Part shown: positions 1 through 42,160 of the stretch, piece by piece
Numbering within the stretch: position 1 is the stretch's first letter
Layout of the letters: each line of letters starts with the position of its first letter
Origin: Candidatus Poribacteria bacterium
GTDB lineage: Bacteria > Abyssobacteria > SURF-5
DNA: 42,160 nt
NCBI GenBank assembly: GCA_016215705.1
Contig: JACRIR010000263.1
Span: forward strand, 1-42,160
Reading direction: 5' to 3'
The notes under the pieces: generated by a model
Databases searched by the model: none
The model's input: the letters and a program-made list of their open reading frames with translations, nothing else
Told to the model about the DNA's origin: nothing
Position numbers and translations under genes: made by a program

Positions 1-55
1 ACTTAAAATCCCTCGGGGGGTAACCCCCGTGCCGGTTCGATTCCGGCCCTCGGCA
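1..55 (+). tRNA. tRNA-Leu (UAA), 3' part only
   Basis: The window opens inside the anticodon arm of a tRNA. Visible are an anticodon loop reading CTTAAAA (anticodon UAA at 4-6), a long variable arm with a five-base G/C stem, a T arm with stem GCCGG/CCGGC and the TTCGATT loop (31-47), and the acceptor 3' strand CCTCGGC plus discriminator A (48-55). The long variable arm and the A discriminator fit leucine. CCA is not encoded. The 5' half lies outside the window, so the acceptor pairing cannot be checked. Confidence 0.88.
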
Positions 56-82
56 CTAAGGTAGTCTTTTGGCTACCATTGA

Positions 83-108
83 AAACCGCTGCGAAAGCGC
101 CACGGTTT
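83..108 (-). terminator. Rho-independent terminator of the GNAT gene
   Basis: On the minus strand a hairpin (AAACCG paired with CGGTTT, a two-base internal mismatch, then GCG/CGC around a four-base loop) is followed by a short T run. It overlaps the TAA stop of the acetyltransferase gene. The internal mismatch makes it moderate in strength. Confidence 0.5.
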
Positions 109-568
109 ATTGAGCGATTTTCTTAGATATTCTGATCTCTTCCGGACATCCCGGGTTGTCTGTTGTGCCTCGCTGATAGACCCTGAATCCATTCTTGAAA
201 TAAAACGCGCGGGTCTGCTCATAAGGTGGATAATCGATCCCATCCCCCAGAGTATACGTCGCAATCTCGGGTATGCCCAGTTCCCTCGCCTTGCTCTCCA
301 TCTCAAGGAGCATCGTTTTTCCGATGCCCTTTCTTTGGTGGCTCTTCCTTACGCCGAGCCAGCCTATGGTCAGTTTTCCTTCGGCCACAAAGTAGGTCGC
401 GAAACCCACAGCCTGCCCCTGATCAAAAGCCAGAAAACCGTTCTGATGTTTGGCGTCTATGGGAATTGCAGCGTGGCGGGCATGCTCGTCGAACCACTCA
501 GGAAGATTATCGGCGATTCCGACGACCGCATCGCAATCATCCTGGGACAATGGCCGGATCGCTATCAT
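107..568 (-). CDS. GNAT family N-acetyltransferase
   Basis: Encodes 153 residues, the usual size of a one-domain GNAT enzyme that moves an acetyl group from acetyl-CoA to an amine. The acetyl-CoA pyrophosphate-binding motif appears near residues 93-104 as RKSHQRKGIGKTML (R/Q-x-x-G-x-G/A), preceded by the beta-strand LTIGWLGV. The late YFKNGFRVYQRG segment is the typical last GNAT strand-helix (AFYFKNGF). The substrate cannot be told from sequence. The gene is 27 bases downstream of the MFS transporter on the same strand, so the two may be cotranscribed; resistance or small-molecule modification is possible but only inferred. Confidence 0.85.
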   Translation of the reverse strand: MIAIRPLSQDDCDAVVGIADNLPEWFDEHARHAAIPIDAKHQNGFLAFDQGQAVGFATYFVAEGKLTIGWLGVRKSHQRKGIGKTMLLEMESKARELGIPEIATYTLGDGIDYPPYEQTRAFYFKNGFRVYQRGTTDNPGCPEEIRISKKIAQ

Positions 569-595
569 TCCTTTCTTTCCTCGTTCGTTCGATCA

Positions 596-1807
596 TTACC
601 CCTTAATCATGACGGACTCTCTAAGCAAGAGCGCCAGTATGATGTTTGTCGAGGCCATCGCCATCATTACGAGCAGGAACGGAGTCATCGAGCCCGATTC
701 CGTTCTGAACATGTCCATGCCGAAGATAAAGATGATGCCGGAGATTTGGCCCGACAGGGTCAGCAACCCCTGAGAAGTCGCTTCGGGCGCCGGATTCGTG
801 ATCTCAGCGCCATACTGGTACATGACCGGCCCGCCGCTCATGAAGAAGAAGCCCATAATGAAACCCGCGATTAGCAGCAGAGCATAGGTTGGTGCAAAAG
901 CCAAACCGGCCAGACCCGGCAATGTTATCACGGCGGAAAGGACAATAAACATCTTTCGCTTGCGAAGTTTGTCCGAAAGCGGTGGAATAGCAAAACATCC
1001 GGCAATACCGCCAACCATGAGAACCGCGCCCAATGTTCCTGCCTGAACACTGCTGAATCCTCTCGGGGCAATCATCTGTTCGACCCACGTCGTTATCGCA
1101 TTGAATATCCCCAGACCGGTGAAAAATATGAGGAGGAGCAGTATCATGTCGCGTTGTTTGAACACATGCTTGAGTCCTTCAAAGACCGTGGTGCGTTCGA
1201 TATCTGTTTCACCGGGGGGCGTCGCAGGCTTGTCCTTCACAAAAATCAGAAAGGACACCGAGAAGACGGCAAAGATAATGCCATAGATCCTGAGCATGCC
1301 GGGGATTCCAAAACTGTTTGTGAGATGTGGTGTCGCCGCCATCCCGACCATCATTCCTATATATTGAAAGAGGACCCCTATGCCGGTTGCAGTCGCTCGC
1401 TCATCGAGAGGGAACCACCGTGCTGCCAGTGCGGTTATGGAATTCAGGATGAACGGTTGGGCGATCGCGATTCCGATCATGGAGGCCAAGACCATGTTGT
1501 AGTTATTCCCGTAAACGCCTCTGGTAAGCGCAAAGATCCCTGCCAGAATAACGCCGAACCCAACACCTTTACGGATGCCGAAGGTGTCGATGGCCCATGA
1601 GGCCGGAATCGATACGAAAATGAAAACGATCATAAAGCTCATCGACAGAAGGCCGATCTGAAGCGGTGTGACCCCATAGTAAGTCACCGCGTCTCCGGTA
1701 ATCGGAGCAAATGTTATCCAGAGCAGTTGCATCGCTGCCTGAATGAGTGAATAGACGAACAGTACCACCCACCGATACCCATAAATCCTATACGTCGATT
1801 CTTTCAT
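596..1807 (-). CDS. Major facilitator superfamily transporter
   Basis: A 403-residue integral membrane protein with about twelve hydrophobic segments, the standard MFS size. The cytoplasmic loop between helices 2 and 3 carries the MFS signature region (DTFGIRKGVG, about residues 70-79), and an equivalent loop after helix 8 has DKLRKRKMF. The middle loop (KDKPATPPGETDIERT) separates the two six-helix halves. Substrate unknown; the general look is that of the OFA/NNP or cyanate-type anion transporters, but I cannot assign one. The ATG start is preceded by a strong AAGGAGG site ten bases upstream. A TATACT -10-like element lies about 30 bases upstream of the start, without a convincing -35. Confidence 0.85.
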   Translation of the reverse strand: MKESTYRIYGYRWVVLFVYSLIQAAMQLLWITFAPITGDAVTYYGVTPLQIGLLSMSFMIVFIFVSIPASWAIDTFGIRKGVGFGVILAGIFALTRGVYGNNYNMVLASMIGIAIAQPFILNSITALAARWFPLDERATATGIGVLFQYIGMMVGMAATPHLTNSFGIPGMLRIYGIIFAVFSVSFLIFVKDKPATPPGETDIERTTVFEGLKHVFKQRDMILLLLIFFTGLGIFNAITTWVEQMIAPRGFSSVQAGTLGAVLMVGGIAGCFAIPPLSDKLRKRKMFIVLSAVITLPGLAGLAFAPTYALLLIAGFIMGFFFMSGGPVMYQYGAEITNPAPEATSQGLLTLSGQISGIIFIFGMDMFRTESGSMTPFLLVMMAMASTNIILALLLRESVMIKG

Positions 1808-1977
1808 TCGGTTTCCTCCTTCCAGCTAGTATACACTATTCCTTTGTGCACGCTTGCATTGGTTGACCTTCAAGGGTTGCTTGATGTAGAGTGAGCCGGT
1901 GACGGCCTGCTCCGGGGCGCCATGCCGCACGGGTTCTCATAATAGGAGCGGATTTTCACGAGAGGAGGAGAGCAAGA

Positions 1978-2619
1978 ATGCCGACGACGATATGTCTCAT
2001 CCGGCACGGCCAAACAGATTGGAACAAGGAGAAGATTTTTCGAGGCAGGGCCGACGTGCCGCTGAATGAGCGTGGGCGCGCCGAGGCAAGGGCTCTTTCC
2101 CTGCATCTGGAGCACGTTGGCGCAACCGCGTGCTATTCGAGCCCGCTCAGCCGCGCGGTCGAAACCGCCGAGATAGTTGCGGCCCCGCATTCTCTGAGCG
2201 TAAAGCTCGAGGAGGGTCTCACGGACATGGATTATGGCAAGTGGCAAGGTTTGCCGGATGCCGATGCCGCCAGCCGGTTTCCGGAAATGTATCACCAATG
2301 GCATGAGACGCCGCACCGCGTGAAGTTTCCAAACGGCGAAAGCCTCGCGATGGTAAAGAAGCGCGTCATGAATTCCCTGAGCCTGATTGTATCGAGCCAT
2401 CCGGAGACAACTGTCTTCGTGACTGCTCACAGGGTTGTGTGTAAGGTGGTCATGTGTGTGTCGCTGGGATTGCCTAGTTCGGCGTTCTGGAGAATCCGGC
2501 AGGACAACTGCGCTTTCAACGTGATCGAATTTTCGGAAGATAACTCAACGGTGGCGCTGATGAATGACACATGTCACATGAGCTCCGCCGGCATTGCCCC
2601 GACTTTGGCGGATTTCTGA
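1978..2619 (+). CDS. Histidine phosphatase family protein (phosphoglycerate mutase-like)
   Basis: A 213-residue protein of the histidine phosphatase superfamily. The phospho-acceptor motif LIRHGQTDWN sits at residues 7-16 (catalytic His10). The second-strand motif YSSPLSRAVETAEIV (Arg/Glu catalytic region) is near residues 52-67, and the second catalytic His is in the VFVTAHRVVCK segment near residue 150. Members hydrolyse small phosphomonoesters (CobC alpha-ribazole phosphatase, GpmB-like sugar phosphatases); no cobalamin gene is nearby, so the substrate is open. The start follows a strong GAGGAGGAGAG ribosome-binding site. The gene runs convergently into the VWA-FHA gene with a 26-base gap. 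Confidence 0.87.
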   Translation: MPTTICLIRHGQTDWNKEKIFRGRADVPLNERGRAEARALSLHLEHVGATACYSSPLSRAVETAEIVAAPHSLSVKLEEGLTDMDYGKWQGLPDADAASRFPEMYHQWHETPHRVKFPNGESLAMVKKRVMNSLSLIVSSHPETTVFVTAHRVVCKVVMCVSLGLPSSAFWRIRQDNCAFNVIEFSEDNSTVALMNDTCHMSSAGIAPTLADF

Positions 2620-2645
2620 GCGAATACATGGTTCGCCTCTACAGG

Positions 2646-5057
2646 TCAGACACCTTGTATTTCTCCATCCCTTTCGCCTTCTTCCTTTCGTGTTTCGTCT
2701 ATTATCGTTTCTGCGCTGCTTTGACTCTGCTCGTCGAGCGCTCTGCACGACTTCAAGTGCTGGCGCTCAACGACCAGGGATATCGTGTTTCCTGACTGGT
2801 CGGCCGGGAAGAAGTAGAAACGGGAGCTATAGGGATTGTAAACCTCGGACGTGAATCCCTCCATTTCTTCACCGTCGTGGAATTGTATCTTCATATGGAC
2901 CCCGCGAATCTGAGAAGCGGGTGAGACGATCTTTCTCCCAATCTGGCCGTCGAAATCTCGAACGAAATAGACGGCCTTCAGGTCATTGAATGGAACGAAT
3001 ATTTCCTCGGTCGAGCCGGGCAATGCGTCACGCGGGAGGAGTCCGAACCCGTCGCTTTCGATATCCCACGTGGCGGGGGTCCCCTTGAGTATGCGACCGT
3101 CGAGGCATTTCACCACTATCTGCTTGAAAGGCTGCGGGTTCTCATATCGAAGCGTATATGCGCCTATCTCGATCAGGTCGCGGTCGCTCAGGGGGGTCGG
3201 TTCCTGAATCTTCTGGAGATTGACAATCACGGAATTCCGTCCGATGGGTTCGATGAAAATTCTCTTGTTTCCTTCCTGTATTTGCACGCGTATCTCGCAA
3301 TGATGCGCCGACACCGACTTGTGCGGCAAAACTACGTGCGCGTCTTTCGAACTGCCGACCGTAAGCGAATCGCGTCCGACCGATTTCCCGATGGCGCGCA
3401 GATTGACTGCCCTCTGTTTGGAACGGTCAACCGAGCCGCCCTTCAGGTGCGCCAGAACCAACTTGCCTTCGAGCGCGCTCTCAGGCCGGGACCTCAGCCA
3501 TCGGTATCCGAACGCGATTGCGGCTACCGCGAGGATGCCGATAAGGACCGGCGCCATCACTCTCTTGAACCATTTGCCAAACCATGATAACGCTCCAAAA
3601 AGCTTATTACTGGAAGCCTCGGATGCCATTACCTCTATCCGGACCTCCACCGAATCCTTCGCGAATGCGATGGCCTGCTTTGCGTCTGACAAATGAATCG
3701 CGCCCGCGATTGTCGTCGAGTGTTTGGGATGGAAGTTCTCGTTCGTGGCGACGGTGACGAGCAGTTCGCGCATGTCGTCACGTTTCTCGATACTGGTTGT
3801 AAGTGCCATCCCGTCGGGTAGCACAAGGTCAGCTTCAGCCTGAATCACAGCTTCATCCGCCGCACGGTTCGGCTTGAGCAGGACGGATTTGGTTTCTTGA
3901 AATCTTCTTCGTGGGTCGATCGGCCCAAACTCGAGCCGGTCCTCCTGGGCCACGGCCATTTGCGGCTGCCGCACAGTGACGGTTATGGGAATTTCAGAAG
4001 GCTCGATGAAAAACACCTGACCGGCGGGCGGCTTGAGTTCAAGCGTCCCGATGACAGTGCCCTCCTGCAAAGCGTCTATCTGTATTTTGATGTCAGTCTT
4101 CCATGGTTTGCCAGAGCAGTTGAATGCGGCGGGCCTGACTTCAAGAAGCGTTTTCCATGAAGGGTTGTCCCGAAACCGGGCGCTGATTCCTGTTTCAATG
4201 ACGCCCTTCGACGTGTCGCCGCGCGCAGGGAAAAACGCCAGAGAAACTGTGGCGGTATCCGAGGGGCCGCTGACCGTTCCCAAGTCAATCGAAACAGGCT
4301 CGACAAAAACTTGCGCGAAATTGAGTTGCGGTTTTTGCTCCTCGGAGCTCAGTATTCCTTTCCGAAGATCAAATGAAGAACCCTCAACCGATTTCATGAA
4401 GGCGAGCGCGTCCGGGTCAGGATTATCTCCCAGCGACAAGTAGTAGAATCGGGCGCCCATCTTTGTGAGCAGTTCGGGATATCTCTTCAGTATCTCGTCG
4501 AACGTCAGAGGCTGTGATAATTCGGTTGGAGGGTTGTTCTTGCCGTCGGTCATCAGCACGACCGTTCTCAGATGGTCAGGATTCCTGCTCTGCAGCAGGC
4601 GCAATTCCTCCATGCCTCTGTCGAGCGCTCCTGTTATGTATGTATAGTACTGATCCGGCTCGAGACCGGCGAGTTGCCGTTCGACAAGCGCCTTATCTCC
4701 TTCGGACGATATCCTTTGGCGGACCCTGAGGTCGACTTTTTCGCCAAAAGTGATGAGAACGAAATTATCTCCGAGTCTTGCGCGTTTCACGTATTCGAGG
4801 ATGGCCAGTCTTACGTCGCCGAAAATGCCTCTCATGCTCGACGATGTATCGATGAGAAATATGGTATCCTGACTCTTTTCGCTCTGGGCACAGACGACGG
4901 TATGCAGGTGGGCGAGAGAAATACAGAGGAGCAGGATGAAAGCTATTATCCTGATAATATGCTGATGTTCGGGTAAGGGTTGAGCGCTCACAGGGCTCTT
5001 TGCCCTGGATGGGCAGTTTCGGTGTTGTGCCGGATTTCTTGGCGCCAAGAAGGTCAT
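2646..5057 (-). CDS. Exported/membrane-anchored VWA and FHA domain protein
   Basis: An 803-residue protein. After a 33-residue polar lead comes a hydrophobic stretch (residues 34-57) that could be a signal peptide or anchor. A von Willebrand A domain follows (about 65-235) with a full MIDAS start, DTSSS (Asp70, Ser72, Ser74), and the LMTDG segment near 168-172. A long beta-rich region follows, then a transmembrane helix at about 500-519 and basic residues. An FHA domain lies at about 562-638 (VGSS, SAHHCEI), and a C-terminal beta domain resembling DUF6982/PilZ-like modules spans about 645-775. With the VWA part outside and the FHA part inside, it could carry a phosphothreonine-dependent signal across the membrane; this is inference. 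ATG 5057 is preferred over GTG 5063 because of AAGGTG just upstream. Confidence 0.8.
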   Translation of the reverse strand: MTFLAPRNPAQHRNCPSRAKSPVSAQPLPEHQHIIRIIAFILLLCISLAHLHTVVCAQSEKSQDTIFLIDTSSSMRGIFGDVRLAILEYVKRARLGDNFVLITFGEKVDLRVRQRISSEGDKALVERQLAGLEPDQYYTYITGALDRGMEELRLLQSRNPDHLRTVVLMTDGKNNPPTELSQPLTFDEILKRYPELLTKMGARFYYLSLGDNPDPDALAFMKSVEGSSFDLRKGILSSEEQKPQLNFAQVFVEPVSIDLGTVSGPSDTATVSLAFFPARGDTSKGVIETGISARFRDNPSWKTLLEVRPAAFNCSGKPWKTDIKIQIDALQEGTVIGTLELKPPAGQVFFIEPSEIPITVTVRQPQMAVAQEDRLEFGPIDPRRRFQETKSVLLKPNRAADEAVIQAEADLVLPDGMALTTSIEKRDDMRELLVTVATNENFHPKHSTTIAGAIHLSDAKQAIAFAKDSVEVRIEVMASEASSNKLFGALSWFGKWFKRVMAPVLIGILAVAAIAFGYRWLRSRPESALEGKLVLAHLKGGSVDRSKQRAVNLRAIGKSVGRDSLTVGSSKDAHVVLPHKSVSAHHCEIRVQIQEGNKRIFIEPIGRNSVIVNLQKIQEPTPLSDRDLIEIGAYTLRYENPQPFKQIVVKCLDGRILKGTPATWDIESDGFGLLPRDALPGSTEEIFVPFNDLKAVYFVRDFDGQIGRKIVSPASQIRGVHMKIQFHDGEEMEGFTSEVYNPYSSRFYFFPADQSGNTISLVVERQHLKSCRALDEQSQSSAETIIDETRKEEGERDGEIQGV

Positions 5058-5077
5058 TCCCACCTTTTATTCATCAC

Positions 5078-5106
5078 AGTATAGCATCCCGGCGGAGTCT
5101 TTTCAA
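5078..5106 (-). promoter_or_regulatory. Promoter of the VWA-FHA gene
   Basis: On the minus strand TTGAAA (5101-5106) and TATACT (5078-5083) are separated by 17 bases, a good sigma70-type spacing, ending about 20 bases before the start codon at 5057. Confidence 0.55.
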
Positions 5107-5163
5107 GACGCCCTTGTTTGTCGTGTCCCTTGTTTGCCGCCGCGGCCGCTTGCCGTCGCTTGC

Positions 5164-5193
5164 TTGACATGTTTGCCAACCCTATGCTACATT
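5164..5193 (+). promoter_or_regulatory. Promoter of kdsD
   Basis: TTGACA at 5164-5169 and TACATT at 5188-5193 with an 18-base spacer. It lies about 33 bases upstream of the start codon at 5226 and inside the longer possible reading frame beginning at 5118, which argues that the upstream extension is not translated. Confidence 0.6.
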
Positions 5194-5225
5194 GCGATTT
5201 GAGAAACCCAAAAGCGGAGCGAATA

Positions 5226-6179
5226 ATGCTATCAGCGATAGAACGGGCAAAGGAAGTCCTGCGGGTCGAGGGCGAGGCCGTCCTCGGTCTGAGGGAACGT
5301 GTCGGCAAGAGCTTCGAGCTGGCTGTTGACATGATCCTGAAGTGCAAAGGTCGAGTGATCCTGACGGGCATGGGGAAGCCGGGTATAATCGCCAGGAAAA
5401 TCTCTGCAACGCTTGCGAGCACGGGAACTCCCTCGCTTGCCATGCATCCCGCCGACGCCATACATGGCGACCTCGGGATGGTCACGAAGGATGACATAGT
5501 CATTGTTATCTCCAACAGCGGCAAGACCGAAGAGATTACGCGTCTCCTGCCTCTTGTGAAGAAAATAGGGGCCAGACTCATCGCGATGACAGGCGACCTT
5601 CATTCGCCTCTTTCCGAACACAGTGACTGTGTTCTCGACTGCGGCGTCGCGACCGAGGCGTGCCCTTTCAATATGGCGCCTACCGCAAGCACCACGGCGG
5701 CCCTTGCGCTCGGCGATGCTCTCGCTATCGTTCTCCTGGAAAAGCGTGACTTCCGAATCGAAGACTACGCTTTCTATCATCCGGGCGGAAGTTTGGGACG
5801 TCAGCTTCTCAAGGTTCGCGACGTGATGCGAACCGGCGAACGCAACCCGGTGATTTCAGAAGACGCGCTCGTACGCGAGGCGCTCGTTGCAACAACCCGC
5901 GCTCGAGCCGGCGCAGCCGTCATGGTCGATAAAAGAGGCCGGCTCACCGGAATTTTCACGGATGGAGACCTGAGACGCTGCCTTGAGAAAACTCCCGACC
6001 TCCTTTCAAGGCCGATCAAGGAGTATATGACCCGGGCGCCATTGGCAATCGCGGCGGACAAACTTGTCGCCGAAGCGGTCCGCGTCATAAGGGCCGAGCG
6101 CAAGAAGGATTTGCCCGTAATCGACGAACAAGGCCGACCCATTGGGTTTGTGGACGAGCAGGACTTGCTCGGAATGTGA
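5226..6179 (+). CDS. kdsD: Arabinose-5-phosphate isomerase (KpsF/GutQ/KdsD family)
   Basis: Interconverts ribulose-5-phosphate and arabinose-5-phosphate, the first step of Kdo synthesis for lipopolysaccharide. The 317 residues comprise an N-terminal SIS sugar-isomerase domain (about 30-170; GMGKPG near residue 50, HGDLGMV, SNSGKTEE) and two CBS domains (about 195-255 and 262-317), as usual for this family. The HPGGSLGR motif just before the CBS pair is highly characteristic. The open frame extends to 5118, but ATG 5226 has GGAG eight bases upstream, lies just downstream of a promoter, and gives the usual family length. Its presence indicates an LPS-type outer membrane. Confidence 0.93.
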   Translation: MLSAIERAKEVLRVEGEAVLGLRERVGKSFELAVDMILKCKGRVILTGMGKPGIIARKISATLASTGTPSLAMHPADAIHGDLGMVTKDDIVIVISNSGKTEEITRLLPLVKKIGARLIAMTGDLHSPLSEHSDCVLDCGVATEACPFNMAPTASTTAALALGDALAIVLLEKRDFRIEDYAFYHPGGSLGRQLLKVRDVMRTGERNPVISEDALVREALVATTRARAGAAVMVDKRGRLTGIFTDGDLRRCLEKTPDLLSRPIKEYMTRAPLAIAADKLVAEAVRVIRAERKKDLPVIDEQGRPIGFVDEQDLLGM

Positions 6180-6187
6180 ATCTCGTG

Positions 6188-6230
6188 GGAAAATCGGGGA
6201 CACGATGCCGCATCGTGTCCCCGATTTTCC
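6188..6230. repeat. Perfect 20-bp inverted repeat between convergent genes
   Basis: Arms at 6188-6207 and 6211-6230 are exact reverse complements of 20 bases separated by only 3 bases (CCG). It starts eight bases after the kdsD stop and ends 40 bases before the end of the convergent histidine kinase gene. There is no real T tract, so it is not a textbook terminator, though a hairpin this strong may still stop transcripts. The AATCGGGGACACG core resembles short palindromic intergenic repeats (REP-like, linked with RAYT transposases) that I recall from other genomes; that link is from memory and unproven here. Confidence 0.75.
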
Positions 6231-6270
6231 TTATCGTCCCCTTGGCGCCTGGAGGAGGGCGAATCTCCCC

Positions 6271-9189
6271 TCATGCGCTCATCACAGCGTTGATGGAATC
6301 CATTAGTTCCCGCCCGGTGAAAGGTTTCTTTACGTGCTTGTTCGGGATACGTTTGAGAAACCTGGCCGTCTCGCTATCCAGCGTATCGCCGGTCATGAAA
6401 ATCATTCTTGACGCCTGCTCAGTCTTGTCCTTGCAAAGGAGATCGTATAGCGTTCGCCCATCTATGCTGCCGGGCATTCGGAGGTCGCTCACGATGACGT
6501 CGAAACTCCGTGTGTCGAGGATTCTTCTTGCTTCTTCGCCGTTACACGCAGTCGTCACGCGAAAGTGGTTCTTTTCAAGAAGCAATTTTGTGCACTCCAA
6601 AATCTGTTCCTCATCATCGACCAACAAGATGCGCCTTGAGTCGCCACCCGCTGCATTCTCGGGCTGTGGCGGAGCATCTACGCTCAGCCGCTCTATTGAT
6701 TCAATGGGAAGTTTCACAAGGAACTTGGCTCCTGCGTGATACTGATTGTCGAGCATGATCGAGCCGCCGTGCGCCTGCACGATTCCGTAGCTCAGGCTCA
6801 GACCCAGTCCTGTTCCTTTCCCCACCGGCTTGGTTGTGACAAATGGGTCGAAGATCCTGTGCCTGATCGAGTCCGGAACGCCGGGTCCATTGTCAATGAA
6901 CTCGATGTTGATGTGATTGTCCGACGCCTCATAGGTTCGGATTTCCAGCGTCCCCCGAGCGTGGGCGTCATACATTGCGTCGAAGGCATTGTTTATGAGA
7001 TTGAGGAAGACCTGCTGCAACTGGTCGGGGTCACCCGCTGTCAAGCGCATCTTTGTGTCATAACTTCTTTTGATCTCGACATTGTTGACTTGAAAATCGT
7101 ACGACCTCAGGTCCAGTGTCTGGTCGAGCAATTGGTTCACATCCACGATGCACTTTTCGGGAGTCTTTCGCCGGGCGAAACTGAGCAGGTTTTCGACAAT
7201 CTTCTTACAGCGTTCGGCGCTGCGTTGAATTTTATGAGCCATGTCGAGAGATTTTGGAGAGAGGTCCGCGTTGATCGAGAGAAGCTGCGAATAGCCCATG
7301 ATAGCCGTCAACGGATTGTTCAACTCATGTGCAACACCCGAGACCAGTCCGCCGATTGAAGACAATTTCTCCGACTGAACGAGTTGTTTTTCCAGTTCCT
7401 TTTCCCTGGAAAGGTCGGCCATGATGAACAATGCGCCTTGAACCTCGTCGCGCTCGTTTAACATGGGAACGCCAAAAGCTTTTGCGTTAACATCTTTTTC
7501 CGTGAGTATTGTTCGAAAACTGAATATTTGTTCCTCAGCTTTTCCGTCGAGAACTCTCTGGATTACCTCTCTGATGTTGAACTTGTTGATGGCCGGATAC
7601 TCAAGAGTATTCTGTCCCAATAGGAAATCGGGAGAGGCGAAACCCAGTATCTCGGCGAAGGCGGGGTTGACGCTCGTAAAAACGCCGTTTCGGTCAGTGG
7701 TGGCAATGCCGATGGGCGCATTTCGAATGATATGTTCGTTCAGAGCCTGAAGTTCCCTTATCTGGTGTTCCGCCTCGAGTCTTTGGCGCAGATCACGCGC
7801 TATCGCCTGAACGCCGATTACCTCGCCGTCCGACTCGACCACGTTCAAGCTCGCTTCAACCGGGATTTTATCGCCGGAGATCGTCAGGAACTCCAGTTGT
7901 AGAACCGGCGTGTTCTGGTTTCCGAGCACGCACTCGTCAGCCCATCGCCGAACCCGTTCTACGTGCTCGGGCGCCACCATGTCAAACACATTCTTGCCTT
8001 GCCATTCTTCCGCTTCCAAACCACTAACTTGCGCTGCCATCTTATTGGCCGACATGATCTTTCCCGTCTTGTCGCAAATGAAGATGATGTCGTTGGCGTT
8101 TGCGAGAAGGCCTTTATGAAACTCTGAGTTCTGTTTCCATTCGATTTCCCTCTTTTTCTGATCCGTGTTGTCAAAGAAGGTATAGACTTTTCCCAGCGGA
8201 AAACCATGCGGACCTTCCACAACGCTCTTCATTGCTATGATGACCTTCTGCGGTTTCTCGCCAAGCAGGAGTTCCTGTTCTCCGTCGCTTTCACTCGAGA
8301 ACCATGTTCTGAAGAGTTCTCGCTCCTCCGCATTTCCGATTCGTTCTGCAAGCGTTTCGGCGAACTTCTTAGAGTCCAACCCATTGACCGGCCCCTTCAA
8401 ATCCAACACCTCCGTCACACTTGGATTCGATTTGACGATAGTACCGTCGAGGTCCATCACAACGATGCCAACGTAGAAGTTCTGGAATATCTGATCCATC
8501 GCGAAGGGGAGAGGCGCCATGAGCCCGTACCGTGACACTGCATATCCAATAAAGAGTGTAAAAATGAGCCCCGACGGCACCGAGAGAAGATTGAGAATCC
8601 ATGTGTCGGGAGCCGCCATAGGGACAATGATCCCCGTAAGGATTCCGGTCGCAAAGGATATGTTCAAACCGGTGCGCAGTATCTTCAGTTGCTTCTTGAC
8701 GAGAGGGTTTTGTGTTTGCCGATATCTTGACCTTATATTCGACATTCCTCGCAATACGAATGCCAGAAACAGAACCGAATAGGAGGCCAAGTACACCTGG
8801 TTAGCAGGGTACGGATCGCTTATGTGTCCCTCCAGCAGAGGAGTGCCCAGAGGAATACCGATGATGAGAGATGAAGCTGCGATGGCGGATACGACCAACC
8901 ATTTTTCTGGCGGTCTCGCCTTTGGAAGGTAGTATGTCAGAAGCGCAAAGCCCGGGGCTATCAAAAACCCGATGACGTAACTGAGATGATCCCACAGAAC
9001 TTGAAGATGCGGGATGTGCCAATTAAGAACCACAATGGCATTTGCGACGCTCCAGGAAAAAACGACTATCGTCTCGAGAAGATACGCCTGGTTCAGGCGT
9101 CGCGGAGGATCCTTCGCATACACGATCATGCCGGTAAGCAGAACGACCAGGCCGATTATGGCAGGGAAGGGCCAATAGAAGTCGTGCAT
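6271..9189 (-). CDS. Hybrid sensor histidine kinase (7TM, three PAS, HisKA, HATPase, receiver)
   Basis: A 972-residue membrane kinase. Residues 1-220 hold about seven hydrophobic helices (7TM sensor type). Three PAS-like domains follow (about 232-345, 355-470, 482-595). The dimerisation/phosphoacceptor segment has His621 in [12 protein letters not shown]. The ATPase domain shows the N box ([10 protein letters not shown], about 730-739), DNGPG near 766-770 and [11 protein letters not shown] near 790-800. The C-terminal receiver (852-972) has Asp858/Asp859, phosphoacceptor Asp902 in SDLRMPG, Thr933 and Lys955. With a fused receiver it likely feeds a phosphorelay; no output regulator is adjacent. 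The ATG at 9189 has an AAGGAGGGG site upstream; the frame extends to 9312 but that part is polar and unlike the family. Confidence 0.93.
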
Positions 9190-9486
9190 GCGAGAAATTC
9201 CCCCCTCCTTAGCAGTCTTTCTACTCCGGCGACTTAACTCACTCCGGGCGCTTCCCTCGGGCGAAATCTGTGCGCCATTGTTCCCTATTTGGCGCAATGT
9301 GACTGCGACCATCGAATCCCGCGTTCATAATATCTTGGAACGCAATGAGTTGCTAATATTCCTCCAGTGTCGTCTCGAAAGGCCGATCTCACTGAAGAGC
9401 AAAACTCTTGCCAACAAGAAGTGCTCGCGTGTCGTGGCGCCCTATCAGTGTGCATCAGCGTTCATCTGATGCCAACAAGTATTTTA
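9190..9486. other. Intergenic stretch upstream of the histidine kinase
   Basis: About 300 bases with no convincing gene. It separates the kinase start from the end of the ABC permease on the same strand. A TATTAT element on the minus strand near 9329-9334 could serve as a -10 for the kinase, but the matching -35 is poor. Confidence 0.5.
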
Positions 9487-10707
9487 CTAACGGCCGCTAT
9501 TAGCCGTGCTTTTGTCCCACTTGAATGTGACGATGCCTATGAGAAAGAAGCCCAGCAGGTAGGCTGTCAGGATAAGTTGCGAGGGCCAGAGGTTGGTGAA
9601 ATCCTTTTGAGCATTCATCAGTTGACGGAGGCCCTCGGAAAGATGCGTCAGAGGAAGCGCCCGGATGAAAGGCAGAACCGTCTTCGGCATGATCTCCAAT
9701 GGCAGAAAGACGCCGCAAAGCATCAGCATGGGGATCGAGACTACGTTGGCGATAGTCGATGCGACTTCGGGAGTCTTCGCGAAACCCGCGATGACGAACG
9801 AAAGCGCAGTCCCGTTCAGGTTGCCGAGCAAGAGGAAAACGAGTATAGAGGCCATAGGCAAAACAAGATTCGTCTTGAACAAAGAAAACGCTACGACAAC
9901 TATCAGGAGCGTTTGCGCCATCGCTATGAACAGCCTGAAGAATACGTGGCTTGCCACAAACGAGAGTCGGCTGAGGGGCGTTACCCATAACCTGCGCATA
10001 ACGCCCTGTTCACGAAGCCTGACAATCGTCGGCGCGAGCGAAAATATACAGCTTGTCATGACTGCCATGGCCATGACACCCGGTATGAGAAAATCGATGA
10101 AGTCAAAAAACTCCTCGACAGTGCGGACCTTTGTCCGAGTGAATCTGACCGGCAGCTTGACCGGTCCAACGGCAGGTCCGCTTTCCCCCTTTCCCCTTCT
10201 CCCTTCGCCTCCCGCAAGAGCTTTGCCGGGACGGGCCGCCTGCCCGTCAGTCGCCAGAACCATGTCGATTCTTTCTCTCATAATATTCAGGGCCATTTCC
10301 GTAAGTGGAAGCGAACGCGAATCGACGACGACCTCTATTTTTGCTTCGGACCGCCACAGCGCATTCTCGAAACCGTCGGGGAATACGACAACAACTCTCT
10401 GCTCCGCGCTCTGCGCTTGCGCCATGCCTTCTTCTTGGGAAAACTCCTTCACGCTGAATTCCGGCGCGTTGCGGAGCGTGTCAATAAATCTCCGAGAGGT
10501 CTGCGTGCGGTCATTGTCAACGACGCCGATGGGGAAGTGAACGTCCTCTGCTCTCATGCTCCCGATTCCGGCCACGTCCTTCAATACAAGCCCCAGGAGA
10601 ATAAGCAGGAACACGGGCAGGAAGAAGACCCAAAAAATCTCCTGCCTGACGCGAAAAAACATCCGCGCATTAGCGACAAATAAGTGTCCGACGCCTTTCA
10701 AGAGCAT
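9487..10707 (-). CDS. ABC-2 type transporter permease
   Basis: A 406-residue ABC-2 family permease. One transmembrane helix near the N-terminus (FWVFFLPVFLLILLGLVL) is followed by a large extracytoplasmic domain of about 190 residues. Then come five or six helices, including the conserved FLIPGVMAMAVM segment and a cytoplasmic loop LREQGVMRRLWVTPLSR, the family's coupling-helix signature (REx2GTxxxLxxTP-like). Such proteins pair with an ATP-binding subunit to export drugs, lipids or polysaccharides. No ATPase subunit lies in the window, so its partner is elsewhere. ATG 10707 is preferred over a TTG at 10731, which would fall inside an inverted repeat; no strong ribosome-binding site is visible for either. 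Confidence 0.83.
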   Translation of the reverse strand: MLLKGVGHLFVANARMFFRVRQEIFWVFFLPVFLLILLGLVLKDVAGIGSMRAEDVHFPIGVVDNDRTQTSRRFIDTLRNAPEFSVKEFSQEEGMAQAQSAEQRVVVVFPDGFENALWRSEAKIEVVVDSRSLPLTEMALNIMRERIDMVLATDGQAARPGKALAGGEGRRGKGESGPAVGPVKLPVRFTRTKVRTVEEFFDFIDFLIPGVMAMAVMTSCIFSLAPTIVRLREQGVMRRLWVTPLSRLSFVASHVFFRLFIAMAQTLLIVVVAFSLFKTNLVLPMASILVFLLLGNLNGTALSFVIAGFAKTPEVASTIANVVSIPMLMLCGVFLPLEIMPKTVLPFIRALPLTHLSEGLRQLMNAQKDFTNLWPSQLILTAYLLGFFLIGIVTFKWDKSTANSGR

Positions 10708-10724
10708 AGTCTGTTCATCGCAAA

Positions 10725-10764
10725 GGCGCAAAGAGAAACATCAACCACAAAGACTCTTTGCGCC
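10725..10764. repeat. Intergenic inverted repeat, 11-bp arms
   Basis: GGCGCAAAGAG at 10725-10735 and its exact reverse complement at 10754-10764, with an 18-base loop. It lies at the very start of the permease gene and overlaps the nominal end region before the methyltransferase stop. Units like GGCGCAAAG are familiar from dispersed intergenic repeats in other bacteria; no second copy is seen in this window. Confidence 0.55.
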
Positions 10765-10773
10765 TCGGCGCCT

Positions 10774-11580
10774 TCATTTTTCAGTTTCGCTCTTTGTTTT
10801 CCTGCAAACGGTGAAGAGATCGAGACACCCATCGAACTCATCGTGTCGAAACAAGAAATTCTCATGAGTGATGCCGCCGCAAAGCTCGGGATTTCGACGC
10901 CGCAGGCTGACTCTCATGAGTCTGCTCGCTGCGTCAAACAACCGTTTTCTCAAACGCTCCGGTATCCGGCTGGTGAGATTGAAGATGTCCACGCGCATAA
11001 AGCTGTTCACCCACGCGCGGTTGCTTCGCCAATATCGCATGAACAACTCATCTCCGAATACTCCGTACATAGCGACTGACGCGAAATACTTTCGAAGAAA
11101 CGTTTGAAACTCGTCCGCTGAAAACTCGCGAACGTGATACGGGTTAGGGGAGATCGTGGCATCCTTGTTGACGGTCGCAATCAGAGCGATCCCGTCATCG
11201 CGCATGATCCTGCAGATTTCCGCCACGAGATCACCCGGCTTCTCCAAATGTTCTATCATCTGAAAGCAAATCACGGTGTCAAACGAGGCGTCGGCAAAAT
11301 CAATGGGCGGTACCTTCATAAGAGAAAATTGGGTATTGCATGCGCCGCAATGCGAACGAGCTTGCCGCAGCGCATCCTCCGAATAGTCGACCGCCACCAA
11401 CGAACCCGCTTTCTGCGCCAAAATCGAAGCGCCGACACCCTCGCCACAGCCGATCTCCAGCACTCGTCGGCCCTCGACGTATCCGAGCGCCCGATAATAC
11501 GCAGCGAGTTGTCGCTCGCGAATCGGTTTTTCCGCGCCGCTATGGGCAGCGGTTCTCTCTGCCGTCACTTTTGCGAACAT
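10774..11580 (-). CDS. Class I SAM-dependent methyltransferase
   Basis: A 268-residue protein with a Rossmann-type methyltransferase domain. Motif I is VLEIGCGEG (about residues 40-48), the acidic end of the second strand is VAVDYSEDAL, and the post-motif region has FDTVICFQMIEHL (motif II-like, about 107-119), typical of the UbiE/Methyltransf_11 group. The C-terminal third is basic and holds MRYWRSNRAWVNSF and arginine-rich stretches, resembling methyltransferases that act in polysaccharide or lipid clusters. The substrate is unknown. It is 66 bases upstream of the ABC-2 permease on the same strand and may share its transcript, which would suit export of a methylated product, by inference only. 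Confidence 0.82.
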   Translation of the reverse strand: MFAKVTAERTAAHSGAEKPIRERQLAAYYRALGYVEGRRVLEIGCGEGVGASILAQKAGSLVAVDYSEDALRQARSHCGACNTQFSLMKVPPIDFADASFDTVICFQMIEHLEKPGDLVAEICRIMRDDGIALIATVNKDATISPNPYHVREFSADEFQTFLRKYFASVAMYGVFGDELFMRYWRSNRAWVNSFMRVDIFNLTSRIPERLRKRLFDAASRLMRVSLRRRNPELCGGITHENFLFRHDEFDGCLDLFTVCRKTKSETEK

Positions 11581-11634
11581 GGATTATCCTGGATACATTG
11601 AGACATTTCCGATGTCATGGCTCCAAACATCAAG

Positions 11635-11664
11635 AGTATATTCTCGATTGCTCGCAGGGGTCAA
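11635..11664 (-). promoter_or_regulatory. Promoter of the methyltransferase gene
   Basis: On the minus strand TTGACC (11659-11664) and TATACT (11635-11640) with an 18-base spacer, about 55 bases before the methyltransferase start. Confidence 0.5.
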
Positions 11665-11776
11665 GCAGAACAAGAAGCGCACCGTCGCATGACCTGAAGA
11701 TTGAAACCTCAAGTGAACGCAGACACCCTTCGCCGGGCAATTCCGTTTTTCCGCGCCCCGGAGGTCGTTCTACTGT

Positions 11777-11805
11777 TTGTATGCCTCGGGGCGGTATGCT
11801 AGAAT
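11777..11805 (+). promoter_or_regulatory. Promoter of the DUF362 gene
   Basis: TTGTAT (11777-11782) and TAGAAT (11800-11805) with a 17-base spacer, about 66 bases before the TTG start at 11872. The -35 is weak. Confidence 0.4.
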
Positions 11806-11871
11806 AGCAGAAATTGATGACGAATCGGATTCTTATATACGCGGTCGGTGGCAAAGAAAGGAAGTGGGACA

Positions 11872-12993
11872 TTGAGCAGTATTGTGTACTTCAGCGACAT
11901 GCGAACGAAGAGGGGGGCGAGCCTGCCGGAGAAACTGGAGCGTCTGTGCAAGGAACTTGCCGTGCTCAAGAATATCCGGAAGGGCGAGCTTGTGGCCATC
12001 ACGCTGCATTTCGGCGAGAGGGGGAACACCGGCTTCATCCGGCCTCTATTCATACGGCGTATCGTGGATTTGATCAAACTGGCCGGTGGGAAACCTTTCC
12101 TTACTGATGCAAACACGCTGTACAGAGGCGACCGTTCGAACGCAGTTGACCATATGAATGTCGCGATGGAGCACGGTTTCAGCTACGCCACGGTGAACGC
12201 ACCCATCATAATTGCAGACGGCCTGCGGGGAAAAGACTATGTCGAGGCGCCGGTCAACGGAAAATACTTCAAGAAGGTGAAGATATCATCGGCTGCGTAT
12301 CATGCCGACTCGTTGATTTCAGTGGCGCACGTGAAAGGGCACATGCTTTTCGGCTTCGGCGGCGCTCTGAAAAACATCGGCATGGGGCTTGGCGCGCGCA
12401 GCGGAAAGCAGATGATGCACGCCGACCTCAAGCCCGAAATCGTCGCGAAAAAGTGCGTCGGCTGTGGTCTGTGTGTCAAGTGGTGTCCCACGGGTTCGCT
12501 TTCGTTGTTCGAGCCGCAGGGAAGGGAAAAGCCGCTCTCCGCGCTGAATCCGTCGACGTGCATCGGGTGCGGCGAATGCGTGGTTACGTGTCCGAGCGAG
12601 GCTATCAAGATAAGCTGGAGCGGCGCTCCTCAGTCGGTGCAGGAGAAGACGGTTGAATTCGCGTGGGCCATTGCAAAAGAAAAAACAGGCAAGATCGGGG
12701 CAATCAACTTTCTCACGAACATATCGCCTGACTGCGATTGCATGTCTCACACGGACGCCTCGATTGTGCCCGATATCGGCATGCTCGCCTCAGACGACAT
12801 AGTCGCAATCGACCGCGCTTCAATCGATCTCATAAATCAGCAGACCGCTCTCCTCAACACGGCTGTTCCGGAAAGCAAACTGGGGCATGCGGACAAGTTT
12901 GCGGCGATTCATGGGATTGACTGGACGCCTCAGTTCACGTATGCGGAACAGGTCGGTCTGGGGAGCGCGAAGTACGACTTGAGAAAAATATGA
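11872..12993 (+). CDS. DUF362 domain protein with two [4Fe-4S] ferredoxin motifs
   Basis: A 373-residue DUF362 family protein. The N-terminal and central parts carry the DUF362 fold (GDRSNAVDHM, KGHMLFGFGGALKNIGMG near residues 155-172). A ferredoxin insert holds two four-cysteine motifs, CVGCGLCVKWC (about 194-204) and CIGCGECVVTC (about 228-238), each binding a [4Fe-4S] cluster. DUF362-ferredoxin proteins are common in anaerobes; their reaction is poorly known and electron transfer is the safe reading. A TTG start at 11872 fits best: AAGGAAG lies seven bases upstream; a GTG at 11848 in the same frame lacks such a site. It probably leads the transcript that includes the next exported protein and cysK. 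Confidence 0.85.
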   Translation: MSSIVYFSDMRTKRGASLPEKLERLCKELAVLKNIRKGELVAITLHFGERGNTGFIRPLFIRRIVDLIKLAGGKPFLTDANTLYRGDRSNAVDHMNVAMEHGFSYATVNAPIIIADGLRGKDYVEAPVNGKYFKKVKISSAAYHADSLISVAHVKGHMLFGFGGALKNIGMGLGARSGKQMMHADLKPEIVAKKCVGCGLCVKWCPTGSLSLFEPQGREKPLSALNPSTCIGCGECVVTCPSEAIKISWSGAPQSVQEKTVEFAWAIAKEKTGKIGAINFLTNISPDCDCMSHTDASIVPDIGMLASDDIVAIDRASIDLINQQTALLNTAVPESKLGHADKFAAIHGIDWTPQFTYAEQVGLGSAKYDLRKI

Positions 12994-13073
12994 GTGCAGA
13001 GATTCACGTCTCATTGTGGCGGGTGGATAATGATAATGGTATAATGAGGCTGGAAGCGGGAGGTGACTCGATA

Positions 13074-13871
13074 ATGAAAACATTGATTTCGGTCCTTATT
13101 GTCTTGATCACATTTTCCTCAACCACGCTCGCCGATATCATCGTCTTCAAGACCGGCGCGGCCAAGGTGGGTATCATCGTCGAGGAGAATCCGACGAGCG
13201 TCCGATTTCGGGTCAAGGATTCGGTTCTCGGCATTTCCCGCGAGAACATAGAGCGGATCGAGTATGCCAAGCCGGAGGAGAACAAGGAGCTTGAGCTGAA
13301 ATGGAAGGCCGACAAGGAAAAAGCCGATGAAGCGCGCAAGCTCAAGCGTGAGGAGGAGCAGAAATTCATCGAGGAACAAAAGGCCAAAGGGCTTGTGGAT
13401 TTCGGCGGCAAATGGGTGACTCCGGCCGAGGCGGAGGCAGCGAGACAGGAAAGTGTTCGTCAACAGGTCCAGGCGCAGCAGGCCGCTCAGGCCGCCGCGA
13501 AACGCCCAATCAGCGAAGAGACTGAACTACCTGCTTTTGTGCGGTCTTTGCCGCCCGACCAGAAGCAGGCGTATATGGAAAGGCTCAAGCGTGTCGGATT
13601 GATAGAAATTTCGCAGGTTCGCGCCCGCCCTCAAAGTCGGAATGTTACGTTGCTCACGGGCATGGTCACGAACAAGAGCAAGGATTACATGCGCAGGATC
13701 GATTTGGAGATTCAGTGTATCGGGGAGAACGACCAGGTGCTCTTCACTGATACGAGCAGGGTGGACAGATTGAATCCGGACACTTCGGGCGCGTTCAACG
13801 TTTCGGTTCGTATTGACAGCAGTCTTATTAAGCGGACACAGGTCCGCGTTGTCGATCTGACGTGGGAGTGA
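13074..13871 (+). CDS. Exported hypothetical protein with coiled coil and FxLYD-like domain
   Basis: A 265-residue protein that begins with a clean signal peptide (MKTLISVLIVLITFSSTTLA, cut before Asp21). Residues 21-70 form a small beta domain (FKTGAAKVGIIVEEN, then SVLGISRENIERIEY) of the kind that often precedes such stalks. A charged helical/coiled-coil segment follows (about 72-110), then GGKWVTPAEAE and an Ala/Gln-rich linker. The C-terminal domain (about 195-265) looks like FxLYD, a periplasmic beta-sandwich (LLTGMVTNKSKDYMRRIDLEIQC). ATG 13074 has GGGAGGTG upstream and gives the signal peptide at the very N-terminus; a frame open from 12990 overlaps the DUF362 stop. Function unknown. 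Confidence 0.78.
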   Translation: MKTLISVLIVLITFSSTTLADIIVFKTGAAKVGIIVEENPTSVRFRVKDSVLGISRENIERIEYAKPEENKELELKWKADKEKADEARKLKREEEQKFIEEQKAKGLVDFGGKWVTPAEAEAARQESVRQQVQAQQAAQAAAKRPISEETELPAFVRSLPPDQKQAYMERLKRVGLIEISQVRARPQSRNVTLLTGMVTNKSKDYMRRIDLEIQCIGENDQVLFTDTSRVDRLNPDTSGAFNVSVRIDSSLIKRTQVRVVDLTWE

Positions 13872-13925
13872 TTGAAGCGCCGAAAACGTGCTGAGGTCAG
13901 GCGAGGGATAGGGAGGAAGGGCAAG

Positions 13926-14855
13926 ATGGGGCGAATCTACAATGATATCACTGAGACGATAGGGAACACTCCTCTTGTGCGGCTTAATCGTCTTACCAAG
14001 ACCATGACTGCTACCGTTGTCGCCAAACTCGAATCGTTCAACCCGCTGGGCAGCGTCAAGGACCGAATCGGTGTAAGCATGATTGACGCGGCGGAGGCGC
14101 AGGGCCTCATCAACAAAGACACCACGATAATAGAGCCGACGAGCGGCAATACGGGAATAGCGCTGGCGTTCGTCGCCGCGGCTCGAGGATACCGTTTGAT
14201 TCTCACAATGCCCGAAACAATGAGCATTGAGAGACGCATAATGCTGAAGCTTCTGGGCGCTGAACTTGTACTCACTCCCGGCTCGGCCGGGATGAAAGGC
14301 GCCGTCGCCAAGGCGGAAGAGCTCGCGTCCGAGATGAAGAACGCATTCATCCCGCAGCAGTTCAACAACCCGGCCAACCCTGCCGTCCACAGGCGAACGA
14401 CCGCGGAAGAAATCTGGAATGACACTGACGGCCGTGTCGATATTTTTGTTGGAGGCGTGGGCACTGGCGGCACCCTCACGGGTGTCGGAGAAGTGATCAA
14501 GCAGAGGAAGGCCGGCCTTCGCGTAGTGGCCGTTGAGCCTGCGGATTCCCCCGTGCTTTCCGGCGGCAGACCCGGTCCGCATAAGATTCAAGGTATCGGC
14601 GCGGGCTTTGTTCCAAATGTTCTTAATGCGAAAATCATCGACGAGGTAGTGAAAGTCACCAATGACGATGCGGTACGCGTGGCACGGCGGCTGGCCGCCG
14701 AGGAAGGCATTCTCTGCGGCATATCCTCGGGCGCCGCATGTTGGGCCGCCCTCGAAGTCGCTCGAAGGAAAGAAAACACCGATAAACTGATAGTCGTTCT
14801 CCTGCCGGACACCGGCGAAAGGTACCTCTCGACGGATCTCGTCGAACGAGCATAA
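13926..14855 (+). CDS. cysK: Cysteine synthase A (O-acetylserine sulfhydrylase)
   Basis: PLP enzyme that makes cysteine from O-acetylserine and sulfide. The 310 residues match the family length. The PLP lysine is Lys45 in NPLGSVKDR; the substrate-binding loop TSGNTG, the phosphate-binding glycine loop GTGGTLTG and the C-terminal SSGAA and PDTGERYLS motifs are all present. It begins with the usual IGNTPLVRL segment (residues 12-20). ATG 13926 follows a GGGAGGAAGGG site; the frame is open from 13872 but the extra 18 residues are basic and not family-like. It lies 54 bases after the exported FxLYD-like protein on the same strand, so it is probably in that operon. Confidence 0.95.
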
Positions 14856-14865
14856 GTTCTCCTGC

Positions 14866-14973
14866 TCACTTTTCTTGAAGGAGTTCGACTATTGTCAGAA
14901 CGACATAGGTCGAACCGCCCACCACGACCGCCACGATAACTATTAATGCGAGCCTTGCGAGCAGAGTATCCAT
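14866..14973 (-). CDS. Candidate 35-residue single-pass membrane protein
   Basis: A short frame with ATG at 14973 and TGA at 14866. The product starts MDTLLARLA, continues with an uninterrupted hydrophobic stretch rich in Val/Ile/Gly (about residues 8-30), and ends with a charged tail (ELLQEK). This N-in, one-helix layout is typical of real small membrane proteins. It converges on cysK with a 10-base gap. No clear ribosome-binding site is visible, so translation is unproven. It is too short for most gene finders. Function unknown. Confidence 0.42.
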   Translation of the reverse strand: MDTLLARLALIVIVAVVVGGSTYVVLTIVELLQEK

Positions 14974-15032
14974 TAGCAATCGACTTTAGCACATGGCTTC
15001 GCGGTTTTCAATTCTCCTTGCAATATCAGCGC

Positions 15033-15155
15033 ATGCAGAGTACAATTCTTAGGAGCGCCCATACCCACAAATACAAAGCCATGTGCCCGCAGCCGACAAA
15101 TGCAGAAGCATGCGCCTGTACCTGCAAATTCAAGTATGATGCGGCGGACCAGTGA
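15033..15155 (+). CDS. Candidate 40-residue cysteine-rich peptide
   Basis: A short frame ending 15 bases before the redoxin gene. The C-terminal half has Cys17 and a Cys-x-Cys-x3/x-Cys cluster (EACACTCKFKY), unusual density for random coding. An internal ATG at 15078 would give a 25-residue peptide with all the cysteines. No good ribosome-binding site lies before either ATG, which lowers confidence. If real, it may bind a metal or be linked to the thioredoxin-like neighbour; both are guesses. Confidence 0.28.
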   Translation: MQSTILRSAHTHKYKAMCPQPTNAEACACTCKFKYDAADQ

Positions 15156-15170
15156 TAGAGGAGGGCGTTC

Positions 15171-15752
15171 TTGAAAAAATCAGAAGGAAAGGCAGGCAGT
15201 AGAGTGAAACGTTTGGAAGCGCGACTAATCATTGTTACGGCGATAATTTCACTTGTCATTCTTGTTTCAGAAGCGAGCGGCTTTGGGAAGAATGAGTTGA
15301 GGATTCCCGATGAGGCGACCGCGAAGGGTCTTGACGGCAAGACGGTGAGTCTGGCTGACCATAAGGGAAAGCTGATCTTCCTTATTCTCTGGAAAATCGA
15401 TTGCGTGGGATGTCGTGTCGAGATTCCCATTCTGAACCGACTTCAGAAAGAATATTCGGGCCAGAACTTCACAATAATCGGATTATCACTGGACAGAGGA
15501 ATCGACCCTCTTGTTGCAGAAGTGGTCAAGCAAAGCAAGATTACGTACCCCGTATGGCTGGGCTACGGCCAACCCATGACAAAATATGCCGAAACGTATA
15601 CTAACAGCCCTTTTATTCCCGTGTTGCTGGCTATTGCGCCTGATGGCGAGGTTTTTGGCTCGCTCGTGGGCGCTTTCCCGACGTACAACGATGCCGTGTT
15701 CGTATTGAGACAGGCACAGAACTTCGTTGAAGAGAAAAAGCGGGCGAAATAG
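15171..15752 (+). CDS. TlpA/ResA-like thioredoxin-fold protein (redoxin), membrane-anchored or exported
   Basis: A 193-residue AhpC/TSA-Redoxin family protein. An N-terminal hydrophobic helix (about residues 18-34) after a basic start acts as signal anchor or signal peptide. The thioredoxin fold has the active site KIDCVGCRVEIP (Cys-Val-Gly-Cys, about residues 77-80), followed by NFTIIGLSLDRG and the cis-Pro region NSPFIPVLLAIAPDGEV. Such proteins reduce periplasmic disulfides, often for cytochrome c haem attachment; the cytochrome gene downstream fits. The start is TTG at 15171, with GAGGAGGG five bases upstream; no ATG is available before the fold. Confidence 0.82.
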   Translation: MKKSEGKAGSRVKRLEARLIIVTAIISLVILVSEASGFGKNELRIPDEATAKGLDGKTVSLADHKGKLIFLILWKIDCVGCRVEIPILNRLQKEYSGQNFTIIGLSLDRGIDPLVAEVVKQSKITYPVWLGYGQPMTKYAETYTNSPFIPVLLAIAPDGEVFGSLVGAFPTYNDAVFVLRQAQNFVEEKKRAK

Positions 15753-15776
15753 TCGTAAGTCTTGTCGCAAAAAGAC

Positions 15777-15805
15777 TTGACAATCGTTTTGGCGTATGAT
15801 AGGAT
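15777..15805 (+). promoter_or_regulatory. Promoter upstream of the cytochrome operon
   Basis: TTGACA (15777-15782) and TAGGAT (15800-15805) with a 17-base spacer, 25 bases after the redoxin stop. It leaves a leader of about 200 bases before the cytochrome gene. Confidence 0.5.
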
Positions 15806-15811
15806 TAGGCG

Positions 15812-16016
15812 GAAATTTAGGATATTATGCACTTTCATCCGCCGGGGAAAATGGGAAAAGCGGAAGGTTGAGATATGCGCTTTCCGCAAACCAGAAGCTT
15901 TGGAAACTAAGCAACCTGTGCGGAATTTTCATTGATAGTGGCCGTCGGTTTTTGGAGCCCATGAGCGGGACGGAATCGTGGTGGGTCGGCCCGGGACAGA
16001 AAAGGAAGGAAGGGAA
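15812..16016 (+). other. Long leader with hairpin potential before the cytochrome gene
   Basis: About 200 bases without an apparent gene. It contains GCGGAAG (15862-15868) pairing with CTTTCCGC, and further pairings such as CCGCA with TGCGG enclosing a small CCA/TGG hairpin, and AGGTTG with CAACCT. Alternative pairings compete with one another, as in a riboswitch or attenuator, but the bases do not match the classes I know. The end is a strong purine-rich ribosome-binding site. Confidence 0.2.
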
Positions 16017-18080
16017 ATGAATAATTCCAGAGGCTTCGGCGTAGAGGCGCGGTTCCTGAGTTTTGTGTCCATTGCTGTTCTCGTGTTCACTCTATCTCCC
16101 GTGGTTTGGGCAGAAGGCCCTTCCTCGAGCGGTGAGCAACTTTTCAAGGAGAAGTGTGCGATCTGCCATTCGCTCGATCGGGCTTTGAACCGATTTGACC
16201 CAACTGAGAATTGGGAAAAAGTGGTCGCGCGCCAGCGCTCCAAGGCTCCCTTCTGGATAAGTTCCGACGACGGGAAGGCAATTGTTGATTATCTCGATAA
16301 CAGGGACAAGAGAATCTCGGCTGGCCGTCCCGATCTTCTCCCTGAAGCAATGGCGGCGCGTCAGAGTCTGGTTGTCGTCGAGCCTGCCGCGCGATTGAAC
16401 GAGAATGTGTCGCAGTCCCGCTTCAACACTGCGTGCGCAGCCTATGCGGCGAATGAATTGCTGTTGAGCGGAGTGCAGTTTTTCGAGAAACTCACACAAC
16501 TCGGTTTACCGACCGACAAGGAACTGGTGGGCGTGACCTCGGAAGAGGCATACTGGTACTCCAGGTATATTCTGTCGGCGCTCGACATGGAGTCGGGCAT
16601 AGGCCTCCACGTCCTTCGGTCACGCCGCATGGTTCTCGAGGCGGAAGAAGAAGGCATTGCGCCGAAAGATTTTTATGAGAAATTTCTTGCCAGGGTGCGG
16701 GAGCGCACGGGTCAGGCCGTTTCTCCCCCCGGGATATATCCTATTTTTGCCGAGTTTGCGTCCGGCGAGCCGGAGTTGACCGAGTTGCCGGATTTCAGCG
16801 ACTACGGAACCCTGAGGTGGAACCCTCAGAAGTTCGAAAAGACCATCAGTCCGGCGGCGCTCGGGCAGGCTCTGTACAATCAGACGTTGTGGGCTGAATA
16901 TCTGTTCGGCTCGAAGCACGGTGAGAACCTGCTGGGTAACGACGCCGTCGAGGGGTACATCGGCGCGATACTGGTGGACGAAGCCATAAGCAAAATGCAC
17001 TTTCTGCGAGCGGAGGCCGCGTACGACGGCAGGGTCCTGGGGGCTGTCAATCCATTCGCATATGAAGCAAAGACGCTATATTTCCCGCATCAGGTGCTCG
17101 TCGAGCTCTCCTATCCTGAAGGGGAGCCTCCGGTACCTACGCAGTACAAGGTGACTGACCCGGCGAGCCAGCTTTTTGATCAAGCGTCGTTGCTGCTCGG
17201 GGCGAGCGAGTTCTATCACTTTTCCGATCCTAAGATAGAGGATAATTGGAACGCAGTGTTCGGCTCACCTGCTGAGGGGGCGTTGTTTCCGACCGAGGCT
17301 CACAATATGGCCATGGGGCTGACCGGCGTAGTCCTCAAGAATATGATCGCAATGCACTTTGACCCCGTGCGTCAAACCTTCGCTTCCACGTGGGCAAACG
17401 GCGAGAAAGGCAAGACAATATCATCGCTGGACGCGGGGATCGCTCTAGTCGCGCTGGCAAACGTGTACAATGCGTTCCATGACGAAGAGGAGATCAGACA
17501 AGGCGCTCGCAACATGCTCGAGCGCCAGGCCCAATTCCTCTCCGAATACTTGCAGTTAAGCGACGGCGGATTCGTTGAAAACTACAACATTGAAACGAGC
17601 GCGCAGTCGAAAGTTCCCCGCAGGCTGGCATCGCAGGCGATGGCCGTCCGCGGTCTGTTGGCTGCGTACCAGGTGACGGAAAATTCCAGTTATCTTGAAT
17701 CAGCCCTGACGGCGCTGAACTTCATGAATGAAAAACTCTGGTCATCGGCTGCAAACATGTACCGCTCGGCAGAGGGATTGGAGCTGTCACGGTATTCGCC
17801 AACGGACGTCGCGGCCACATTGGGGGCCCTGCGAGAGATCGTTCTCATTAGGCAGGACAACGACGCATTGAAGAGGTTCAAGCTCTTCTTCCTTACTGCG
17901 ATGAAGCGCAACGGCATGCAGCTCGCCGAGTTGGAACCCACAGGAGAGAAGATGGGGAGCGTGCGGGATGTCATGACGCCCGATTCCGATAATGACGGTG
18001 TGAGAAAGCCTCAGTTCGCCGGTGGCAAATTCGGAATCGCGCCGGTCGTCGCCGGTCAAATTGAAGTTTCGACTCCGTAA
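16017..18080 (+). CDS. Secreted monohaem c-type cytochrome with long C-terminal helical domain
   Basis: A 687-residue exported protein. The signal peptide spans about residues 1-32 (cut after VVWA). One haem site, CAICH, has Cys47, Cys50 and His51, within a short cytochrome c domain up to about residue 105 (DDGKAIVDYLDNRDKR). The remaining 580 residues carry no second CxxCH. They are rich in helices with repeats such as AMAVRGLLAAYQVTENSSYLESAL and YSPTDVAATLGALREI, resembling the alpha/alpha-barrel half of DUF255/N-acylglucosamine 2-epimerase-like proteins. The role may be periplasmic redox or sugar-linked; I cannot define a reaction. ATG 16017 follows AAGGAAGGAAGGG. It heads a group with the DUF1858 and SAM hydrolase genes. 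Confidence 0.8.
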   Translation: MNNSRGFGVEARFLSFVSIAVLVFTLSPVVWAEGPSSSGEQLFKEKCAICHSLDRALNRFDPTENWEKVVARQRSKAPFWISSDDGKAIVDYLDNRDKRISAGRPDLLPEAMAARQSLVVVEPAARLNENVSQSRFNTACAAYAANELLLSGVQFFEKLTQLGLPTDKELVGVTSEEAYWYSRYILSALDMESGIGLHVLRSRRMVLEAEEEGIAPKDFYEKFLARVRERTGQAVSPPGIYPIFAEFASGEPELTELPDFSDYGTLRWNPQKFEKTISPAALGQALYNQTLWAEYLFGSKHGENLLGNDAVEGYIGAILVDEAISKMHFLRAEAAYDGRVLGAVNPFAYEAKTLYFPHQVLVELSYPEGEPPVPTQYKVTDPASQLFDQASLLLGASEFYHFSDPKIEDNWNAVFGSPAEGALFPTEAHNMAMGLTGVVLKNMIAMHFDPVRQTFASTWANGEKGKTISSLDAGIALVALANVYNAFHDEEEIRQGARNMLERQAQFLSEYLQLSDGGFVENYNIETSAQSKVPRRLASQAMAVRGLLAAYQVTENSSYLESALTALNFMNEKLWSSAANMYRSAEGLELSRYSPTDVAATLGALREIVLIRQDNDALKRFKLFFLTAMKRNGMQLAELEPTGEKMGSVRDVMTPDSDNDGVRKPQFAGGKFGIAPVVAGQIEVSTP

Positions 18081-18128
18081 TGCCTTGAGCTGGAGGGCGA
18101 GCGGAGAGCGGCAGGGAGGAAAACGCGC

Positions 18129-18338
18129 GTGGTTTCCGCTCCGCACATTACGAAGAATATGAGAATCGAGGAAGTGATAAAACGCTATCCGCAAACAACC
18201 GTCACTTTCGAGCGATTCGGCTTGCGGTGCACCGGTTGTTGCGTGTCGGCGTTCGAGAATATCGAAGAAGGCGCAATGTCACATGGCATTGACCTCGATT
18301 CTCTGCTTGATGAACTTAACCGCGTTGCGCACACATAG
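18129..18338 (+). CDS. DUF1858 domain protein
   Basis: A 69-residue protein that is essentially one DUF1858 domain: MRIEEVIKRYPQTTVTFERFGLRCTGCCVSAFENIEEGAMSHG broken into a helix, a CxGCC turn (CTGC, about residues 34-37) and a final helix DLDSLLDELN. DUF1858 domains occur alone or at the N-terminus of ScdA/RIC-type and hybrid redox proteins, and the cysteine turn is thought to handle metal or nitrosative stress. The GTG at 18129 has GGGAGG nine bases upstream; an ATG ten codons later is the alternative. It lies 48 bases after the cytochrome gene and touches the SAM hydrolase start. Confidence 0.82.
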   Translation: MVSAPHITKNMRIEEVIKRYPQTTVTFERFGLRCTGCCVSAFENIEEGAMSHGIDLDSLLDELNRVAHT

Positions 18339-19253
18339 ATGCCCCCAGAATGTGCGATTTTGAAAGATCGCAAGCTCGGACGGCCCGGACGCTGTCGCGG
18401 GCTGAGTTCTTCCGAATCTCAGGCGGATTCCCGCGAAGGGGGGCAATCCCGCCACGTCTTTATCACCCTCCTGACCGACTTTGGACTGAACGACACCTAC
18501 GTGGGCGTCATGAAGGGGGTCATCGCCGGAATCAATCCAACCGCTGCCATAATTGACTTGTGTCACGGGGTCGCGCCCCATGATACGAGGGCAGCCGCTT
18601 TTCTCCTTGCCGGCTCGTATTCGTTTTTTCCTGCGGGCACGATACACGTCGTAATTGTTGATCCGGAGGTAGGTAGCGCTCGAAGAGCGCTGTGCGTGCA
18701 GGCGGGCGAGCATTTCTTCGTTGGACCCGATAATGGAATCCTCTCCATCGCATGTTTCCAGGCCGGACACCCGAGAATATTCCTTCTGGAGAATGAAGTG
18801 TACTTCCTCAAGAAAAAGAGCCGGACATTTCATGGTCGCGATATCTTTGCGCCGGTTGCCGCACATCTGTCGGCGGGGGCGCTTATAGAGTCGGTTGGTC
18901 GGCGGCTCCGCTCGATGCGACAAATTCGGATGCCGGTCCCGAAGGCGGGACCCGCTCGCCTGCTGCGCGGCGAAATCCTCCACGTTGACAGGTTTGGAAA
19001 TCTAATCACCAATATACAGGAAAAAGACCTGTTGAGAGTCTTTGGAGAAGAGAATACCAGGCGTCTCGTCATAACGTGCGCAAACCGTCGGATAGCCGGC
19101 GTGGTCGAAACGTACAGCGACGCCAGGCCGGGGGTGGCGCTGGCTCTTTTCGGAAGTCATGATTTCATGGAAATCGCTATTTCGAGCGGCAGCGCGGCTG
19201 CGACGCTGGGAGCGAAAAGGGAAGACAAAGTCCGGGTCGAGTTAAAGCAGTGA
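18339..19253 (+). CDS. SAM hydrolase (S-adenosyl-L-methionine hydroxide adenosyltransferase, DUF62)
   Basis: Belongs to the family that splits S-adenosylmethionine with water to adenosine and methionine (related to fluorinase/chlorinase). The family start FITLLTDFGLNDTYVGVMKG is at residues 41-60. The Asp-Arg-His set that activates water is present: Asp108 and Arg115/116 in VDPEVGSARR, and His165 in TFHGRDIFAP. The C-terminal beta domain (HVDRFGNLITNI) is intact. A 40-residue N-terminal tail precedes the usual start; no ATG, GTG or good site is seen nearer the domain, so ATG 18339, immediately after the DUF1858 stop, is kept. At 304 residues it is slightly long for the family because of this tail. 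Confidence 0.87.
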   Translation: MPPECAILKDRKLGRPGRCRGLSSSESQADSREGGQSRHVFITLLTDFGLNDTYVGVMKGVIAGINPTAAIIDLCHGVAPHDTRAAAFLLAGSYSFFPAGTIHVVIVDPEVGSARRALCVQAGEHFFVGPDNGILSIACFQAGHPRIFLLENEVYFLKKKSRTFHGRDIFAPVAAHLSAGALIESVGRRLRSMRQIRMPVPKAGPARLLRGEILHVDRFGNLITNIQEKDLLRVFGEENTRRLVITCANRRIAGVVETYSDARPGVALALFGSHDFMEIAISSGSAAATLGAKREDKVRVELKQ

Positions 19254-19385
19254 GAATGGGGGTAGAACACAGCCGCGACGAAAGAACAAGAGAAGAATCA
19301 GCCGCAACCGCATCGCGGTATGACCGCAAGCGAAAAGTTGTTTGGGACAGGGTGGGGAAAACGCTCGAGGCCGGAGGCGAAAAGC

Positions 19386-19850
19386 ATGACCGACATTCTT
19401 GAAGGCGAACAGGTAGCAAGGTTTCTCAGAAATCTGATCCATGCAAAGACGCAGATTCACCGCGAGAGCGTTGACCTGACCGTAAAGTCAATATCGAGAA
19501 TCGCGACTACGAGCAACATCGATTTTGGCGGCAGTGAATTCGCGCCAGGGGAAAAGGTCCTCCTTGTTCCGGCGAAGCTAAAATCCGATGACAAGTATGG
19601 ATGGTGGCTTTTGGCGGCAGGCGAATTCCTCGTCGAATATAACGAAGACTTGCTGCTGCCACCACACCACCTCGGGATCATCCAGCCCCATGAACGGCTC
19701 TTAGAGAGCGGCGCTACGCATAGCACGCGCCTCGTGACTGAACCCGGCGAAAAACTATTCTCTCTCATACACGTGTGTCAGTCGGACATTCGGATGAAAG
19801 AGAACGCACGTATCTCGAAGCTCATAGTGCTTCAGCACGAGGCAGGGTAA
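19386..19850 (+). CDS. dCTP deaminase/dUTPase-fold protein
   Basis: A 154-residue protein whose central part matches the dUTPase/dCTP deaminase beta barrel pattern: GWWLLAAGEFLVEYNEDLLLP (compare the family segment ending in E-x-v-x-lP), then LGIIQPHERLLESGATHSTRLV where the family has the RSSLxRxG nucleotide loop. Here the arginine-serine pair is not conserved (PHERLLESG), and the catalytic Glu context is uncertain, so activity on dCTP or dUTP is doubtful. ATG 19386 has GGAGG upstream; an ATG at 19320 in frame has no such site. It follows the SAM hydrolase by about 130 bases on the same strand. It may be a ligand-binding relative rather than an enzyme. Confidence 0.55.
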   Translation: MTDILEGEQVARFLRNLIHAKTQIHRESVDLTVKSISRIATTSNIDFGGSEFAPGEKVLLVPAKLKSDDKYGWWLLAAGEFLVEYNEDLLLPPHHLGIIQPHERLLESGATHSTRLVTEPGEKLFSLIHVCQSDIRMKENARISKLIVLQHEAG

Positions 19851-19966
19851 AGTATCTGTGCCGCTCTTTCACAATTCTTGAATCCCTATCGCATAATGAT
19901 CGGGCGACATTCCAACGGTTGGCGGTCCTTCGGTGGAGATTTCAACTCTGCATCTTCAACAAGGGA

Positions 19967-20010
19967 GGGAAAAAGGAAGGCGGTCTCTCTTTCGGGAAAT
20001 CGCCTTCCTT
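19967..20010 (-). terminator. Rho-independent terminator after the zinc-ribbon gene
   Basis: On the minus strand a ten-base stem (AAGGAAGGCG at 20001-20010 complement, pairing with 19973-19982) with an 18-base loop is followed by TTTTT (19970-19974 complement). It sits 23 bases beyond the stop of the small gene ending at 20033. Confidence 0.7.
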
Positions 20011-20032
20011 GCCTGTTGGTTTGAGTTGTCGG

Positions 20033-20203
20033 CTACTGACGCGGCGGTTGGAGCGTGCCACAATGCACGCATCGCTCGGTATCGTAGTCTTTGTCCTTCA
20101 CCAAGCCAAAACGTCCGCAGTGTTTACAGCCGCGGGCAAAGCTCTTTATCTCAACCTTCAAGCCCGCGATGCTGTAGCTTTCGCTCTTTTCTTCTTCGGC
20201 CAT
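20033..20203 (-). CDS. Small zinc-ribbon protein
   Basis: A 56-residue protein that opens with an acidic MAEEEKSESY and carries two CxxC knuckles, CKHC and CVHC, about 18 residues apart, a classic rubredoxin-like zinc ribbon. ATG 20203 lies eight bases after a GGTGG site; the frame is open to 20251 but without a better start. It is 53 bases downstream of the SDR gene on the same strand and ends at a good terminator, so both probably form one transcript. Function unknown; a structural or partner role to the SDR enzyme is possible. Confidence 0.7.
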   Translation of the reverse strand: MAEEEKSESYSIAGLKVEIKSFARGCKHCGRFGLVKDKDYDTERCVHCGTLQPPRQ

Positions 20204-20256
20204 TGTGTAGTAACCACCTTTCTCAGATTTGCTGCTCGGGGACAAACACAAAGAAT

Positions 20257-21054
20257 TTATAAGCCTATGCCCGCGTCAACCTCGACTAACTGGCCGTTTA
20301 TGCCGTCAGCCTGGGGTATCGCAAGCGAGAAGATGGCGCCGGCCGCTTCTTCAGGAGTCAAGATGCGACCGCCGCGCATCATCACGAACTGCTCGGCCAT
20401 CGAGCGCATCTGTTCGGGTATGCCAATGTTTGCGCCAAGAATCTTATCGCCCGCTGTGGCCTGCGTCAATCGCGTCTCGACAAACCCGTAGGCGATGCAG
20501 TTGCAGTTTACTTTCAGACGCAGCCACTCCTTGCAGAGAACCCGCATGAGCCCGATCACGCCGCTCTTGGCCGCGCCATAGTTGCTCTGGCCCGCATTGC
20601 CGTGCGATCCAGCCTCCGAGGCAATAAAAATCACGCGCCGATATTTGCCATCCTGACTCAGTTCCTTGAAATGCGGATACGCCAGTTTCGCCAGCAACCA
20701 CGGCGCTTCCATATGAACTCGCTCCATCAGGCGGAAATCTTCCAACTCCATCTTCTGAATGACCTTGTCGTTGCAGAAACCGGCTGAAGGCACAAGGATG
20801 TCTAAGCCCTTGAAATTCTCAAGAGCGGCCTTTATCAGGTTCTCATTTGTCGACAACTCCATGACGTTTCCTGCAACTGAGACCGCCTTGCCGCCGGCAG
20901 CCTTGATAGCTTTTGCAACTTCTTCAGCAGGCCCCTTATCCAGGTCTCCCACTACGACGCTTGCGCCTTGGGCCGCGAACAGCTTCGCAGCCGCAGATCC
21001 GATTCCTCTTCCCGCTCCCGTTATTACGGCTACCTTTCCATCAAGTAAGCCCAT
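20257..21054 (-). CDS. Short-chain dehydrogenase/reductase (FabG-like)
   Basis: A 265-residue NAD(P)-dependent oxidoreductase of the classical SDR type. The cofactor motif is TGAGRGIG (residues 12-19). The NNAG position reads PSAG, a mild departure. The active site has Ser in FIASEAGSHG and the YGAAK pair (SNYGAAKSG), with the usual four-residue Tyr-Lys spacing. Proteins like this reduce 3-oxoacyl thioesters or oxidise hydroxyacyl-CoA and alcohols; the substrate is not readable. ATG 21054 follows GGAGGC at eight bases; a GTG/ATG farther up at 21078 is less likely. Confidence 0.88.
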   Translation of the reverse strand: MGLLDGKVAVITGAGRGIGSAAAKLFAAQGASVVVGDLDKGPAEEVAKAIKAAGGKAVSVAGNVMELSTNENLIKAALENFKGLDILVPSAGFCNDKVIQKMELEDFRLMERVHMEAPWLLAKLAYPHFKELSQDGKYRRVIFIASEAGSHGNAGQSNYGAAKSGVIGLMRVLCKEWLRLKVNCNCIAYGFVETRLTQATAGDKILGANIGIPEQMRSMAEQFVMMRGGRILTPEEAAGAIFSLAIPQADGINGQLVEVDAGIGL

Positions 21055-21176
21055 ACGCACTGCCTCCTTTTTGACCAATGCCCAGGAAGTTTCCGGATTC
21101 GATGAAGAAGCTCCCGCCGCGAATCAATACATGAATGGGGGTACGCGCGGGGAATTCCTCTCGATGAAGTCACACT

Positions 21177-21204
21177 ATTTTAGCATATTTTCTGGAAATT
21201 GCAA
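21177..21204 (-). promoter_or_regulatory. Promoter of the SDR gene
   Basis: On the minus strand TTGCAA (21199-21204) and TAAAAT (21177-21182) with a 16-base spacer. The transcript would carry a leader of about 115 bases before ATG 21054. Confidence 0.5.
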
Positions 21205-21305
21205 CATAAATTTTGCTCTTCAGGGCCGTTTCGGGAAGCGATTCATATGGCCCGGGAGAACTGCTGTCCGAGAGGCGGTCGTCACGGGGTGGTTAGACCT
21301 GTGGA

Positions 21306-21752
21306 TCAGCCAAAGAATCTGTCAAAGTACTCTCGCTTGGCCAGAAGGTTGAGGTCGATTCTCAGGAAATCATCCGCCTCCGAGGCAGTGATGGGCGCGG
21401 CAAATGGATTCCTTATGGACGGCGCAACATGACATGCCGACTCTTGGCAAGCATCTGCGCCGTGTTCAACATTATTATTATCTTCAGCCTCGCGAAGTAT
21501 GCGTTCGATGCCGTTTTCGTCAACGGGACCGTTCTGAGAATTAATATATTCCATGATGATGCGGGCCAGCGACTGAATCCTCTTTCCAAAATCCTCTTCG
21601 CCACTCATATTTCGCTTGAGGCCGATTACTTTGCTATTGTAAAGAGCGACCGGCTCGCCACATATCGGGCACGGACCCATTAAGATTGTTCTCGAAGGAG
21701 GTGGAGTGATATATCCGCTTGATTTGCAGTATGGGCATGTCACACGCAGCAT
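21306..21752 (-). CDS. Hypothetical zinc-ribbon protein
   Basis: A 148-residue soluble protein. The first 40 residues form a zinc ribbon with CPYC (residues 6-9) and CPIC (about 28-31). The middle is a helical region (EEDFGKRIQSLARIIMEYINSQ and an ERILREAED helix) and the end holds DDFLRIDLNLLAKREYFDRFFG. I do not recognise the family. Two extra cysteines (DACQESACHV) lie mid-protein. The gene has its own excellent promoter with a palindrome in the spacer, suggesting specific regulation. The ATG at 21752 has AAGGTGAGG about 12 bases upstream. Confidence 0.72.
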   Translation of the reverse strand: MLRVTCPYCKSSGYITPPPSRTILMGPCPICGEPVALYNSKVIGLKRNMSGEEDFGKRIQSLARIIMEYINSQNGPVDENGIERILREAEDNNNVEHGADACQESACHVAPSIRNPFAAPITASEADDFLRIDLNLLAKREYFDRFFG

Positions 21753-21815
21753 TAGCGCTTCGCCTCACCTTCTTGCATGCACGTGCCGGACAAGGGAATG
21801 TGTATCAACGAAAAT

Positions 21816-21844
21816 ATTATAGCACAAAACCTTGTGCACTTCAA
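21816..21844 (-). promoter_or_regulatory. Promoter with operator-like palindrome in the spacer
   Basis: On the minus strand TTGAAG (21839-21844) and a perfect TATAAT (21816-21821), spacer 17 bases, with an extended TGC before the -10. Within the spacer GCACAA (21822-21827) and TTGTGC (21832-21837) form a 6-base palindrome around AACC, filling the gap between the two hexamers, a classic repressor position. It drives the zinc-ribbon gene starting at 21752. Confidence 0.65.
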
Positions 21845-21867
21845 ATCGTGTCAGACTAGATGCGGGT

Positions 21868-21905
21868 AGGGCATTGCCGGAGGGGGGATTTACCGACAAT
21901 GCCCT
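21868..21905. repeat. Hairpin in a gene-free stretch (21845-22215)
   Basis: AGGGCATTG (21868-21876) pairs with CAATGCCCT (21897-21905), and with one mismatch the pairing extends inward by three more pairs. No T tract follows on either strand. The rest of 21845-22215, about 370 bases, holds no convincing gene; short frames there have no ribosome-binding site or recognisable product. Confidence 0.45.
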
Positions 21906-22215
21906 TAGTTAGCATGATTCGTGGCCGCGCGACCCGTCAAAAGTCGCGCTATGCACCCGCTATTTGCTTCCTTCGGTTTCCGATTCGGGATTCCAATTGG
22001 GTTCAGTAATCGGAATCCTCGCCTTTCCTCATCAGGCGTTTGGACGCTCGTGCCCAGCCGTCACAAACATGTGGCCATCTCTATATGAAATCTCGCTGCA
22101 TCCAGCGCCAAGGCGGATTTGCAGCGGAATGGACGCTCTCGACATACCGGAAATTATTGTTGCCCATCTGAAATGAGTGGATAACGCGTGAGCCGACCAT
22201 ATTGTCCTCAGTGCT

Positions 22216-22380
22216 TCATCCTCTTCCCGGTTCAAACGGCGCCGATTTCGCACTTCCCTTTTTGCTCGGCAAGACGATCTCTTTTTTCAGGCTATCGATC
22301 AGTTTCTCCAATTCCTTCAACTGATTGGAATCAAAGTCGATCGGATGCGAGGGATTGCTATTTGACTTTTCCTTCGTCAT
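22216..22380 (-). CDS. Small charged protein under presumed TetR control
   Basis: A 54-residue protein: a polar N-terminus (MTKEKSNSNPSHPIDF), one amphipathic helix (NQLKELEKLIDSLKKEIV, about residues 19-36) and a basic, proline-ended tail. ATG 22380 has AAGGAA seven bases upstream. Its 5' region contains a TATGAT -10-like element and, 57 to 74 bases before the start, a near-copy of the palindrome found before the adjacent tetR gene. This is the reason to believe it is a real, regulated gene. I do not recognise a family. Confidence 0.55.
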   Translation of the reverse strand: MTKEKSNSNPSHPIDFDSNQLKELEKLIDSLKKEIVLPSKKGSAKSAPFEPGRG

Positions 22381-22436
22381 AGTGGTATTCCTTGTAGAAG
22401 CGTGTATCATATTCTCCGTTCAGACGACTGCCTCAA

Positions 22437-22454
22437 AACCGACCAGTTGGTTTG
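22437..22454. promoter_or_regulatory. TetR-type operator, imperfect copy
   Basis: An 18-base palindrome with arms AAACCGAC and GTTGGTTT around CA. It differs from the perfect copy at 23097-23114 by a single base (T for C). It lies between the tetR stop and the 54-residue gene, just upstream of a TTGAGG / TATGAT promoter-like pair on the minus strand. Confidence 0.65.
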
Positions 22455-22472
22455 TAATGTGCCAAAAAATTT

Positions 22473-23081
22473 TTATGAGGCCACCCCTTCGACCAACAGC
22501 AACCGCAAGTTTCTGAACAGGGAGGATAAGTCAATATGGCTCGGGTCCAAGTGCGCCATCATAGTCGTACCTTGCACAGCTCCGATAATGAGCAATGCGA
22601 GGGAGTCCGGATTGACCCAATCCTTGAACAGACCTTCTTGCTTTCCTTGCTCGAGGATTTGGACGATACTGGCTTTCCATTCAGCATATATCTTTCTCAG
22701 ACTTCCGGAAAAGTGCTCTTCAACTTCCATCATCTCGGCGGTTAGAACTGCCAGAAGCGCACATCCATGAAAGACATTCCCCTCGTGCGTTCTTATCATA
22801 ATGTCGAACATCCGTTCTATTCTTCTGATGGCGTCGCTCTCTTTCGCGATCTGGTCAAGCACGTTAGTGACCCAGAAATCTTTCATGTATTCTATAACGG
22901 CGTCTCCAAGCTCGTCCTTACTCTTGAAATGAAAGTAAAACCCGCCTTTTGTCAGTTCAGAGGCGGCAAGTATCTGGGCCAGAGATGTGTTATGGAATCC
23001 GTTCTTTCTGAACAATTCAGATGCGGCGTCTACGATACGCTCGCGGGTATGCTTTCCTTTTTCAAGTGTTGCCGTGACCAT
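22473..23081 (-). CDS. TetR/AcrR family transcriptional regulator
   Basis: A 202-residue regulator. The N-terminal TetR helix-turn-helix is clear: TRERIVDAASELFRKNGF (about residues 11-28), then TSLAQILAASELTKGGFYFHFKSKDEL (about 31-57). The C-terminal ligand domain (about 75-202) is helical and ends NLRLLLVEGVAS; the ligand cannot be guessed. ATG 23081 follows GGAG and lies downstream of a strong promoter and operator; the frame open to 23153 would start inside the promoter, so it is rejected. A palindrome sits right after the presumed transcription start, implying autorepression. No efflux pump lies next to it; the only gene sharing the operator is the 54-residue protein downstream. Confidence 0.9.
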   Translation of the reverse strand: MVTATLEKGKHTRERIVDAASELFRKNGFHNTSLAQILAASELTKGGFYFHFKSKDELGDAVIEYMKDFWVTNVLDQIAKESDAIRRIERMFDIMIRTHEGNVFHGCALLAVLTAEMMEVEEHFSGSLRKIYAEWKASIVQILEQGKQEGLFKDWVNPDSLALLIIGAVQGTTMMAHLDPSHIDLSSLFRNLRLLLVEGVAS

Positions 23082-23096
23082 ATTGCCCAGACTCCA

Positions 23097-23153
23097 AAAC
23101 CGACCAGTCGGTTTCTTTGATTGAAGTATACCATATACTTCGCCGCCTGTCAA
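23097..23153 (-). promoter_or_regulatory. tetR promoter and perfect operator
   Basis: On the minus strand TTGACA (23148-23153) and TATACT (23125-23130), spacer 17 bases. Downstream, at about +4 to +21, is a perfect 18-base palindrome (23097-23114) with arms AAACCGAC/GTCGGTTT around two bases. Binding there would block transcription of tetR itself. Confidence 0.8.
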
Positions 23154-23254
23154 GAACTTTTGGCCAGTGGGCCAAAAAAAACATTTCGCAGACGCGTTTG
23201 CAGCTTAAAGAAAAACATAAAATCAGGAATGTAAGTATTTGAGAGAAGGCTACT

Positions 23255-23509
23255 TCAGGCGAGTAGGTCGATGAGGCCGCCGGGTGTCTGTGCGCCGGTA
23301 TTTTGGGCGAGGCGCTGGATTGCCGGCTGCTCCTCCTGGCGATTCATCTCTGGAACCTCGCGTACGGCCAGCCATTGATCTGCGTGCGTCGCTCTGGCTG
23401 GCTGCACAAGGTTTTGAGTTTGCTCTGCCCCTCGAGAGTCGGCTGATATTGGCCGCCGCATCGCCGAAAAATCCGGTTGATTATGCGTTTGCGGAAATCT
23501 GACACCCAT
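23255..23509 (-). CDS. Small hypothetical protein (84 residues)
   Basis: The product is polar, rich in Gln, Asn and Pro, low in hydrophobic residues and probably disordered, ending GGLIDLLA. Coding is supported by context: a strong GGAGGG site seven bases before ATG 23509 and a near-consensus promoter at 23549-23577. No domain is recognised. The frame on the opposite strand over the same bases lacks these signals. Confidence 0.6.
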   Translation of the reverse strand: MGVRFPQTHNQPDFSAMRRPISADSRGAEQTQNLVQPARATHADQWLAVREVPEMNRQEEQPAIQRLAQNTGAQTPGGLIDLLA

Positions 23510-23548
23510 TTTGTTCCCTCCGGATTCTCAGTATGAATTGATGATGTT

Positions 23549-23577
23549 ATATTAGCATGTGTCTCCAGTGATGTCAA
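23549..23577 (-). promoter_or_regulatory. Promoter of the 84-residue gene
   Basis: On the minus strand TTGACA (23572-23577) and TAATAT (23549-23554) separated by exactly 17 bases. Confidence 0.7.
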
Positions 23578-23608
23578 TGCCGCACATTTGACAAAGTGCG
23601 CGCATGCA

Positions 23609-23634
23609 TTGTCAAGAGACCCTTGTGCTATAAT
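23609..23634 (+). promoter_or_regulatory. Extended -10 promoter of the phosphatase operon
   Basis: A perfect TATAAT (23629-23634) preceded by TGC, giving an extended -10. A TTGTCA at 23609-23614 is too close (14 bases) to be an ideal -35. It points to the phosphatase gene at 23688 and is divergent from the 84-residue gene. Confidence 0.6.
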
Positions 23635-23687
23635 AGAATGTGTGAGTTTACTTTTCGCGCGCATCGAATCGTGCAAGTCGGAGGCGA

Positions 23688-24179
23688 ATGGATTACAAAC
23701 GAGCTACTCTGAATTTTAGTTTTGTGGTTCCCAGCGCCATTGCGGGAATGGCGAGACCGGGCACCATTGATGCGCTTGCGGATGATCTCGCGTTCCTCCG
23801 GACGGAGGGGATCAGAGCCATTCTGTCACTATCAGAGACTCCCCTCACAGAACCGGTTGTGCGCGAGCATGGTTTTTCGTATCTTCACGTGCCGATAGAT
23901 GATTTTACCGCCCCCACTATCAAACAGGTCAATCAATGCATGGATTTCGTGGAACGTATGGTCAATGCTGAAAGGAAACCTGTGGCTGTCCACTGCGGCG
24001 CAGGGTGTGGCCGTACGGGTACGATGCTGGCATGTTACCTGGTGAGGACCGGCAAGACGGCGGACGAGGCGATCGAGACAGTCAGATTCATGAGACCCTG
24101 CTCTATCGAGACGGAGGGTCAAAAGGCTTTGGTATATCAATACGAGGAGCATCTGAAATACCGGCCACACTTCGATTAG
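23688..24179 (+). CDS. Dual-specificity/protein tyrosine phosphatase
   Basis: A 163-residue one-domain cysteine phosphatase. The P-loop is VHCGAGCGRTG with nucleophile Cys103 and Arg109 (HCx5R). A general acid Asp lies at residues 71-72 (VPIDDFTAP), at the expected distance. The N-terminal FSFVVPSAIAGMARPG segment matches bacterial and archaeal dual-specificity phosphatases. It may act on phosphotyrosine, phosphoserine, inositol phosphates or RNA 5' ends. ATG 23688 has GGAGG six bases upstream. It is 23 bases upstream of the Mut7-C gene and leads that operon. Confidence 0.88.
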   Translation: MDYKRATLNFSFVVPSAIAGMARPGTIDALADDLAFLRTEGIRAILSLSETPLTEPVVREHGFSYLHVPIDDFTAPTIKQVNQCMDFVERMVNAERKPVAVHCGAGCGRTGTMLACYLVRTGKTADEAIETVRFMRPCSIETEGQKALVYQYEEHLKYRPHFD

Positions 24180-24202
24180 ACGCGAATCAGCATCCCCTTC
24201 TA

Positions 24203-24673
24203 ATGCATTCAACTAGGCCGAGATTTTTTGCCGATGAGATGTTGGGCCGACTTGCCAAGTGGCTCCGCCTCCTGGGCTACGACACAGAGTATGCTTCCGA
24301 TCTGTCCGATTCAGATATCATTGCACGCGCCGAATCAGAAGGGAGGATTATCTTGACCCGCGACGTTTCGATGATGAAGCGGAAGAGATGCCATTCCTGT
24401 ATCTTTGTGCGCAGCGACCATTGGCGGGAGCAATTGAAGCAGGTGTATGTTGAAGCCGGACTGAACCGCAGTTCGATTCTTACTGTCTGCTCAGCGTGCA
24501 ACTCTCTGCTCGAAGTAGTAGACAAGGGCCTAGTCCAATCTCTCGTTCCGCCTTATGTGTACAAGACACAGGAGAAGTTTTCGAGATGCGACAATTGCTC
24601 GCGCATCTTCTGGTCAGCCACTCACGTCAACCAGATTATTAAAGAGCTTGAGCGTCTCACGAAGGAGTCGTAA
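24203..24673 (+). CDS. Mut7-C RNase domain protein with zinc ribbon
   Basis: A 156-residue Mut7-C family protein. The PIN-like N-terminal part has the family start FFADEMLGRLAKWLRLLGYDT (Asp at residue 10), then DSDIIARAESEGRIILTRD (Asp positions that bind metal). The C-terminal half has a zinc ribbon: CSACNSLL and CDNCSRIFW knuckles. Members are thought to be RNases, by analogy with the Mut-7 C-terminal domain and PIN nucleases. No good ribosome-binding site is present before ATG 24203, so it is probably translated by coupling with the phosphatase gene. It ends two bases before the Memo-AMMECR1 start. Confidence 0.85.
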   Translation: MHSTRPRFFADEMLGRLAKWLRLLGYDTEYASDLSDSDIIARAESEGRIILTRDVSMMKRKRCHSCIFVRSDHWREQLKQVYVEAGLNRSSILTVCSACNSLLEVVDKGLVQSLVPPYVYKTQEKFSRCDNCSRIFWSATHVNQIIKELERLTKES

Positions 24674-24674
24674 C

Positions 24675-26294
24675 ATGTCAAAGAAGATTTTCCGGATTCT
24701 CTTGGTGTCGGCGGTCCTGCTGGTCGGTTGTGGTCGCCGTGACCACGGGGATCTGGGAGCAGAGCCCCAGACGCCGCCATCTTCAAAGAGTGTGGAGACA
24801 CCGGGTGTAATACGGCCCTCAGTGGCGGGCTCATTCTATCCTGCGAACGCCGACGCGCTCAAGGGCGACATCGCGCGCTACTTGAAATCCGCGGACCTGC
24901 CCGAGACGAAGGGAGAAATTATTGCGGCTGTCGTTCCCCATGCGGGATACGTCTATTCCGGCCCTGTCGCCGCATACGCCTACAAAGCCATTGCGCAACA
25001 AGCAGCCGCCCAAGGCAAGAGCGCAGAAGGCAAGGCGAAGCTGGATGCGGTCGTGGTTCTGGCGTTCAATCATCGGGGTATGGGCCAGGGGGTCTCGGTT
25101 TACTACAGCGGAGCGATGGAGACGCCGCTCGGGAAGAAGGCAGTGAACGAAAGAGTTGCGCGCGAGTTCATGGGCTCCGATCCGGGCATCTCATTTACAA
25201 GGGGGGCTTTCGAGGGAGAGCATTCGGCGGAAGTTCAGATACCATTCATTCAGACGGCGCTGCCCGACGTTCCCATTGTACCGGTTGTCTTCAGTCAGCA
25301 GAGTATCGAAAACGTCGAAGTGGTAGAAAGAGGATTGGAACGAATTGCGAAGGCGAACCGTATCCTCGTTCTGGCTTCAACCGATCTCTCTCATTACCAC
25401 CCTTATGAGGAAGCCAACTCGCTGGATGGGCGCATCGTCAAGCAGATTCTGGAAGGGAGCCCCAGAACGATGGCGCAGTTCCTGAACGAGCATTATGAAG
25501 ACATGCGAGGGCCTTGCGGGGTCGGGCCTGTTCTCGCCGTCTTGTCCTTTGCAGAAAGTCAGGGCGCCGAACCCGTTCTGCTCAAATACGCCAATTCGGG
25601 CGACACTTTTGGCGATAAGGATGCAGTCGTTGGATATGCCTCCATCGTGTTTATGAAAAAGCCTGCGCATGACCCTTTGAAATCTGATCGTCAGACGCCG
25701 GGCGCCTCAAATACTCCGAACAAATCGGGTTCGTATTCTCTGAGCGACGGCGACAAGAAAACCCTTCTTGGGCTTGCAAGGCGTTCGCTCGAAGCTTTTG
25801 TACGCGACGGACGCATTCTCAAGGCCGATCCTCCCGAGAGCGAGATCCTTCTGAAAGATGGCGCCGCCTTTGTCACTCTCAACAAGAACGGGCAATTGCG
25901 AGGCTGCATCGGCCAAATGCAGGCCACGATGCCCTTGTACCAGACGGTCATCCGGATGGCTGTGGCGGCCGCTTCTGAGGACCCACGTTTCTCTCCGGTC
26001 AAACCCGAGGAGTTGAAGGATGTTCATATCGAAATATCCGTCAACTCTCCTCTGCGACCTGTGTCAAGCCCGGATGAGATTGTTCTCGGGAAACATGGTG
26101 TAGTGGTTGCGAAAGGATTCCGACAAGGAGTGTTTCTCCCTCAAGTGGCAACCGAAACGGGTTGGACCAAAGAGGAATTTCTGCGCAATCTATGCGCCCA
26201 CAAGGCCGGCCTGCCACCGGACGCCTACATGCACGGCGCCAGGTTGTACGTCTTCACCTCGATTGTCTTCGAAGAGGAGAAGGGGCATTCTTAG
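24675..26294 (+). CDS. Lipoprotein fusing Memo (AmmeMemoRadiSam B) and AMMECR1 (A) domains
   Basis: A 539-residue protein. The N-terminus has a lipoprotein signal with lipobox LVGC (Cys19), so the protein is exported and acylated. The Memo domain spans about 47-328, with the metal-site residues His89 (VVPHAGYVYSGP), His183 (EHSAEVQIPF) and Cys281 (GPCGVGP), and TDLSHYHPYEEA. A linker of about 25 residues leads to the AMMECR1 domain (about 353-537) with its signature LRGCIG at 408-413. Memo and AMMECR1 usually occur as separate cytoplasmic proteins or fused, together with a radical SAM enzyme; none is seen here. ATG 24675 has AAGGAG nine bases upstream. The reaction of the system is not firmly known; a metal/redox role has been shown for human MEMO1. 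Confidence 0.92.
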   Translation: MSKKIFRILLVSAVLLVGCGRRDHGDLGAEPQTPPSSKSVETPGVIRPSVAGSFYPANADALKGDIARYLKSADLPETKGEIIAAVVPHAGYVYSGPVAAYAYKAIAQQAAAQGKSAEGKAKLDAVVVLAFNHRGMGQGVSVYYSGAMETPLGKKAVNERVAREFMGSDPGISFTRGAFEGEHSAEVQIPFIQTALPDVPIVPVVFSQQSIENVEVVERGLERIAKANRILVLASTDLSHYHPYEEANSLDGRIVKQILEGSPRTMAQFLNEHYEDMRGPCGVGPVLAVLSFAESQGAEPVLLKYANSGDTFGDKDAVVGYASIVFMKKPAHDPLKSDRQTPGASNTPNKSGSYSLSDGDKKTLLGLARRSLEAFVRDGRILKADPPESEILLKDGAAFVTLNKNGQLRGCIGQMQATMPLYQTVIRMAVAAASEDPRFSPVKPEELKDVHIEISVNSPLRPVSSPDEIVLGKHGVVVAKGFRQGVFLPQVATETGWTKEEFLRNLCAHKAGLPPDAYMHGARLYVFTSIVFEEEKGHS

Positions 26295-26587
26295 TATACG
26301 ACGGCAAACCATGCGGGCATGAATCTGTTCGCATTTGCCGTGCGAGAACTGACAGGGAGTATCGTGCGAATGAATGCGCACTCACACTGACTCGACCTGA
26401 ATGCGCCATTATCGGCCACACTTTCAAAGAATATCTTCAAGTATATTTGAGCATCTTTGATGCCAAAGCATTCAATGCCATGACCTCTTCCGAAAAAAGA
26501 AATATTTTTGTTGACAACAGAAATTTAAGTGATATCATATGGTTATTGTCCTCCTGATGAGCATGTGTTTTCGGCGCGGGAACTCTC
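26295..26587. other. Intergenic region before the response regulator
   Basis: No gene is visible. It holds the promoter at 26511-26538 described separately and an AT-rich segment around 26490-26540. Confidence 0.5.
26511..26538 (+). promoter_or_regulatory. Promoter of the response regulator
   Basis: TTGACA (26511-26516) and TATCAT (26533-26538) with a 16-base spacer, in an AT-rich stretch about 50 bases before ATG 26588. Confidence 0.6.
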
Positions 26588-27013
26588 ATGAAGCCTCGTC
26601 CCAACAAGCAGCGTCACTCTCACCAGAAGCAGTCAAAGATCAAGACAAAGATTCTTATCATTGATAGCGATCCTGCAACCGCCGGCCTGCTGCGAAACTA
26701 TCTGGAAGATGAAAAAGGGTTTCTCGTGTTGACTGCCGAGACAGGAATGGATGGTATACGGGCTGCCATCGAACACACTCCCGATCTCATTCTGCTCGAC
26801 ATTCGGCTGGGAGACATGAGTGGACTCGAGGTGCACGAGAGACTGACCGCAAACCGCGCGACGGGAGCGATACCTGTGATATACGTCTCCTCTTTCTTCA
26901 CCCTCCGCACAATTGAACAGGCTACGGTAAGGGGCGCGCGAGGATTCTTGAGCAAGCCGTTCAATCTCCCCCAGATTTACACAAAAGTGGAGACCGTCCT
27001 CCGCTCCACGTAG
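26588..27013 (+). CDS. Single-domain response regulator
   Basis: A 141-residue protein: a basic 20-residue lead (MKPRPNKQRH) and one receiver domain. The acidic pocket is at ILIIDSDPATAG, phosphoacceptor Asp in LILLDIRLGDMSG (about residue 62), the switch Ser in VIYVSSF and Lys in FLSKPFNLPQ. There is no output domain. It could be the partner of the window's hybrid kinase or of a distant kinase. The start ATG 26588 has no obvious Shine-Dalgarno. It converges with the operon of the fumarate-reductase-like genes (27 bases apart). Confidence 0.9.
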   Translation: MKPRPNKQRHSHQKQSKIKTKILIIDSDPATAGLLRNYLEDEKGFLVLTAETGMDGIRAAIEHTPDLILLDIRLGDMSGLEVHERLTANRATGAIPVIYVSSFFTLRTIEQATVRGARGFLSKPFNLPQIYTKVETVLRST

Positions 27014-27040
27014 CGTGGGATGTCTGTATCCAAAGAACCA

Positions 27041-27703
27041 TCATTCCCGTTGCCGTTCCCCGAGCAGAATTCCGATCGCATCGCGGCGGATTGGTATCCC
27101 CTTGACGCATCTGCATTCGCGGCAACTCGAACATCGACGTATACCGAGCGAGGCAGCCTGAGCGCGTCTGTCCTCCGTGTCGCGAGGATCAAGATGCAAC
27201 TGAGCGAGTTTGACAAAAACATATGGCCCACCGAAACCCTCATTCTTCCAGTCAAATTGAGAGCAAGTCGAAACACAACCGTAACACTCCAGGCAGCCCG
27301 CCAGCCGACGATATACCTCCGGAATCCGCATTGCGCCGAGGGCCTCGCAGACGGCCGCAGAAACGTAGAGCCGTTGCGTTGATAATCTCTTGTCGAGAGG
27401 CGACCGGTCCACTATCAGGTCTCGTACCGGCGGCAAGTTTCGCAGGGGAGAGATTCTCATTCCCGGAGTTGCCTTTGTCAGACAAGCAAGGCTCGGACGG
27501 CCGTTGACTTCGACTGCGCATTCGCCACATTTTGCACAACGGCATCCGTACCTGAAAGCCAGCGTCGAATCGCGGTTCTCATATATATGCAAAAGGACCT
27601 GAAGAACAGTAGCGTCCTCTTTGAGCGGAAGCGAATAAGTGTTTTCCACGAGCTTCGCCTGGTCCGGATCATATCTGGCGACTAGAACAGTTGCGGTCTG
27701 CAT
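27041..27703 (-). CDS. Succinate dehydrogenase/fumarate reductase-like iron-sulfur subunit
   Basis: A 220-residue SdhB/FrdB-like electron-transfer subunit. The N-terminal plant-type [2Fe-2S] motif is YGCRCAKCGECAVEV with a further Cys in RPSLACLT (about residues 52-73). The C-terminal dicluster domain starts at CLECYGCVSTCSQ (about 138-150). The last cysteine motif (RRCSSCRECRCVKGIP, about 190-205) is oddly spaced compared with the usual CxxxxxCxxxCP of SdhB, so the [3Fe-4S]/[4Fe-4S] arrangement may differ. Its start overlaps the flavoprotein stop by one base (TGATG), showing tight coupling. No membrane anchor gene follows, so the pair is probably soluble or docks to another partner. It is the last gene of the nine-gene operon. 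Confidence 0.88.
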   Translation of the reverse strand: MQTATVLVARYDPDQAKLVENTYSLPLKEDATVLQVLLHIYENRDSTLAFRYGCRCAKCGECAVEVNGRPSLACLTKATPGMRISPLRNLPPVRDLIVDRSPLDKRLSTQRLYVSAAVCEALGAMRIPEVYRRLAGCLECYGCVSTCSQFDWKNEGFGGPYVFVKLAQLHLDPRDTEDRRAQAASLGIRRCSSCRECRCVKGIPIRRDAIGILLGERQRE

Positions 27704-29535
27704 CAGACATCTCCGCCATACTGACCCAGGTTGAGTCGTGAGTCGAGAACCCTGGCTTGAATACTCCGAGGTAGAATACTCAAGATCGCAAATTGAATGT
27801 GTTCGCGGAGCCGATTTGGTCCGCCTTTTGTGGCAAGGCCGAACTTCGACAGTGTGACATCTTCAGTTTCAATCCTGAGCGATCCTTCATCGATCCGAAC
27901 GACGATGTTCTTGAGCCAGTTTCCATCATCGCGTTTGGGATAATCGAGTCTGAAGTGTCCTCCGCGGGATTCCTCTCTCGCGAGCGCGCTTCGGGTCACC
28001 ACTTCTGCCACCTGAACCATCTTCTCAAGTTCAAGAGCCTCGATCAAATCCGGATTACATTCTTTTCGATTCGAGACGCGGAGGTCTGAGATCTGTCCGG
28101 AAATCTCGGTAATAGTGCTGAGCGCGGCGTTGAGACGCCCGCCGTCACGAAGGGGGCCGACCATTTCCCACATCGTTTTCTGGAGTTTTCGGATGAGACG
28201 AATCGGAGCGAGTAGTCCCTGTTTGCCCGGAAGTTTCAGCGAGTGGGAGCAACCATCATCCACAGACGTGAAGTCGCACGCCGGCGTTTCCATTTCAGCC
28301 GCTGCTTTGGCGGCTGCCTCTCCCGCAAGGCTTCCGAAAATGAATAACTCAGCCAGAGACGTGGAACTGATACGGTCCGCCCCGTGGAGCCCTCCCTGGA
28401 CTTCTCCGACGGCGAAGACATTCTCGAGGCCGCGAATTCGACAATCCGCCTCCACCCTTACGCCACCCAACTGATAGTGAGCCGTGGGGAAGACATCCCA
28501 TGGGACCCGTCCGTTGGCGGCCTCCTCGCCGTATGCGCGCCTGACGGCGTCAATCATCGAGGGAAACGTTTGCTTGAGGAATTCCAGCATCTTTGCGCCA
28601 ACCACCTTCCGCAGGTTCGGCGACAAATCGAGCAGCAACCCGCCGTATTCGCCGGCGGCGCCTTTTTCTTTTGCGAGCGACATTGCAGCCGCGACCTCTG
28701 CGCGCGTTCGCGTCCTGATGTGAGTAAGAGCCTGGCCGCCGTGCGCGTCGAGAAGTCTGCCGTATGGTCCGGCGATGGCCGGCTCGCCGCACACGATCCC
28801 GATCATTGACTCCGGATGCGTCAGCGCAAAGGGAATGAATTGCTGTTGTTCCATATCCACAAGCCTGGCTCCGGCATCGAGCGCAAGAGCATATCCGTCG
28901 CCGGAGACTCCGCGAACGTTGCTTGTGTGCGGATAGAAAATCCAGCCAAGGCCTCCTGTGGCCAGGATGGTTTGTTTTGCCACAATCACAAGAATCTCAC
29001 CTGTCAGCCATCTCAAACAGAGAGCGCCGGTCACGGCTGAGCCGGACTTGAGCAATTTGATCGTGAGAGTTTCGTCCAGAATCTTTGCGCTTGTGTGGGC
29101 AAGGGATGCCCTGAGCGCTGTTCCAAGAGGGATTCCTTCAGAATAGGTGGTGAGGGTTCGGGGAAGGCTGTGCCCCCCGATGGGGATGGGGAGTGGAGCC
29201 GGCTTTCCGGCGTGGTTTCGCGAGAAGAGGAGGCCGAACTTCTCCATGAGTTCGGCCGCAAGATGCGCCCGATCGCAATAACTTTCCACGAGAGACTGGT
29301 CGCCGAGAAACTCGCCGCCGACAATCATATCGCGCATGAGAGCTTCGACGGAGTCTTTCGGGGAGATATTGGGCCGCAGAACGAGGCCGCCCGAGACGCG
29401 GGTGTTGCCGCAGCCGTAGGGTCCTTTGGATACGATTATGACTTGTGCGCCGGCCTGAGCGGCGGTTACTGCGGCCACAATGCCCGCTCCGCCCGCTCCG
29501 ATACAGAGCACATCGCAATCGACTCTCTTAATCAT
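27703..29535 (-). CDS. Fumarate reductase/succinate dehydrogenase-like flavoprotein
   Basis: A 610-residue FAD enzyme of the SdhA/FrdA/NadB group. The N-terminal Rossmann motif is CIGAGGAGIVAA (about residues 11-22). The GGHSLPRT segment carries a His where covalent FAD attachment occurs in the family. Further motifs are ATGGLGWIFYPHTSN, FPTAHYQLGGVRVEADC (catalytic His/Arg region), and FAVGEVQGGLHGADRISSTSLAELFIFG near 390-415. It could reduce fumarate, oxidise succinate, or act on another alpha-beta unsaturated acid or acyl group. Placement next to an acyl-CoA dehydrogenase in the same operon makes a beta-oxidation-linked role attractive, by inference. It starts seven bases after hypA. Confidence 0.9.
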   Translation of the reverse strand: MIKRVDCDVLCIGAGGAGIVAAVTAAQAGAQVIIVSKGPYGCGNTRVSGGLVLRPNISPKDSVEALMRDMIVGGEFLGDQSLVESYCDRAHLAAELMEKFGLLFSRNHAGKPAPLPIPIGGHSLPRTLTTYSEGIPLGTALRASLAHTSAKILDETLTIKLLKSGSAVTGALCLRWLTGEILVIVAKQTILATGGLGWIFYPHTSNVRGVSGDGYALALDAGARLVDMEQQQFIPFALTHPESMIGIVCGEPAIAGPYGRLLDAHGGQALTHIRTRTRAEVAAAMSLAKEKGAAGEYGGLLLDLSPNLRKVVGAKMLEFLKQTFPSMIDAVRRAYGEEAANGRVPWDVFPTAHYQLGGVRVEADCRIRGLENVFAVGEVQGGLHGADRISSTSLAELFIFGSLAGEAAAKAAAEMETPACDFTSVDDGCSHSLKLPGKQGLLAPIRLIRKLQKTMWEMVGPLRDGGRLNAALSTITEISGQISDLRVSNRKECNPDLIEALELEKMVQVAEVVTRSALAREESRGGHFRLDYPKRDDGNWLKNIVVRIDEGSLRIETEDVTLSKFGLATKGGPNRLREHIQFAILSILPRSIQARVLDSRLNLGQYGGDV

Positions 29536-29542
29536 TGAGGCG

Positions 29543-29884
29543 CTATTCTATCTCGATCTCCTTGACGGCGAGTTCCATTCCCTCGACAACGTCCACGTCC
29601 TTCGACGCGCAATTCGGGCAGATGAACTCAAAGTTGAGCACGGGAAACACGTTGTCGCACGGTTTGCATTTTCCCTTTATGGGCACTATCTCGAAGTCGA
29701 GAGTTGCGCCCTCGGCAAACGTGTCTTTCGTAATGAATTGAAAGAAGAACGAAAGCTGGCTGGGAACAATGCCGCGAAGCTCGCCGGCCCGTATCCTGAC
29801 TGTCTTTATCTTTCGCGCGCCATTCCGTTGCGCTTCGGCAAGCACGATTCTCAGGATGCTCTGCGCAATTGACATTTCGTGCAT
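29543..29884 (-). CDS. hypA: Nickel metallochaperone HypA
   Basis: A 113-residue protein matching HypA in length and order. The N-terminal MHEMSIA holds the nickel-binding Met-His-Glu. The C-terminal zinc finger has CKPC and CPNC knuckles about 25 residues apart. HypA delivers Ni to [NiFe] hydrogenase (or urease and others) together with HypB, also in this operon two genes upstream, with the ferredoxin protein in between. No hydrogenase structural gene or hypCDEF lies in the window, so the client must be encoded elsewhere, or the pair serves another nickel enzyme such as CO dehydrogenase. It is 18 bases after the ferredoxin gene. Confidence 0.93.
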   Translation of the reverse strand: MHEMSIAQSILRIVLAEAQRNGARKIKTVRIRAGELRGIVPSQLSFFFQFITKDTFAEGATLDFEIVPIKGKCKPCDNVFPVLNFEFICPNCASKDVDVVEGMELAVKEIEIE

Positions 29885-29902
29885 ATGGTGTCGCCTTCGC
29901 TC

Positions 29903-30970
29903 TCAGAGCTTCCCTTTTTCCTGCATTATGGTGGTCATCAAATCGCGCACGTCACGTTTGGGCTCGGCGAGGGTTTCCCTTCGTTTCATCGTGAGTGACT
30001 CAGTGGGGCAGACCATATTGCAGAGTCCGCAACCGAGGCACTTTTCACGGTCAACCTCGGCTATCTCGTTGACCGTAAGCGCGCCGAAGTGGCATCTGTC
30101 CACGCAAGAGCCGCATGCCACGCAGGTTTCGGCGTCGATGTCGACCACGAAGTGCGAAGTGGCAATGGCGTGCGGTTTGTGAAGACGGGTTACTCCGCCC
30201 AGAAGACCACAACAGCAGCCGCAGCAATTGCAGATGAAGTTTATTCGCTTCTGCGTATTGTCGGAAAGGTGGACCAGCCCTTCCTCTTCGGACCTGTCGA
30301 GCACTTTATAGGCGTCTTCCCTTGTGATCTTACGGCCAAAGCCGCGCTCGACGGCATACCGCGCAAATGGACCGAATGTGAGGCACGTGTCCTTGGGCCT
30401 GCCACAGGACTTTCCCAATAATTCCATCTCATGCCTGCAATAGCAGACCGACAGGGCGATATCGTCGGACTCCTGAATAAACTTCGACACCCGCTCGTAA
30501 GGGAAAACTTCCACACCGCTCGGGATTTCCTTCTCCATCACCACGATACGAGCCAACTGTGTTTTCGAGGCGAACAAATCCTCGGCCCAACCCGTGTGCC
30601 ACATGGCGTCAAAAAGACCCGCAAGCTTCGTCGCTCTCTCGTTTACTTCGCCCTTCATAAACTGAAGCTCGAAGATGCCAGGCACAAGGGGGAAAAGGCT
30701 GTAATGATCCGTCCCGTCTTGTTTCCGATGATACACTAGGCCCTTATTGGACATGGTTTCAAGGATAGGCTTGAGCTCGCCCTCCGAACGTCCAAGCATC
30801 CCGCAAATGGAAGGCAGCGGAGTCGGAAGTATCGGCAACTCTCCGGCCAGTTCGGCCTCTTTTTCAGTGAAGAGTGTTTTAAGAAGCTCAATGAATTTCT
30901 CCGTTCTCGGCGCTCCCGCGGGATACTGATTGAGCTTGTCAATAAGTCTTTCGTAAGTGTTTTCAGTCAT
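29903..30970 (-). CDS. Winged-helix/ferredoxin protein with a Cys-rich central motif
   Basis: A 355-residue protein. The first ~100 residues look like a winged helix (ICGMLGRSEGELKPILETMSNKGLVYHR). The middle has CYCRHEMELLGKSCGRP...DTC (about residues 185-209) and FICNCCGCCCGLLGG (about 257-271), six or more closely set cysteines. The C-terminus holds two [4Fe-4S] motifs, CVACGSCVDRCHFGA and CLGCGLCNMVCPTES (about 294-308 and 323-337). I recognise the general type (4Fe-4S proteins common in syntrophs and sulfate reducers) but no defined function. It may be an electron carrier for the flavoprotein pair or a redox sensor. It sits between hypB and hypA with 18-base gaps on both sides. Confidence 0.85.
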   Translation of the reverse strand: MTENTYERLIDKLNQYPAGAPRTEKFIELLKTLFTEKEAELAGELPILPTPLPSICGMLGRSEGELKPILETMSNKGLVYHRKQDGTDHYSLFPLVPGIFELQFMKGEVNERATKLAGLFDAMWHTGWAEDLFASKTQLARIVVMEKEIPSGVEVFPYERVSKFIQESDDIALSVCYCRHEMELLGKSCGRPKDTCLTFGPFARYAVERGFGRKITREDAYKVLDRSEEEGLVHLSDNTQKRINFICNCCGCCCGLLGGVTRLHKPHAIATSHFVVDIDAETCVACGSCVDRCHFGALTVNEIAEVDREKCLGCGLCNMVCPTESLTMKRRETLAEPKRDVRDLMTTIMQEKGKL

Positions 30971-30988
30971 CTTATAGATCCTCCTCGC

Positions 30989-31651
30989 CTAGTTCTTGCG
31001 CTTTGCCGCCAGTTCCGCCTTCACCCAATTGAGCCACGCATCGAGTCCCTGTCCCGTCGTGCAGGATAGCGGAAGTATCATGAGTCGGGGATTGATTCTA
31101 AGCGCGTTTTCTTTTGCCTCGTCCATTTTGAAATTCGTGTAGGGAAGCAGATCGATTTTGTTGATAAGCATCGCCGACGATTCCCTGAACATGAGCGGAT
31201 ACTTAAGGGGTTTCTCATCGCCTTCGGTGACGCTTAGAAGCATAACCTTATGGTCTTCGCCGATCTTGAATTCGGCGGGGCAAACAAGGTTGCCCACGTT
31301 CTCCACGAAGAGGACATCAATGGAGGAGCAGTCCAGATTCGTGAGCGCGCTCTTTGTCATGTTGGCATCGAGGTGGCAGGCGCTGCCCGTGTTTATCTGA
31401 ACGATAGGAACATCGAACTTTCTCAGGCGGTCTGAATCTCTCGTGGTTGCGATGTCGCCCTCTATCACTCCCACGCGGACTCCGTCCGCTTTCAGCCTCT
31501 CGATTGTTCGCTCAAGAAGCGTCGTCTTCCCGGCGCCCGGAGAACTCATCATGTTTATGGCGAGGACGCGGTTCGGCGCCAGGATGCCTCTGATCTCGTC
31601 GGCAATGATATCGTTTGCTTCAAGTATGTTGTTGAGTACGGTTACTTTCAT
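30989..31651 (-). CDS. hypB: Nickel-insertion GTPase HypB
   Basis: A 220-residue SIMIBI-class GTPase. Walker A is SSPGAGKTT (about residues 36-44, Lys42). Metal-site residues are in NTGSACHLDANM (Cys-His) and ENVGNLVCPAEF, typical of HypB. The guanine motif NKID (INKIDLLPY) is present near 164-167. The N-terminus lacks the His-rich nickel-storage segment of some HypB proteins. It uses GTP hydrolysis to release Ni to the client together with HypA. It lies 22 bases after the acyl-CoA dehydrogenase gene. Confidence 0.94.
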   Translation of the reverse strand: MKVTVLNNILEANDIIADEIRGILAPNRVLAINMMSSPGAGKTTLLERTIERLKADGVRVGVIEGDIATTRDSDRLRKFDVPIVQINTGSACHLDANMTKSALTNLDCSSIDVLFVENVGNLVCPAEFKIGEDHKVMLLSVTEGDEKPLKYPLMFRESSAMLINKIDLLPYTNFKMDEAKENALRINPRLMILPLSCTTGQGLDAWLNWVKAELAAKRKN

Positions 31652-31673
31652 TTTCCTTCACCCCAGTTCCGGT

Positions 31674-32828
31674 TCACATGAACGCGCTTATTCCCGTGGC
31701 AAATCTGCCGATTATCAGTTTCTGTATCTGTGTCGTTCCTTCGTAGAGGCTGGCTACGCGCGCATCGCGCATATAGCGCTCGACGGGGTACTCGTTGGAA
31801 TATCCGTATCCGCCGAAAACCTGGATTGCGCGGTTGCCGCATCGGAGCGCAGCCTCCGACGCATAAAGCTTCGCGATGGACGTCTCGCGAGTGTTGGCGA
31901 CCCCCTTGTTCTTGAGATGTCCCGCCTGAAACACCAGAAGACGAGCGGCCTCCGTGTCAACGACCATGTCGGCAATCAATTCCTGGACGAGTTGAAAACC
32001 CGCAATCGGCCGGCCGAACGCTGTCCGCTCCTTCGCATATTTAACGCTCGCATCGAGGCATCCCTGGCAAATTCCGACGCAGCCGGCAGCCACACTGTAA
32101 CGCCCGTTGTCCAGCGCACTCATCGCTACCTTGAATCCGTCACCCACCTTTCCCATCAATGCGCTTTCAGGCGTCTTCACATCCTCGAGCGTGAGCGATG
32201 ACGTGTCGGACGACTTGAGTCCAAGCTTGCCGTGTATCGGCTGAGACGAGAAACCTCTCGTGTCGGTATCGACAAGGAATGCCGCCAGTCCTTTGTGGCC
32301 AACCTTCTTGTCGGTTTGCGCGAATATGATCGCTATCTTTGCAACCCGGCCGTTTGATATCCACATCTTGTTCCCATTGAGCGTCCAATTGGAGCCGGTC
32401 TTCTTCGCGGTGGTGGAGATGTTTGCGGCGTCGCTTCCGGCGTCCGGCTCGGTGAGTCCGAAGCAGCCGATTATCTCGCCTGAGCAAAGGCGTGGAAGGT
32501 ATTCTTGCTTCTGTTCCTCGGAGCCCCATTTGAGAATAGTGAGCGCGACGAGGGAAGTAGTGACCGACAAAACGGTGCGGACGGACGAACAGGCCCGCCC
32601 GATCTCTTCCGTTATGACGGCGTATGAAATGAAATCCATGCCGGCGCCCCCGTATTGCTCAGGTATCGGAGCGCCTAGGAAACCGAGACCGGCCATCTTC
32701 TTCACGATTTCCGCAGGGAACTTCTCCAGGGCGTCATTGTCGCGGGCAACTGGAAATATTTCTTTTTCCGCAAACTCTCGAGCGGTTTGTTGCGCCGCCC
32801 TTTGTTCATCGGTCAGTTCGATGTACAT
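31674..32828 (-). CDS. Acyl-CoA dehydrogenase
   Basis: A 384-residue FAD enzyme of the short-chain/butyryl-CoA dehydrogenase type, complete in length. Signatures are GCFGLTEPDAGSD (substrate/FAD loop, about 125-137), QVFGGYGYSNEYPVERYMRDAR (about 335-356) and the catalytic Glu363 in SLYEGTTQIQ. It oxidises acyl-CoA to trans-2-enoyl-CoA, or runs in reverse, passing electrons to an ETF. No ETF genes are nearby. ATG 32828 has AAGGAAAA eight bases upstream; a TTG at 32855 would overlap the VWA gene stop. It is the fourth gene of the operon. Confidence 0.94.
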   Translation of the reverse strand: MYIELTDEQRAAQQTAREFAEKEIFPVARDNDALEKFPAEIVKKMAGLGFLGAPIPEQYGGAGMDFISYAVITEEIGRACSSVRTVLSVTTSLVALTILKWGSEEQKQEYLPRLCSGEIIGCFGLTEPDAGSDAANISTTAKKTGSNWTLNGNKMWISNGRVAKIAIIFAQTDKKVGHKGLAAFLVDTDTRGFSSQPIHGKLGLKSSDTSSLTLEDVKTPESALMGKVGDGFKVAMSALDNGRYSVAAGCVGICQGCLDASVKYAKERTAFGRPIAGFQLVQELIADMVVDTEAARLLVFQAGHLKNKGVANTRETSIAKLYASEAALRCGNRAIQVFGGYGYSNEYPVERYMRDARVASLYEGTTQIQKLIIGRFATGISAFM

Positions 32829-32844
32829 GAGACTTTTCCTTCGC

Positions 32845-34254
32845 CTATCTGGCAATGAGTTTCTCCACGACCGATATCAATTGTCGCGTGTTGCGGCACT
32901 CGTGCGCTTCTTCACAAAACGGCATGTACTCATACATGACGCTGTCACCCAGACGCCATGCCGCACGGGCCTCCGGATTCAGCCAAATGATGCGTTTCGC
33001 TTTTTCCGACATTTGTTTGAACGCCCATATCCTCGGGTCGTTGCGATTATTTCGCGCGTCGCCAATCACTATGATTGTCGTCCGGGGGGTGACAGAATCA
33101 AGAAACTCATCAGTGAACTGATGAAAAGCATATCCGAAATTGCTATGCCCGTTATAATCGACAAGCCTCGAGTGCAGTGCAAGCTGTATTGCGGCGTTTA
33201 TCTCATATTCGGAAAACACGCGAGTGACCTCTGCGATTTCGGTCACAAAGACGAAAGTTCTCACCTTCGAAAAGATCTCTTGGAGCGCATACAAGAACTG
33301 AAGCATGAACCGGGCGGCGTAACCGACAGAGTCGGAAACATCGCAGAGCGCGAGTATCTGCGGTTTCTCGCGCCGGCGATTCTTGTAGCATAGCTCCATA
33401 GGCGCGCCGCCGTACTGAAGGTTGCGGCGAATTACTCTCTTTACGTCTATCCGTCCGCGCTTGCGAATTTTTTGCCTGAGCAGCAGCTTGTCTCGCATCT
33501 TCTTGCCCAGCCGCGCGACGATGTCCCGCATTTGGTCAATCTCACGCTGGGACAGGAGATAGAAGTTCTTGTTGAGCAGTTCTTCTTCTTTCAGTCTCTC
33601 GCTTCTGCCCAGCATGTTCTTCTCGAGCGCGCCGCGCACGAATTCTCTGACGGTGCCGGAGAGACGCTCCATCCTCATCCGGATAAACTCGATCAACCTG
33701 TCGATTCCTTCAGGTGAATACCCCTCTCCTGCGAGTTGCCGCCGGAGTCTCTCGACTTCCTCTCCGAGAACGTCCCAGCCCAGGCTGTCCCGCATCTTCC
33801 GCGAAAAAAAGCCGACCTGCAACGGGTTGCTTATCTCGCTCATACCCGCGTGCGTTCCCCGCTCCATCAGCGTCAGTTCGAAGTCGCCGCCAATCTGCCA
33901 TTGAAACATCCGGGCGAGAGTCTCATACTCCGAGATGTTTTCTTCAAGGAATGATTCGAGAAACTCCTGTACTGTGGCCCGGCCGAACGGCATCGATCCC
34001 GTGTCGGGCTCTCCTGTGTCATTGTCCGGAGAGGATTTACTGAGCGAAGTGAAGTAAAGCTCGAATAGCTTGTCGAAGGCCGGAATGTCCACCGTCCGTT
34101 TCACAAGCGTCGCCCGCAGAGCGGCCTTGAAGGCGGGCTTGCTCTCGAGGCCGAGGACTCCCAGCGCCTTGAAACAGTCCACAGTCTCCGAGAGCGTCAC
34201 TCGCAGGCCGGAAGCGCGCAGCGCGTTGACAAATTCCAGAATTGTCTTATCCAC
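32845..34254 (-). CDS. CoxE-like VWA domain protein
   Basis: A 469-residue soluble VWA protein of the CoxE group. The N-terminal two-thirds is helical and charged. The VWA domain (about 295-469) has MIDAS motif DVSDSVGY (Asp-x-Ser-x-Ser), YNGHSNFGYAF, and VIGDARNNRND near 405-415. CoxE-like proteins act with a MoxR ATPase (the next gene upstream) as a chaperone pair that helps assemble or insert metal cofactors; in the cox system this serves the CO dehydrogenase. The 12-base gap to the MoxR gene and shared transcript support the pair. Confidence 0.88.
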   Translation of the reverse strand: MDKTILEFVNALRASGLRVTLSETVDCFKALGVLGLESKPAFKAALRATLVKRTVDIPAFDKLFELYFTSLSKSSPDNDTGEPDTGSMPFGRATVQEFLESFLEENISEYETLARMFQWQIGGDFELTLMERGTHAGMSEISNPLQVGFFSRKMRDSLGWDVLGEEVERLRRQLAGEGYSPEGIDRLIEFIRMRMERLSGTVREFVRGALEKNMLGRSERLKEEELLNKNFYLLSQREIDQMRDIVARLGKKMRDKLLLRQKIRKRGRIDVKRVIRRNLQYGGAPMELCYKNRRREKPQILALCDVSDSVGYAARFMLQFLYALQEIFSKVRTFVFVTEIAEVTRVFSEYEINAAIQLALHSRLVDYNGHSNFGYAFHQFTDEFLDSVTPRTTIIVIGDARNNRNDPRIWAFKQMSEKAKRIIWLNPEARAAWRLGDSVMYEYMPFCEEAHECRNTRQLISVVEKLIAR

Positions 34255-34266
34255 GAACCCATCCCA

Positions 34267-35193
34267 TCAATTCAATTTGCCTTCCGTAGACGACAGGACG
34301 TTGTGCAGATTACTCTTGACTTTCTTTATGTCACCCTCATACTTGAGAAACAGATTCAGCGTGGATTTCACCGTCTGCTCATCGAGCGCGGCCACATTCA
34401 GGATCGTCAGCGCGCGGGCCCAATCGAGCGTCTCGCTGATGCTGGGAAGCTTCTTCAGGTCTACCTTCCGTATTTTCTGGATGACGTTTACAACCTGCGA
34501 AGCCAGTGTGTCGGTAATGTTCGGAACCTTGAGATTGACAATTTCCATCTCCTGCTGCGGAACCGGAAAATCAATGAACAAATGAAGGCATCGTCTCTTG
34601 AGCGCGTCGGTCATCTCGCGTGCGTTGTTGCTCGTGAGTATGACGCGCGGGATATGCCTTGCCTTAATGGTCCCAAGCTCAGGCACGCTCACCTGAAAAT
34701 CACTCAGGACCTCGAGCAAAAACGCCTCGAATTCCGGGTCCGACTTGTCGACCTCGTCAACGAGGAGCACTACCGGTTTTTCGGAGAGAATGGCCCGAAG
34801 CAGGGGGCGGGGGAGAATGAAATCTTCCGAAAAGAATGCGTTATCCTCTTTGTCGATCTTCTCTACGGCCTCTTTCAGGCTCCGGCAGTCACCCAGCACT
34901 TCGCCGACTTTCTCCTTCAGTATCTGAGTGTAGAGAAGCTGCTTGGCGTATTCCCACTCATAGAGAGCTTTACTTTCATCCAGTCCTTCATAACACTGTA
35001 TCCGGATGAGTTCCAGCCCGGAGGCGTCGGCCCAGACGCCAGCGAGACTCGTTTTCCCGACACCTGCCGGACCCTCCACCAGGACGGGCTTCTGCATCTG
35101 TTCGGCAAGATATATCACAGTTGATATCTCGTCGTTGCAGATGTATTTCTGCTTCCTGAACTCCTGAGCGACGTCTTCCTTTGATTTGAACAT
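34267..35193 (-). CDS. MoxR family AAA+ ATPase
   Basis: A 308-residue MoxR/CoxD-like ATPase. Walker A is GPAGVGKTS (about residues 41-49, Lys47), Walker B is VVLLVDEVDKSDPEF (about 137-151), sensor 1 is LTSNNAREM (about 182-190), and a sensor 2-like region follows. It hydrolyses ATP to remodel a target protein complex together with the VWA protein encoded next. ATG 35193 lies about 13 bases after GAGGAG; the longer open frame to 35274 overlaps padR and is rejected. Confidence 0.93.
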   Translation of the reverse strand: MFKSKEDVAQEFRKQKYICNDEISTVIYLAEQMQKPVLVEGPAGVGKTSLAGVWADASGLELIRIQCYEGLDESKALYEWEYAKQLLYTQILKEKVGEVLGDCRSLKEAVEKIDKEDNAFFSEDFILPRPLLRAILSEKPVVLLVDEVDKSDPEFEAFLLEVLSDFQVSVPELGTIKARHIPRVILTSNNAREMTDALKRRCLHLFIDFPVPQQEMEIVNLKVPNITDTLASQVVNVIQKIRKVDLKKLPSISETLDWARALTILNVAALDEQTVKSTLNLFLKYEGDIKKVKSNLHNVLSSTEGKLN

Positions 35194-35201
35194 GGCGGTC
35201 G

Positions 35202-35879
35202 TTACTCCTCGGTCGCAGGTGTTTTCCTGGATATTTGCCTTCGTCGAGTAGAGAGCGCAGTCCTTTGGACGCACGCTCTTTCTTCGGACGCTTGAGTGCC
35301 AGGAGAGTCTATGCGCGCTTTCTTATGATTGTTCGGGCGGCCTCGCCTGAGTTCAGCCTCGAGCCAAGCGCTCGCCCATTCTATCTTGAGCGACTGTGTT
35401 TTAAGTCCGAACTCGAGGATTCTGACCTTGTGACAGTCCACTTTGCGTTTCCGCATCTCATCGCGTATACGCTCGTACTCCGCGATTTTCTCCTGAGCGG
35501 CGGCAATCTGGCGATTCAGTTTTTCGATTCGCTGCTTCCGTGTCAGATGTTCGAAGAAATTGCATTTGATAAGGAAGTTATATTGCGCGAAGAAGTCATA
35601 TTTAAGATGGTCGGTCTCGTCTTCCGGCCCTGTAAGCCAATGCAGAAACTCCTGCGTGCCGAGGCCGGTGATATGATAGAGATTCTTGTTGGGGGACTTC
35701 CGCTGGCGCACAGTCTCCTTCTCTACAAGCTTTCCGCGTTCGAGTTGGGTCAGCAGGGGATAGACCTGTCCGTCGTTGAGGCCGCCTTTCGAGGCAAACG
35801 GAGCGAATATCCTCTTTATGCGATACCCGTGCGCGGGACCCTGCAATAGGAATCCAAGGATTGCATGCTTGATTGCCAT
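35202..35879 (-). CDS. PadR family transcriptional regulator
   Basis: A 225-residue regulator. The PadR winged helix is clear: AILGFLLQGPAHGYRIKRIF (about residues 6-25), then GQVYPLLTQLERGKLVEKE and a wing ending YHITGLG (about 69-75). A helical C-terminal domain follows (coiled coil EKLNRQIAAAQEKIAEYERIRDEMRK), with a basic disordered tail (about 175-225) longer than in most PadR proteins. ATG 35879 matches the family start. It is the first gene of the nine-gene operon, 8 bases before MoxR, and a palindrome lies over its transcription start, so it probably represses its own operon until an inducer binds. The ligand is unknown. Confidence 0.9.
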   Translation of the reverse strand: MAIKHAILGFLLQGPAHGYRIKRIFAPFASKGGLNDGQVYPLLTQLERGKLVEKETVRQRKSPNKNLYHITGLGTQEFLHWLTGPEDETDHLKYDFFAQYNFLIKCNFFEHLTRKQRIEKLNRQIAAAQEKIAEYERIRDEMRKRKVDCHKVRILEFGLKTQSLKIEWASAWLEAELRRGRPNNHKKARIDSPGTQASEERACVQRTALSTRRRQISRKTPATEE

Positions 35880-35906
35880 TTTGAACCTCTGTGCGGGTAC
35901 GGATAT

Positions 35907-35973
35907 ATACCTATGAATTAGGTATCTTAAGTATAGGTATCCATATCGTAGCATGCTCCGTTCAGAAAGTCAA
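35907..35973 (-). promoter_or_regulatory. Promoter and PadR-type operator of the nine-gene operon
   Basis: On the minus strand TTGACT (35968-35973) and TACGAT (35945-35950), spacer 17 bases. Just downstream ATACCTA (35907-35913) and TAGGTAT (35919-35925) form a palindrome with a 5-base centre, and a third TAGGTAT half site is at 35934-35940, covering the presumed +1. ATAC/GTAT palindromes are typical PadR operators. Confidence 0.72.
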
Positions 35974-36000
35974 TCGGCCTCAAATCCGCCATATAAACGA

Positions 36001-36032
36001 AAATGGCGCCCGACAAAATCGTCGAGCGCCAT
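36001..36032 (-). terminator. Rho-independent terminator of rplM-rpsI
   Basis: On the minus strand ATGGCGC and GCGCCAT (36026-36032 with 36003-36009) plus an inner CGAC/GTCG pairing, one mismatch, six-base loop, followed by TTTTCGTTTA. It lies 28 bases after the rpsI stop. Confidence 0.8.
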
Positions 36033-36059
36033 GGAGCGTAAAAGGCAGAACGCCTTGAA

Positions 36060-36455
36060 CTATCTCTTCGAGAACTGGAATCTGGCGCGGGCGCCTCGTT
36101 GACCGTACTTCTTGCGCTCCTTCATTCTCGGGTCGCGCGTCAGAAAACCTTCCTTGCGCAGGGAGGCCCGCAGAACGGGGTCATAGGAGAGCAGCGCTCG
36201 CGCGATGCCATGCCTGACTGCACCCGCCTGACCCGTCATGCCGCCGCCGCTCACGTTGACCACTATGTCGAATTTGCCGAGCGTTTGTGTCGCTTCGAGG
36301 GGGTGGCGTATTATCATTGTGAGAGTCTCACGGGTAAAGTAATCTTCGAGGTTTCTCCCGTTCACGGAAATACTTCCGTTGCCCCTCACAAGTTGTACGC
36401 GGGCAATCGACCGCTTGCGTCTGCCGGTTCCTGTGTAAACTTCCTTCTGAGTCAA
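36060..36455 (-). CDS. rpsI: 30S ribosomal protein S9 (uS9)
   Basis: A 131-residue protein with the S9 hallmarks: [13 protein letters not shown] near the start, [24 protein letters not shown] in the middle, and the basic C-terminus ending FQFSKR with the final Lys-Arg that reaches the P site. It assembles into the small-subunit head. It follows rplM by 42 bases, the universal L13-S9 order, and ends at a good terminator. Confidence 0.98.
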
Positions 36456-36497
36456 TGTAAGGTCGCCTCCATTTTTCAGCGCCTAAGGCCGTCAGGC

Positions 36498-36932
36498 CTA
36501 GGCATTAATCTCTATCGGTTCGGGTCTTTGCGCCTTATGAGGATGCGCCGGGCCGGCATAAACTCGAAGCTTTCGGGCCATGGCCCTGCCAAGCCGGTTG
36601 CGGGGAAGCATCCCTTGAACGGCCATGGTGATTATTCGCTCGGGGAATTTCTTCTGCAAGTCTCTGTAAACAATGATTCTCAGTCCGCGAGGCCAGCGGG
36701 TGTGATGCCGGTACTCCTTCTGCGCGCTCTTTTTGCCGGTGGTCTTGACCTTTTCTGCGTTCACGATGATGACGTGGTCGCCAAGGTTGCAGTGAGGAGT
36801 ATACTCCGGCTTGTGTTTTCCACGAAGCAATTTCGCGGCTTCGCACGCGAGCCTGCCGAGAACTTTCCCCTCGGCGTCAATCACAAACCATTTGCTATCT
36901 ACGTCACCCTGTTTTGGGGAATACGTGTCCAT
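36498..36932 (-). CDS. rplM: 50S ribosomal protein L13 (uL13)
   Basis: A 144-residue protein with the L13 pattern: KWFVIDAEGKVLGRLA (about residues 15-30), LRGKHKPEYTPHCNLGDHVIIVNAEKV, YRHHTRWPRG and AVQGMLPRNRLGRAMARKLRVYAGPAHPHKAQ at the end. ATG 36932 has GGGAGG ten bases upstream; the longer frame to 37151 is not coding. Transcribed from the promoter at 36994-37022 with a leader of about 60 bases, where L13 autoregulation could act. Confidence 0.98.
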   Translation of the reverse strand: MDTYSPKQGDVDSKWFVIDAEGKVLGRLACEAAKLLRGKHKPEYTPHCNLGDHVIIVNAEKVKTTGKKSAQKEYRHHTRWPRGLRIIVYRDLQKKFPERIITMAVQGMLPRNRLGRAMARKLRVYAGPAHPHKAQRPEPIEINA

Positions 36933-36993
36933 TGAAATCTCAAACCTCCCGCCAGATTTTCTCTTTTTATCCAGACTACATGAGAATCGAGCT

Positions 36994-37022
36994 AATTTAG
37001 CAGAAATCGTCCCTATTGTCAA
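36994..37022 (-). promoter_or_regulatory. Promoter of rplM-rpsI
   Basis: On the minus strand TTGACA (37017-37022) and TAAATT (36994-36999) with a 17-base spacer, about 60 bases before the rplM start. Confidence 0.75.
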
Positions 37023-37087
37023 GTGACAACGAACTTCAACTGCGCAAAATACCCAAAACGAAACTATCCAGTCATTCTGTAGGTGAG

Positions 37088-37142
37088 AATTTATTCGCAC
37101 GCGCGACGCGGAAAGAGCCCGAAAAGGCTGTGCGAATAAATT
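37088..37142. repeat. Perfect 13-bp inverted repeat, REP-like
   Basis: AATTTATTCGCAC at 37088-37100 and its exact reverse complement at 37130-37142, separated by 29 bases. It lies between the rplM promoter and the 61-residue gene, with no gene inside. Similar (G)TGCGAATAAATT units are familiar to me as intergenic REP/MITE-like repeats; only one copy is seen here. Confidence 0.7.
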
Positions 37143-37198
37143 GGCGCCCACACAATCCCATCATTGCCTTGCAGCGCCCACAAATGCACTTCGTTGCG

Positions 37199-37384
37199 CT
37201 AGCGTCTGTTCCGGGAAGGTCTTGACTGTGGCTGACGGCGTGAGGATGCCTTCGGGTTTCTGCAAGGCAAACAGGGGTCCATAAGCGCGCTCGCTTCCTC
37301 GCATGTGATCCCTTCGTCCTGCGAAATCCGCCTCGTCGGAATGACCCCTAGGCGCAACCTCGTCTTTGTATGCCTGTCATTCAT
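37199..37384 (-). CDS. Candidate 61-residue basic protein downstream of the ATPase
   Basis: The ATG at 37384 follows the ATPase stop with one base between, which suggests translational coupling. The product is very basic, with a CEEASALMDPCLPC stretch (three cysteines, CxxC at the end), and an Arg/Gln/Ser-rich tail ending RRQPQSRPSRNRR. Composition differs from a chance frame by its CxxC and coupling, but no family is recognised. It has no independent ribosome-binding site. Confidence 0.42.
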   Translation of the reverse strand: MNDRHTKTRLRLGVIPTRRISQDEGITCEEASALMDPCLPCRNPKASSRRQPQSRPSRNRR

Positions 37385-37385
37385 A

Positions 37386-38234
37386 TCATAGACTGTGGTC
37401 AGCGCAGTGTTGGACAATTTCACGTGACACCTTGGGCTCACCACGGAGATATGCCTCCATGAGCGCATTGTCCACAAGCTTGCTCACTTCCCTGCAGATA
37501 CCGCCTGTGTGGGAGTGTACAAAGTCGTAGCAATCCTCCGAGAAAGGTTCTTCGCCTGAGCCGGCGACCATCAGCCTGAACTTGATATATTGCTCGGTCT
37601 CGGCGCGCGACATGGGCATAAGGTAGGACGAAAGCGCGATTCTGCCACGCAGCGAGCTGTACCTCTTGTGGCGCAGCCTCCTTGGAAACGTTTCCTCAGC
37701 CAACAGGATGACCGTGCACAGTTTTTCCTGGGGCGTTTCCAGATTCGTGAGGGCTCGTATCATGTGCAGGAGGTCCGACGGCAGGAAGTGAGCTTCATCA
37801 ACCAGGATAACAACGCGCCGGCCCCTGGAATAGCTCTCCATGAGGAACGAATGGATTTGTTCGAGATAGACCTGAGCGTTCTCTCTCCCGGCAGGTCGAG
37901 GGATACCAAGTTCCTCCAGTATGCATGCCAAAAGCCCCGTCTTGCTCATTCCCGGGGTTGCCAGCACAACAATTGGTATGAATTCTTCCCCTGCAAGCGC
38001 AGTGAGCAACATTTGTGCGAGCAGTGTCTTGCCTGTGCCGCTTCTACCCCATACCAACCCGAGCGCCTTGCGTTGTTTTGCGCAAATCATCATGCGCACG
38101 AACGCTGCCTCGTGGCCGGCGGTCCGGTAAAAAAATTCGGGATTAACGCTGTCATTAAAGGGCATTCGCTGCAATCCGAAATACTCACAATAGTCGAGAG
38201 CCATATCCAGGGGTTTGGCGACTGCTGCTTCCAT
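37386..38234 (-). CDS. ExeA/GspA-like AAA ATPase
   Basis: A 282-residue AAA ATPase. The family opening YCEYFGLQRMPFNDSVNPEFFY (broken at residue 22 of the family pattern) is at about residues 15-36. Walker A is GRSGTGKTL (about 63-71), Walker B VVILVDEAHFLP (about 128-139), and the arginine-rich sensor region LSSYLMPMSRAETEQYI is near 196-212. ExeA-type ATPases usually work with a peptidoglycan-binding partner or with secretion/type IV pilus systems; here no such C-terminal domain exists. ATG 38234 has GGAG six to seven bases upstream. It lies 40 bases after the MerR-MinD gene, so the two NTPases are likely cotranscribed and may form a positioning or assembly module. Confidence 0.85.
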   Translation of the reverse strand: MEAAVAKPLDMALDYCEYFGLQRMPFNDSVNPEFFYRTAGHEAAFVRMMICAKQRKALGLVWGRSGTGKTLLAQMLLTALAGEEFIPIVVLATPGMSKTGLLACILEELGIPRPAGRENAQVYLEQIHSFLMESYSRGRRVVILVDEAHFLPSDLLHMIRALTNLETPQEKLCTVILLAEETFPRRLRHKRYSSLRGRIALSSYLMPMSRAETEQYIKFRLMVAGSGEEPFSEDCYDFVHSHTGGICREVSKLVDNALMEAYLRGEPKVSREIVQHCADHSL

Positions 38235-38274
38235 TGTAGTCTCCTTTTACACTTGTGTTGTTGAGTGCCGAGAA

Positions 38275-39375
38275 CTATTCTGCAACGCGTGCGGCGCGCC
38301 GTTCGGCAAGAACGCTGAAACCGGAGCGCTCGTTCCTGGAACGACCTGATGCTATGCCCATATCTTGAAGGGCTTGCGCCAGCTTGCGTATCGAGGAAGA
38401 TGCCTTTGAATCCGGATACTTCACCGAGAATGGAACACACTCGTTCACGGCCAGACGCACGTGCGGATCCTCGTATATGCACCCCATTTCAAGAATCGAG
38501 CGGCCGAGAAACCGACGAGCACAGCCGTCTATACGTCCAAAGGCCAGGCGGCCCTCACGCGCGCTCCTCACGCGATTCACAACGACACCCGCTTTACAGC
38601 CGGGATTGCGCTCGAGGCAAAGCTTGATCAGGGCATATGCGTCCGTAATGGCGGTTGTTTCCGGCGTCGTAACGATAAGCGCAAAATCTGAACCCGTTAC
38701 GAAATCCAGCACTGAGCCGCCGACACCCGCGCCGGTATCGATGAGAATCAGGTCGTACCGCGTCTCGAGTTTCCTCAATTCGGTCAGCAGGCTTTGACGT
38801 TTATGCCCGGGAAGATTCGCAAGCTCGAAAATGCCCGAGGAGCCAGGGACGACGTCCGGCCCATGCGGGACACTCACAATGACATCCTCGATTCCGCACG
38901 CTCCTGAAACCACGTGCCTGAGTGTCCGCTCGATCTTCAGCCCGGCCAGCAAGTGTATGTTCGCTACCCCGAGATCCCCATCCATCAAGGCAATACGCAG
39001 ACCTAACTTGCCTAGTTCAGCGGCAAGATTCAGCCCGACGTTGCTTTTGCCGACTCCGCCCTTTCCGCTTGTTACCGCAATCAGTCTGGCGGTAAGCGAC
39101 CCGGATTCGGATGGCTTCTGCACAACGGCTTCCCACGGCGAGGGCTCCGTCAGCATGCGAGCCATCCGCGATCTGAGCACGTTGGGCGCTGTGCCTTCCT
39201 TAAGGAGCCGATCCGCAAAGGCCAATATCTTGATGTCCCGCGAAGTGTATCGGCGTGGAATCTCGAATCGCGATGGAGCGAGGAAATCCTGGCTGTGCAT
39301 TTCAAGGAATCTGAACCGGGCCACCTCTACGCCGAGGAACTCGGCAGCCTCTTCTATTCTCAATCTATCATCCAC
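38275..39375 (-). CDS. MinD/ParA-family ATPase with N-terminal MerR-like helix-turn-helix
   Basis: A 366-residue fusion. Residues 1-75 resemble a MerR helix-turn-helix (LRIEEAAEFLGVEVARFRFLE, then PRRYTSRDIKILAFADRLLKEGTAPN, ending with an invariant-like tyrosine-serine turn). Residues 97-330 are a MinD/FlhG-like deviant Walker ATPase with SGKGGVGKSN (Lys105, Lys110), LMDGDLGVANIHLLAG and LILIDTGAGVG. The C-terminal tail is basic (RSRNERSG). MinD-like proteins position structures such as flagella or chemoreceptor arrays; the attached DNA-binding domain suggests tethering to DNA or transcription control. ATG 39375 lies downstream of a strong promoter; the Shine-Dalgarno is farther than usual. 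Confidence 0.88.
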   Translation of the reverse strand: MDDRLRIEEAAEFLGVEVARFRFLEMHSQDFLAPSRFEIPRRYTSRDIKILAFADRLLKEGTAPNVLRSRMARMLTEPSPWEAVVQKPSESGSLTARLIAVTSGKGGVGKSNVGLNLAAELGKLGLRIALMDGDLGVANIHLLAGLKIERTLRHVVSGACGIEDVIVSVPHGPDVVPGSSGIFELANLPGHKRQSLLTELRKLETRYDLILIDTGAGVGGSVLDFVTGSDFALIVTTPETTAITDAYALIKLCLERNPGCKAGVVVNRVRSAREGRLAFGRIDGCARRFLGRSILEMGCIYEDPHVRLAVNECVPFSVKYPDSKASSSIRKLAQALQDMGIASGRSRNERSGFSVLAERRAARVAE

Positions 39376-39416
39376 GGCAAGTCTCTTCCTCTTCCAAGAT
39401 ATTGTATTCTTGTCCG

Positions 39417-39445
39417 ATTCTAATACTTCATATGGTGTTTGTCAA
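39417..39445 (-). promoter_or_regulatory. Promoter of the MinD-like operon
   Basis: On the minus strand TTGACA (39440-39445) and TAGAAT (39417-39422) with a 17-base spacer, about 35 bases before ATG 39375. Confidence 0.72.
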
Positions 39446-39701
39446 CTTTGCCCAATCTGCGAGAGGATGGCGTTCAAATGATGGCAAACTCGACAGGACA
39501 GACATAGCTTCTGCAAAACGTAGCGGGCTGTTTTCCATGTTGTCATACTCTATCCGGCTGGCACGGGAACGGACGTATTGTCCGACTCATGTGTTATAAT
39601 TAAAGATGCTCAATTTCTTCCGGGAATTTGTCATTAACCAAGGACTCTCGACCGTTGACCTGAGACCTTAACAGTTGAGAAAAGAGAGGGGTGAGGCTAC
39701 A

Positions 39702-39959
39702 GTGTATGCCGGAATCCTGGGTATCGCGATGGCGCTGGTGTTCGTGGCGGGCTGCAGTTCGCTGAGAGAAGATTACATCACCCGCTATGGGCTCACAAAC
39801 ACCGCGAACCCTGCCGTTAGCGGGGCTGCGGCGGATGAAAGCTACTCGGCCGGCGTCGTTGGCCAGCAATACATCGAAGAATACGATAAGAAGTATCACG
39901 AGAGACATGTGTTGAGGGAAAGTCCTCCGGTATCTTCGGAGGAACAGGGCGAGCAATAA
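39702..39959 (+). CDS. Small lipoprotein
   Basis: An 85-residue protein from the GTG at 39702, with a hydrophobic signal (VYAGILGIAMALVFVAGC) and lipobox cysteine at residue 18. The mature part is polar, with YITRYGLTNTANPAVSG and a coiled-coil-like acidic tail (YIEEYDKKYHERHV). A GGTGAGG site six to ten bases upstream supports the GTG; the TTG at 39675 would place a charged stretch before the signal. It ends 17 bases before the CYTH gene. A TATAAT preceded by TG (39592-39600) may be its promoter. Function unknown. Confidence 0.62.
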   Translation: MYAGILGIAMALVFVAGCSSLREDYITRYGLTNTANPAVSGAAADESYSAGVVGQQYIEEYDKKYHERHVLRESPPVSSEEQGEQ

Positions 39960-39976
39960 GGCGCTCAACAACCATA

Positions 39977-40540
39977 ATGGAAATCGAAGCAAAGGTCCGT
40001 CTCAAAAACCCATCCAAGCTCAGGACTTCCTTGATGTCCGGGGGCGCAAATTATATTGGCAGGACCCTTGAGAAAAACTGGCTCTATGATTACCCTGAGC
40101 GCACTCTGATGCGAGCGGATAAGCTGCTTCGCATTAGACAAGATGTGCGGACAGTGCTCACATTCAAGGGGCCGCGGCAGCGCTCGGAGTATAAGATGCG
40201 GGAAGAGCTTCAACTTGAATTCCCCGATACTTCGAGCGCAAGATCACTCCTTGAGGCTGTCGGCTTCGTCAGTTGGTTCTACTATGAAAAAATCAGAGAA
40301 ACATGGAGACTCGACACATGTGAGATCGTTTTGGATGATCTGCCGGAACTGGGTCTTTTTGTTGAGGTGGAAGCGCCGACCGCCGACGAGATCGAAAGCG
40401 TCATGAAAAAACTGAAGCTCAAGCGGGAATTGATATCCTTGAGCTACGTCGAATTATTTCAGGATTTGCTCAAACGGACAAACAAACGCGCGGCGGAGTT
40501 CAAATTCTCGCCCGAATTCAAATCTGCTCTGGCTTCTTGA
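39977..40540 (+). CDS. CYTH domain protein (class IV adenylate cyclase/triphosphatase-like)
   Basis: A 187-residue CYTH-superfamily protein. The N-terminal ExExK motif is EIEAKV (Glu2, Glu4, Lys6), which binds metal and triphosphate. The strand pattern continues with LRIRQD, TFKGPRQR, REELQLEF, YEKIRETW and GLFVEVEAPT, matching the triphosphate tunnel fold. Close relatives are CyaB-type adenylate cyclase and inorganic or thiamine triphosphatases; the exact substrate is uncertain. It closely follows the small lipoprotein gene and may share its transcript. Confidence 0.88.
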   Translation: MEIEAKVRLKNPSKLRTSLMSGGANYIGRTLEKNWLYDYPERTLMRADKLLRIRQDVRTVLTFKGPRQRSEYKMREELQLEFPDTSSARSLLEAVGFVSWFYYEKIRETWRLDTCEIVLDDLPELGLFVEVEAPTADEIESVMKKLKLKRELISLSYVELFQDLLKRTNKRAAEFKFSPEFKSALAS

Positions 40541-40817
40541 GGATTCAGAAGAGACATGCGGCGCGACCGTAGTAATCGGAGAGTGGCCTTTCGCTCGCAA
40601 TGAATGCATTCTGAAAATTGACTGACAGATTCAAAAAATCGAGCGAGAACAGCACGGTTTTCCTCCCTGAGAAGTCTTCTCTTCCCCGGAACAATTTCCA
40701 TTCTTGGCTGTCGAACTGCCGAAGCCTTGTGATATGATTGAGAGAAAAGTGGTCACGTCTGCCGAACGATAGTGTGTCAATAACGCCTGAATATGGCGAA
40801 GAGAGAAAGAGGAGAGT
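40541..40817. other. Intergenic region before the patatin gene
   Basis: No gene is seen in 277 bases. A TATGAT near 40732-40737 preceded by TGA could be an extended -10 for the patatin gene; the -35 is unclear. Confidence 0.4.
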
Positions 40818-41711
40818 ATGAAGGTAAAGCCTGGCAAGTCCGAACGCGTGGCGCGGCGAAAGCCGGTTCCGAAGACCGCAATTATTTTTCAGGGTGGCGC
40901 TGCGCGGGGCGCGTTTCAACTTGGCGCGATGAAATACCTCGACGAAATCGGGGTCAAACCGGACATCATCATAGGGAGTTCCATCGGAGTGATCAACGCG
41001 TGCCTATATGCCAGCGGCGGCATCGAGAAAATGGAGGAGTTCTGGACCTCCTTCAAGGGAGGGCTGAATCTTGCGAGTGCGGGTCTGCACGAAAACGTTC
41101 TTCTCGGGAACTCCCTTTTTTCGATGCGCAGAGCATTTGAAATCTTTGAGGGATACTTTGACTTTCCGCGAATCCTCGAGAGTTCGATCGAGGTTTCCTT
41201 CATCCTGACCAATCTGTCCAAGGGCACAGGCGAACTGCGCTCGAACCGGACAGAGAAAACATGGGAAGACCTCCGCACGATCAGTCGAATTGGCTATACG
41301 GTGCCGGGGCTCTACCCGCCGATAGAATTTAAAGGAGACTATTGGTGTGACGGCGGCTTCGTTTGGAACGTCCCCTTTGAATATGCTCTGAAAAGAGGCG
41401 CAAAACGCATCTTCATGCTGCTTTGCATTGGGCGTTCCCTGCCAAGACAGGATAAGTTCAAGAGTATTTATCAGGTGTTGAGCCGTTTCTACGACGTGAT
41501 GTGGGTTCACGCCGGCAGCAGCGGAATAATGCATCGTGATTTCAGCGACGCAATGTACCACGGCATAGAGGCGCACATAGTGGAGCCGACTGATTATCTC
41601 GGCGGCTTTGGACTGTTGAACATTTTCTCGTTTCACCCATCAAAGGCGAAGAAATTCATTGAACAGGGGTATCGGGACGCCCGCGCCCAGATCAAGAATC
41701 CGGGCAAATAA
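40818..41711 (+). CDS. Patatin-like phospholipase
   Basis: A 297-residue patatin-family acyl hydrolase. The oxyanion-hole motif is GGAARGAFQLG (about residues 26-36) and the nucleophile elbow is GSSIG (Ser55). The second catalytic residue, Asp, is in YWCDGGFVWNVP. It has no signal peptide and acts in the cytoplasm or at the inner membrane on phospholipids or lysophospholipids. Basic residues at the N-terminus (MKVKPGKSERVARRKP) may help membrane contact. ATG 40818 has GAGGAGAG directly upstream. It ends at a strong bidirectional terminator. Confidence 0.92.
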   Translation: MKVKPGKSERVARRKPVPKTAIIFQGGAARGAFQLGAMKYLDEIGVKPDIIIGSSIGVINACLYASGGIEKMEEFWTSFKGGLNLASAGLHENVLLGNSLFSMRRAFEIFEGYFDFPRILESSIEVSFILTNLSKGTGELRSNRTEKTWEDLRTISRIGYTVPGLYPPIEFKGDYWCDGGFVWNVPFEYALKRGAKRIFMLLCIGRSLPRQDKFKSIYQVLSRFYDVMWVHAGSSGIMHRDFSDAMYHGIEAHIVEPTDYLGGFGLLNIFSFHPSKAKKFIEQGYRDARAQIKNPGK

Positions 41712-41754
41712 AGGCAGGCCCTTATCTTGCGGCGTTCCTCCCTTACGCTGCGCC

Positions 41755-41796
41755 AAAAAAGAAGACGGCCTGCCGATGGGCGGCAGGCCGTCTTTT
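41755..41796. terminator. Bidirectional terminator between patatin and ferredoxin genes
   Basis: A 14-base perfect stem (41762-41775 with 41781-41794; core GACGGCCTGCC) with a five-base loop, flanked by AAAAAA before and TTTT after. It can stop transcripts in both directions between the convergent genes. Confidence 0.9.
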
Positions 41797-41810
41797 CGAT
41801 ATAGTGCGAG

Positions 41811-42005
41811 CTACTCTTCCTCCACTTGAATGGCTTCCACCGGACACTCTTCAGCGGCTTGCTTTATCAACTCTTCGTTCGCCGCCAAGTCCGCGTCGGG
41901 CTTCACGCTCGCCTGGTCGTTGAGCTTGAAGACATCAGGGCAGGTGGTTTCGCAGAGACCGCAGCCGGTGCAGTCCTCATTGATCCAGACCTTCGCAATC
42001 GCCAT
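41811..42005 (-). CDS. Small single-cluster [4Fe-4S] ferredoxin
   Basis: A 64-residue ferredoxin. Cysteines CTGCGLCETTCPDVF (about residues 11-25) and the distant CPVEAI (about 54-59) give the four ligands of one [4Fe-4S] cluster, typical of monocluster ferredoxins with one bound in CxxCxxCxnCP form. The acidic tail (QVEEE) is usual for electron carriers. ATG 42005 has GGAGG seven bases upstream; a GTG one codon before is the alternative. It has a good promoter and ends at a shared terminator. It is a plausible electron donor or acceptor for many reductases in this genome. Confidence 0.92.
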   Translation of the reverse strand: MAIAKVWINEDCTGCGLCETTCPDVFKLNDQASVKPDADLAANEELIKQAAEECPVEAIQVEEE

Positions 42006-42060
42006 CACACTACCTCCTTCTCTTTGGGTTTATTGTGGCCTTGTGGCAAAAGACCGACGC

Positions 42061-42089
42061 ATTATACAGTTTTTCCCGTGAAACGGCAA
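42061..42089 (-). promoter_or_regulatory. Promoter of the ferredoxin gene
   Basis: On the minus strand TTGCCG (42084-42089) and a perfect TATAAT (42061-42066) with a 17-base spacer, about 55 bases before the start. Confidence 0.72.
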
Positions 42090-42160
42090 GTGCCGGGAAA
42101 AATGGGGGCAGAGAGACCATCCCGCGATTGAACGCTTGGACAAACCGACGCAGGTGGGGG

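Follow-up and report, generated by a model that had tools for sequence, protein, structure and literature searches.

Among described systems, the isr operon of Acetobacterium wieringae encodes IsrA, the putative isoprene reductase of this organism, together with two HypA proteins, HypB and a 350-aa ferredoxin (Kronen 2023; PMC10134865). The first ~270 aa of IsrA align with those of the isr ferredoxin, and six IsrA cysteines (CxC 180/182, CxC 254/256 and two more) were suggested to form a metal site that may hold nickel; the partner part of the enzyme is a fused NfnB-like FAD/NAD(P) module (PMC10134865). In the neighbourhood network of the same study, the stand-alone ferredoxin had no HypA/HypB association (PMC10134865). 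A second precedent, RavA-ViaA, is a pair of a MoxR AAA+ ATPase and a VWA partner; the pair acts on E. coli fumarate reductase, ViaA binding FrdA via its VWA domain (PMC10585395).

The operon described here lies in a 42,160-nt stretch of DNA (the window) from a Candidatus Poribacteria bacterium. Like isr, it unites hypA, hypB, a Cys-rich module of the wHFd (winged-helix ferredoxin) type and a flavin/Fe-S oxidoreductase in one operon of an anaerobe. In contrast to IsrA, a protein of about 900 aa with fused Fer4_20 and Pyr_redox_2 domains (also returned by our domain search of IsrA-type fusions), the window module is a stand-alone protein of 355 aa with two 4Fe-4S clusters. Its partners are a FrdAB-like pair and an acyl-CoA dehydrogenase, a single HypA is encoded, and a MoxR-VWA pair and a PadR regulator are added. 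A previous sequence-only reading knew of no described system of this exact composition; with isr as a close precedent, we rate the operon, from its gene content and homologies, as a variant of an isr-type system with a new composition.

Operon organization and conservation

Nine minus-strand genes occupy 35879..27041 of contig JACRIR010000263.1, spaced in gene order by 8, 12, 16, 22, 18, 18 and 7 bp and ending with a 1-base FrdA-FrdB overlap, in agreement with the earlier description (nine same-strand genes with gaps of 7-22 bp or a 1-base overlap). Most of the nine starts are preceded by a purine-rich Shine-Dalgarno-like stretch, e.g. GAGGAG upstream of the MoxR ATG at 35193. Family names assigned in the sequence-only reading were upheld by Pfam domain search: PadR, MoxR-type AAA+, VWA_CoxE, acyl-CoA dehydrogenase, HypB, two 4Fe-4S domains, HypA, FAD_binding_2+Succ_DH_flav_C, and Fer2_3+Fer4.

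The first gene (35202..35879, minus strand) encodes a PadR-family regulator (Pfam PadR 5e-13, Vir_act_alpha_C). A promoter-like site just upstream of it (35945..35973, minus strand) makes a single promoter for all nine genes, as previously claimed, plausible, but across the operon region the count of such sites is not above chance, as judged from shuffles. A terminator with a 13-bp stem is located at 36032-36003.

The same nine genes occur in identical order in two genomes representing other genera of the same family (G001 and G002), so the cluster is more than a chance arrangement. Identity to these relatives amounts to 84-87% for the acyl-CoA dehydrogenase, 80-82% for HypB, 64-65% for FrdA and 51-59% for PadR. 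In G001, one additional gene (for a 268-aa Fe-S protein) between VWA and acyl-CoA dehydrogenase, together with a 359-bp gap, parts the MoxR-VWA block from the remaining genes. Whether the neighbours fall into unrelated groups in relatives was a question raised by the sequence-only reading: within the family the nine genes stay together, but outside it they split into separate blocks, with neither FrdAB nor MoxR-VWA linked to HypAB-wHFd.

Such blocks could mean that independent modules (PadR-MoxR-VWA; acyl-CoA dehydrogenase; HypB-wHFd-HypA; FrdAB) were concatenated in this lineage behind a common promoter for one anaerobic condition, forming no physical or pathway unit. Indeed, PadR-MoxR-VWA occurs without the other operon genes in G058 (L261), five lineages have HypAB-wHFd with neither FrdAB nor MoxR alongside, and FrdA paralogues lie at other loci in the window genome (G000) and G002; the interruption in G001 also speaks for this view. 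It is countered by the constant order across three genera, the mostly short gaps and the FrdA-FrdB overlap, and the RavA-ViaA/FrdA interaction offers a direct reason for MoxR-VWA to lie beside FrdA. We regard mere concatenation as rather improbable.

A candidate metal site in wHFd

The wHFd protein (29903..30970, minus strand), homologous to the IsrA N-terminal module, consists of a winged helix (residues 1-101), a Cys-rich middle (about 106-272; C176, C178, C189, C196, C247, C249, C250, C252, C253 and C254) and two 4Fe-4S clusters (283-321). In an AlphaFold2 model (mean pLDDT 94), residues 1-101 matched MarR/ArsR winged helices (best Z 7.6), supporting the winged-helix start noted previously. 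A fold search with the whole model yielded winged-helix and ferredoxin matches only; the middle domain, when modelled by itself (pLDDT 80), had no structure match above Z 3.3, which is no proof of a new fold.

The middle domain carries the CxC...C...CxC...C set proposed as a nickel/Fe-S site in IsrA (cluster V), sharing six cysteines (seven with C189) and both CxC motifs with the isr module. IsrA residues are numbered as published, whereas our own alignment used 13 clostridial IsrA-type fusions and not A. wieringae IsrA. In it, C176, C178, C196, C247, C249 and C254 were invariant in all 13 fusions and across all aligned stand-alone wHFds. C189 was kept in 11 of the 13 fusions; CxC-to-CxC spacing is 71 in the window protein vs. 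74 in IsrA and its relatives. By these homologies, wHFd is a stand-alone relative of the IsrA N-terminal module. No IsrA-type fused homologue was found in the three family genomes (G000-G002) at E<=1e-20. Where the sequence-only reading saw no metalloenzyme in the operon, wHFd itself thus offers a candidate metal site.

The cysteine pattern failed as a marker separating HypAB-linked from unlinked wHFds, being kept in all. H234, G231 and S272 were commoner in HypAB-linked wHFds, in a small sample of related sequences.

HypA and HypB and their candidate clients

HypB (30989..31651, minus strand; TIGR00073 267 bits, over cut-off) possesses the metal site of the G domain (C92-H93, C124), and HypA (29543..29884, minus strand; TIGR00100 over cut-off) the MHE start and the zinc site (C73/C76, C89/C92). 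In passing family cut-offs and retaining nickel/zinc residues, the pair resembles the HypA/HypB of [NiFe]-hydrogenase maturation. Unlike those, it is unlinked to a hydrogenase or HypCDEF: our operon domain search detected no hydrogenase large subunit, no HypCDEF and no urease in the cluster. Intact metal residues and strong conservation (HypB, see above) indicate that HypAB is not a remnant.

HypA and HypB recur beside wHFd-type modules. Both genes lie within two genes of 12 of the 13 IsrA-type fusions, and also of a 14th fusion, vs. 0/7 for stand-alone ~430-aa clostridial wHFds. Outside the family, a stand-alone wHFd adjoins hypA (mostly hypB, too) in at least five lineages, represented by L034, L035, L037, L040 and G036. 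Hypothetical random placement would yield about 0.2 hypA-adjacent wHFds by rough estimate, compared with the 5 observed among 88 loci, and these are scattered over the wHFd tree. In the HypB tree, the window HypB falls among further wHFd-linked HypBs (92/85); the L040 and G036 HypBs cluster with IsrA-linked ones (94/98). Moreover, G036, G387 and G393 each have two HypAs, one at wHFd and another, separate one at a hydrogenase. Given this recurrent linkage and the second HypA copies at hydrogenases, wHFd appears to be the best-supported client of the operon's HypAB.

Alternatively, the clients of HypA and HypB may be nickel enzymes encoded elsewhere: CO dehydrogenase/acetyl-CoA synthase, LarA and, for the window organism, a [NiFe]-hydrogenase. 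In that case wHFd would be an ordinary electron carrier, and the neighbourhood would reflect common anaerobic regulation. Each of the three family genomes has a single HypA, and Ni-CO dehydrogenases plus LarA homologues were found in all three; for the window genome, such statements are based on searching its assembly (92% complete) with protein families. The search for nickel enzymes recommended earlier additionally uncovered a [NiFe]-hydrogenase in the window genome (contig C254) that is accompanied by HypF, HypC, HypD and HypE but has no HypA/HypB of its own; the only HypA found in the genome must also serve this enzyme. Hence, the claimed lack of hydrogenase and CO dehydrogenase holds within the cluster, not for the genome, and the earlier notion of an accessory operon for a distant nickel enzyme is partly borne out in this organism. 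In Dehalococcoidia L035, cooS adjoins hypB-hypA-wHFd, yet this was the sole case of an adjacent cooS, and no cooS/acs linkage was seen in the window family.

The same notion leaves unexplained those genomes lacking a hydrogenase above cut-off (G001, G002 and G390, the last with a sub-cut-off match only) and those with a second HypA at the hydrogenase. Hydrogenase as sole general client was rejected on these grounds. CO dehydrogenase as the only client is weakened, despite L035, by G036 and G393: both harbor HypAB-wHFd and a further HypA beside their hydrogenase, but no CO dehydrogenase above cut-off. To our knowledge, HypAB is no established CO dehydrogenase maturation factor, and the equal HypAB linkage of IsrA fusions likewise argues against distant clients, an explanation we consider possible but on the unlikely side.

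FrdAB-like pair, acyl-CoA dehydrogenase and MoxR-VWA

The FrdA/TfrA-like flavoprotein (27703..29535, minus strand; FAD_binding_2+Succ_DH_flav_C) keeps the catalytic Arg/His/Arg core (R278, H353, R388; E. coli Arg287, His355, Arg390), which is shared by the window, G001 and G002 proteins and two paralogues. It has Asn for the covalent-FAD His, Ile234 for E. coli His232 and Gly for E. coli Thr244, and the covalent-FAD and clamp residues are likewise absent from both same-family relatives. Close FrdA proteins were encountered only in this family in a search of 376-386 genomes. The FrdB-like subunit (27041..27703, minus strand; Fer2_3+Fer4) combines a 2Fe-2S with a Cys-rich 4Fe-4S part. Best models for the pair were TfrA and TfrB, both sub-threshold. 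While the flavoprotein plus Fe-S domain architecture is that of TfrAB, FrdAB and SdhAB, the window pair has neither a CCG domain nor a covalent-FAD His, its substrate clamp is altered, and the operon contains no gene for a membrane anchor.

The acyl-CoA dehydrogenase (31674..32828, minus strand) is of the short-chain type by family models, contains the catalytic YEGT glutamate and falls near butyryl-CoA and acryloyl-CoA enzymes. These features, and the FrdA catalytic core, would suit the earlier proposal that acyl-CoA oxidation feeds electrons via FrdAB to a quinone or electron bifurcation, taken here with HypAB as a leftover. However, the domains of the nine genes include no etfAB, quinone anchor or CCG subunit, and with HypAB intact and conserved we deem this proposal very unlikely. 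Its more general part, a redox module with a probable nickel need, is supported.

The MoxR-type ATPase (34267..35193, minus strand) and its CoxE-type VWA partner (32845..34254, minus strand; Pfam VWA_CoxE 3e-38) are MadB/MadC-like, although they miss the NCBIfam cut-offs (MadB 349 of 475 bits, MadC 166 of 600 bits); a literature search on MadB/MadC found nothing. Relatives of the VWA protein at E<=1e-60 occurred in 21 of 376 genomes, with MoxR adjacent in most, and had no FrdA or wHFd beside them within ~1.5 kb flanks in other genomes. The two proteins are no RavA-ViaA orthologues, and the window FrdA is soluble and TfrA-like; common to both systems is a MoxR AAA+ with a VWA partner, here co-operonic with a FrdA-family flavoprotein. 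By analogy to RavA-ViaA and FrdA, MoxR-VWA probably remodels the FrdA-like flavoprotein, in line with its previous interpretation as an assembly or remodelling helper.

Proposed mechanism

We propose, with a probability of about 0.42, that the nine genes specify an anaerobic redox system of several parts, centred on wHFd and its dedicated nickel loaders, HypB and HypA, and assisted by a FrdAB partner and a MoxR-VWA helper. GTP-driven HypB would hand nickel to HypA, and HypA would load the Cys-rich middle domain of wHFd, yielding a site, either Ni/Fe-S or double-Fe-S, that resembles the cluster V proposed for IsrA. The two wHFd 4Fe-4S clusters would move electrons between this site and a partner, likely the soluble FrdAB-like pair, which as a separate entity would replace the fused NfnB-like part of IsrA. 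The short-chain acyl-CoA dehydrogenase might supply or consume enoyl-CoA, MoxR-VWA might remodel or control the FrdA-like subunit, and PadR would repress the operon. The substrate would most probably offer a C=C bond, either within a CoA ester or within some other unsaturated compound. More tentatively, wHFd and the IsrA N-terminal module could form an unrecognised nickel-dependent redox class with its own HypA/HypB that, in conjunction with the FrdAB-like pair, reduces or oxidises unsaturated acyl-CoA or a hydrocarbon; this is possible, if somewhat doubtful.

Several observations weigh against the proposed mechanism. The wHFd cysteines are also invariant in wHFds with no HypAB beside them, implying that the site alone does not require HypAB, and the window genome's only HypA has a real [NiFe]-hydrogenase to serve, too. 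Beyond the family, neither FrdAB nor MoxR-VWA was linked to HypAB-wHFd, and the network of Kronen et al. showed no link between the stand-alone ferredoxin and HypAB.

Implications

Few types of nickel enzyme are known, and HypA/HypB are usually read as hydrogenase or urease genes. In the operon studied here, wHFd rather than a distant hydrogenase may be the nickel recipient. This possibility is relevant to the published view that IsrA, but not the stand-alone ferredoxin, is associated with HypAB (PMC10134865). If wHFd does receive the nickel, annotators should not deduce a hydrogenase from HypAB alone, and the role of HypAB in the isoprene-reductase operon could be addressed on a small, 355-aa protein. 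If HypAB does load the wHFd module, many anaerobes would contain an overlooked nickel redox protein.

Operon structure and conservation

The nine minus-strand genes proposed in the sequence-only reading are present at 35879..27041, separated in order by gaps of 8, 12, 16, 22, 18, 18 and 7 bp, with a 1-base overlap at the last junction. Pfam and NCBIfam assign them to PadR, a MoxR-type AAA+ protein (MadB-like, sub-threshold), VWA_CoxE (MadC-like, sub-threshold), a short-chain acyl-CoA dehydrogenase, HypB, a two-cluster 4Fe-4S protein (the 355-aa winged-helix ferredoxin, wHFd), HypA, a TfrA/FrdA-like flavoprotein and a TfrB/SdhB-like Fe-S subunit devoid of a CCG domain match; no membrane anchor subunit is encoded in the operon. 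Directly upstream of PadR are a promoter-like site and a terminator with a 13-bp stem. Shuffled sequence holds promoter-like sites at least as often, so the single nine-gene transcript implied by the earlier proposal of one promoter is no more than likely.

Of the relatives sampled, only G001 and G002, from two other genera, belong to the same family; both have all nine genes in identical order and genomic surroundings, G001 with an inserted gene for a 268-aa Fe-S protein between VWA and acyl-CoA dehydrogenase and a 359-bp gap downstream of VWA. Within the family, identity is highest for the acyl-CoA dehydrogenase (84–87%) and then HypB (80–82%), with MoxR at 76–77%, wHFd and HypA at about 74–79%, FrdA at 64–65%, VWA and FrdB at 61–68% and PadR at 51–59%. 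Among 386 sampled genomes, FrdA was found at E≤1e-90 only in the three family members. The family is represented here by three draft assemblies, whose completeness of about 91–98% limits what can be called absent. Outside the family the operon splits into blocks: PadR–MoxR–VWA occurs on its own in G058 and HypAB–wHFd in five lineages, and FrdA paralogues stand alone in the window genome (G000) and G002.

Nearby on the plus strand, a 579-aa fusion of Memo-like and AMMECR1 domains (24555-26294) neighbours the operon in G001 and G002, too. Also on the plus strand, a protein combining DUF362 and 4Fe-4S domains (11848-12993), part of which weakly resembles Lar_N (E 4e-4), is seen in G002 as well, and a 700-aa open frame (15978-18080) has no Pfam match at E≤1e-5.

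A proposed metal site in wHFd

In Acetobacterium wieringae, isoprene strongly induces the isr operon, whose products are the putative isoprene reductase IsrA (901 aa), HypB, two copies of HypA and a ferredoxin of 350 aa. According to its authors, IsrA and this ferredoxin align over their first ~270 aa, and a metal cluster, possibly with nickel, may be bound by six cysteines in this part of IsrA, four of which make up CxC motifs at 180/182 and 254/256 (PMC10134865). Given this precedent, 245 genomes from the class of Clostridium magnum were searched with the window wHFd, revealing open frames of ~830–960 aa with an N-terminal wHFd module. The two of these that were domain-scanned showed the order of IsrA: module, Fer4, Fer4_20 and Pyr_redox_2. 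Both hypA and hypB lie ≤2 genes away in 12 of the 13 fusion loci opened (a 14th reads hypB-hypA-fusion) and in 0 of 7 loci of stand-alone, ~430-aa clostridial wHFds.

Window-wHFd residues C176, C178, C196, C247, C249 and C254 are invariant in 13/13 fusions and every aligned stand-alone protein; C189 is retained in 11/13 fusions. The CxC-to-CxC spacing is 71 in the window protein and 74 in both the 901-aa fusion and the published IsrA numbering. By homology, then, the metal site proposed for IsrA is present in the window wHFd as well; nickel as its metal is putative in both proteins. The puzzle raised previously, HypAB and MoxR lacking a metalloenzyme, may thus be answered in part by wHFd itself. 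An AlphaFold2 model built with 34 homologues (pLDDT 94.3) comprises a winged helix (1-101; structural match SarZ, Z 7.6), a Cys-rich middle domain (about 106-272), which folded alone matches no structure above Z 3.3, and a bacterial-ferredoxin fold (275-330).

HypAB linkage and candidate clients

Outside the window family, hypA adjoins wHFd in 5 of 88 loci retrieved via wHFd rather than HypAB, namely in MAGs of Symbiobacterium (L034), Dehalococcoidia (L035), Nitrospinae (L037) and Syntrophothermus (L040) and in G036; random placement would give roughly 0.2 (taking 1.5 hypA in every 3,000 genes and counting four neighbouring positions). Four of the five also contain hypB, in varying gene orders. 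Since these loci are scattered over the wHFd tree, where long branches leave some placements unsure, the linkage arose or was retained several times. The HypB tree, with many weak inner branches, groups the window with L035 and L037 (92/85), and L040 and G036 with IsrA-linked HypBs (94/98).

In L035 (1717-5941), hypB-hypA-wHFd is followed by convergent cooS (anaerobic CO dehydrogenase). In L037 (1333-8296), wHFd lies downstream of a 2-hydroxyglutaryl-CoA dehydratase D-component-like gene, and hypA-hypB adjoin methylmalonyl-CoA mutase genes and a second wHFd. Matches to the wHFd family at E≤1e-20 are unusually many in G000 (13), G001 (13) and G002 (9), some in tandem; a single paralogue per genome adjoins HypA.

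The alternative raised in the sequence-only reading, that HypAB serves a distant nickel enzyme, holds for the window genome. There, contig C254 (14000-24833) encodes a true [NiFe]-hydrogenase large subunit with RLCGIC and DPCLSCATH ligands, a maturation protease and hypF-hypC-hypD-hypE, with neither hypA nor hypB at that locus. As the only HypA found is the operon copy, HypAB very probably serves this hydrogenase also. G036, G387 and G393, however, each possess two HypA genes, one at wHFd and one on the [NiFe]-hydrogenase contig, and G036 and G393 lack a CO dehydrogenase above the family cut-off, making wHFd the simplest client of its linked HypAB. G001, G002 and G390 have CO dehydrogenases and no hydrogenase above cut-off; LarA homologues occur in 6/6 genomes tested.

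The flavoprotein and a working model

Read against E. coli FrdA and a mycobacterial Sdh, and across its own relatives, the window FrdA retains the Arg/His/Arg core (R278, H353, R388) and has Asn for the covalent-FAD His, Ile234 for His232 and Gly for Thr244. From these residues, it should still be able to transfer hydride in either direction at a C-C/C=C bond, but would not use the ordinary fumarate clamp. Second FrdA-like flavoproteins, 44% identical to the window FrdA and with the same altered active-site pattern, are encoded at L137 (845-4198) and L138 (7783-9492); that of G002 has an FrdB partner and adjoins a DUF362 protein. A MoxR-VWA pair next to a protein of the FrdA family is reminiscent of RavA-ViaA, in which the VWA protein ViaA binds FrdA and reduces Frd activity, an effect disputed by others (PMC10585395).

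Homology, linkage and copy number are the observed parts of our model; which metal is bound, how electrons travel, what the substrate is and how the operon is regulated we infer. Most likely, HypB-HypA would load nickel into the wHFd middle domain and the wHFd clusters would trade electrons with FrdAB and perhaps also the acyl-CoA dehydrogenase; MoxR-VWA would handle FrdA and PadR may act as the operon's repressor.
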